IMG/VR virus record: IMGVR_UViG_3300014962_000017
Coordinates: 1 to 27,591 of that record
Reading direction: 5' to 3' (one strand)
DNA length: 27,591 bases
From: a virus
Shown here: positions 1-27,591 of the stretch, in pieces
Position numbering within the stretch: position 1 is the first letter of the stretch
Layout of the letters: each line of letters opens with the position of its first letter
Position numbers and translations under genes: made by a program
Notes under the pieces: model-generated
Databases searched by the model: none
Told to the model about the DNA's origin: nothing
What the model saw: the letters and a program-made list of their open reading frames with translations, nothing else

Positions 1-1
1 C

Positions 2-271
2 TACATCTCATCCGGCTTCGTGCCGCCGGAGTTCGCCTACATGGTCCCGCTTCAGGTCTACGAGCAGGACGAAACCGGCGCGTGGATCATGATCGCCAGC
101 GAACCCGGTGATCCGGTGGCTGTCTATCAGGCCGCTTCCGCTGCGGGCGTCACCACCACACAGGCCGCCGTCGATGCGCTCTTCGCCGCTGCCGATGTGA
201 CCGCGCAGGAGCCTTTCGTGGCTATGGGCCGCCTCGGCCTCTCAATCGTCAACCCCCCGATGGAGTTTTAA
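2..271 (+). CDS. C-terminal part of an unidentified virion-region protein (5' end outside window)
   Basis: The frame is open from base 2, with no start codon needed inside the window, so this is the 3' end of a longer gene. About 89 residues are visible, ending in NPPMEF. The stop overlaps the next start in a TAATG junction, which suggests translational coupling to the scaffold-like gene. I do not recognise the family. In phages of this type the slot before the scaffold is held by the portal gene or a small protein following it, so a head-assembly role is a guess from position only. Confidence 0.75.
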   Translation, partial: YISSGFVPPEFAYMVPLQVYEQDETGAWIMIASEPGDPVAVYQAASAAGVTTTQAAVDALFAAADVTAQEPFVAMGRLGLSIVNPPMEF

Positions 272-1194
272 TGTCCGACCTTCTCAACAGCCTGAACGTG
301 CCTTCCGCAGAGCCGTCCAAGTCCTGGGCGCAGGAAGTGGCCGAAGCCGGGGCAGACGCCCCTGCAAGCGTTCCAGAGCCTGTTGCCGCCGATCCGGCAC
401 CGACCATGCCGGAAGCGCAGGATGCCGCTCCTGAACCGTCTCAGCCGCAGGAAACGGCCACGGAAGAACATGACCGCCGCGTTCCCCTCAAGGCTCTTCA
501 GGAAGAGCGCCAGAAGCGGGCCGAATACGAGCGCAAGCTGGCCGAATATGAGCGCCAGATGGCCGAGATGCAGGGCTATATGGCCGCCATGCAGCAGCAG
601 GGCCAGCCGCAGCAGGAACAGTTCCAGGAACCCGATCCCGAGACGGACCCCATCGGCGCTCTGAAATACGCCAAGGAACAGCTTCGCCAGATGCAGGAAA
701 TGACGGCGCAGCAGCAGTATGCCCAGCAGTTGAACGCCGTGGCCTATCAGGCGGCAACACAGTATGCCCAGCAGGTTCCCGACTACCGGGAAGCCTATCA
801 GTATGCGCTTCAGTCCCGCGCACAGGAACTTGCCGCCCTTGGCACCCCTGAGAATGCCATTGCACAGATTCTCCAGCGCGAGGAGATGACCCTTGTCGAT
901 ACCGCCGTCAGGAACGGTAGGAACCCGGCAGAGGCCATCTATCACTTCGCCAAGGCCAGAGGCTTCCAGGGCAAGCAGGCCGCAGCCGCCGCTCCTGTGG
1001 CTCCCGTGGCCCCGACCAATCCCGCGCTCCAGCAGGCCAAGCAGGCGGTTGCCGTCTCTGCCTCTGCTGGTGGCGCTCCCGCGTCCAAGGGTGAACTGTC
1101 CGTTGCCGAGATTGCCAATCTCAAGGGCGCGGCGTTCGATCAGGCGTGGAACAAGCTATTCGGTGGCAACAAGTCATCGATGTTTCGTGAGTAG
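271..1194 (+). CDS. Putative capsid assembly scaffolding protein
   Basis: The protein has 307 residues, is strongly hydrophilic, and is rich in Gln, Ala, Glu and Pro. Residues 1-65 are acidic and Pro/Ala-rich and probably disordered. Residues about 70-190 are long charged and Gln-rich helices (for example EYERKLAEYERQMAEMQ) with coiled-coil character. The C-terminus is short and basic. This composition, directly upstream of the major capsid gene, is typical of scaffolds that organise capsid subunits and then leave the prohead. The ATG overlaps the preceding TAA, and GGAG lies just upstream. No catalytic motif is seen. The scaffold role rests on composition and position, not on a recognised signature. 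Confidence 0.7.
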   Translation: MSDLLNSLNVPSAEPSKSWAQEVAEAGADAPASVPEPVAADPAPTMPEAQDAAPEPSQPQETATEEHDRRVPLKALQEERQKRAEYERKLAEYERQMAEMQGYMAAMQQQGQPQQEQFQEPDPETDPIGALKYAKEQLRQMQEMTAQQQYAQQLNAVAYQAATQYAQQVPDYREAYQYALQSRAQELAALGTPENAIAQILQREEMTLVDTAVRNGRNPAEAIYHFAKARGFQGKQAAAAAPVAPVAPTNPALQQAKQAVAVSASAGGAPASKGELSVAEIANLKGAAFDQAWNKLFGGNKSSMFRE

Positions 1195-1219
1195 CAACGC
1201 TATTCACTGATTTCCTACC

Positions 1220-1299
1220 GGTGCCGCCGACCTTAACGGGCGTTTGCTTTCGCTGATCCGGCGTCAAGGATGCACAGGTGCCGCCGACCTTGATGGGCG
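1220..1299. repeat. Two near-identical 23-bp direct repeats upstream of the capsid gene
   Basis: The repeats lie at 1220-1242 and 1277-1299, 57 bp apart. Both begin GGTGCCGCCGACCTT and end GGGCG, and they differ at only two positions. They fall in the 169-base gap between the scaffold stop and the capsid start, the longest gene-free stretch among the late genes. Candidate roles are a late promoter or regulator-binding site, or a transcript element controlling capsid expression. No sigma70-like promoter or U-tract terminator is evident here. Confidence 0.6.
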
Positions 1300-1363
1300 C
1301 TTCGCCGCTGGCCTGCGTGATGGCTGGAAATCTCCAAAACCATAGCAATTCATAGGCAATCAA

Positions 1364-3565
1364 ATGGCTACTACCGATTTCCCGGTGAATAGCCCGCACG
1401 CCGTAAAGCTTTGGTCGAAGAAGATTGCGCGTGAGGCTCTCAAGGAGACGATGGCAAGCAAATTTCTTGGCACGTCTTCCAACAACCTCATCCAGGTCTT
1501 TGACGACACCAGCAAGGGCGCGGGCGACCGTATCCGTGTTCCTCTCCGTCTCCAGCTTTCTGGTCGCGGCGTGGGCGAAACCGAAGCACTTGAAGGCAAC
1601 GAAGAGAGCCTTTCGGTGTACTACGATGACTGCCTCATCAATGATATGGCCCATGCCGTCCGCATGAAGGTCACGATTGATGCGCAGCGCGTTCCGTTCT
1701 CCGTGCGTGAGGAAGCCCGTCTTGGTATCCAGGATTGGTACGCTGACCGCATTGACACGGCCATCGCCAACCAGCTTACCGGCTACACCGCTCAGTCGGA
1801 CACGCTCTACACCGGCAACAATGCCGCTGTTGCGCCGTCCTCTGGCACGGGTGCTGACCGCCGCTGGATCATCCGTCAGCAGGACGATGAAACGGACCAC
1901 ACTTCGGAAGCCTCGCTTTCGACCTCGGACACGTTCAGCCTCAAGCTGCTGGATCGTGCCGTGGCGATTGCGAAGACCTCCAATCCGCTCATCCGTCCCA
2001 TCAAGGTAGGCGCTCAGTCCTACTATGTGGCGTTCCTTCACCCCTATCAGGTGAAAGACCTCCGTACCTCCACCAACACAGGCGACTGGCTTGACATCCA
2101 GAAGGCCGCGATGGCTGGCGGTGATGTGATGGATAACCCGGTGTTCAGCGGTGCTTACACGATCCACTAGGGCACCCCGGCCAGTGATGGCCGTGCAAAA
2201 AACTCCGTGAATTGCTGGAACATCTTGTTGTAACGAGTAAACAATCTTGTTATAACAAGACAATCAGCAGCCAAGCGGAATCCTTATGAAAACATGCAGT
2301 AAATGCGGGTGTGAGAAGCCCGAGTCTGAATACTGGTTTAACAAGGCAAAGAACCGCTTCAACGCCATGTGTCGCACATGCCAAGCTGACCTTCGGGAAT
2401 CTTGGAAAACGCGGAACAAGGAGAAGGTTGCAGAGAAAAACCGCCAATGGGCACTGGCTAACCCTGACAGGGTGAAGGCAGCGCAAGAACGGTGGAAAGA
2501 ACGCAACCCAGGCATTGCAGCCAAGCGCATGAGAGAATGGCGTCTTGCCAATCTTGAACGGCACAAGGCAACAAATCGACGCAATGACCAGCGGATCAAG
2601 GATGAATGTTACAACGCATATGGCGGATATATTTGCGCCTGCTGCGGAGAAACACAGCCCAAATTCTTGTCTTTGGACCACATCAACAATGACGGCGCTG
2701 AACATCGCCGCCAAGTTGCTGGAATGAACGCTGGTGGCGGCAAGAAAATCTACAGTTGGCTCATTGCCAACAACTTCCCGCCGGGTTTTCAGATACTCTG
2801 CATGAATTGTAATTGGGGCAAGGCCAGAAACGGCGGTGTTTGCCCACATAAGGACTCCGAAGGTTCAACGACTAGCCGAAAGGCGTAGGATCAAGCGATC
2901 CGAAGCGCGGAGCCCCTGATCTCAGGGTGAAGATATAGTCTGATCTGCATGGTGACATGCAGCGGCCCGCAAGGGCGGTTCCGGGTGCGAACCGGAACGA
3001 ACAAACGCTAGGTGTGTATAACGGCGTGGTCCTCCATGAGTGGACGCGTCTTCCCAACGGCATCGGTGCCAACTCGGCCAACACCCGTCGCGCTGTCTTC
3101 TGCGGTGCGCAGGCGTGTTCGCTGGCTTGGGGACAGGGCTACTCCGAAGCGCCCAAGTATATCGAAGACTTAATTGATAGGTCCGTCGTCGGGGAACCGG
3201 CGAATGAAAACTGTGTGAACTCGGGGGAAGTCCTCGCCGCGTAAGCGGACGGAAAATCCCGAGCCAAGCCCCGCAGGGGGAAGGCGTAACGACTAGGGCA
3301 CAGGCCCGTAGGATCAAGTGATCCGAAGCGCACAGCACCCTGAACGGGTGATGATATAGTCTGCTCTGCATGGAAACATGCAGCGGTTGCTTTCACTGCC
3401 GAAGGCAACGGGTAGGGATTAACGAACCCTGCTGAACATCCGGTGTTCGATTACGACAGGCAGTTCGGTGTCTCCGTCCAGACCATCATGGGCGCGAAGA
3501 AGATGCAGTTCAACAGCAAGGACTTCGCCACCATCGTCATGTCAACCTACGCCGCAGCGCCGTAA
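1364..3565 (+). CDS. Major capsid protein (N4gp56-like), gene split by two group I introns
   Basis: The exons are 1364-2155, 3008-3170 and 3444-3565, joined as 1077 nt encoding 358 residues. Exon 1 ends on a codon boundary after Ala264. Exon 2 opens with CTA-GGT-GTG (LGVYNGVVLHE) and ends on the first base of a Leu codon, which exon 3 completes before FDYDRQFG. I recognise the sequence as the N4gp56-type capsid family from the N-terminal pattern and the conserved C-terminal blocks (GVYNGVVLHE, RRAVFCGAQA, FDYDRQFGV). Without splicing, translation would stop four codons into intron 1, giving a truncated 268-residue product, so splicing is needed for a complete capsid subunit. The ribosome-binding site is weak. 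The splice points are inferred from P1/P10 pairing and frame continuity. Confidence 0.88.
2156..3007 (+). ncRNA. Group I self-splicing intron 1 (ORF-containing) in the capsid gene
   Basis: The intron is 852 nt. P1 forms between exon end GGUGCU and the internal guide GGCACC (2171-2176), with the expected U-G wobble at the 5' splice site. Guide bases CUAG (2167-2170) pair with the first four bases of exon 2 as P10. Core elements are visible: P near 2210-2220; Q at 2262-2276 (AATCAGCAGCCAAGC); P4 as GCUG/CAGC; R at 2863-2874 and S at 2930-2941, giving P7 as GACUA/UAGUC; a P8 hairpin GGATC-AAGC-GATCC; and a P9 hairpin at 2945-2962 with a GTGA (GNRA) loop. The last base is G3007 (omega-G). The HNH gene lies between Q and R. 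Confidence 0.92.
2286..2888 (+). CDS. Intron-encoded HNH homing endonuclease
   Basis: The protein has 200 residues. An N-terminal zinc ribbon (C4, C7, C29, C32) is followed by about 70 residues of basic helix with repeated RxxNP/RxW-type units, probably for DNA contact. A C-terminal HNH nuclease domain shows CACC near 117-120, LDH at 130-132, and CMNCNWGKA near 172-180. Homing endonucleases of this kind cut intronless alleles and drive intron spread, so the expected target is the uninterrupted capsid gene around the 2155/3008 junction. The last codons overlap the intron's R element (P7), so protein and ribozyme sequence constrain each other. The ribosome-binding site is weak, as is common for intron ORFs. 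Confidence 0.9.
   Translation: MKTCSKCGCEKPESEYWFNKAKNRFNAMCRTCQADLRESWKTRNKEKVAEKNRQWALANPDRVKAAQERWKERNPGIAAKRMREWRLANLERHKATNRRNDQRIKDECYNAYGGYICACCGETQPKFLSLDHINNDGAEHRRQVAGMNAGGGKKIYSWLIANNFPPGFQILCMNCNWGKARNGGVCPHKDSEGSTTSRKA
3171..3443 (+). ncRNA. Group I intron 2 (ORF-less) in the capsid gene
   Basis: The intron is 273 nt. P1 is GACU^UA paired with UAGGUC, with the U-G wobble at the splice site (exon base T3170). P4 is CTCGGG/CCCGAG (3220-3225 with 3258-3263). Q is at 3255-3269 and ends GAGCCAAGC. R (3286-3295) and S (3351-3362) form P7 as GACTA/TAGTC. P8 is GGATC-AAGT-GATCC at 3311-3324. P9 is CTGCATG-GAAA-CATGCAG at 3366-3383, a GNRA loop. Ending at G3443 is the only nearby choice that restores the capsid frame. 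It carries no nuclease gene, and its 3' half closely resembles that of intron 1. Confidence 0.88.
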
Positions 3566-3580
3566 GGGAGGGGTAATCAT

Positions 3581-4021
3581 ATGGCTACCGTAACCTTTAC
3601 GACCTCGACAGCGCAGGCTCCGACCTACAAGGCCAATGCTGGCATCACCAAAGTACAGACCATCGTCACCACGGCCACCTTCTCGGCTGGTGATGTGTAT
3701 GTGCTGAACAACATCAAGCTTCCGCATCGCTCTATCGTGACTTCGGTCTCGGTGCGCGGTTCTGCGCCTGATGGTTCCTATCTCTTTGAGGTGGGCACTG
3801 TCGGTTCGGGCGGAACGATTGACCTGTTCGGCTCCCGCACGGTCTCTGCCGGTGCCGTCCTGGCGCTGACGCAGCAACCCGTTGGGCTTCCGGCCACCAT
3901 CTCGGTTTCCGATGATGCCGTGGACCGCTACCAGACGCTTGCCATCCGCGTGGATGGCGCAGCGACCTCTCCCACGACCTCTGTCTCTCTCCAGTTCGTC
4001 GTGTCGTACTACTGCCCGTAA
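3581..4021 (+). CDS. Putative capsid decoration or head-fibre-like protein
   Basis: The protein has 146 residues, is rich in Thr, Ser, Val and Ala, has almost no charge, and is predicted to be nearly all beta-strand. It contains SYLFEVGTVGSGG and repeated VxVS/LxLxxV strand patterns. A strong ribosome-binding site (GGGAGGGG) ends 7 bases before the ATG, fitting an abundant product. It follows the capsid gene by 15 bases, where small decoration or cement proteins usually lie. I do not recognise a named family, so the role is inferred from position and composition. It could also be a minor structural protein. Confidence 0.6.
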   Translation: MATVTFTTSTAQAPTYKANAGITKVQTIVTTATFSAGDVYVLNNIKLPHRSIVTSVSVRGSAPDGSYLFEVGTVGSGGTIDLFGSRTVSAGAVLALTQQPVGLPATISVSDDAVDRYQTLAIRVDGAATSPTTSVSLQFVVSYYCP

Positions 4022-4083
4022 GGCAGCGGGGCGGGGGAGCATATCTCCCGCCCCACCCAATTCACCCATCATCAGGAGCATCA

Positions 4084-5550
4084 ATGACCCTCGCGGATGC
4101 AATCAAGGCGTTGCAGGACGAACACCTTTCCATGACCAAGGAAGGGTGCGCTGATCCACAGAAGTGGGCCAGCCTTGAGGCGAGGTACATTCACCTTCTG
4201 AACCGTCATCCCGACAGGCCGGAACTTTTGTTCCAGCTTGGCACGTATTACATGCAGCATGACAAGCGCGGGCTTGCCATTGCGCTGATTGAGCGGTCCA
4301 TCAAGTGCGGTGCGCTTGGTGCAGGGCCGTATCTGAACATCGCTGCGGCCTACAAGCAGGACCACAACGATGAGAAGGCCCGCGAGTATTACGACAAGGC
4401 ATTGGCCGAAGCCGAGAAAAACCCGCCTCCGGGCGAGGTGAATGTTGATAAGGCGTTTGCCCTCCACGGCATTGGATCGCTCTATGTGAATGCGGGCCAG
4501 CCTGCCATGTGCAAGCTCTGGTCCGAACGCGCCCTGGCGGTTGATCCCAATGACCGGCACGCCATGTGGAACAAGGGGCTTGCCCATCTCGAACTTGGCG
4601 AGTGGGAGGAAGGCTTCAGGATTTACGATACTGCCGGGTTCGACACTACCGGCGCGATGCCCACCGAACGCAAGCTCAAGACCTATGGCGGCTTGCCGAA
4701 GTGGGATGGCACACCCGGCAAGACTGTCATCACCTATGGCGAACAGGGTGTTGGCGACGAAATCATGTTCTGTTCGATGATCCCCGATCTGATGAAGGAT
4801 TGCCGGGTCATTATTGATTGCGACCATCGCATTGAGAAGATGCTGAAACGGTCATTCCCCGAGATTGAGGCGGTCTATCCCACTTCCGATGTGAACGCGC
4901 CGTTCCCGTGGAAGGAAAATCACACCGTTGACGCCTATGTGCCGATGGGTTCGCTGGGCCGTCATTATCGCAAGACGGATGCCGACTTCCCCAAGGTTGC
5001 CTATCTCAAGGCAGACCCGGTGAAGATCGATGAATGGGGCCAGCATTTGGCAACCCTGCCCAAGGGGCTGAATGTCGGGATCAGTTGGGCCGGGGGGCTC
5101 AAAAAGACGCGGTTCGACAAGCGCACCATCCTTCTGGAGCATCTGGCCCCGGTTCTGAAGACCAAGGGCGTCAATTTCATCTCGCTCCAGTACCACAAGT
5201 GGGCGGCTGACGAATGCGCCAATATCGGCACGAAGCTGGGTGTGCCGATCTACCATTGGGGCGACGCCATTGATGACTACGAGGACACGGCAGGGCTGCT
5301 GATGAACCTTGATCTGGTCATCACGGTCAATACCTCACTGCATCACCTGTCGGGTGCCTTGGGCGTGAAGCAGTGGTGTCTGACCCCTGTCTGTGTCGCA
5401 TGGCGCTATGGGCAGAAAGGCGGTTCGCCATGGTACGGCAATTGCGAGATGTACCGACAGAAAAAGGATGGCGATTGGAAAGGCGTGATTGCCCGCGTGA
5501 CTGATGACTTGGGCAAACTGGTGCAGTCCTCGCAGAAGGTTGCCGCCTGA
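4084..5550 (+). CDS. TPR-repeat protein with a C-terminal glycosyltransferase-9-like domain
   Basis: The protein has 488 residues. Residues 1-200 are helical tetratricopeptide-like repeats (for example LLFQLGTYYMQHDKRGLAIALIERSI, shown in part). Residues about 215-480 look like a GT-B glycosyltransferase related to heptosyltransferase/GT9 proteins: a first-lobe loop YGEQGVGDEIMFCS near 216-229, an inter-domain VGISWAGG near 337, and a nucleotide-sugar-side stretch DLVITVNTSLHHLSGALG. TPR-GT fusions often glycosylate protein or envelope glycans. GGAG precedes the start. Its place between head and tail genes suggests modification of virion proteins, or of a host glycan used as receptor. Neither substrate nor donor can be read from the sequence. 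Confidence 0.75.
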   Translation: MTLADAIKALQDEHLSMTKEGCADPQKWASLEARYIHLLNRHPDRPELLFQLGTYYMQHDKRGLAIALIERSIKCGALGAGPYLNIAAAYKQDHNDEKAREYYDKALAEAEKNPPPGEVNVDKAFALHGIGSLYVNAGQPAMCKLWSERALAVDPNDRHAMWNKGLAHLELGEWEEGFRIYDTAGFDTTGAMPTERKLKTYGGLPKWDGTPGKTVITYGEQGVGDEIMFCSMIPDLMKDCRVIIDCDHRIEKMLKRSFPEIEAVYPTSDVNAPFPWKENHTVDAYVPMGSLGRHYRKTDADFPKVAYLKADPVKIDEWGQHLATLPKGLNVGISWAGGLKKTRFDKRTILLEHLAPVLKTKGVNFISLQYHKWAADECANIGTKLGVPIYHWGDAIDDYEDTAGLLMNLDLVITVNTSLHHLSGALGVKQWCLTPVCVAWRYGQKGGSPWYGNCEMYRQKKDGDWKGVIARVTDDLGKLVQSSQKVAA

Positions 5551-6062
5551 TGCTCATCACCCCTGAATATCTCTCGCTTCAGAAGCAGCTTCACGCGGCA
5601 AATGAGCATTACGGCACCAGCGGTGCGAAGTATGCCGACATTGTGCGCCAGATCAGCAAGTGGGGCCGCTACGGCATCCTTGACTATGGCTGTGGCAAGA
5701 TGACCTTGGCGAAGTCTCTTGGCCCTGCCTACCGCATCACGAACTATGATCCGTGCATTGAAGGCTTGGACTTCCCCCCGGTGCCGCATGAGGTTGTCGC
5801 CTGCACCGATGTTCTGGAACACATTGAACCGGAACTGGTGGAGAACGTGCTGTCCGAACTGCGGCGGCTAACCAAGAAAGTGGCGCTGCTGGTCATCAAC
5901 ACCGGCCCCGCCAAGAAGACGCTGGCCGATGGCCGCAATGCCCACATCTCCATGCACCCGGAATACTGGTGGATGGACCGCATCAAGGCTGCTGGTTTTG
6001 AGATTACCGACCACTTCGATGACGGCCAAGGGTCCAGCACCTTCGGCGTCATCTGCATCTGA
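5550..6062 (+). CDS. Class I SAM-dependent methyltransferase
   Basis: The protein has 170 residues. Motif I, ILDYGCGKMTLA, sits near residues 43-54 (D45, G47, G49), an acidic loop NYDP follows, and a motif-IV-like TDVLEHIEPE lies near 86-95. This is the Rossmann-like fold of the small methyltransferases often found in sugar-modifying clusters. The start codon overlaps the glycosyltransferase stop (TGATG), so the two are probably translated together. The target is unknown. O- or N-methylation of a sugar added by the flanking glycosyltransferases is a reasonable inference. It is short for the family but has both the cofactor half and a C-terminal strand region. Confidence 0.75.
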   Translation: MLITPEYLSLQKQLHAANEHYGTSGAKYADIVRQISKWGRYGILDYGCGKMTLAKSLGPAYRITNYDPCIEGLDFPPVPHEVVACTDVLEHIEPELVENVLSELRRLTKKVALLVINTGPAKKTLADGRNAHISMHPEYWWMDRIKAAGFEITDHFDDGQGSSTFGVICI

Positions 6063-6081
6063 ACATCATCAGGAGATTGTC

Positions 6082-6855
6082 TTGTATCGCGCTCTGACAA
6101 AGGCGGACGTGCTGAACGTATTCATTGGCTATGATAGCCGGGAGCCGGAAGCCTATGAAGTGCTTCGGGCGTCAATCCTGAAGCGCGCAACCATGCCGGT
6201 GAACATCCAGAAGCTGGATGAGCGTGCCTTGCGCCATGCGGGCCTCTACACCCGTACATGGCACACCGAAGGCCATCAGAAGATCGATGACATTGATGGC
6301 AAGCCGTTCTCGACGGAGTTCTCGTTCACCCGCTTCCTGGTTCCGGCACTGATGCAGTGGGAAGGCTGGGGGCTGTTTGTTGATTGCGATCAGCTTTTCC
6401 TGACCGACATTGCCGAAATGCTGCATGAGTTCGACCCGACGAAAGCGGTTCAGGTCTGCCAGCAGAACTATGTGCCGTCCGAAGGGATCAAGATGGACGG
6501 CCAGCGTCAGGAGAAATACTTCCGCAAGAACTGGTCCTCCGTGATGCTGTTCAACTGCGCCCATCCGGTGAACCGGATGCTGACCCCGGATGTGGTGAAC
6601 AAGGAAAAGGGTTCCTGGCTCCATGGCCTGTCATGGGTGCCGGATGGCGAGATCGGCAATCTGGATCACGGTTGGAACTACATTGACGGCACCACGAAGG
6701 TTCCGGCCAAGAATGTCCACCTGACCCTTGGCGGCCCATGGTTTCCGCACATGCGGCATTCCAATGCCCCTCACTTTGAGGAATGGCGCAACGCCGCCAA
6801 CGAGATCGGTATCTGGAAGGCCATGATTGAACGTCAGGACAAGGCCGCCGCATGA
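6082..6855 (+). CDS. DxD-type glycosyltransferase (GT-A fold, GT8-like)
   Basis: With a TTG start at 6082, placed 6 bases after AGGAG, the protein has 257 residues. The N-terminus VFIGYDSREPEAYEVL is typical of phage and bacterial nucleotide-diphospho-sugar transferases. The metal-binding DxD is D101-C-D103 in GLFVDCDQLF. A later WLHGLSWVPDGEIG stretch and a conserved histidine-containing GGPWFPHM fit the acceptor side of GT-A enzymes. The donor sugar cannot be predicted. It completes a glycosyltransferase, methyltransferase, glycosyltransferase cassette, and its stop overlaps the next start (ATGA). An ATG farther upstream in the same frame lies inside the methyltransferase gene and is unlikely to be used. 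Confidence 0.8.
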   Translation: MYRALTKADVLNVFIGYDSREPEAYEVLRASILKRATMPVNIQKLDERALRHAGLYTRTWHTEGHQKIDDIDGKPFSTEFSFTRFLVPALMQWEGWGLFVDCDQLFLTDIAEMLHEFDPTKAVQVCQQNYVPSEGIKMDGQRQEKYFRKNWSSVMLFNCAHPVNRMLTPDVVNKEKGSWLHGLSWVPDGEIGNLDHGWNYIDGTTKVPAKNVHLTLGGPWFPHMRHSNAPHFEEWRNAANEIGIWKAMIERQDKAAA

Positions 6856-7034
6856 ACTGGCCGAAGCGTGGCGAGATCACCCAGCGGCTCCTTGACCAAT
6901 TGAAACCGAACTATAGCCGCGAACCTCAGAGCAAGCCCCAGGCATCACTGCCGTCCAGTGAATGCCCGAAGTGCGGGAAGCGCATTGGCCGGGGCCGTTA
7001 CATGCATATCAAGAACTGCAAGGGTGCAACATGA
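6852..7034 (+). CDS. Small zinc-finger-like protein
   Basis: The protein has 60 residues and is basic. The C-terminal half contains CPKCGKRIGRGRYMHIKNC, a Cys-x2-Cys...His-x3-Cys arrangement that could bind one zinc ion. It overlaps both neighbours by 4 bases (ATGA), so it belongs to the same translational chain. The function is unknown. Binding DNA or the packaged genome is possible but unsupported beyond charge and the putative finger. Confidence 0.7.
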   Translation: MNWPKRGEITQRLLDQLKPNYSREPQSKPQASLPSSECPKCGKRIGRGRYMHIKNCKGAT

Positions 7035-7198
7035 AGCAGAAGTCCAAAATGTCCAAGGTCATGGGCGAGTTCAAGCGCGGCACCCTTCATGGCGGCGTTG
7101 ATCCCAAGGGGCCGAAGAAAGCGCCCGTGGTGAAGAGCAGGGCGCAGGCCATTGCTATTGGCCTGTCCATGTCGGGCAAATCTAAGAAGGGCAAGTAG
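7031..7198 (+). CDS. Small basic phage protein (DUF6496-like)
   Basis: The protein has 55 residues and is rich in Lys and Gly. The pattern KVMGEFKRGTLHGG...VKSRAQAIAIGLS matches, from memory, a widespread small phage and bacterial family annotated DUF6496, whose role is unknown. The ATG overlaps the preceding stop (ATGA). The chosen start gives the family's usual short length; the same frame is open farther upstream, but that part lies inside the zinc-finger gene. Confidence 0.72.
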   Translation: MKQKSKMSKVMGEFKRGTLHGGVDPKGPKKAPVVKSRAQAIAIGLSMSGKSKKGK

Positions 7199-7200
7199 CC

Positions 7201-7500
7201 GTGGCTAAAACCCCTGCATGGCAGCGCAAGGCTGGTCAGAACCCCAAGGGCGGCTTGAACGCCAAGGGCCGCGCCAGTGCCAAGGCCGAAGGCATGAACC
7301 TGAAGCCGCCCGTCAAGGCTGGCGACAATCCCCGCCGCGCATCCTTCCTCGCCCGCATGGGAAACATGCCGGGACCGGAGCGCAAGCCAAACGGTGAACC
7401 AACACGCTTGCTCCTGTCTCTCAAGGCATGGGGCGCATCCAGCAAGGCGGATGCCCGGTCAAAGGCCAAGGCAATCAGTTCTAGAAACAAGGGTAAGTGA
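7201..7500 (+). CDS. Small basic protein (DUF6321-like)
   Basis: The protein has 99 residues, starts at GTG, and is very rich in Lys, Arg, Gly and Ala. The opening TPAWQRKAGQNPKGGLNAKG and the later RRASFLARMGNMPGP match, from memory, a small phage protein family (DUF6321) of unknown function, often encoded next to the previous gene type. It is probably disordered and binds nucleic acid or the virion interior. The GTG lies 2 bases after the preceding stop. Confidence 0.72.
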   Translation: MAKTPAWQRKAGQNPKGGLNAKGRASAKAEGMNLKPPVKAGDNPRRASFLARMGNMPGPERKPNGEPTRLLLSLKAWGASSKADARSKAKAISSRNKGK

Positions 7501-8132
7501 TGGCAACCCGTTCCACCATAGAAGCCCAGATTGCCGACGATCTCGCACGCGGCGACCTCACCGGCCAGATCACCGCTGCCGTCGATACCGCCATCCGGTC
7601 CTATCGGTTTGAGCGCCTTGGCTTCAATGAAGCGTACAAGGTCACGGCCACCCTGTCCGTCTCTGCCGATGTTCTTCCCTTCACCAGCCTTTCGGTGAGG
7701 TTCCGCAAGATGGACCGCATCCGGCTCATCAGGAATGCGGGCGACTATCTGGACCTCTATCACCGGGATTATGATTGGATCATGTCCCGCCAGGATGTGC
7801 GGGTTCTCTGCCAGCCTGTCGAATATGCGATCTATAACAACACGATCCACTTCGACAGCCTTGCGGACCAGACCTACACGCTGCTGATCGATGGGCTGAA
7901 GGAGCTTGGCAATGCGTCCGCATCCTATAGCGCGGGTGACAGTTCGCAGTGGTTCAACGATGGCCGCGAACTGATCCGCCACCGCGCCAAGCGCGAGATT
8001 TACGCCAACATCCTCAAGGATATGGAACTGGCCGCTGCCTCGGGTGCCGCCGAGAAGGATGCCCTTCGCACGCTCAAGGCCGAGATTGGCGAACAGAACA
8101 GCACCGGCTTCATTCGCCCCACCGAGTTTTAG
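7500..8132 (+). CDS. Putative head-tail adaptor / connector protein
   Basis: The protein has 210 residues. The N-terminal helical region (IADDLARGDLTGQITAAVDT) is followed by a beta segment and a C-terminal helical bundle (ELIRHRAKREIYANILKDME). This architecture, with the position after the head genes and before the beta-rich tail gene, fits adaptor proteins equivalent to T7 gp11 or P22 gp4 that sit under the portal. I chose ATG 7500, which overlaps the previous stop as TGATG; a GTG at 7497 is the only other close choice. The role is inferred from order and helix pattern. Confidence 0.65.
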   Translation: MATRSTIEAQIADDLARGDLTGQITAAVDTAIRSYRFERLGFNEAYKVTATLSVSADVLPFTSLSVRFRKMDRIRLIRNAGDYLDLYHRDYDWIMSRQDVRVLCQPVEYAIYNNTIHFDSLADQTYTLLIDGLKELGNASASYSAGDSSQWFNDGRELIRHRAKREIYANILKDMELAAASGAAEKDALRTLKAEIGEQNSTGFIRPTEF

Positions 8133-8142
8133 GAGTTAGACC

Positions 8143-8994
8143 ATGCCGAAAGACAGCTACGCCAGCGGCCCGTCCAGCAATCCGTCTTCCAAGTCATACT
8201 CCGGGGGCGGCGGGGGCGGTGTTTCTTCTGGCAAGACCACCAGCAAAAGCAGCAGTGGCGGTGGCAAGGGCGGTAGTCTTGGCGTAACAACCGGCAAGAC
8301 GATCTACGGCAATACGGCCTTTGGTCCTGCTGGCGGCAACGCAACAGGCTATGCAACCCGCACCGGGAATATCTCGGGCATGGGTCCGTCCATGACCACG
8401 TTCAGCAACTTCCGCACGCCTTCTGGTGCCGCGATGTTCAGCGGTCGAGCGGGCAATACGCCGGTCACGGCACGGAATGCCCAGCAGGCAGCAGGGATGC
8501 TGTCGGCCATGCAGAGGGCGCAGGGCGCTCCCCGGCGCGGCGGAATGCTGTCGGGCGAACAGGTTGAGGTTGGCCCGATCACAACGCCCGTCCGTGGCCT
8601 TCCTTTGACGCAAGCGATGATCCCGGCACTGTTCGGGGGATTAATGCGGAACAGGTTCAATCCCTATTCCGCGCTTCAGGCCTATCGTTCGCCGGTTGGT
8701 CCCGAAGGATGGGCGATGGCCGGAACTGGCTTGAAGAACCAGTTCGAGACCATGGACCAGTGGCACAATTACATGAACAGTGACCGTGGGTACATGACCA
8801 GCGGCGGTATTGCAGCGCCCCGTCCTTCCGCCCCCAACATGATGAATACGCCGGTTCCTGGCGGGGTTCTCGGTACGCCGGGTGTTGGCATGTCTGGCAC
8901 CGGGAACTGGAGCAACGCGGCCAAGAGTTATTATGGCGGGTATGATACTGGCCGTCCGCGCTACAGCAATTCTCTCACCAGCATTCGGAACTGA
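8143..8994 (+). CDS. Gly/Ser-rich virion-region protein of unknown function
   Basis: The protein has 283 residues. Residues 1-65 are low complexity with runs of Gly and Ser (a GGGGGG run and GGGKGG). The middle is rich in Ala, Gly and Met, and the C-terminal part is rich in Gly, Asn and Tyr (GYDTGRPRYSNS). No enzyme motif or membrane segment stands out. AGGAG lies 8 bases before the ATG. It sits between adaptor and nozzle genes, so a structural role in the tail or an ejected protein is likely. I do not recognise the family. Confidence 0.7.
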   Translation: MPKDSYASGPSSNPSSKSYSGGGGGGVSSGKTTSKSSSGGGKGGSLGVTTGKTIYGNTAFGPAGGNATGYATRTGNISGMGPSMTTFSNFRTPSGAAMFSGRAGNTPVTARNAQQAAGMLSAMQRAQGAPRRGGMLSGEQVEVGPITTPVRGLPLTQAMIPALFGGLMRNRFNPYSALQAYRSPVGPEGWAMAGTGLKNQFETMDQWHNYMNSDRGYMTSGGIAAPRPSAPNMMNTPVPGGVLGTPGVGMSGTGNWSNAAKSYYGGYDTGRPRYSNSLTSIRN

Positions 8995-9002
8995 GGCGCG
9001 TC

Positions 9003-9389
9003 ATGGCAAAAGACAAGACCATGGGCGGTTTCCTGCCGTTCGGCTTCCAGAACCTCAATCCGAACAAGCCAAACGGCATGTTCGACATCTGGTACAGCAT
9101 CGGCGGGCCGGTTCTCTCCCGTAACACCGATACTGGTATGACCAACATTTACCAGAACATGTTCAACCGCAACCTGTCCCTTGGCGTTGACCCCTACACG
9201 GGCTTTCCAGAGGGCTGGGGCGGCAAAACAGCTTCACCCGCTACGCCAGCACCGGAAGCGCCTGCTGCGCCTCCTGCGCCTTCCTATACGCCTCCCAGCC
9301 TCATGCTGACGCCGGGGCTAGGCGACCTTGGCCCTGATTGGCGCACGACCATGATGCGCTCTGTCTATCCCATGGGTTTTGGCTACTGA
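9003..9389 (+). CDS. Small Pro-rich virion-region protein
   Basis: The protein has 128 residues. The N-terminal half is aromatic and Gly/Asn-rich (FLPFGFQNLNPNKPNG). A Pro/Ala linker (PAPEAPAAPPAPSYTPP) lies near residues 78-100, and the tail ends FGY. The TGA overlaps the next ATG by one base (TGATG). The family is not recognised. The aromatic ends joined by a flexible linker look like a small structural or adaptor piece, but this is only impression. Confidence 0.65.
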   Translation: MAKDKTMGGFLPFGFQNLNPNKPNGMFDIWYSIGGPVLSRNTDTGMTNIYQNMFNRNLSLGVDPYTGFPEGWGGKTASPATPAPEAPAAPPAPSYTPPSLMLTPGLGDLGPDWRTTMMRSVYPMGFGY

Positions 9390-10849
9390 TGCGCGTCCTG
9401 TTCGGAAAATTGCAGACGGACCAGCCCGACCTCCTGAACGGGGAGTTGGAGCAAGCCGAGAACTGCATTCCGTACGTCACCAGTTATGGGCCGTTCCCTG
9501 AGCCCGTGGCCTATTCGGTTGCGGCTCCCGAAACCGTGCGCGGTGCCTATTCCACGAAAGACCTCTCGGGCAACGTCTATACGTTCCTTGGCACCACGGG
9601 AAAGCTTTACCGGGAAAGCTCCACGGTTCTGGATGATGTATCCCGAACGGCGACCTATGCCACGGCGAATGATGGCCCGAATTGGGAGTTCATCACCTTC
9701 GGAAATACGGTTGTCGCCGCCAATGGTGCAGACGCCCTGCAAGTTTATACCATGGGAACATCAACCGCGTTCCGTGACCAATCCGCCTCCGCATCGGCTC
9801 CCATTGCACGGCACATCTCGGTTGTCCGTGACTTCCTGTTCACCGGCCACCAGCCGACACAGGAAGCCCGTGTGCAGTGGTCGCGCATCAACAATCCACT
9901 GCGCTTCGGCGTTTCCCAGCGGTTTCAATCCGACTACCAGGACTTGCCGGGAACCGACCAGCTTGTGAAGAAGATTACGGGTGGCGACTTCGGCGCGGTC
10001 CTGACGAACACCTCCGTCTGGCGGGCATCCTATGTGGGTTCCCCCATCATCTTCCGCTTTGACGAAGTGTCCCGCAATGTCGGGTGCTATGCGTCCGGTT
10101 CCGTGGCCCGCTTCCAGAACATGACGTTCTTCCTGTCAGACTCTGGCATGTACGTGTTCGACGGCCAGCAATGCACGCCGATTGGCATCGAACAGGTGGA
10201 TGAGACGATCCTTGGCGAGTTAAACAAGAGCTTCCTGAACCGGATCAGCGCCACCATTGACCCGGTGAACAAGCTCTATCTCATGTCCTATCCGTCCTTC
10301 GCCTCGACGGACGGCACATCAAACCGCATTGCGATCTACTCTTGGGCAACGCAACGCTGGGCTTTTGCGTCCGAGAACATTGAAATCCTGTTTAACCACA
10401 TGACAGGCGGCTATACGCTGGAAGGTCTGGACGCACTTGGCACCCTTGAGACGCTGGCGTTTTCCTTGGACAGCAACGCATGGCAAGGCGGACTTTCGGC
10501 ATTGTCCTGCGTCAACCAGCAGCACAAGATTGCCCGGTTCACGGGTGACGCCAAGACTGCACGTTTTACAACGGGCGAGGCCGAGCTTGTGACGGATGCG
10601 CGGGCCTTTGTCCGGTCACTTCGGCCCTTGGTGCAGGGCAGTTCCGCAACTTCCATTCAAGGCTATGTCGGTGGCCGGGATCGGCTGGTGGATAGCGTCA
10701 CCTGGACGAATGCCTCTCCGATGAATGCGCTTGGAACCTGTCCCGTCCGGTCCAATCACCGTTATCACAGGCTCAAGATTGAAATTTCCGGGGGATTTGA
10801 CCGCGCCATGGGGTCCGAAGTCGAATATGTCCGCGAGGGCTTTCGATGA
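9389..10849 (+). CDS. Putative tail nozzle / hub beta-propeller protein
   Basis: The protein has 486 residues and is almost entirely beta-strand. It shows repeated blade-like units such as GNVYTFLGTTGKLYRES, WEFITFGNTVVAANGAD, FFLSDSGMYVFDGQQC and NRIAIYSWATQRWAFA. This repeat style and length fit the propeller-containing tail tube-end proteins of podoviruses (T7 gp12, P22 gp10), which plug the tail and stabilise packaged DNA. I placed the start at the ATG that overlaps the previous stop; the frame extends 17 codons farther upstream but into the preceding gene. Assignment is by fold impression and gene order. Confidence 0.68.
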   Translation: MRVLFGKLQTDQPDLLNGELEQAENCIPYVTSYGPFPEPVAYSVAAPETVRGAYSTKDLSGNVYTFLGTTGKLYRESSTVLDDVSRTATYATANDGPNWEFITFGNTVVAANGADALQVYTMGTSTAFRDQSASASAPIARHISVVRDFLFTGHQPTQEARVQWSRINNPLRFGVSQRFQSDYQDLPGTDQLVKKITGGDFGAVLTNTSVWRASYVGSPIIFRFDEVSRNVGCYASGSVARFQNMTFFLSDSGMYVFDGQQCTPIGIEQVDETILGELNKSFLNRISATIDPVNKLYLMSYPSFASTDGTSNRIAIYSWATQRWAFASENIEILFNHMTGGYTLEGLDALGTLETLAFSLDSNAWQGGLSALSCVNQQHKIARFTGDAKTARFTTGEAELVTDARAFVRSLRPLVQGSSATSIQGYVGGRDRLVDSVTWTNASPMNALGTCPVRSNHRYHRLKIEISGGFDRAMGSEVEYVREGFR

Positions 10850-11205
10850 GCCGCATCTATGCCTACAACGATACGGGCAATGCGTTTCGCCGTACCGATG
10901 GCGCACCCGTCAAGGAAGGCGGCATCTACAAGGATGATAGCGGGCAATCAACCTTCACGGACGGGCAGGGGAACAAGTATTGGTTCGTAGACACGACAGG
11001 TGGAAACGTGACGGTCACGCTTCCAGATGCCTCGAATGTCACTGCTGATACCGTATTTGTCATCAAGCGCACCACGGCGGGTGTGAACACCCTGACCGTT
11101 GCCACGGGATCAGGCAATATCGACGGGTCTGCAACCTATTCCCTGCCGAACCAGTATGACCGCGTGGCGGTTGTCTCGGACGGAGCCAATTATTGGATCA
11201 TCTGA
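10846..11205 (+). CDS. Small beta-structured tail appendage protein
   Basis: The protein has 119 residues. The C-terminal two thirds (GGNVTVTLPDASNV... to GANYWII) is a compact beta domain of the type that ends many phage fibre and base proteins, with the signature VTVTLP, a VFVIKR strand, an NTLTV repeat and a final YW-I. The ATG overlaps the nozzle stop (ATGA). The related C-terminal pattern in the tail-fibre-like gene at 15824 supports a structural, surface-exposed role. The exact family is not certain. Confidence 0.68.
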   Translation: MSRIYAYNDTGNAFRRTDGAPVKEGGIYKDDSGQSTFTDGQGNKYWFVDTTGGNVTVTLPDASNVTADTVFVIKRTTAGVNTLTVATGSGNIDGSATYSLPNQYDRVAVVSDGANYWII

Positions 11206-11660
11206 CGCGCTACGTGGTGGATGGTGTTCCGATTGGGAACCTTCACCACGTTTGGGAAGACACATGGCCGTTTCTGGAAAAGGCCGTTGCCCGGTTTCCA
11301 GATGTGCCGGTTCCCTTCAACGAAGGCAGCATCCTTCAGAAGCTATTCGCCAAGGACATGCAATTGTGGATCGGCTGGGACACCAAAGAACACCGGCCTG
11401 TCGGTGCTTTGGTGACGGAGATCGTCAACGACAAGCGTCATCCTGACAAGTTGTTTCTCTCAGTGCCGTTGGTGGGGGCCGAGAACTGGAACGCCTGGGG
11501 TGACAATCTCTGGAGCTTAATCAAGGCATGGGGCGTGCAGAATGGTTGCACCCATGCGCTTGGCTACGGGCGGCGCGGTTGGACGCGGCTTTATGGATTT
11601 GTGGACTGCGGCACGACAGACGGGGGCATTCCCATGTTCGTGCGGAAACTGACGAGGTAA
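11193..11660 (+). CDS. Acetyltransferase-fold phage protein (T7 gp13-like position)
   Basis: The protein has 155 residues and starts with TTG at 11193, 7 bases after GGAG; a downstream GTG at 11214 is the alternative. The central QLWIGWDTKEHRPVGALVTEI and the later GYGRRGWTRLYGF follow the strand-helix order of GNAT-like proteins. In T7-like phages a GNAT-like internal virion protein (gp13) is encoded just after the tail tube genes, matching this position. Enzymatic activity is not assured, since the acetyl-CoA loop (R/Q-x-x-G-x-G/A) is not obvious. It overlaps the previous gene by 13 bases. Confidence 0.62.
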   Translation: MDHLTRYVVDGVPIGNLHHVWEDTWPFLEKAVARFPDVPVPFNEGSILQKLFAKDMQLWIGWDTKEHRPVGALVTEIVNDKRHPDKLFLSVPLVGAENWNAWGDNLWSLIKAWGVQNGCTHALGYGRRGWTRLYGFVDCGTTDGGIPMFVRKLTR

Positions 11661-11663
11661 GCC

Positions 11664-12512
11664 ATGGGTAAAGGCGACAATAACGAAACGAAGACCGTGA
11701 CCAAGGCAGAGCCTTGGAAGCCAATCCAGCCTTATCTGCTGAACGCCTTCAAGGAAGGTGAGTCCCTGTATCAGAAGGGTGCGCCGGGATATTATCCGGG
11801 GGAGACCGTGGCCCCCATGTCTGGATATACCAGAGGTTCGCTCAATGCCATGGCTAGTCGAGCTGCAACTGGTTCGCCTTTGATGCGCTCGGCACAGGAT
11901 CAACTGAACAAAACCATCAGCGGTGAATATCTGAGTGCCGGAAACCCGTACTTCCAGCAGGCAGTTGACGCAGCAGCAAGACCGATCCGCGAGGCGTTCT
12001 CTGGCGAGGTGATGCCGGGAATTGACAGTAATTTTTCGGCGGCGGGCCGCTATGGCTCAGGGATGCAGCAGGAAGCATACAATGACGCCAATACTGCATT
12101 GGGCCGTCAGATCAGCGACATGGCTTCGCAAATGGCATACCAGAACTATGCCGCCGAACGCGACAACCAGATGCGCGGCATGATGTTCGCGCCGGAAATG
12201 GCGTCTCAAGACTACAAGGACATTTCCATGCTTGGCCTCGCTGGCGCTGGCTTTGACCAATACAATCAGCAGCAGATTGATGCCGAGAAGGCACGGTATG
12301 ACTACAACGCCAACAAGGATATGCAGTGGCTGCAGAACTATGTCGGCATGTTGGGTGGTGCGCCGCCGCCGACACAGACGAACAGTGCGAAGACGCCTGC
12401 GCCCAGCCCGTGGGCCACGGTTGCGGGCCTTGGCCTGATGGGGGCCCGCGCCTTGGCGGGTATGCCTGCGGCTGCGCCTTATAATCCGGGCATGGTTGGA
12501 ACATTCTACTGA
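11664..12512 (+). CDS. Putative internal virion / DNA ejection protein
   Basis: The protein has 282 residues. The N-terminal EPWKPIQPYLLNAFKEGESL and YYPGETVAPMSGYTRGSL are recognisable from many podovirus genes in this position. A long Ala/Gln/Asn-rich helical middle (residues 60-230) and a Gly/Ala/Pro hydrophobic tail (ATVAGLGLMGARALAGMPAA) follow. Such helical, Ala-rich proteins are typically packed inside the capsid and ejected with the DNA to form a channel across the envelope. It is the first of three adjacent genes of this type. The function is inferred. Confidence 0.62.
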   Translation: MGKGDNNETKTVTKAEPWKPIQPYLLNAFKEGESLYQKGAPGYYPGETVAPMSGYTRGSLNAMASRAATGSPLMRSAQDQLNKTISGEYLSAGNPYFQQAVDAAARPIREAFSGEVMPGIDSNFSAAGRYGSGMQQEAYNDANTALGRQISDMASQMAYQNYAAERDNQMRGMMFAPEMASQDYKDISMLGLAGAGFDQYNQQQIDAEKARYDYNANKDMQWLQNYVGMLGGAPPPTQTNSAKTPAPSPWATVAGLGLMGARALAGMPAAAPYNPGMVGTFY

Positions 12513-12524
12513 GGGGTTTAAGCC

Positions 12525-13664
12525 ATGAACTTTATGAAACGCTTCGTCAGCGGCCTTGGCGCACAGGCGGCCCCGTTCGGGTTCGGGCTTGATAACCCGG
12601 ATACGCAGTATCGCGCAGGACTCTCCTTCATTGGCGATGTGGGCGCAAACATGCTTGCCAACAACCAAGGCGGAAGAGACCCGTGGACAAACCTCGGCAT
12701 GTCCATGCAGGAAGCCAAGGCTGGTTCGCTTGTCCGCAACCGTCAGGCCATGGCCGCCCAGCAGATGATACAGGAAGCGGAAGACAACCGCCGCAAGCGC
12801 GAGGAAGAGGCGGCTGCGCGTGAAAAAAGGAACCAGTGGCTGCAATCCATCAGTGACCCGAACCAGCGCTCTATGCTTGAGGCATATCCTGAACTGACAG
12901 GAGACTACATCAAAGCAACAAATCCGTTGTTCCAAGAGCCGGAAAAACCCCAGGTTTTTGAGGTAGGCGATGCTTTGGTGGATGAAAGCGGCAATGTGAT
13001 TTACCAAGGCACGCGTAGCGGAACTAGCAATTTCGGAGTGCAGATTGATGAGCGGAGGGCGGCTGCGGAGTCAATGGGCCTCACGCCGGATGATCCTGCT
13101 TATAAATCTTACGTGCTGACAGGTAAAATGCCGCGGGAGGATCAAGCCCCGCTAACGGCCACAGACAAAAAGGCCATTCTTGAGGCGGATGATGCGGTGA
13201 TGACAAATCAATCCGTCATCGATCAGCTACAGTCAGTTGTGACGCCCGATGCAAGCGGCACTACACTCAATGACAGGGCTGGATACGGGTTTACTGCTGG
13301 CGCTCAATCGTGGGCGGCGCGAAACGATCCAACCGGCTTTTTTGATGATGCTCAAGGCGAGGCTACAACAGAGTTACAGAATATTGTGCTCGGTCAAGCT
13401 TTGACCAGCCTGAAAAGCATATTTGGTTCAGCCCCGACAGAAGGAGAACGAAAAATCCTCGTGGATTTGCAGGCGTCCATCGACAAGACGCCTAAAGAAC
13501 GTGAGAAGATCATTCGTCGTGCCATTGATCTTGCAGGTGCTAGGCTTGCGTTCAATAAAAAGCGGGCAGAAGGTCTCCGGGGTGAATCTTACTACAGACC
13601 TGGCGGTTCTCCACAAGCTGTTACTACTGAAGATGGCTACACCATTGAACAGGTTGGTGAGTAA
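12525..13664 (+). CDS. Putative internal virion / DNA ejection protein with coiled coil
   Basis: The protein has 379 residues. The N-terminal region (1-75) is Gly/Ala-rich. A highly charged coiled coil follows (EAEDNRRKREEEAAAREKRNQW, quoted in part, near 83-105). The C-terminal region around 280-350 is helical (TEGERKILVDLQASIDKTP). The stop overlaps the next ATG by one base (TAATG). Order and helical character suit the second of three ejection proteins. No lytic transglycosylase motif is seen. Confidence 0.6.
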   Translation: MNFMKRFVSGLGAQAAPFGFGLDNPDTQYRAGLSFIGDVGANMLANNQGGRDPWTNLGMSMQEAKAGSLVRNRQAMAAQQMIQEAEDNRRKREEEAAAREKRNQWLQSISDPNQRSMLEAYPELTGDYIKATNPLFQEPEKPQVFEVGDALVDESGNVIYQGTRSGTSNFGVQIDERRAAAESMGLTPDDPAYKSYVLTGKMPREDQAPLTATDKKAILEADDAVMTNQSVIDQLQSVVTPDASGTTLNDRAGYGFTAGAQSWAARNDPTGFFDDAQGEATTELQNIVLGQALTSLKSIFGSAPTEGERKILVDLQASIDKTPKEREKIIRRAIDLAGARLAFNKKRAEGLRGESYYRPGGSPQAVTTEDGYTIEQVGE

Positions 13665-15676
13665 TGCCCCAATATCTCATAACCGGCCCTGACGGGAAAA
13701 AGTACAAGGTCACAGGTCCAAGCGCCCAAGGTGCGTTGGATGCCCTCAAGCGACAGTTTGACGGCGGTGGAGCATCTGCGCCCAACATGTCATTGGGGGT
13801 TGATGCAGACATTGGTGCCATGACGCCTGATATTCCCGTTGGGAAGGCCGTTCCGCGTGGAAATGAAAACAACTGGAGTTCTGCAAAGGAAGGCATGGAC
13901 ACGCTCACCATGGGCGGACAATCAAAACTCAATGCTGCCGGTGGCGCATTGGTCGATGCTGCCTTTGACTATTTCCGTGGCAATGGTTGGAATTGGGAGG
14001 ACAATTACAACAAACTGCTAGGTGAGCAGAGAGACGATCAGGCCGCATATGTTGAGGAAAACCCAAACGAGGCGGCTGCTGGACGTGCGGCTGGCATCGC
14101 CCTTGGCATTGCCCGTGGTCCGGCATGGGGCCGTGGTCTCAAAGGTGCGGCAGTAACAGGCGCTGGATACGGCACTGTTGGTGGATTGCTTCAGGACGCC
14201 GACACGATTGGCGAACGCATCACCAATGCTGGCAAGGGCGCATTGTCTGGTGGATTGATTGGCTCTGGTGGCTATTTCGGTGGAAAGGTCATTGCCAAGG
14301 GCGCTGAGAAGGTCAGCAGGGCGTTTTCAACGCTTAAAGCGCCACCCTTGAACAAAGCCGAGATGGAAGTTTACACGCTCATTCAGGCAGCAGGCGGCCC
14401 TGCGGCAGTTCAGGCAAAGCTTAACCAGCTTGGCCCGGAAGCGGCTCTTGTGGATGTGTTGGGAGCGGCTGGCACAGCCTCTGGACGCCGTGCTGCAAAC
14501 ATCAGCCCTGAAGCACGCGAAATACTCACGGAGTTCGTGTCGGCTCGAAAGGCAGGACAGAACCAGCGTGTAGTTGGCGACATGGAACGTCTTGCAGGGC
14601 TCCCCCAAGGATCAACCGCAACAGTGGACGATCTGGTTAAGACGGCAAACGATGCCGCCCGCCCTCAAATCAATCAGGCATATACTGCGGCCCGCAAGGC
14701 CGGTGCCGACATTCCCCTTGATGCATTTGACAACATCATCACAACCCCCATCGGCGTGAAGGCGTTTCGGCAGGCGCTAGACAATGTGACAAGCCGTGCG
14801 GCCCGCGATCCGTCTGCTGGCGGAAATCTGGCGGTTCTGGATGAGACCAAGCGTCTGCTTGATGGGTATGCCACGCAAGGTTATCGCGCAGGCGATCCAA
14901 TGGCTGGTGAATATGCAGCCACGGCCAAGGCGTTGCGCGAAAGAATAGACCAGATATTGGGATTGGCCGTGACAAAGGGCGGCCCTCAAAGCCCGTATGC
15001 CACTGCCCGTGCTCTTCGGCAGCAAGCCTTTCAAACCGAAAATGCAATTCGTACCGGCGAGGCTTTGGGCGGTGGTCGGGTTGCTCAAAACATTCCGCAG
15101 AAGGCCGGACAGTTCAGCCCGTCTGACAAGCGTCTCCTTGCCCAAGGATATGTTGCGAAGAAGTCAGACACCCTTCTGAACAGGGGGAACACTGAAGGTG
15201 CTATCGGTGAACTTTACACGCCGATGGGCCGGAGGGCGGCGGAAGCTGCTCTTGGTCCTAATGCGTTGGACAGAACATTGGCCCGTGAGCGGCAGTTCAA
15301 CATCACGAACAAGGAAATTACCGGAAACTCCACCACCATGCGCCAATGGGCCGAAGCTGGCGGCTATGGCGTGGGAGCGGCGACTGTTAGTGCCCTTATG
15401 GGCAACGACATTTGGACAACCGGCATCACTGGCTTTTTAGGTGCGGTAGGGCGTCGATCCTTGCCGACAATTGCTCAGAAGCTTGTGACGGACAACCAGA
15501 GAACGGTTGCCCCGTTCCTTGCGGATATTCTCACAAAAGCAAATTTGCCGCTTAACCGTCCTATCCCGCCAGGGTTCCTTGAACGGTTTGTGACGGGAGG
15601 GGATCAAAAGCTGGCGAAGACGCTAAATCTGATGTGGCTTGATAGCCTTCAGAAGAATAGCCCCCAAACAAACTGA
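13664..15676 (+). CDS. Large putative DNA ejection protein
   Basis: The protein has 670 residues. It begins with YLITGPDGKKYKVTGPS, a short beta unit also seen at the N-terminus of other phage ejection proteins. Gly/Ala-rich helical and glycine-zipper-like stretches follow (AAAGRAAGIALGIARG near 145, GALSGGLIGSGGYFGG near 195), which are candidates for membrane insertion. The rest is long Ala-rich helices. Two more Gly/Ala hydrophobic patches lie near residue 565-595. This suggests the main channel-forming ejected protein. No peptidoglycan hydrolase motif is visible. The 3' end overlaps a possible minus-strand micro-gene. Confidence 0.65.
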   Translation: MPQYLITGPDGKKYKVTGPSAQGALDALKRQFDGGGASAPNMSLGVDADIGAMTPDIPVGKAVPRGNENNWSSAKEGMDTLTMGGQSKLNAAGGALVDAAFDYFRGNGWNWEDNYNKLLGEQRDDQAAYVEENPNEAAAGRAAGIALGIARGPAWGRGLKGAAVTGAGYGTVGGLLQDADTIGERITNAGKGALSGGLIGSGGYFGGKVIAKGAEKVSRAFSTLKAPPLNKAEMEVYTLIQAAGGPAAVQAKLNQLGPEAALVDVLGAAGTASGRRAANISPEAREILTEFVSARKAGQNQRVVGDMERLAGLPQGSTATVDDLVKTANDAARPQINQAYTAARKAGADIPLDAFDNIITTPIGVKAFRQALDNVTSRAARDPSAGGNLAVLDETKRLLDGYATQGYRAGDPMAGEYAATAKALRERIDQILGLAVTKGGPQSPYATARALRQQAFQTENAIRTGEALGGGRVAQNIPQKAGQFSPSDKRLLAQGYVAKKSDTLLNRGNTEGAIGELYTPMGRRAAEAALGPNALDRTLARERQFNITNKEITGNSTTMRQWAEAGGYGVGAATVSALMGNDIWTTGITGFLGAVGRRSLPTIAQKLVTDNQRTVAPFLADILTKANLPLNRPIPPGFLERFVTGGDQKLAKTLNLMWLDSLQKNSPQTN

Positions 15677-15768
15677 CCCCAAAAATAGGTCAGCGTAGCG
15701 GTTGCTACCACGACGAACAGGCGCAGAAGGCCGTTCGGTTCAAAAAACGGTTCTCTGTGGTCAGACAT
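15649..15768 (-). CDS. Possible small membrane protein on the opposite strand (39 aa)
   Basis: A minus-strand frame of 39 codons begins MSDHREPFFEPNGLLRL and continues into a hydrophobic, aromatic-rich segment (FVVVATATLTYFWGQFVWG) long enough to cross a membrane. It fills most of the 147-base gap between two late genes and overlaps the end of the large ejection gene by 28 bases. The ribosome-binding site is weak (GAAGGGCGGC before the ATG), and no promoter is evident, so this is uncertain. If real, it would be transcribed against the late operon. Confidence 0.35.
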   Translation of the reverse strand: MSDHREPFFEPNGLLRLFVVVATATLTYFWGQFVWGLFF

Positions 15769-15823
15769 GCCGCCCTTCATAACACACGCTGCCAGCATTG
15801 GCAAATCTACGTAGGAGTAAGCA

Positions 15824-16696
15824 ATGGGTAACATCCGGCGCTGGAGTACAACTGCAACTGGCAACGCTTCCGTGGCAGGAGGTGCCAACACCATCAACTG
15901 GCAGGAAGGTCAGGCTCCGGGGTCTGTCAACAATTCCGCCCGTGAGATGATGGCTCAAATACGTGGCATCTACACTGCAAGTGATTGGGGATGGGTTGAA
16001 ACGTCAGCAACCGCATCCGTTGCCTCGCAAACCGTTTTCAAACTTCCTGGCGACAGAACACAAAACTGGACGCCTAACCGGCGCTGGCGGATCAAGTCAG
16101 GTTCTACAACCCGCTATGGGTATGTGGTTTCCTCATCCTATACGACTGAAACGACAATTACGGTAGGCGTTGAAAACGGCTCTCTGTCTGCATCTCACAG
16201 TCTTGTCGCGCTTTCAGCGATTGATGAAAACCACGTTCCTACGAACCTATACTTGAGCAGCAATTCTGCAAGCGCGATGATTACCACGCGGTTTGCAAAT
16301 GCCGCTCTTACTGGAACGCCTACAGCGCCTACGGCTGCGGCGTACACGAACACCACGCAGGTCGCCACGACTGCTCAGGTGTATGCCACGGTCACGAATG
16401 TCCCGATCAATTATCAGACCGTAGCATCGTACACGCTCGCCGCCTCAGACCGGGGCAAGATGGTTCAGATCGACAATGTTTCAGGCGTCATCACTGTGCC
16501 CAGCGGCGTTTTCAGCGCAGGAGACCGTATCGACATCACGCAGATGGCCGGGACAGGTCAGGTGACAATCTCCGCAGGCGCGGGCATGACGCTTTACTCG
16601 TCAGGCTCCAAGACCAAGCTTTCGGGCCAGTTCTCCGCAGCCACCCTTCATTTCTGGGACGGCTCTCGCGCCCAGATCATCGGAGACCTCGCGTAA
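15824..16696 (+). CDS. Tail fibre / receptor-binding-like protein
   Basis: The protein has 290 residues. The N-terminal NWQEGQAPGSVNNSAREMMA, followed by aromatic Y and W residues, is a common tail-fibre attachment motif in phages and prophages. A collagen-like/fibre repeat unit LTGTPTAPTAAAYTNTTQVA, followed by TTAQVYA, lies near residues 165-190. The C-terminal 95 residues form a beta domain (VITVPSGVFSAGDRIDI, QVTISAGAGMTLY). AGGAG lies 6 bases before the ATG. It probably contacts the host surface. It is short for a complete fibre and may act with the next gene. Confidence 0.75.
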   Translation: MGNIRRWSTTATGNASVAGGANTINWQEGQAPGSVNNSAREMMAQIRGIYTASDWGWVETSATASVASQTVFKLPGDRTQNWTPNRRWRIKSGSTTRYGYVVSSSYTTETTITVGVENGSLSASHSLVALSAIDENHVPTNLYLSSNSASAMITTRFANAALTGTPTAPTAAAYTNTTQVATTAQVYATVTNVPINYQTVASYTLAASDRGKMVQIDNVSGVITVPSGVFSAGDRIDITQMAGTGQVTISAGAGMTLYSSGSKTKLSGQFSAATLHFWDGSRAQIIGDLA

Positions 16697-16697
16697 C

Positions 16698-17348
16698 ATG
16701 CCGCTCACCCTTGGAATTCTCGCTGCGTCTGGTGCCAAAACGAGCTATGCGTTTCAGACCTCAACAGTGGATAACACGGCGCAGTCTACTTATACGTTTT
16801 CAAGCGTTTCTTTCGGCAGCGCGGAGACTGGCCGTCTTGTTGTCGTCCAGGTGACAACTACCAGCGGATATGTCACCGGCATGACCATAGGCGGCGTGAC
16901 TGCGACACAGGTGTATTACATTGGCGGGCCTGGTGGCTCTGCTGGGTCAGGCTCAACTAACGCGTTGTACTGTGCAACGGTGTCAAGTGGTACATCAGGT
17001 AATGTCGTTGTCAGCACAGCAAACGGTCCTAACGGGCTCGGCATCATCGTATGGTCGCTTTACGGTGTAAATGCCACAGCTAAGTCATCCGGCACCAAGT
17101 CCAGTTCGACCAGCTTCCCGGCCCTGACACTTGCCAAGGGCGATATTGTTATTTGTGGAGATTGGGATGGCGTGAGCGGCGGCACAATATACACTAACGC
17201 AACACGTGACGCGAGTTATGTAATTGCATCTGTAAGCGGTTATGATGTCAGTGGCGCTTCGTATCGTGCGCAATCTGCTGAAACTCGCACAATTTCTAAC
17301 AACGCCATAGATACGTTTTATTCGCTCTATGCCGTATGGGGCATTTGA
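16698..17348 (+). CDS. Beta-rich tail or surface protein of unknown family
   Basis: The protein has 216 residues, is rich in Ser, Thr, Gly and Val, and has very few charged residues. It has alternating strand patterns throughout (RLVVVQVTTTSGYVTGMTIG, GNVVVSTANGPNGLGIIVWS). It begins one base after the fibre-like gene's stop. Its low charge and all-beta character suggest a fibre tip, a chaperone-like partner, or another virion surface protein. Codon and base usage look slightly more AT-rich than its neighbours, as often seen in recently exchanged tail genes. The family is not recognised. Confidence 0.7.
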   Translation: MPLTLGILAASGAKTSYAFQTSTVDNTAQSTYTFSSVSFGSAETGRLVVVQVTTTSGYVTGMTIGGVTATQVYYIGGPGGSAGSGSTNALYCATVSSGTSGNVVVSTANGPNGLGIIVWSLYGVNATAKSSGTKSSSTSFPALTLAKGDIVICGDWDGVSGGTIYTNATRDASYVIASVSGYDVSGASYRAQSAETRTISNNAIDTFYSLYAVWGI

Positions 17349-17390
17349 ACCGCTTTCCTTCTCCTCCGTATTCGACATGAGTGTCATGCC

Positions 17391-17603
17391 ATGCCGCAAC
17401 GCTTCCTGAAGCTTTTTCCACCGGGTTCAATCATGGAAAGACTGACCGATGGCATTGCCATTCTCGCCGTTATCACAGGTGTCAATCCCGCCATCTATCA
17501 GTGGCTTTCAGAAATATCTGCCTTGGCTGCGCTCATGATGCCGATCCTTGGCTGCATGTGGCTTGGCGTCCAAATCTGGTCACGGGTGGCAAAAGACAAA
17601 TGA
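17391..17603 (+). CDS. Putative holin (small two-segment membrane protein)
   Basis: The protein has 70 residues from ATG 17391, or 56 from ATG 17433; neither has a strong ribosome-binding site. Two hydrophobic segments are visible (GIAILAVITGVNPAIY and SALAALMMPILGCMWLGV), followed by a charged tail ending AKDK. Size, topology and position in front of the endolysin fit a holin, which forms lesions in the inner membrane and releases the endolysin. It overlaps the next gene by 4 bases. Another small membrane gene downstream of the endolysin could share or oppose this job. Confidence 0.6.
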   Translation: MPQRFLKLFPPGSIMERLTDGIAILAVITGVNPAIYQWLSEISALAALMMPILGCMWLGVQIWSRVAKDK

Positions 17604-17893
17604 GCATCATCAGGGAACGTGCCAAGACGCATGGCGAATACAACAGGACGGCACGACTTGCCCAGGACTTGAAGACCCGGATACGGGCCGAAGACCACCG
17701 CCTTTCCCATGCCCAACTTGAGGCATTGGAGATGATCTGCGTGAAGATGGCGCGGATCGTCTGCGGCAACCCCGATGAGCCGGATCACTGGATTGATGTG
17801 TGCGGCTACGCCAAGCTTGGCATGGGCCACAGTTCACCAGCAATTGAAGAACCTGACGATCTGTTCGTCAGCGAACCCGAGACCCGATACTAG
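17600..17893 (+). CDS. Small phage protein (DUF6378-like)
   Basis: The protein has 97 residues. The pattern RAKTHGEYNRTARLAQDLK followed by LEALEMICVKMARIVCGNP and DHWIDVCGYAKL matches, from memory, a phage family annotated DUF6378, whose function is unknown. It is helical and slightly acidic. The ATG overlaps the holin stop. Such genes occur widely in phages of Gram-negative hosts and are not obviously lytic, so its presence between holin and endolysin is positional only. Confidence 0.75.
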   Translation: MSIIRERAKTHGEYNRTARLAQDLKTRIRAEDHRLSHAQLEALEMICVKMARIVCGNPDEPDHWIDVCGYAKLGMGHSSPAIEEPDDLFVSEPETRY

Positions 17894-17902
17894 GGCTTTT
17901 CC

Positions 17903-18376
17903 ATGCAAATCACTGCGACTTCCGAAAAGCGCCTCAAGGGCGTTCACCCTGACCTTGTGCGTGTGGTCCGCCGCTTGGCGAAGGATTGGAAAGACCCGGA
18001 AACGGGCTGGATCATCACCTGTGGTGTACGCACACCCGAAGAGCAGAAGGTTCTCATTGCCAAGGGTGCCAGCAAGACCATGCGCTCCCGGCATATCCCG
18101 GCTGCAAATGGCTATGCCCATGCTGTGGACTTCGCCTGCACCATCAAGGGTGTGCCGCGCTGGGACTGGCCGCTCTACCTCAAACTGGCAAATGCCGTGA
18201 AGGCTGCTGCCATTGCCGAGAAGGTGCCTGTTGAGTGGGGCGGCACATGGGCGCTTCTGAACACCGTCAAGGGCAACCTCAAGGCTGACATGCTGCACAA
18301 GAGGTTCCCCGATGGCCCGCATTTTCAACTGCCATGGGCGCAGTACCCAGGCACAATCAAAGGAGCGACAAAATGA
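17903..18376 (+). CDS. M15-family peptidase endolysin
   Basis: The protein has 157 residues, a usual length for a single-domain phage M15 peptidase of the T5 type. Zinc ligands are H64 and D76 in SRHIPAANGYAHAVDF and H140 in DGPHFQL. E111 in VEWGGTW is the expected catalytic glutamate. Known members cut the L-Ala-D-Glu peptide bond of peptidoglycan. There is no signal peptide, so export would depend on a holin. It lies within the lysis cassette, overlapping the next small membrane gene by 4 bases. Confidence 0.92.
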   Translation: MQITATSEKRLKGVHPDLVRVVRRLAKDWKDPETGWIITCGVRTPEEQKVLIAKGASKTMRSRHIPAANGYAHAVDFACTIKGVPRWDWPLYLKLANAVKAAAIAEKVPVEWGGTWALLNTVKGNLKADMLHKRFPDGPHFQLPWAQYPGTIKGATK

Positions 18377-18546
18377 ATTGGGACACCGTACAGCAGTTTA
18401 TCCGCATCATCATGCAAGTCCTAGCCGGTATGCTTGTCAGCCGGGGATACATCACTGCCGAGATGGGCGTGACCCTCTCTGGTGCGGTTCTAAGCCTTGC
18501 GGGCATCGCATGGTGGGTGTTTTGGGACAAGAAGCGTCTGGTCTAA
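18373..18546 (+). CDS. Small membrane protein of the lysis cassette (holin-like)
   Basis: The protein has 57 residues. The hydrophobic stretches IIMQVLAGMLVSRGYITAEM and GVTLSGAVLSLAGIAWWVFW, with a charged end KKRLV, suggest two membrane passes. It resembles, from memory, the small Pam3 gp28-type proteins seen beside endolysins. AGGAG precedes the start. It could be a holin, an antiholin, or a baseplate-independent membrane factor. It is directly followed by the next gene without a gap. Confidence 0.65.
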   Translation: MNWDTVQQFIRIIMQVLAGMLVSRGYITAEMGVTLSGAVLSLAGIAWWVFWDKKRLV

Positions 18547-18810
18547 ATGTCAGACGGCTTGATTGTTGCCTTGCTTGTGGCGGCTGTCCTGATCGGGGTG
18601 GCCGCCGCTGCGTTTCTGGTGATGCGTTCCCCGGCATTTTGGGCAGATGCCGGGAAGCAGTTATTCAATGCGTTGCTGCCACAGATCATCCGGGTTGTGA
18701 CCAAGCGGATGACGCCGGAAGAGGAATATGAGTGGCGCAAGGCTGAACGGCAGGGCAGGGGCGATGAATGGCTCAGGAACCGAAACCGGAAGCGGGGCCG
18801 GGATCGGTAG
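18547..18810 (+). CDS. Single-pass membrane protein at the end of the late operon (possible spanin-like)
   Basis: The protein has 87 residues. One strong N-terminal membrane segment (LIVALLVAAVLIGVAAAAFL) is followed by an amphipathic region and a very basic, hydrophilic C-terminal tail (KAERQGRGDEWL... RKRGRDR). The topology resembles an i-spanin, but the periplasmic part is short and no partner lipoprotein gene is seen. Its 3' end overlaps the convergent minus-strand gene by 38 bases. Confidence 0.62.
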   Translation: MSDGLIVALLVAAVLIGVAAAAFLVMRSPAFWADAGKQLFNALLPQIIRVVTKRMTPEEEYEWRKAERQGRGDEWLRNRNRKRGRDR

Positions 18811-19051
18811 GCTCCTTCACCAGCGCGCGTATGGCGGCGGCGATGCGTGCGCCTTGGTTAAAACGTGACCGATAGCCATCACCTTCTATCAGCGTATTTG
18901 GGCCAGCAGCCACCCGTGCCGCCTCTTTCAGCACCACGGCGACAACTAGTCTCGCACGATGTAAACACAGGCCGCACACAACTTCACACGGGTCTGTGCC
19001 ATCAACGACACAGAACTCCCGCGCCACGCGCTCCACCAGATCGTCACTCAT
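18773..19051 (-). CDS. Last gene of the leftward early operon, unknown function
   Basis: The protein has 92 residues. It opens MSDDLVERVAREFC, a phrase shared by many small phage accessory proteins, and has a possible metal-binding cluster CEVVCGLCLHRAR. A perfect ribosome-binding site (GGAGGTG) sits just before the ATG, and it overlaps the upstream gene by 8 bases. Its 3' end runs into the convergent late operon. The function is not recognised. Confidence 0.72.
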   Translation of the reverse strand: MSDDLVERVAREFCVVDGTDPCEVVCGLCLHRARLVVAVVLKEAARVAAGPNTLIEGDGYRSRFNQGARIAAAIRALVKEPTDPGPASGFGS

Positions 19052-19514
19052 CGCTCACCTCCTGCGGCAGGGGGAGGATGATGTGGTTTGGAAGAAACGG
19101 CGGGCGGATCACAGACCCCTGCCATGCCTCAAGGCAGGCGGTGATAGCCGCCTTCATTGCGTCTTTTCTCCCAGCCATGAAGGCCCGCTTGAAAGCTGTT
19201 ACACCCGCCTCCACCGCCTCGTCAGGTATCTGGCAGGACGGATCATGTGCCACCTCATATGTCGCGGCGAAGATGTCAGGCTTGCAGGGGTAGAACTCCC
19301 CCGCCACGCCACAGATCAGCATGTCGTTGGCGTTCGCGTGCATCCTGCCTTCTTTAGTCAGGACAGAAGCGCCGTTGACCTCAAGCTTTATGACGCCAAT
19401 GGCGACCATTTCCGCGACAGGCGCAGGAAGGGGCCTGTTGAATGTTGATGCCGTAATCAGGTCATTGACGCACCACGCCTCTATGACAACGGGCTTCTTC
19501 CGATACTTCGCCAT
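19044..19514 (-). CDS. Conserved small phage protein starting MAKYRKKPVVIEA
   Basis: The protein has 156 residues. The N-terminus AKYRKKPVVIEAW and the later ICGVAGEFYPCKPDIFAATY are familiar from many phage and prophage proteins of unknown role that carry a small beta-rich domain. The second half is helical (FKRAFMAGRKDAMKAAITAC). I start at ATG 19514, which overlaps the previous stop as TGATG and follows GGGAGGG; a GTG one codon upstream also exists. An accessory function is likely. Confidence 0.75.
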   Translation of the reverse strand: MAKYRKKPVVIEAWCVNDLITASTFNRPLPAPVAEMVAIGVIKLEVNGASVLTKEGRMHANANDMLICGVAGEFYPCKPDIFAATYEVAHDPSCQIPDEAVEAGVTAFKRAFMAGRKDAMKAAITACLEAWQGSVIRPPFLPNHIILPLPQEVSDE

Positions 19515-19867
19515 CACAGGCCCTCCCCTTCCTCGCAGTCAATCGTGAGCTTCACACAGGCGATGCGTTTATGCACCGCCCCACGGTCAGCCGCTTCTTT
19601 TGTCCTGTAGAACAGTGTTTGAATATCTTCCGGATACACATTCACCCACACTTCGCGCTTGATGCGGGGCTTCACTTCGATGAGGTCACTATTTAGCGGA
19701 ACATTGTCTGTGCGATCCCATTTTCCATTGCTTAACCAACCCTCCGCAGTCCAGCCATCCTCATTGAGAACAGCGCCATGAATGCAATACGGCGCATTAC
19801 CATCCGTCGCATAGATGCGGACCTCACGGCCATCGCGGGTGCGGTAGGTCTTGGACTTGTCGATCAT
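19514..19867 (-). CDS. Hypothetical early protein
   Basis: The protein has 117 residues and a mixed alpha/beta pattern. It begins KTYRTRDGREVRIYATDG and contains GWTAEGWLSNGKWDR, which resembles a small beta-barrel-like accessory protein found in phage early regions. The C-terminal part includes VWVNVYPEDIQTLFYRTKEAAD. It overlaps its upstream neighbour by ATGA and its downstream neighbour by one base. No function is assigned. Confidence 0.68.
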   Translation of the reverse strand: MIDKSKTYRTRDGREVRIYATDGNAPYCIHGAVLNEDGWTAEGWLSNGKWDRTDNVPLNSDLIEVKPRIKREVWVNVYPEDIQTLFYRTKEAADRGAVHKRIACVKLTIDCEEGEGL

Positions 19868-20070
19868 GTGCGGCCCTCCTCCAGCGCGGATAACTTTAAC
19901 TTCAGCTTCTTCAGTTGCTTGTTCCGCGTCTCCAGAAGCCTCCGCGTTTTGAACAAGTCATTGGCAAACTCAAAGTTTCTGTTCTCCAACTCCTGCACGT
20001 AGTCCAATATGGCGCTTACTTCTTCCAAATCATCATGGTGATGAAGCCATTTCTCTAAGCGGTATTCCAT
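19864..20070 (-). CDS. Small coiled-coil early protein
   Basis: The protein has 68 residues from ATG 20070, which overlaps the upstream stop by one base and follows GAGGGGAAG. The upstream extension of the frame is rejected because it lies inside the next gene. The sequence is strongly helical with heptads (ILDYVQELENRNFEFANDL, LETRNKQLKKLKLKLSALE). It is likely a small dimerising protein. The function is unknown. Confidence 0.68.
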   Translation of the reverse strand: MEYRLEKWLHHHDDLEEVSAILDYVQELENRNFEFANDLFKTRRLLETRNKQLKKLKLKLSALEEGRT

Positions 20071-20459
20071 CACTTCCCCTCCAGCGCGGCGCGGGCGCGG
20101 CGACACGCTCCCACAGTGATCTTGCCGTCATACTCTGGGAAGCTTTCAACAAGCGGCTCGTCGTCGTGATGGTCAGGCCAGCAGTCAGCCTCCGCAGCAA
20201 ATGGCTCCAGTGCCGCCCGCAGGCGCTTATGCTTGTCAAGCAAGGCGTTGTATTTTTGCCCCCATCTGTTGCGCGACTTCACCAGCCGCTCAACTTCCTG
20301 AGACAAGGCTTTGCATTCGTGGCTGTCGGACATAACCGCAAGCCGTAAGTCCGCCCGCAGCCTCTCGATCTCATCGGCGGCTTCCTTCATTGTCGCTGAT
20401 GCCTCGACGCCGTAGCCAAATTCTGACCACTGACGCAGCCTCTCCACGATGTCAGTCAT
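20070..20459 (-). CDS. Ea22-like accessory protein, copy A
   Basis: The protein has 129 residues. The phrases MTDIVERLRQW, ADEIERLRADL and LRAALEPFA are hallmarks of the patchy, helical Ead/Ea22-type accessory proteins in lambdoid and many other temperate phages, whose role is unknown. A C-terminal GACRRARAALEGK closes the protein. It overlaps the next gene upstream by ATGA. It shares its N-terminal, central and LRAALE motifs with the gene at 20456-20860, suggesting duplication or shared modules. Confidence 0.72.
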   Translation of the reverse strand: MTDIVERLRQWSEFGYGVEASATMKEAADEIERLRADLRLAVMSDSHECKALSQEVERLVKSRNRWGQKYNALLDKHKRLRAALEPFAAEADCWPDHHDDEPLVESFPEYDGKITVGACRRARAALEGK

Positions 20460-20860
20460 TTGTATTCCCCTCCTCCCCCCGGCGCGGGATGGGCGAGGGC
20501 GGCGCTACCCTCGTACTGTACGGCGGTCAGGCCGCATGCACATCTATGCCCGCCTTCACAGCTACCTACATGGACGGCCCAGCGCTCCAGCCATGCTTCA
20601 GTGCTTTCCAGTGCCGCGCGCAGACGCATGTTCTCTGTGCGCGCGTCGGCCAGCGTGTTCAGCAGGCTGGCAATCTCGGCATCCTTCTGCGCCGCCTCCG
20701 CGCAATACTGCGTTGTGCCCTGATCCCTCGCGCAGCCGCCAGCCCGAAGGCGTTCAATCTCATCCGCACCGGCACGCACGTGCAGCACAAGGTGGCGCGG
20801 GGCATCGGCTGCTTCAAACAGGTCTGCAAGGCTGCGCAGGCGTTCCATTACATCGCTCAT
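20456..20860 (-). CDS. Ea22-like accessory protein, copy B
   Basis: The protein has 134 residues. It shares with its neighbour the opening MSDVMERLRSL, the phrase ADEIERLRAGG and the core NMRLRAALESTE. The C-terminal part has a Cys/His cluster (CEGGHRCACGL) that could bind metal. It overlaps both neighbours by 4 bases. This looks like a modular accessory protein of the early operon. The function is unknown. Confidence 0.72.
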   Translation of the reverse strand: MSDVMERLRSLADLFEAADAPRHLVLHVRAGADEIERLRAGGCARDQGTTQYCAEAAQKDAEIASLLNTLADARTENMRLRAALESTEAWLERWAVHVGSCEGGHRCACGLTAVQYEGSAALAHPAPGGGGEYK

Positions 20861-21162
20861 TGGCCCGCCTCATGCTTCGCCTTGTATTCGGCTTCCCGCT
20901 CTTCGTAGAGCCGTTCAGCAACATCCGCCCAGCCAAGAAGCCCGTGCGCCAACTGGCGAGCTACATGGAAGTCTTCCAAGTCAAAATAATATTCGCCCCG
21001 CATTTCGTCTTGGAGCCGAAGCACCAACTGCCCCGACCCGAATCCCGCGTGTTGCTCAAGGCTTAAGTGATTGCTCCCACCAATCGGGCCGATGTCGATT
21101 CCAACCCATTCATCCTTGGCCTCAAAGAGGCGCTTTACAATGTCGTACATGGCTGCGCTCAT
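20857..21162 (-). CDS. Hypothetical early protein
   Basis: The protein has 101 residues from ATG 21162, chosen because it overlaps the upstream stop as ATGA; the frame stays open far upstream but through other genes. It contains FEAKDEWVGIDIGPIGGSNH and the C-terminal segment FHVARQLAHGLLGWADVAER, and it ends in a charged helix. No family is recognised. Confidence 0.65.
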   Translation of the reverse strand: MSAAMYDIVKRLFEAKDEWVGIDIGPIGGSNHLSLEQHAGFGSGQLVLRLQDEMRGEYYFDLEDFHVARQLAHGLLGWADVAERLYEEREAEYKAKHEAGQ

Positions 21163-21428
21163 CTGCACCGATACCTTTTCTTCCCATTTTTGACGTACCA
21201 CACCGCCCGCTTTGTCCCGCACAAACGGGACGCCTTCTTGACCCTTGTAGGTTGCTGCGGTGCAACAGTGATGGCGTTTTGTTCCTGAGCCACTTTGTAG
21301 GGATTGGCGGTTGGCAGATAGACCACCTCCGCGCAGGGCACTTTTCCCACCACCGTACCACCGTCCACAGGGGTGATTGGCGAGATGCAGTAAGCCCCGA
21401 AGAAGAATATGACCTCCACCGGCTTCAT
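21159..21428 (-). CDS. Hypothetical protein with possible N-terminal export signal
   Basis: The protein has 89 residues. The first 16 residues (MKPVEVIFFFGAYCIS) are hydrophobic, and the C-terminus is very basic (YVKNGKKRYRCR). It overlaps the signal-peptide gene upstream by ATGA, so the pair may be translated together. The mid-region TVVGKVPCAEVVYLPTANPY is unremarkable. The function is unknown. Confidence 0.58.
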   Translation of the reverse strand: MKPVEVIFFFGAYCISPITPVDGGTVVGKVPCAEVVYLPTANPYKVAQEQNAITVAPQQPTRVKKASRLCGTKRAVWYVKNGKKRYRCR

Positions 21429-21781
21429 TGCTTTGGCACCGTCTGGTCAGGCGTCTCAGCCGGGTTAACGTCTGACACATCGGACGGGGCCGAGAGCTTG
21501 ACTGCTCGCATGGATGGTTTGGGCTTCGGCTTCGGGATGAAGTCCGGCAAAGCGTCCACGGGCGACAGGTCTACCTTCTCGGAAGCCTTCCCTGGCTGTT
21601 CGATGATCCAGACGTTTTGACCGGCGAGGGCAGGGATGGACAGGGTGAAAAAGGCCAGCGCCAACACCGCTGTTCTGCGCCCGGTTTTCGCCCAAGATTG
21701 CCCGCTTTTCACAGGGGCAAAACGGGAACAAAGCGCGAAGTTTGACGCGGTTAGTTTCATATTTATCAATAGGTTAGACAT
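21425..21781 (-). CDS. Predicted exported protein beside the attachment site
   Basis: The protein has 118 residues if it starts at ATG 21781, or 111 from ATG 21760; a GTG at 21712 is also possible, and none has a clear ribosome-binding site. A classical signal-peptide-like stretch (TGRRTAVLALAFFTLSIPALA) is followed by a small, Pro/Lys/Asp-rich mature part (PKPKPKPS). Farther upstream the frame crosses the tRNA-derived attachment core, giving the false VGGTGIEPVTPT peptide typical of att sites. It is the first gene of the block that would be separated from the early promoter on integration. One of two repeats interpreted as integrase arm sites lies inside it. Confidence 0.55.
   Translation of the reverse strand: MSNLLINMKLTASNFALCSRFAPVKSGQSWAKTGRRTAVLALAFFTLSIPALAGQNVWIIEQPGKASEKVDLSPVDALPDFIPKPKPKPSMRAVKLSAPSDVSDVNPAETPDQTVPKQ
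21690..21703. repeat. Left candidate integrase arm-binding site
   Basis: The 14-bp sequence GCCCAAGATTGCCC occurs here and again, perfectly, at 21873-21886. The two copies flank the attachment core and have the same orientation. Perfect repeats on both sides of a core are the pattern expected for arm-type sites bound by the integrase N-terminal domain. The assignment is inferred from geometry. Confidence 0.6.
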
Positions 21782-21790
21782 TGCTGCGAA

Positions 21791-21837
21791 CCTTGACATG
21801 GTAGGGGTCACAGGTTCGATCCCTGTACCACCCACCA
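21791..21837 (+). other. attP core: 3' half of a tRNA-Val(GAC) gene
   Basis: Reading +, the 47 bases run from the anticodon loop TTGACAT through GGTAG, a T-arm (ACAGG-TTCGATC-CCTGT), the acceptor strand ACCACCC, discriminator A and CCA. The GAC in the loop fits tRNA-Val. No 5' half follows the pattern upstream: there is no GGGTGGT partner and no D-arm, and bases left of 21791 do not complete the anticodon stem. It is therefore the tRNA-derived core used by tyrosine integrases, which rebuild the host tRNA on insertion. The integrase gene lies 52 bases away. Confidence 0.85.
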
Positions 21838-21872
21838 TTTATCAACGACTTAGCCATCCGTTCTCATTTCCT

Positions 21873-21886
21873 GCCCAAGATTGCCC
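21873..21886. repeat. Right candidate integrase arm-binding site
   Basis: This is the second perfect copy of GCCCAAGATTGCCC, 3 bases past the integrase stop codon and 35 bases right of the tRNA-derived core. See the left copy at 21690. Confidence 0.6.
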
Positions 21887-21889
21887 AAA

Positions 21890-22936
21890 CTATGCACGCC
21901 GGAACGCCTTTGCGCTGGCCTTCTGATACTCGGGCGAATGGTGCCCATAGACCGTCTCCAAGGTCTTCGTGGATGTGCTGGTGAGGCCTGACACATCCCA
22001 CAGGTCAACGCCCGCCCGAAGCAGCCAAGTGGTTGCCGAATGCTTCAAGACATGTGGCGTCACGCCATCCACTTTCGCGGCCTTTAGGACCGCTTCCCAG
22101 CCCCTTTGCTGCCGGGTGATGGGTTTCCCCTTGTACCTTACAACCGCCGTCTGCGGCCCTTGGGATAGGTCCAGACGCGCCCAGCGCCTGACATGGGCCA
22201 AGAGCCGATCCGGCATCCTAGCGGCGTTCCGGCGCTTCCGTGTTTGCCTCTCGGCCTTGCCCGCCCGGTAGATGATCCCGGCCTCGGCATCCAGCCATCC
22301 GGCATCATCCGACTCGTACCAGCGCAACTTGAGGATCGTGGCGTGGCGAGTGCCAGTATAAAGCCCCAGCAGGATAAACCGGGCAACGTAGGGCAGACGA
22401 AGCTTGCGGGCCGCATTCAGCAGCCGCGCTACCTCGTCCCGGGTCAGTACCCGATCCCGCCCCGGCCCCTCTTCTGGCTTCCAGACCTTCGGCACGGCGT
22501 CCAATGGGCTTTCTACATGCCAATGGTTTATGGCCGCCTGTAGGGTGCCAAGTTCCCGGCGCACGGTGGACGGAGACACTTTTTTTCCCCGCTCTTGCGC
22601 GTAGTCCCGGCAGAGCCGCCCGTTTACATCCCGCAGAGTCTTGAGGCCGAAAAACTCCAGAAGTGGCCCGCCGTGGTAGCACATGGGCGGCATGGGATTG
22701 GTCTTGAGATACAACGCGATTACGTCTGCGACACTAATTTGAGCGGGATTGCGGGCGCTGGTGTCGATGGTCTTGTGTTCCGCGAGGTATTCCCCGAACC
22801 TTTTTTCAGCCCCCGCGTAATCGCCAGGGCCGCAGCCAGTGTCGATTTCCGTTCGGCCATCGATAATGACCCATCTGGGTTCACGGCCTTCCCGCTGTCT
22901 GAGATAAAGCCTTGCCGGGAGCCTCTTGCGCGGCAT
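21890..22936 (-). CDS. int: Tyrosine recombinase (integrase)
   Basis: The protein has 348 residues from ATG 22936, which follows GGAGG by 5 bases; a GTG 4 codons upstream would place the ribosome site inside the gene. Residues 1-60 form a small N-terminal domain, about 65-150 a SAM-like core-binding domain, and 160-348 the catalytic domain. Catalytic positions are R197 in TGTRHATI, H295 in PHVLKHS, H332 in YGHHSPEY and the likely nucleophile Y337. The Arg of the usual HxxR box is Lys298. It catalyses integration at the adjacent tRNA-derived core. Its 5' region overlaps the excisionase gene by 217 bases. Confidence 0.92.
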   Translation of the reverse strand: MPRKRLPARLYLRQREGREPRWVIIDGRTEIDTGCGPGDYAGAEKRFGEYLAEHKTIDTSARNPAQISVADVIALYLKTNPMPPMCYHGGPLLEFFGLKTLRDVNGRLCRDYAQERGKKVSPSTVRRELGTLQAAINHWHVESPLDAVPKVWKPEEGPGRDRVLTRDEVARLLNAARKLRLPYVARFILLGLYTGTRHATILKLRWYESDDAGWLDAEAGIIYRAGKAERQTRKRRNAARMPDRLLAHVRRWARLDLSQGPQTAVVRYKGKPITRQQRGWEAVLKAAKVDGVTPHVLKHSATTWLLRAGVDLWDVSGLTSTSTKTLETVYGHHSPEYQKASAKAFRRA

Positions 22937-23106
22937 TTTGACCTCCACTCCCTTATGTCGTTAGCCGTCACGAAATACGCTCTGCCGATCTTTTCGCATC
23001 CCAAGTCGCCTTTGTGAATCGCGCTCAGGAGGTGGGATTTCGTCACCCCGCCGTCAGGAAAGAACCGGGCGAGGGCAATATCCAGCGGCATGGGGTTGTC
23101 TGCCAT
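22720..23106 (-). CDS. Excisionase-like helix-turn-helix protein overlapping int
   Basis: The protein has 128 residues. Residues 1-60 form a winged/MerR-like fold of the excisionase type: MPLDIALARFFPDGGVTKSH, then GCEKIGRAYFVTANDIREWR. The C-terminal half is Ser/Ala/Lys-rich and probably disordered (LSMAERKSTLAAALAITRG). It runs in another frame through the first 217 bases of the integrase gene. Similar tails, from memory, occur in related alphaproteobacterial prophages, so the overlap seems conserved. It likely binds near the attachment site and directs excision. The ATG overlaps the preceding stop as TGATG. Confidence 0.78.
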   Translation of the reverse strand: MADNPMPLDIALARFFPDGGVTKSHLLSAIHKGDLGCEKIGRAYFVTANDIREWRSKCRARGSRQGFISDSGKAVNPDGSLSMAERKSTLAAALAITRGLKKGSGNTSRNTRPSTPAPAIPLKLVSQT

Positions 23107-23348
23107 CAGGCAGCTTCCTCTGCTTCCGGCTCAGGCTCAACCCTCTGGATGACGGGTTCTGGCACCGTGCCGCCATCAATCAGGCGGGCGAGGGACGCGT
23201 CCAGCTCGGAAAACTCTTCGACAAGCTGCGCCTTCTTTTCAATGAGGCGCTGAATGTCGGCATCCAAACCTTCCAACAGGGATGCCAGCAGCCTCTTCGT
23301 AAAACTGCGTTCCTGTTCAAGCGTTGATACGATGGCAAGCAGGCTCAA
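23106..23348 (-). CDS. Small coiled-coil early protein
   Basis: The protein has 80 residues. The start is TTG at 23348, 7 bases after AAGGA, and overlaps the upstream stop (TTGA). A long helix (LLASLLEGLDADIQRLIEKK... EEFSELDASLARL) precedes an acidic tail ending EPEPEAEEAA. It probably oligomerises. The function is unknown. It is coupled by one base to the excisionase gene. Confidence 0.68.
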   Translation of the reverse strand: MSLLAIVSTLEQERSFTKRLLASLLEGLDADIQRLIEKKAQLVEEFSELDASLARLIDGGTVPEPVIQRVEPEPEAEEAA

Positions 23349-23551
23349 TTGAGTGTCCTTTCGCGTTGGGTCAAGTGGGTGAAGCTGGGCTTGCGAAGCG
23401 TATGTTGGCGCAGTTCAGCGATATGGCCTTGCTGTTCAGACAACAGGTCATGCCACTCGCGCGGATCGTCTTCCTTGTCGCTCTTGATGAAGATGCACAG
23501 TGTCGCGCTGACAACTGCGCCAAGAGCAACTCCGATAATCAACAGTTCCAT
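23345..23551 (-). CDS. Small single-pass membrane protein
   Basis: The protein has 68 residues from ATG 23551, 9 bases after GGAGG; an ATG 3 codons upstream would touch that site and is less likely. The N-terminal MELLIIGVALGAVVSATLCI is a clear membrane segment, followed by a soluble, charged cytoplasmic-type tail (DKEDDPREWHDLLSEQQG). It sits in the early operon between nuclease and coiled-coil genes. The function is unknown. Confidence 0.65.
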   Translation of the reverse strand: MELLIIGVALGAVVSATLCIFIKSDKEDDPREWHDLLSEQQGHIAELRQHTLRKPSFTHLTQRERTLN

Positions 23552-23552
23552 G

Positions 23553-23930
23553 TCAGGCATCCTCCGTGATGTTGGGTTTGGCAAATCCTCGGCTTCGCAA
23601 CGGACGGGAAGACTTCGGCCACAGTCCAGCGTGCTTCAGACGAATACGCCTCTCTTTGGCACGGGCTGCGTTTTCATCGCGTGTCTTGTCCCGATGGGCA
23701 TCAACCGTCACAAGCTGCAAGTTGTTCTCGCGGTTCTCGCCGCCATCCTTGAGCGGCAGGATGTGATCCGCATGGGTTGCCTCACCGGCCATTATCTTGC
23801 GGCCTGTGAGGGCGCAGCGTCCGCCTTGCTTGAGGAACAGCCGGTCTATGACGGACTTCGGCGGCTTGGCATCAGCAGTCTTGCCGATCCATTCTTCCAC
23901 TTTTCGGCCTGTCAGGATGAACTCAGCCAA
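23553..23930 (-). CDS. Free-standing HNH endonuclease
   Basis: The protein has 125 residues and starts with TTG at 23930, 8 bases after AAGGA. The HNH core is visible as CALTGRKI (C39), HADHILPL (H53, D55, H56), ENRENNLQLV (N69, N70) and H79, an HNH_1-type pattern. The C-terminus is very basic (RLKHAGLWPKSSRPLRSRG). Unlike the intron-borne nuclease it has no N-terminal zinc ribbon and lies in the early operon, so it may act in recombination or host DNA attack, or be a mobile nuclease. It overlaps the regulator upstream by 8 bases. Confidence 0.85.
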   Translation of the reverse strand: MAEFILTGRKVEEWIGKTADAKPPKSVIDRLFLKQGGRCALTGRKIMAGEATHADHILPLKDGGENRENNLQLVTVDAHRDKTRDENAARAKERRIRLKHAGLWPKSSRPLRSRGFAKPNITEDA

Positions 23931-24231
23931 CGCGCGGTTCCTTCAGAAAACGAATCGGCTCAACAAACATGTAGGAGTCGCGGCATGTCTTCATAATCCA
24001 GCCACGCTCCCGCAAGCACTGCACATGCCTATGAACAACTCCTGGCTGGCAGTTGAAGACCCGAGCCATCTCGCGGAAATAGATGACGAACGGCTCCTTG
24101 TGGCTGCGATGTGCAACAAGCCAGCGATAGACCTTGGCTTGTTCCGGCGTCATGCCGAAGCGTTCCTTGCCGTTGAGCGGCTTGCCACAGGGATAGGCAG
24201 GAACAGTTCGTTCAATGCGAAGCGCGGTCAT
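23923..24231 (-). CDS. Winged-helix DNA-binding regulator
   Basis: The protein has 102 residues. The stretch MTPEQAKVYRWLVAHRSHKE, then FREMARVFNCQPGVVHRHVQ and LRERGWI, is a winged-helix domain related to LexA-type N-terminal domains, with the recognition helix around QPGVVHRHVQCL. There is no LexA peptidase domain. It could regulate phage or host genes during early infection. It is preceded by a gap of 12 bases. Confidence 0.75.
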   Translation of the reverse strand: MTALRIERTVPAYPCGKPLNGKERFGMTPEQAKVYRWLVAHRSHKEPFVIYFREMARVFNCQPGVVHRHVQCLRERGWIMKTCRDSYMFVEPIRFLKEPRVG

Positions 24232-24242
24232 TGCGTTATCCC

Positions 24243-24518
24243 TCAGAACGGAACGTCATCATCAAGCTTGGCATCAGGGAAATGGCGCTTGGCTTCCTTG
24301 ACGAAAGATTTGGCTTCAGGCCGTGCAGCAGTTCCATCCTTTCGCTTGACAGACAGCGACATGAACTTATTGCCGTTGCGATCTGTCTTCAGCCATGCGT
24401 TGAGCCAAAAATCATGGCCGTCCACATTGATGGAGCCGTTGTAATCAGCGTGCTTTTCGTTTTCCTTGCGGTTGTTCTTGAACAGACTTCCGCGATTGGT
24501 GTTGTCATACTGGTTCAT
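24243..24518 (-). CDS. SSB-like small protein with acidic DDDVPF tail
   Basis: The protein has 91 residues from ATG 24518, chosen because it overlaps the upstream stop by ATGA; the frame is open 14 codons farther up. The core GSLFKNNRKENEKHADYNGS... FWLNAWLKTDRNGNKFMSLS resembles DUF736-type beta-barrel proteins, and the end DDDVPF copies the acidic tip of bacterial single-strand-binding proteins that recruits repair partners. It lies two genes after the ERF annealing protein, so a single-strand DNA role is likely. This is inference from the tip and context. Confidence 0.65.
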   Translation of the reverse strand: MNQYDNTNRGSLFKNNRKENEKHADYNGSINVDGHDFWLNAWLKTDRNGNKFMSLSVKRKDGTAARPEAKSFVKEAKRHFPDAKLDDDVPF

Positions 24519-24847
24519 GCTGCCCTCAAGGTGCGCTGTGTTGCTGAAAGTGAACGCCATGCTTCGATCCGCGCGAGAGCGGCGTCCTTAAGCGCCCGCA
24601 GGGTTTCCAGATCACCAGCCGCTTGCGCCTCTGCCGTGATGGCTTCTAGGTATGCATCTGACACCAGCGCATCCCGTTCCTTCTCAGCCACCGTTTTGGC
24701 GTCTGACCGGGCCATTTCGATTGCCTTGACGCGCTTGGTCATGCTTTCGGCCAGCACTGCCCGTTCCTTGGCCTTTCCTAGCGCACGGGCGTTCTGCACC
24801 AGCCAATCAAGGGCGGCAGATGCAGCATCGTCTGTCACGAAGCTCAT
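24515..24847 (-). CDS. Coiled-coil early protein next to ERF
   Basis: The protein has 110 residues, is almost wholly alpha-helical, and is rich in Ala, Glu and Arg (AKERAVLAESMTKRVKAIEM, VAEKERDALVSDAYLEA). The gene pair with ERF downstream-coupled by ATGA is common in temperate phages. It may be a recombination accessory protein. No named family is recognised. Confidence 0.65.
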   Translation of the reverse strand: MSFVTDDAASAALDWLVQNARALGKAKERAVLAESMTKRVKAIEMARSDAKTVAEKERDALVSDAYLEAITAEAQAAGDLETLRALKDAALARIEAWRSLSATQRTLRAA

Positions 24848-25548
24848 TCTGCGGCCTCAAGCTTGGTGTTCTGTTCAATGAACTTGATGTGCTGGGTGAT
24901 TTCGCCGTTGATGTATTCGCTCCAATCACCAAGCTTGCGAATGTCCAACAAGTTGTCGCGCTCCCATTGCGACACCTCACGAATGGTCTGGCACTTGAAC
25001 AGCGAGGCTTGCAGCGTCTTGTAGAGCGCGCGTGCTTCTTCCCGCTTCAGAAGCTGCTGGGGCTTTTCCTGCTGCTGTTCCTGTGGCTTGGGAGCTGTGT
25101 AGTCCTGAGGCTTGTAGGCATCCGCATCGGCACCGCCTTCAATCATGTCCCGATCACCCGTGGACACAAGGAACCGGCCTTTGAGGTATTCCTTGAGGGC
25201 ATAGGACTTTGCAGCACCGGAGGTTTGTGCGCCAGTGAGGGGCAGGGTGATGGTTGCCCGTTCGGGATCGTCTTCTGCACCGCCTTCATGGCGCAGTTTG
25301 AACTCATAGGTGATGCAAGCGTTCATCGTGACGCCGTTGCGGCCCTGTATGGGTTCCAGGCGATACGCAACCTCGTTCATGGACAGTGACAGGCCATGCT
25401 TTGCCATGAGCGGGCGAACGAGGTTCTTGAAGCTGTCAACGGACACGTAGTTGTATGAGCCGTGGCTGTTCTTTTCGTCCTTCTTGAGACTGTGAACTTC
25501 GTTCATCACGGCAGTCACGGCTTTGTGAAGTGCAGATTTGTCGGTCAT
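24844..25548 (-). CDS. erf: ERF-family single-strand annealing recombinase
   Basis: The protein has 234 residues from ATG 25548. Residues 1-150 carry the ERF core: HKAVTAVMNEVHSLKKDEKN, YNYVSVDSFKNLVRPLMAKH, then FKLRHEGG and a GAQTSGAAKSYALKEYLKGR block. Residues 165-185 form a Pro/Gln linker and the rest a C-terminal helical tail. ERF proteins anneal complementary single strands and help circularise the phage genome after infection. Its start overlaps the 21-codon micro-gene stop by ATGA. Neighbouring SSB-like and HNH genes suit a recombination module. Confidence 0.88.
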   Translation of the reverse strand: MTDKSALHKAVTAVMNEVHSLKKDEKNSHGSYNYVSVDSFKNLVRPLMAKHGLSLSMNEVAYRLEPIQGRNGVTMNACITYEFKLRHEGGAEDDPERATITLPLTGAQTSGAAKSYALKEYLKGRFLVSTGDRDMIEGGADADAYKPQDYTAPKPQEQQQEKPQQLLKREEARALYKTLQASLFKCQTIREVSQWERDNLLDIRKLGDWSEYINGEITQHIKFIEQNTKLEAAE

Positions 25549-25610
25549 AACCCGGCTCCGATGAGCATGAATGTGAAGAGTGCGAGGCAGATGAGGTAAT
25601 CGCGGAGCAT
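25545..25610 (-). CDS. 21-residue hydrophobic micro-protein
   Basis: The reading frame is 21 codons: MLRDYLICLALFTFMLIGAG then L. Almost all of it is a membrane-spanning segment. It starts at ATG 25610, which overlaps the upstream stop by one base (TGATG), and it has a strong ribosome site GGAGG 7 bases upstream. It ends in ATGA with the ERF start, so both ends lock into the operon chain. Its coding is judged real because of these junctions; the role is unknown (perhaps a membrane micro-protein or translational coupler for ERF). Confidence 0.65.
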   Translation of the reverse strand: MLRDYLICLALFTFMLIGAGL

Positions 25611-25810
25611 CACAAGTCCTCCGCATCGTCGGGTAACGGTGCTAATTTTGAGGAGCGCACCAAATCATAACCCAATGCTCTTGCTGCATTTTCGAGGCAC
25701 ACAAGACCGACATCGGCGCACTTGCGTTGATTGTTTCCCTCCATATGCCGAGCATGACTGAACCAGTTTCTTGCATATGTGATTTGGTAGTACGCGCTAT
25801 TGATGTTCAT
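25610..25810 (-). CDS. Hypothetical early protein
   Basis: The protein has 66 residues and begins MNINSAYYQITYARNWFSHA. It contains a Cys/Leu-rich helix (CADVGLVCLENAARALGYDL). The ATG overlaps the upstream stop (TGATG). The C-terminal helix includes the phrase ALGYDLV, similar to ALGFDLV in the upstream gene, perhaps a shared module. The function is unknown. Confidence 0.62.
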   Translation of the reverse strand: MNINSAYYQITYARNWFSHARHMEGNNQRKCADVGLVCLENAARALGYDLVRSSKLAPLPDDAEDL

Positions 25811-26007
25811 CACGCCGCCTCCTCAATCTTGGCAACGTGCGGCACCAGATCAAAGCCAAGGGCGTAGGCAACGCCGCGAAGCTCATCAATGCTCATGCGC
25901 TGGTAGACGGTTGATGCAGACCCGGCGCTTTCGCTGCCAGCCGCCATTGCGGCGTAGCGGGTGAGGTAAGAGGCGTGAGCCGCAGCGGCGTGATAGTCGC
26001 GCTTCAT
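25810..26007 (-). CDS. Hypothetical early protein
   Basis: The protein has 65 residues, mainly helical and rich in Ala and Ser: YHAAAAHASYLTRYAAMAAG, then DELRGVAYALGFDLVPHV. It overlaps both neighbours (ATGA upstream, one base downstream). It shares the ALG-F/Y-DLV motif with the gene at 25610. No function is assigned. Confidence 0.62.
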   Translation of the reverse strand: MKRDYHAAAAHASYLTRYAAMAAGSESAGSASTVYQRMSIDELRGVAYALGFDLVPHVAKIEEAA

Positions 26008-26246
26008 GACTTGATCTCCTGCTCGACGCCGTAGAAACAGTCACCCAAAGCCTGTTCCAGATAATCATCCAGCACATTCAGATCGGGGTCACGTATCCAC
26101 GCGAACTCGGTCTTGGCGTACTCGGCTTCGACCAGCGCCTTGATCTGACCGGCAAGCTGGGTCTTGAACTTTTCGAGAAGCGGAACGGAGACGGCTTCCA
26201 GCGCGTCACGGGTCCGAATTTGCGAGAGGGTAAGCACTTGTTGCAT
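26004..26246 (-). CDS. First gene of the leftward early operon, unknown function
   Basis: The protein has 80 residues from ATG 26246, 6 bases after GGGAG; the frame's upstream extension runs through the operators. It is helical (LEKFKTQLAGQIKALVEAEY) and acidic in the second half (DPDLNVLDDYLEQALGD). The promoter and overlapping operators lie directly upstream, so it is the immediate early product. The function is unknown. Confidence 0.68.
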   Translation of the reverse strand: MQQVLTLSQIRTRDALEAVSVPLLEKFKTQLAGQIKALVEAEYAKTEFAWIRDPDLNVLDDYLEQALGDCFYGVEQEIKS

Positions 26247-26269
26247 TGCGGTTCTCCCTGTTTGATGGG

Positions 26270-26318
26270 AGAACATATCGCATGTTAACACGGATCATGT
26301 CAACATAAAACGTGTTAA
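26270..26318. promoter_or_regulatory. Early leftward promoter overlapped by three operators
   Basis: Three 19-bp imperfect palindromes of the form TTAACAYG-N3-CRTGTTAA start at 26270, 26285 and 26300, each sharing four bases with the next. On the minus strand a perfect -35 TTGACA (26303-26298) is followed, after 18 bases, by a weak -10 GATATG (26279-26274), which would start transcription just before the early operon. Related sites occur at 26695-26713 and 26718-26736. Binding by the repressor or the Cro-like protein would block the promoter. The motif is seen; the binding proteins are inferred. Confidence 0.75.
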
Positions 26319-26349
26319 GCACGGGCAAATTTTTTAGTTGTCTAAGGGC

Positions 26350-26673
26350 CTAGCGAATTTTACCTACAATTTTGACGCCGCGGATCATGGCCGTGAACTC
26401 CGCAAATAGACGGCGTGCCTCATCCGGTGGCAAGGTTTTCAACTGTGCATCAATGCCAGAAAGCGTTTCCTCTTTGCCCAGCAGCAACCATTCTCCGGTT
26501 GTCTTAAAAGCTTTAGCATAAACTTCCGCGCGATCTGGATTGTAGTCATTTTGCCCATTCTCGTGGGCAATGTAGGTGGAAACACTCCACCCATGCGCTT
26601 TTGCCGCAGCACTAGCCGACGCGTAGCCTGCCGCAATTCGAGCTTCTCTGAGCCGCTCATTCATATTAGTCAT
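26350..26673 (-). CDS. XRE-family prophage repressor (CI-like, short form)
   Basis: The protein has 107 residues. Residues 1-65 form a helix-turn-helix domain (NERLREARIAAGYASASAAA, then GWSVSTYIAHENGQND) and residues 65-107 a short dimerisation tail (SGIDAQLKTLPPDEARRLFA). There is no peptidase domain, so RecA-driven self-cleavage is unlikely and induction must act otherwise. It is divergent from the Cro-like gene and flanked on both sides by the same operator family, the expected arrangement for an autoregulated lysogeny repressor. No strong ribosome-binding site is seen; M4 is an alternative start. Confidence 0.85.
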   Translation of the reverse strand: MTNMNERLREARIAAGYASASAAAKAHGWSVSTYIAHENGQNDYNPDRAEVYAKAFKTTGEWLLLGKEETLSGIDAQLKTLPPDEARRLFAEFTAMIRGVKIVGKIR

Positions 26674-26694
26674 AGAACCGGACTATCTGTGCGG

Positions 26695-26736
26695 CTAACA
26701 CAAATAATGTTTGCATCTTAACATGCATCGTGTTAG
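26695..26736. promoter_or_regulatory. Two operators between the repressor and cro genes
   Basis: Two 19-bp sites match the TTAACAYG-N3-CRTGTTAA consensus: 26718-26736 (TTAACATG-CAT-CGTGTTAG) and the weaker 26695-26713 (CTAACACA-AAT-AATGTTTG). Centres are 23 bp apart. They sit in the 72-base divergent gap, in front of both genes, so the proteins can control their own promoters. Clear -10 and -35 boxes are not resolvable by eye here. Confidence 0.7.
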
Positions 26737-26745
26737 TTCTTGGGC

Positions 26746-26955
26746 ATGGATACGGTTTCTGTGCTATTTGAACAGCTTGGCGGGCCGACGAAGGTCGCGC
26801 GCATTTTGGATGTGGGGTTCACGACAGCTTCGGAGATGAAGCGCCGTGGACGCATCCCGGTGAAGTATTGGCCCAAGCTTGTAGATGCCTGCCGCGAAGG
26901 CGGCATTGACGTTTCGTATGAACGCCTTGTGGCGATGCACGCGGTGGCCGCGTGA
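26746..26955 (+). CDS. Cro-like small DNA-binding protein
   Basis: The protein has 69 residues from ATG 26746; a TTG two codons up is possible. The helix-turn-helix is GPTKVARILDVGFTTASEMK, followed by a basic turn (RRGRIPVKYWPKLVDACREG) typical of YdaS/Cro-type antirepressors. It diverges from the repressor and opens rightward transcription. No convincing ribosome-binding site precedes the start, so a leaderless or very short leader transcript is possible. It probably competes with the repressor for the shared operators. Confidence 0.82.
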   Translation: MDTVSVLFEQLGGPTKVARILDVGFTTASEMKRRGRIPVKYWPKLVDACREGGIDVSYERLVAMHAVAA

Positions 26956-27040
26956 TGAACACCTCCCCCGCCTTGCCGCGCACACTCCCTGCGACCTCCA
27001 TCGCGGCACATCGCGCCCTTGCGGTGACAAGCGGCAACTT

Positions 27041-27069
27041 GGCCCGCGCTCACTCCACCCGCGCGGGCC
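27041..27069. terminator. Terminator-like hairpin between convergent genes
   Basis: A perfect 9-bp inverted repeat, GGCCCGCGC with GCGCGGGCC, is separated by 11 bases and followed on + by ATTTCTT. It lies 86 bases after the Cro-like stop and 5 bases beyond the stop of the minus-strand gene at 27075. A two-way terminator fits; the U-tract is short. Confidence 0.55.
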
Positions 27070-27074
27070 ATTTC

Positions 27075-27245
27075 TTACTCGCTCAGTCGCCGCAGTATCT
27101 CGGCGCTGATCGATCCCAAATCCCTGAAGCTGCCGCCTGCCTCCCTGGTGCTGCGCTTCAAGGGGCGGGCGCGGCGATGCATAGGCCGGTTTCCGTCACG
27201 GCCAAGTCGCGCCCGCACTTTTCCAAGATCAATCACGTTCGTCAT
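27075..27245 (-). CDS. Small basic protein on the minus strand (56 aa)
   Basis: The protein has 56 residues, starting MTNVIDLGKVRARLGRDGN, basic and helical, and ending SAEILRRLSE. The ribosome-binding site is one of the best in the window (AGGAGGTG, 4 bases before the ATG), and the gene ends next to a terminator-like hairpin. This outweighs the longer opposite-strand frame in the same place, which has an unnatural Cys/His/Pro-rich composition. The function is unknown; a small regulator of the lysis-lysogeny decision is possible from position only. Confidence 0.65.
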   Translation of the reverse strand: MTNVIDLGKVRARLGRDGNRPMHRRARPLKRSTREAGGSFRDLGSISAEILRRLSE

Positions 27246-27321
27246 GGTTCACCTCCTTGTTTTCTATTGCATAGCCGTGCGGGTTTCCCCGTGTGCGGAA
27301 TGCTCATCCTTGAGGCAGGAA

Positions 27322-27591
27322 ATGGTTAGGACAGCCGAACAGATACAGGACGAGATAAGTGTGTTGCTTCGGCGTCTTGCTGACCCCGTGACAGCCGGTG
27401 AGTCAGTGAAGGCGTGCATCCGTCGCGCAAGTATGCGGGCGGGATTGCCATACGGCCAAGCCAAGAAGCTTTGGTATCGGGAATGGCGGAATATTCCGGC
27501 CTTCATGGCGGATGAAATTCGGGAACGGGCGGAAGCGCATGACAGAAAACTCAAACACGCAGCGTTTCAAGCTTTGGTCGCTATGCAGGAC
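27322..27591 (+). CDS. Rightward early gene, partial at the window end
   Basis: Ninety residues are visible and the frame is still open at the last base, so the gene continues. It begins MVRTAEQIQDEISVLLRRLA and has VKACIRRASMRAGLPYGQAK followed by KLWYREWRNIPAFMADEIRE, a helix-turn-helix-like pattern that, from memory, recurs in small alphaproteobacterial phage proteins. AGGCAGGAA lies upstream. It is separated from the divergent 56-codon gene by 76 bases that presumably hold its promoter. The function is unknown. Confidence 0.75.
   Translation, partial: MVRTAEQIQDEISVLLRRLADPVTAGESVKACIRRASMRAGLPYGQAKKLWYREWRNIPAFMADEIRERAEAHDRKLKHAAFQALVAMQD

Follow-up and report, generated by a model that had tools for sequence, protein, structure and literature searches.

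In a tailed and probably temperate phage, the gene for the major capsid protein is split by two insertions which we read, with a probability of about 0.9, as self-splicing group I introns of IA-like type, the first (intron C) homing by means of its own enzyme and the second (intron D) probably passive. The window, that is the whole 27,591-nucleotide stretch analyzed here, comprises bases 1–27591 of a 39,039-base virus record (IMGVR_UViG_3300014962_000017) and carries the gene (PF13252) at 1364–3565 on the plus strand, interrupted by intron C (2156–3007) and intron D (3171–3443). Under the proposed mechanism, the guide of each intron would pair with the upstream exon to form a P1 ending in U·G, and each intron would leave the capsid mRNA by the two guanosine-initiated transesterifications of group I biochemistry, giving a 358-aa capsid protein. 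The intron C enzyme would cut an intron-free capsid allele near site C, and repair would then copy the intron in, while D, lacking an endonuclease, would probably be passive and have come with the capsid gene by inheritance or co-conversion. Both would stem from a lineage of introns and endonucleases, the nearer members of which reside for the most part in phage major capsid genes.

An integrase gene on the minus strand (21890–22948) indicates that the phage is probably temperate. The nearest chromosomal relatives of the capsid protein, at 66–67% identity, are found in Vineibacter terrae, an alphaproteobacterium, and Reyranella sp., which suggests alphaproteobacterial hosts. Two other features of the window were recorded: a second, free-standing HNH gene of another type (PF01844; 23553–23930, minus strand), and an ARAGORN tRNA-Cys (24977–25054) that is probably a false call, lying inside a gene-sized frame on the opposite strand (24844–25626).

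The split capsid gene and its two insertions

The frame that opens at 1364 ends at a stop at 2170, midway through the capsid protein, and on its own matches PF13252 (Phage_capsid_3) with E 2.1e-54. Joining 1364–2155, 3008–3170, and 3444–3565 yields a 358-aa protein that matches the same family over nearly its full length (residues 6–356, E 1.8e-73) and the major head protein family phrog_334 (E 4.7e-80), bearing out the preliminary description, which had predicted a single 358-residue capsid-family protein once both introns are removed. When all T^...G^ pairs near each intron were scored for capsid-family fit and P1 pairing, the best were 2155/3007 and 3170/3443. The predicted features, all on the plus strand, are as follows.

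1364–2155, plus strand: capsid exon 1, 264 codons (PF13252 match; dN/dS 0.10–0.13 against intron-free relatives)
2150–2176, plus strand: P1 of C, 5' exon GGUGCU (2150–2155) with guide GGCACC (2171–2176), U·G at the splice site (sequence; top candidate of the splice-site search)
2156–3007, plus strand: putative group I intron C, 852 nt (Rfam 35 bits; 66.5 bits in a model built without C; exact empty site in relatives)
2167–2170, plus strand: CUAG in the P1 loop of C, pairing with exon 2 CUAG (3008–3011) as P10 (sequence)
2286–2888, plus strand: HNH/endonuclease-VII-like endonuclease gene, 200 aa, in the P6a loop of C (phrog_2255, E 7.1e-13; phrog_1035, E 1e-10; conserved motifs)
2870–2940, plus strand: P7 of C, GACUA (2870–2874) with UAGUC (2936–2940) (sequence and alignment)
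3008–3170, plus strand: capsid exon 2, 163 nt (spliced-protein match; dN/dS 0.01–0.04)
3167–3183, plus strand: P1 of D, 5' exon GACU (3167–3170) with guide GGUC (3180–3183), extended by loop pairs (sequence; splice-site search; folding)
3171–3443, plus strand: putative group I intron D, 273 nt, without endonuclease (Rfam 72.7 bits; fold z = −4.86; site also occupied in L009)
3291–3361, plus strand: P7 of D, GACUA (3291–3295) with UAGUC (3357–3361) (sequence and alignment)
3444–3565, plus strand: capsid exon 3 including the stop codon (spliced-protein match; dN/dS 0.06–0.13)

The preliminary description had named both insertions group I introns, each with a P1 carrying a U-G pair, P7 as GACUA/UAGUC, P9 with a GNRA loop, and a terminal G, and the first also with a CUAG/CUAG P10. 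All of these elements are present (the P9 loop of C is GUGA), and covariance models, compensatory changes among five related introns, and empty sites in relatives agree, so that the assignment of C and D to group I, IA-like, is supported. A covariance search had been proposed as the check on both segments: D passes the cut-off of 50 bits for Rfam RF00028 (Intron_gpI) with 72.7 bits (E 6.9e-17), whereas C as a whole stays below it (35 bits, E 1.3e-5) because a 200-codon ORF in its P6a loop splits the core. A model trained on four related introns with C left out nevertheless recovers both halves of C in the correct order, the 3' half with 66.5 bits (E 1.8e-18) and the 5' half with 16.8 bits. Intron_gpI had no further match elsewhere in the 39-kb record. 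In the alignment of only five related sequences, with the helices taken from one of these, standard pairs occupy 95.3% of pair cells, and both partners have changed in 22 of 48 pairs; no shuffle out of 500 reached this level, and sliding the partners by 1–3 columns destroyed the signal. A group II intron or an intein was rejected for either insertion, as Rfam names group I and both contain in-frame stops.

Unguided minimum-energy folding of D with short flanks gives nested helices P1–P6a, P7.1, P7.2, P8, and P9, and none of 200 shuffles was equally stable (z = −4.86). The helices of D comprise P2 with a GNRA loop, P3 (CUGUGUG/CGCACAG), P4 (CUCGGG/CCCGAG), P5, P6, P6a, P7.1, P7.2, and P8; P9 has a GAAA loop and is followed by two more hairpins before the intron ends in G. 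Its P1 holds only four exon–guide pairs, and its P10 is weak. Introns of subgroup IA carry two hairpins, P7.1 and P7.2, after the 5' strand of P7 and before the 3' strand of P3. Both hairpins are present, also in the D fold, and covary in the alignment, which points to subgroup IA (IA1 or IA2). We infer that both introns self-splice from the capsid mRNA.

Every exon has a dN/dS of 0.01–0.13 against the intron-free L004, L005, and L006, indicating purifying selection; the exons downstream of the insertions are therefore still translated as capsid protein. This weighs heavily against a pseudogene, a capsid gene broken by two dead or dying insertions in a defective phage copy in which nothing is spliced. 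An endonuclease-free D and a C below the Rfam cut-off would fit such decay, but guides, P7, and terminal G are intact in both insertions, which moreover sit at P1-defined sites, and we regard it as most improbable.

The computed product of the unspliced RNA is 268 aa long and that with C alone removed 342 aa, with a wrong C-terminus where it runs into D, so that virion production can fairly be expected to depend on both ribozymes. One could see in these products a regulated switch, in which the introns do splice and partly spliced or exon-skipped RNAs provide shorter capsid forms or delay the capsid. The 342-aa protein would be such a form, the short exon 2 is flanked by two related introns, and skipped exons have been documented for Twort and for one multi-intron gene of Bastillevirinae (PMC11878797). 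Here, however, an RNA lacking exon 2 would be out of frame (313 aa, the tail unrelated), and no alternative product is conserved, since relatives without introns, or with introns at other sites, encode the same protein; we consider a switch unlikely and retain simple removal of both introns as the preferred reading.

Occupied and empty sites in related capsid genes

Five IMG/VR contigs whose capsid proteins are 80–91% identical to that of the window (L004, L005, L006, L008, and L010) have the gene contiguous at both window junctions. Among capsid genes at least 80% identical to the window's, introns occupy four sites (A–D). In L007, an intron follows capsid nt 23 (site A, the exact junction being one pick among a few candidates) and has its endonuclease near the intron 5' end, outside P6a. 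L009 carries an endonuclease-free intron after capsid nt 94 (site B; Rfam 91.4 bits) and a second one at site D, exactly at the window's position, whose P6a holds an endonuclease; in the flanking stretches of intron and exon, identity to the window is 86–88%. The site-D intron thus exists in both forms, and the window copy is probably passive because its P6a is minimal where that of the relative carries the endonuclease. Site C is occupied exactly in three distant capsid genes (L025, L026, and L057), with a compensated P1 change from GGUGCU/GGCACC, the pairing in the window, to GGAGCU/GGCUCC. Neither the 3' end of intron C nor the end of exon 1, used as exact DNA probes, was met in a further contig, so the exact arrangement rests on one assembly. 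In the leader between the scaffold-like and capsid genes, the window also has two imperfect copies of GGTGCCGCCGACCTT.A.GGGCG (about 1219–1305), and L007 has a similar pair (about 2081–2160).

Two introns in one structural gene had been called uncommon beforehand; within this intron family the arrangement recurs. L009 and L088 each have two in the capsid gene, and two metagenome contigs of identical DNA (L187 and L188) have three group I introns in one PF13252-type capsid gene (1187–4873), separated by short exons and two of them containing different HNH-like ORFs. Two introns per capsid gene are therefore not a singular accident. A deposited complete phage genome, MW202512.1 (L111), contains at about 2286–3983 a capsid gene with an unrecognized group I intron at codon 31; the annotation divides this split gene into an "icea protein," a truncated capsid protein, and, in addition, a small protein labeled hypothetical.

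The intron C enzyme and its lineage

The endonuclease gene inside C, whose 3' end overlaps P7 and P7.1 of the intron, adds to the preliminary description. Its product matches HNH (phrog_2255) and endonuclease VII (phrog_1035) families, and cysteine pairs and a DHxNN ... LCxNCN motif are invariant in three intron enzymes, as in an HNH/endonuclease-VII-like enzyme; a Pfam search of this protein gave no HNH match and nothing else of use. Membership in the F-CphI (DHHRN) family was considered and rejected, as the enzyme has DHIN in place of the second histidine of the DHDH motif, which most F-CphI-family members conserve (PMC6083498). Judging by its motif, by where its gene lies, and by which sites are occupied or empty among relatives, the enzyme most likely cuts intron-free capsid alleles near site C and so drives homing.

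From two IMG/VR scans for relatives of the enzyme, the 80 best matches of at least 406 and the 80 best of 297 together yielded 138 distinct contigs, many of them close copies and not independent events. A capsid gene or exon lies within 2.5 kb of the enzyme in 124 of the 138 (104 P22-coat-type and 20 PF13252-type), as counted with capsid profiles built from members of the same set. Curated libraries agree with these profiles: 65 intron-adjoining peptides gave 53 matches to phrog_283 and nine to phrog_334 in PHROGs, both major head proteins, and 51 to P22_CoatProtein and eight to Phage_capsid_3 in Pfam. Among the remaining 14 contigs, four (L096, L165, L173, and L205) have the enzyme at the 3' end of a third capsid-like gene, confirmed by phrog_1357 for L096 and judged by eye for the other three; three are interrupted by contig ends, and about seven show no visible capsid gene. 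In L205, this third gene (791–2390) is itself interrupted by an insertion with its own ORF (1256–1819), and the HNH-enzyme relative at its 3' end is free-standing. The scan ranking favors relatives of capsid-intron enzymes, so that the preference is established only among the nearest relatives; those further away, in named phages, occupy other loci too, such as a ribonucleotide reductase gene. Model R1, run over 385 genomes of the class of Reyranella, matched in 42, and the eight best contexts opened contained no capsid frame, so an R1 match alone does not mark a capsid intron.

Eleven contigs of the first scan (L029, L030, L046, L054, L055, L059, L085, L086, L101, L103, and L104) carry the enzyme as a free-standing gene, with a scaffold-like gene on one side and an uninterrupted P22-type capsid gene directly downstream, often overlapping; L101 ends short of the capsid gene, which the nearly identical L104 shows. 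No ribozyme was detected around these 11 genes. Five of them fall, in the enzyme tree, inside a well-supported clade (100/99) of intron-borne enzymes associated with the same capsid type, a placement that fits interchange between the intron-borne and free-standing states, such as is described for collaborative homing (PMC6083498).

Over 110 nt, C and D share 81% identity in their 3' halves, and a common P1, GGAGCU/GGCUCC, is found in L026 (site C) and in L027 (site D plus one base), as might be expected if a recent duplication inside the gene, through reverse splicing or ectopic repair, had produced one intron from the other. The closest relatives of each intron lie elsewhere, however. Window D groups with the site-A intron of L007 (100/100) in a poorly resolved tree of ribozyme 3' halves and is identical to the L009 site-D intron over 63 nt, C falls nearest to introns of other phages, and its enzyme clusters (97/81) with the enzyme of L025, whose intron also occupies site C. 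A recent local copy is thus quite unlikely. The 3'-half tree, poorly resolved as it is, does not follow the insertion site and gives no ground for site-by-site inheritance of the ribozyme; recombination between introns is likely.

Taken as a whole, the lineage is probably one of HNH enzymes, in IA-like introns or free-standing, that has specialized on the major capsid genes of phages, with at least two, probably three, sequence-dissimilar types of these genes as targets. It would use many sites, with up to three introns per gene, and pass between intron-borne and free-standing forms, making the capsid gene a recurrent homing target. We found no description of this preference in open-licence papers.

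Known systems and significance

The mechanism itself, self-splicing followed by homing, appears canonical, and the window introns would add further examples to a known class. In mycobacteriophage LittleE, a probable group I intron (about 820 nt) that contains an endonuclease ORF interrupts the major capsid gene; splicing was shown by RT-PCR and N-terminal sequencing, and an intron-free relative has the empty site (PMC3706429). The window shares the capsid gene split by an endonuclease-bearing group I intron and the empty site in a relative. LittleE differs in belonging to another phage group and in its single intron, whose ORF is encoded on the opposite strand and was linked chiefly to LAGLIDADG enzymes by the authors; the window has two introns, one endonuclease-free and the other with a sense-strand HNH/endonuclease-VII-like enzyme, and splicing here is read from the sequence. 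Two or three group I introns per gene, mostly IA-like and many with HNH enzymes, are known from Bastillevirinae and Twort (PMC11878797). These parallel the window in being IA-like, HNH-associated, and several to a gene, but the Bastillevirinae introns reside in DNA polymerase, terminase, and nucleotide-metabolism genes, as the authors state for most split phage genes (PMC11878797), unlike the major capsid gene targeted here.

F-CphI of cyanophage S-PM2 is a free-standing endonuclease-VII-like enzyme encoded beside an intron-bearing psbA and acts in collaborative homing (PMC6083498). The window enzyme is likewise endonuclease-VII-like, and its relatives include free-standing genes beside the target; it is itself intron-internal, however, and those free-standing relatives adjoin uninterrupted capsid genes, not an intron-bearing psbA. 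In phage PhiPA3, the intron-encoded HNH enzyme Gp210 acts against the virion RNA polymerase gene of a rival phage, and competition was shown (PMC11620839). The likeness lies in an intron-encoded HNH enzyme directed at an essential gene, that for virion RNA polymerase there and probably that for the capsid here; by this analogy, the C enzyme may interfere with intron-free rival phages.

Capsid genes of this group may be annotated as fragments, as in MW202512.1, and warrant caution in genome annotation. A survey of phage introns asks why these elements colonize core nucleotide- and DNA-metabolism genes (PMC11878797); the family described here is found mainly in a major structural gene, with up to three introns. 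The set of capsid genes with zero to three introns, together with the free-standing enzymes, would make it possible to test how a mobile intron is assembled from a free endonuclease and a ribozyme, and what part capsid-targeting endonucleases may play in competition between co-infecting phages.

Follow-up and report, generated by a model that had tools for sequence, protein, structure and literature searches.

A tRNA gene fragment beside an integrase gene raises the question of whether it marks the attachment site of a temperate phage and, if so, how that site is built and which host gene it targets. Such a fragment lies in the window analysed here, a stretch of 27,591 bp that is part of a 39,039-bp (39 kb) virus record, IMGVR_UViG_3300014962_000017. 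The initial annotation had proposed an attP with a tRNA-Val core and two perfect 14-bp flanking repeats. Its claims held, but the description lacked a three-plus-two array of tandem units, two IHF-type sites, and covariation of the arm motif with the integrase N-terminus. As judged from the sequence, positions 21679-21892 very probably make up an entire attP, that of a temperate phage with tRNA-Val(GAC) of a Hyphomicrobiales-type alphaproteobacterium as its integration target.

The core and its host target

The 47-base attP core (CCTTGACATGG...CCACCCACCA; 21791-21837, plus strand) is an exact copy of the 3' part of tRNA-Val(GAC) of Hyphomicrobiales-type bacteria. Identity with the host tRNAs starts at 21790 (A), reaching back to ACCTTGA (48 bases), and spans ACCTTGACATGG through the CCA end. 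A scan of bacterial contigs with the last 41 bases of the core recovered 23 stretches. ARAGORN called 19 of them as complete tRNA-Val(GAC) genes, including one from Aestuariivirga litoralis (L017), which bears out the earlier reading of the core as the 3' half of this tRNA; the others are one cut-off copy and three remnants without the 5' half (L009, L020 and L023). At the locus itself, where the annotation expected no complete tRNA, ARAGORN calls none. A tRNA-Cys call at 24977-25054 falls inside the ERF gene and was taken as false.

Within the core, TTGACAT (21793-21799, plus strand) is the anticodon-loop segment between CC and GG, and forms the putative 7-bp overlap (crossover) region. Identity with the host on the left ends 2-3 bases before TTGACAT in all relatives. 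Strand exchange most likely occurs in this segment, with anticodon-stem half-sites flanking it, a placement drawn from tRNA geometry and from the general rule given in a passage of PMC8371274.

Five further phages (L023, L026, L027, L028 and L036) carry an identical core and an integrase about 77-80% identical to that of the window. One host MAG contig, CAMFKI010000020.1 (G005:C20), holds both expected junctions at tRNA-Val. The first comprises a complete tRNA-Val(GAC), two GCCC-type right units and an integrase 75% identical to that of the window; the second comprises three GCCC-type left units, an IHF-type site at -29 and a core remnant. The DNA after this remnant is about 68-75% identical to the DNA that follows tRNA-Val in three other genomes. 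The core is thus the 3' part of a tRNA and the prophage junctions lie at tRNA-Val(GAC), as for a tRNA-targeting integrase, and the proposed pairing of attP with a tRNA-Val(GAC) attB is upheld by these junctions and by the same core and arm positions in five phages. Within the contig (L056, 1-1400 versus 19311-20553) the order of the two junctions is the inverse of what a simple prophage would show, meaning that the contig is either a chimera or rearranged. Among the papers searched, none names both Aestuariivirga and prophage.

Next to more distant integrases, 38-49% identical, are either remnants resembling tRNA-Pro (assigned by eye) or complete genes for tRNA-Arg, tRNA-Pro or tRNA-Val. At several of these loci the side facing int has tandem repeats that differ in sequence. 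The layout is therefore family-wide, with the target and the arm motif varying.

Other occurrences of the core were also noted. A different phage contig, L038, has the same tRNA-Val core (6987-7031). It lacks an arm array, no integrase was recognised close to the core, and the longest repeat shared there is no longer than chance would give; this contig was not counted as a further relative. A pattern combining the core with TTTATCAA matched no other viral contig. In JAIUNJ010000003.1, a roughly 16-kb element has a complete tRNA-Val(GAC) on one side and, pointing the same way, a remnant of the core on the other (L011 and L020, at about 136.2 and 152.9 kb); that genome has no close relative of the window integrase.

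Arm-type repeats

The 14-mer GCCCAAGATTGCCC occurs as two perfect copies on one strand, at 21690-21703 and 21873-21886, and has no third exact copy in the 39,039-bp record. The distances given in the annotation, 87 bases to the left and 35 to the right, are correct because the core occupies 21791-21837. Of 600 pairs of intervals placed at random in the window with matching geometry, none shares an exact 14-mer (mean 7.1, maximum 12). The interpretation of these repeats as arm-type stood, whereas the 14-mer as the unit did not: the real unit is about 10 bp, and the 14-mer is one 10-bp unit followed by the GCCC head of the next unit in a tandem array.

The P arm (21679-21709, plus strand) has three tandem arm-type units, GCCCGGTTTTC, GCCCAAGATT and GCCCGCTTTT, which start at 21679, 21690 and 21700 and thus repeat every 10-11 bp. 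The P' arm (21873-21892, plus strand) has two, GCCCAAGATT and GCCCAAACTA, starting at 21873 and 21883. This five-unit array scores 6.70 matches per 10, against a maximum of 5.30 in 1500 random placements, and in each of six phages the array beats all 1500. A chance origin of the 14-mers is rejected on these placements together with the 600 interval pairs.

The left units lie at -114/-113, -103 and -93 from TTGACAT in the window, in its five relatives and at the prophage end L009. On the right, the units start 35 bases after the core in the window and at +37, +57, +57, +47 and +57 in L023, L026, L027, L028 and L036, respectively, shifts that are near one or two helical turns. In L026, L027 and L036 int ends hundreds of bases away and the right repeats are still near the core, which makes them a component of the attachment site rather than of int. 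Repeats of arm type are therefore found on both sides of the core (3+2 units), as in a lambda-type attP. Collectively, these data support the view that the GCCC-headed repeats are putative Int arm-type sites and part of a longer conserved array.

A minus-strand reading frame (21425-21838) contains the left arm repeats. Where this frame seems to begin, its sequence (MVGGTGIEPVTPTMS) is that of the tRNA core in reverse, and the real start is probably further in.

IHF-type sites and a conserved stretch

The IHF consensus is WATCAANNNNTTR. Exact matches lie on either side of the core, on the plus strand, at 21764-21776 (TATCAATAGGTTA) and 21840-21852 (TATCAACGACTTA); only five exist in the 39-kb record. 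The left site is at exactly -29 in six of six phages, exact in five and with one mismatch in L023, and the prophage end L009 has a site at -29 as well. On the right, the window, L027 and L036 match the consensus exactly and L023 differs at one position; in L026 and L028 no such site can be recognised. IHF alpha is encoded, above the curated cut-off, in three related genomes, namely two hosts with an intact tRNA and one MAG holding L023. As in a lambda-type attP, the sites lie between arm and core, here as two exact consensus matches. The evidence supports the two sites as IHF-type elements of attP, with IHF binding predicted.

Between the P arm and the left IHF-type site is a conserved stretch, GGGAACAAAGCGCGAAGTTTGACG (21724-21747, plus strand), kept across five relatives. 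Lambda has Xis and Fis sites at the corresponding place, and one might guess, from the lambda layout, that this stretch is a candidate binding region for Xis or Fis.

Integrase and candidate excisionase

Beside the P' arm is the gene for a tyrosine integrase of 352 aa (21890-22948, minus strand), with matches to PF00589 (1.4e-11, above the cut-off) and to the integrase family phrog_1 (5e-34). The catalytic domain has the R, H and Tyr boxes of a tyrosine recombinase: an alignment of six relatives shows TGTRH, HxLKH and the VYGHH region, with K in Box II where many tyrosine recombinases have R. The N-terminal domain spans residues about 7-60. It is predicted to contain strands at 13-17, 25-30 and 33-36 and a helix at 44-57, a block with pLDDT of 72-88; outside this domain the model is poor (mean pLDDT 49). 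A separate N-terminal domain of three strands and a helix, as predicted here, is a mark of a heterobivalent, lambda-type integrase.

Overlapping the start of int is a gene for a candidate excisionase of 128 aa (22720-23106, minus strand). Its match to the excisionase model TIGR01764 is below the cut-off, the E values being weak both for the window protein (0.015) and for its prophage homologue (0.0037).

Covariation of arm motif and integrase N-terminus

Within each phage the motif is uniform across all five units, but it differs between phages, as expected for sites that are read by one protein. The window, L036 and the prophage of L006/L009 have a GCCC-type motif, whilst L023, L026, L027 and L028 have a GGCC-type motif. 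The N-terminal 45 or so residues of the integrases group by arm motif: pairs that share a motif are 70-100% identical in this region and pairs that do not are 56-69% identical. Thus, the window integrase is 92% identical to that of L036 in the N-terminal part and 75% in the rest, whereas with that of L023 the values are 69% and 80%. The residues linked to the motif are REGREP, RESREP and RDGREP as against RPAG-P, RPAG-A and RGARGF, and in the predicted structure this difference would sit in the turn between the first two strands.

These data suggest that the arm motif tracks the N-terminal domain of the integrase; the covariation is suggestive and not proof, because there are only seven phages, two of them nearly alike. 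It is possible, if rather doubtful, that N-terminal domain and arm motif are swapped jointly as a single module that sets specificity, regardless of the catalytic domain and the tRNA target, with the intasome geometry (arm and IHF positions, helical phase) fixed and the turn at about residues 19-24 (REGREP versus RPAG-P) reading GCCC or GGCC. Covariation of this kind between arm sequence and Int N-terminus has already been described for Cluster K mycobacteriophages, in passages of PMC3203893.

Gene order and status of the phage genome

The annotation had also held that the sequence represents a free phage and not a prophage. The window encodes the major head protein, structural genes, a peptidase-like lysis gene and small genes, as well as the attachment region, int, an ERF annealing protein and a repressor-like gene. 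Rightward of the window, the record continues with a ParB/methyltransferase gene, the terminase large subunit and the portal. The core lies between int and the late or small phage genes, and lacks a 5' tRNA half. Moreover, one gene type of 137 aa is encoded in part at the end of the record and in part at its beginning, the two parts overlapping; in other phages its counterpart is a single frame of 136-138 aa. The record is therefore in effect a whole phage map opened inside this gene. The attachment region is interior to that map, as expected for a free phage, and gene order and record ends together argue against a prophage reading of the window, in agreement with the annotation.

At the DNA level, the two record ends (about 38,880-39,039 and window 1-154) are 81% identical over 154 bases; the record carries no end-repeat listing, though its ends resemble each other. 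Comparison of the DNA with 50,697 phage genomes brought up nothing beyond short unrelated matches, a number of which fall within the capsid gene's introns. The major head protein gene appears to be split by two group I introns (RF00028), at 2146-2962 and 3161-3383 of the window. The first scores 35 bits, short of the gathering score, and has an HNH-type reading frame at 2286-2888, assigned by eye; the second, with 72.7 bits, exceeds that score. A trial splice of these introns did not yield a single frame.

Alternative explanations

The core might be left over from a tRNA acquired long ago, or mark one end of a prophage (attL or attR), with no functional attP. The record is metagenomic viral and tRNA 3' remnants do occur at prophage ends (L009 and L020). 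Against this, matched repeats on both arms, both IHF-type sites and an intact int are found together, phage genes lie on both sides, and a record that includes terminase and portal has ends that overlap in one gene; a scar or prophage end is accordingly highly improbable. Equally hard to credit is the idea that the GCCC repeats serve some other purpose, as repressor operators, for instance, or as a terminator or transcription signal at the 3' end of int. It draws on the right copy abutting the int stop codon and on the left copy lying inside the possible frame at 21425-21838. It does not sit well with right repeats that stay by the core in L026, L027 and L036 despite the distant end of int, with left spacing fixed to the core and right spacing shifted in near-helical steps, or with a motif that tracks the Int N-terminus.

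A narrower doubt leaves the attP intact and concerns the IHF-like sites, which could be there by chance or be bound by HU or another protein. The consensus is short, and the right site cannot be recognised in two relatives. Yet two of the five exact matches in 39 kb flank the core, the left site is at -29 in every relative and IHF alpha is encoded in three related genomes, such that this explanation is unlikely, though less remote than the other two. The locus is hence best regarded as a complete attP with arm-type and IHF-type sites.

Proposed mechanism

The anatomy of the site comes from sequence, whilst binding, bending, the positions of cleavage and the role of Xis are inferred. By analogy with lambda (PMC4880445), the N-terminal domain of Int would bind the ~10-bp repeats, and its core-binding and catalytic domains the anticodon-stem half-sites. 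IHF would bend each arm, allowing Int to bridge arm and core sites and to exchange strands within the 7-bp anticodon-loop segment of attP and the host attB. On the tRNA side, modelled on passages of PMC8371274, the phage core would restore the 3' part of the tRNA, leaving the host gene intact with int beside it, and the displaced 3' part would mark the opposite prophage end. Excision would involve the small DNA-binding protein encoded upstream of int, the candidate Xis.

Relation to known systems

The attP described here is an ordinary though complete example of a well-known design. With lambda attP and its Int-IHF-Xis system (eLife 2016, PMC4880445) it shares a tyrosine integrase of the heterobivalent kind, a total of five arm-type sites of ~10 bp distributed over the two arms, IHF-type sites placed between arm and core, and int beside the P' arm. 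Unlike lambda, it has three P and two P' units, its target is a tRNA anticodon region and not the gal-bio intergenic site, and one IHF-type site was found on the P arm in place of lambda's two.

The attP sites of Cluster K phages such as Pixie and CrimD (PLoS One 2011, PMC3203893), as presented in passages of that paper, likewise have a core from a tRNA or tmRNA gene (47 bp in Pixie) with several arm-type repeats flanking it left and right, and an arm sequence that varies with the Int N-terminal domain among close relatives. These are, in contrast, actinobacterial phages with another repeat sequence, and IHF sites are not described in those passages. For integrases that use the anticodon loop (Williams 2002, as cited in a passage of PMC8371274), the core similarly begins at the anticodon stem-loop and gives the tRNA back its 3' part; in the window the crossover is inferred from sequence.

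Significance

The locus provides a sequence-mapped attP/attB pair for phages of poorly studied Hyphomicrobiales, relatives of Aestuariivirga. The pair can be used to assign phage contigs to their hosts, and an integration vector could be developed from it. The most useful part of the finding is the covariation of arm motif and N-terminal domain: seven related att sites with two arm motifs make up a small natural data set on how the integrase N-terminus reads arm DNA.
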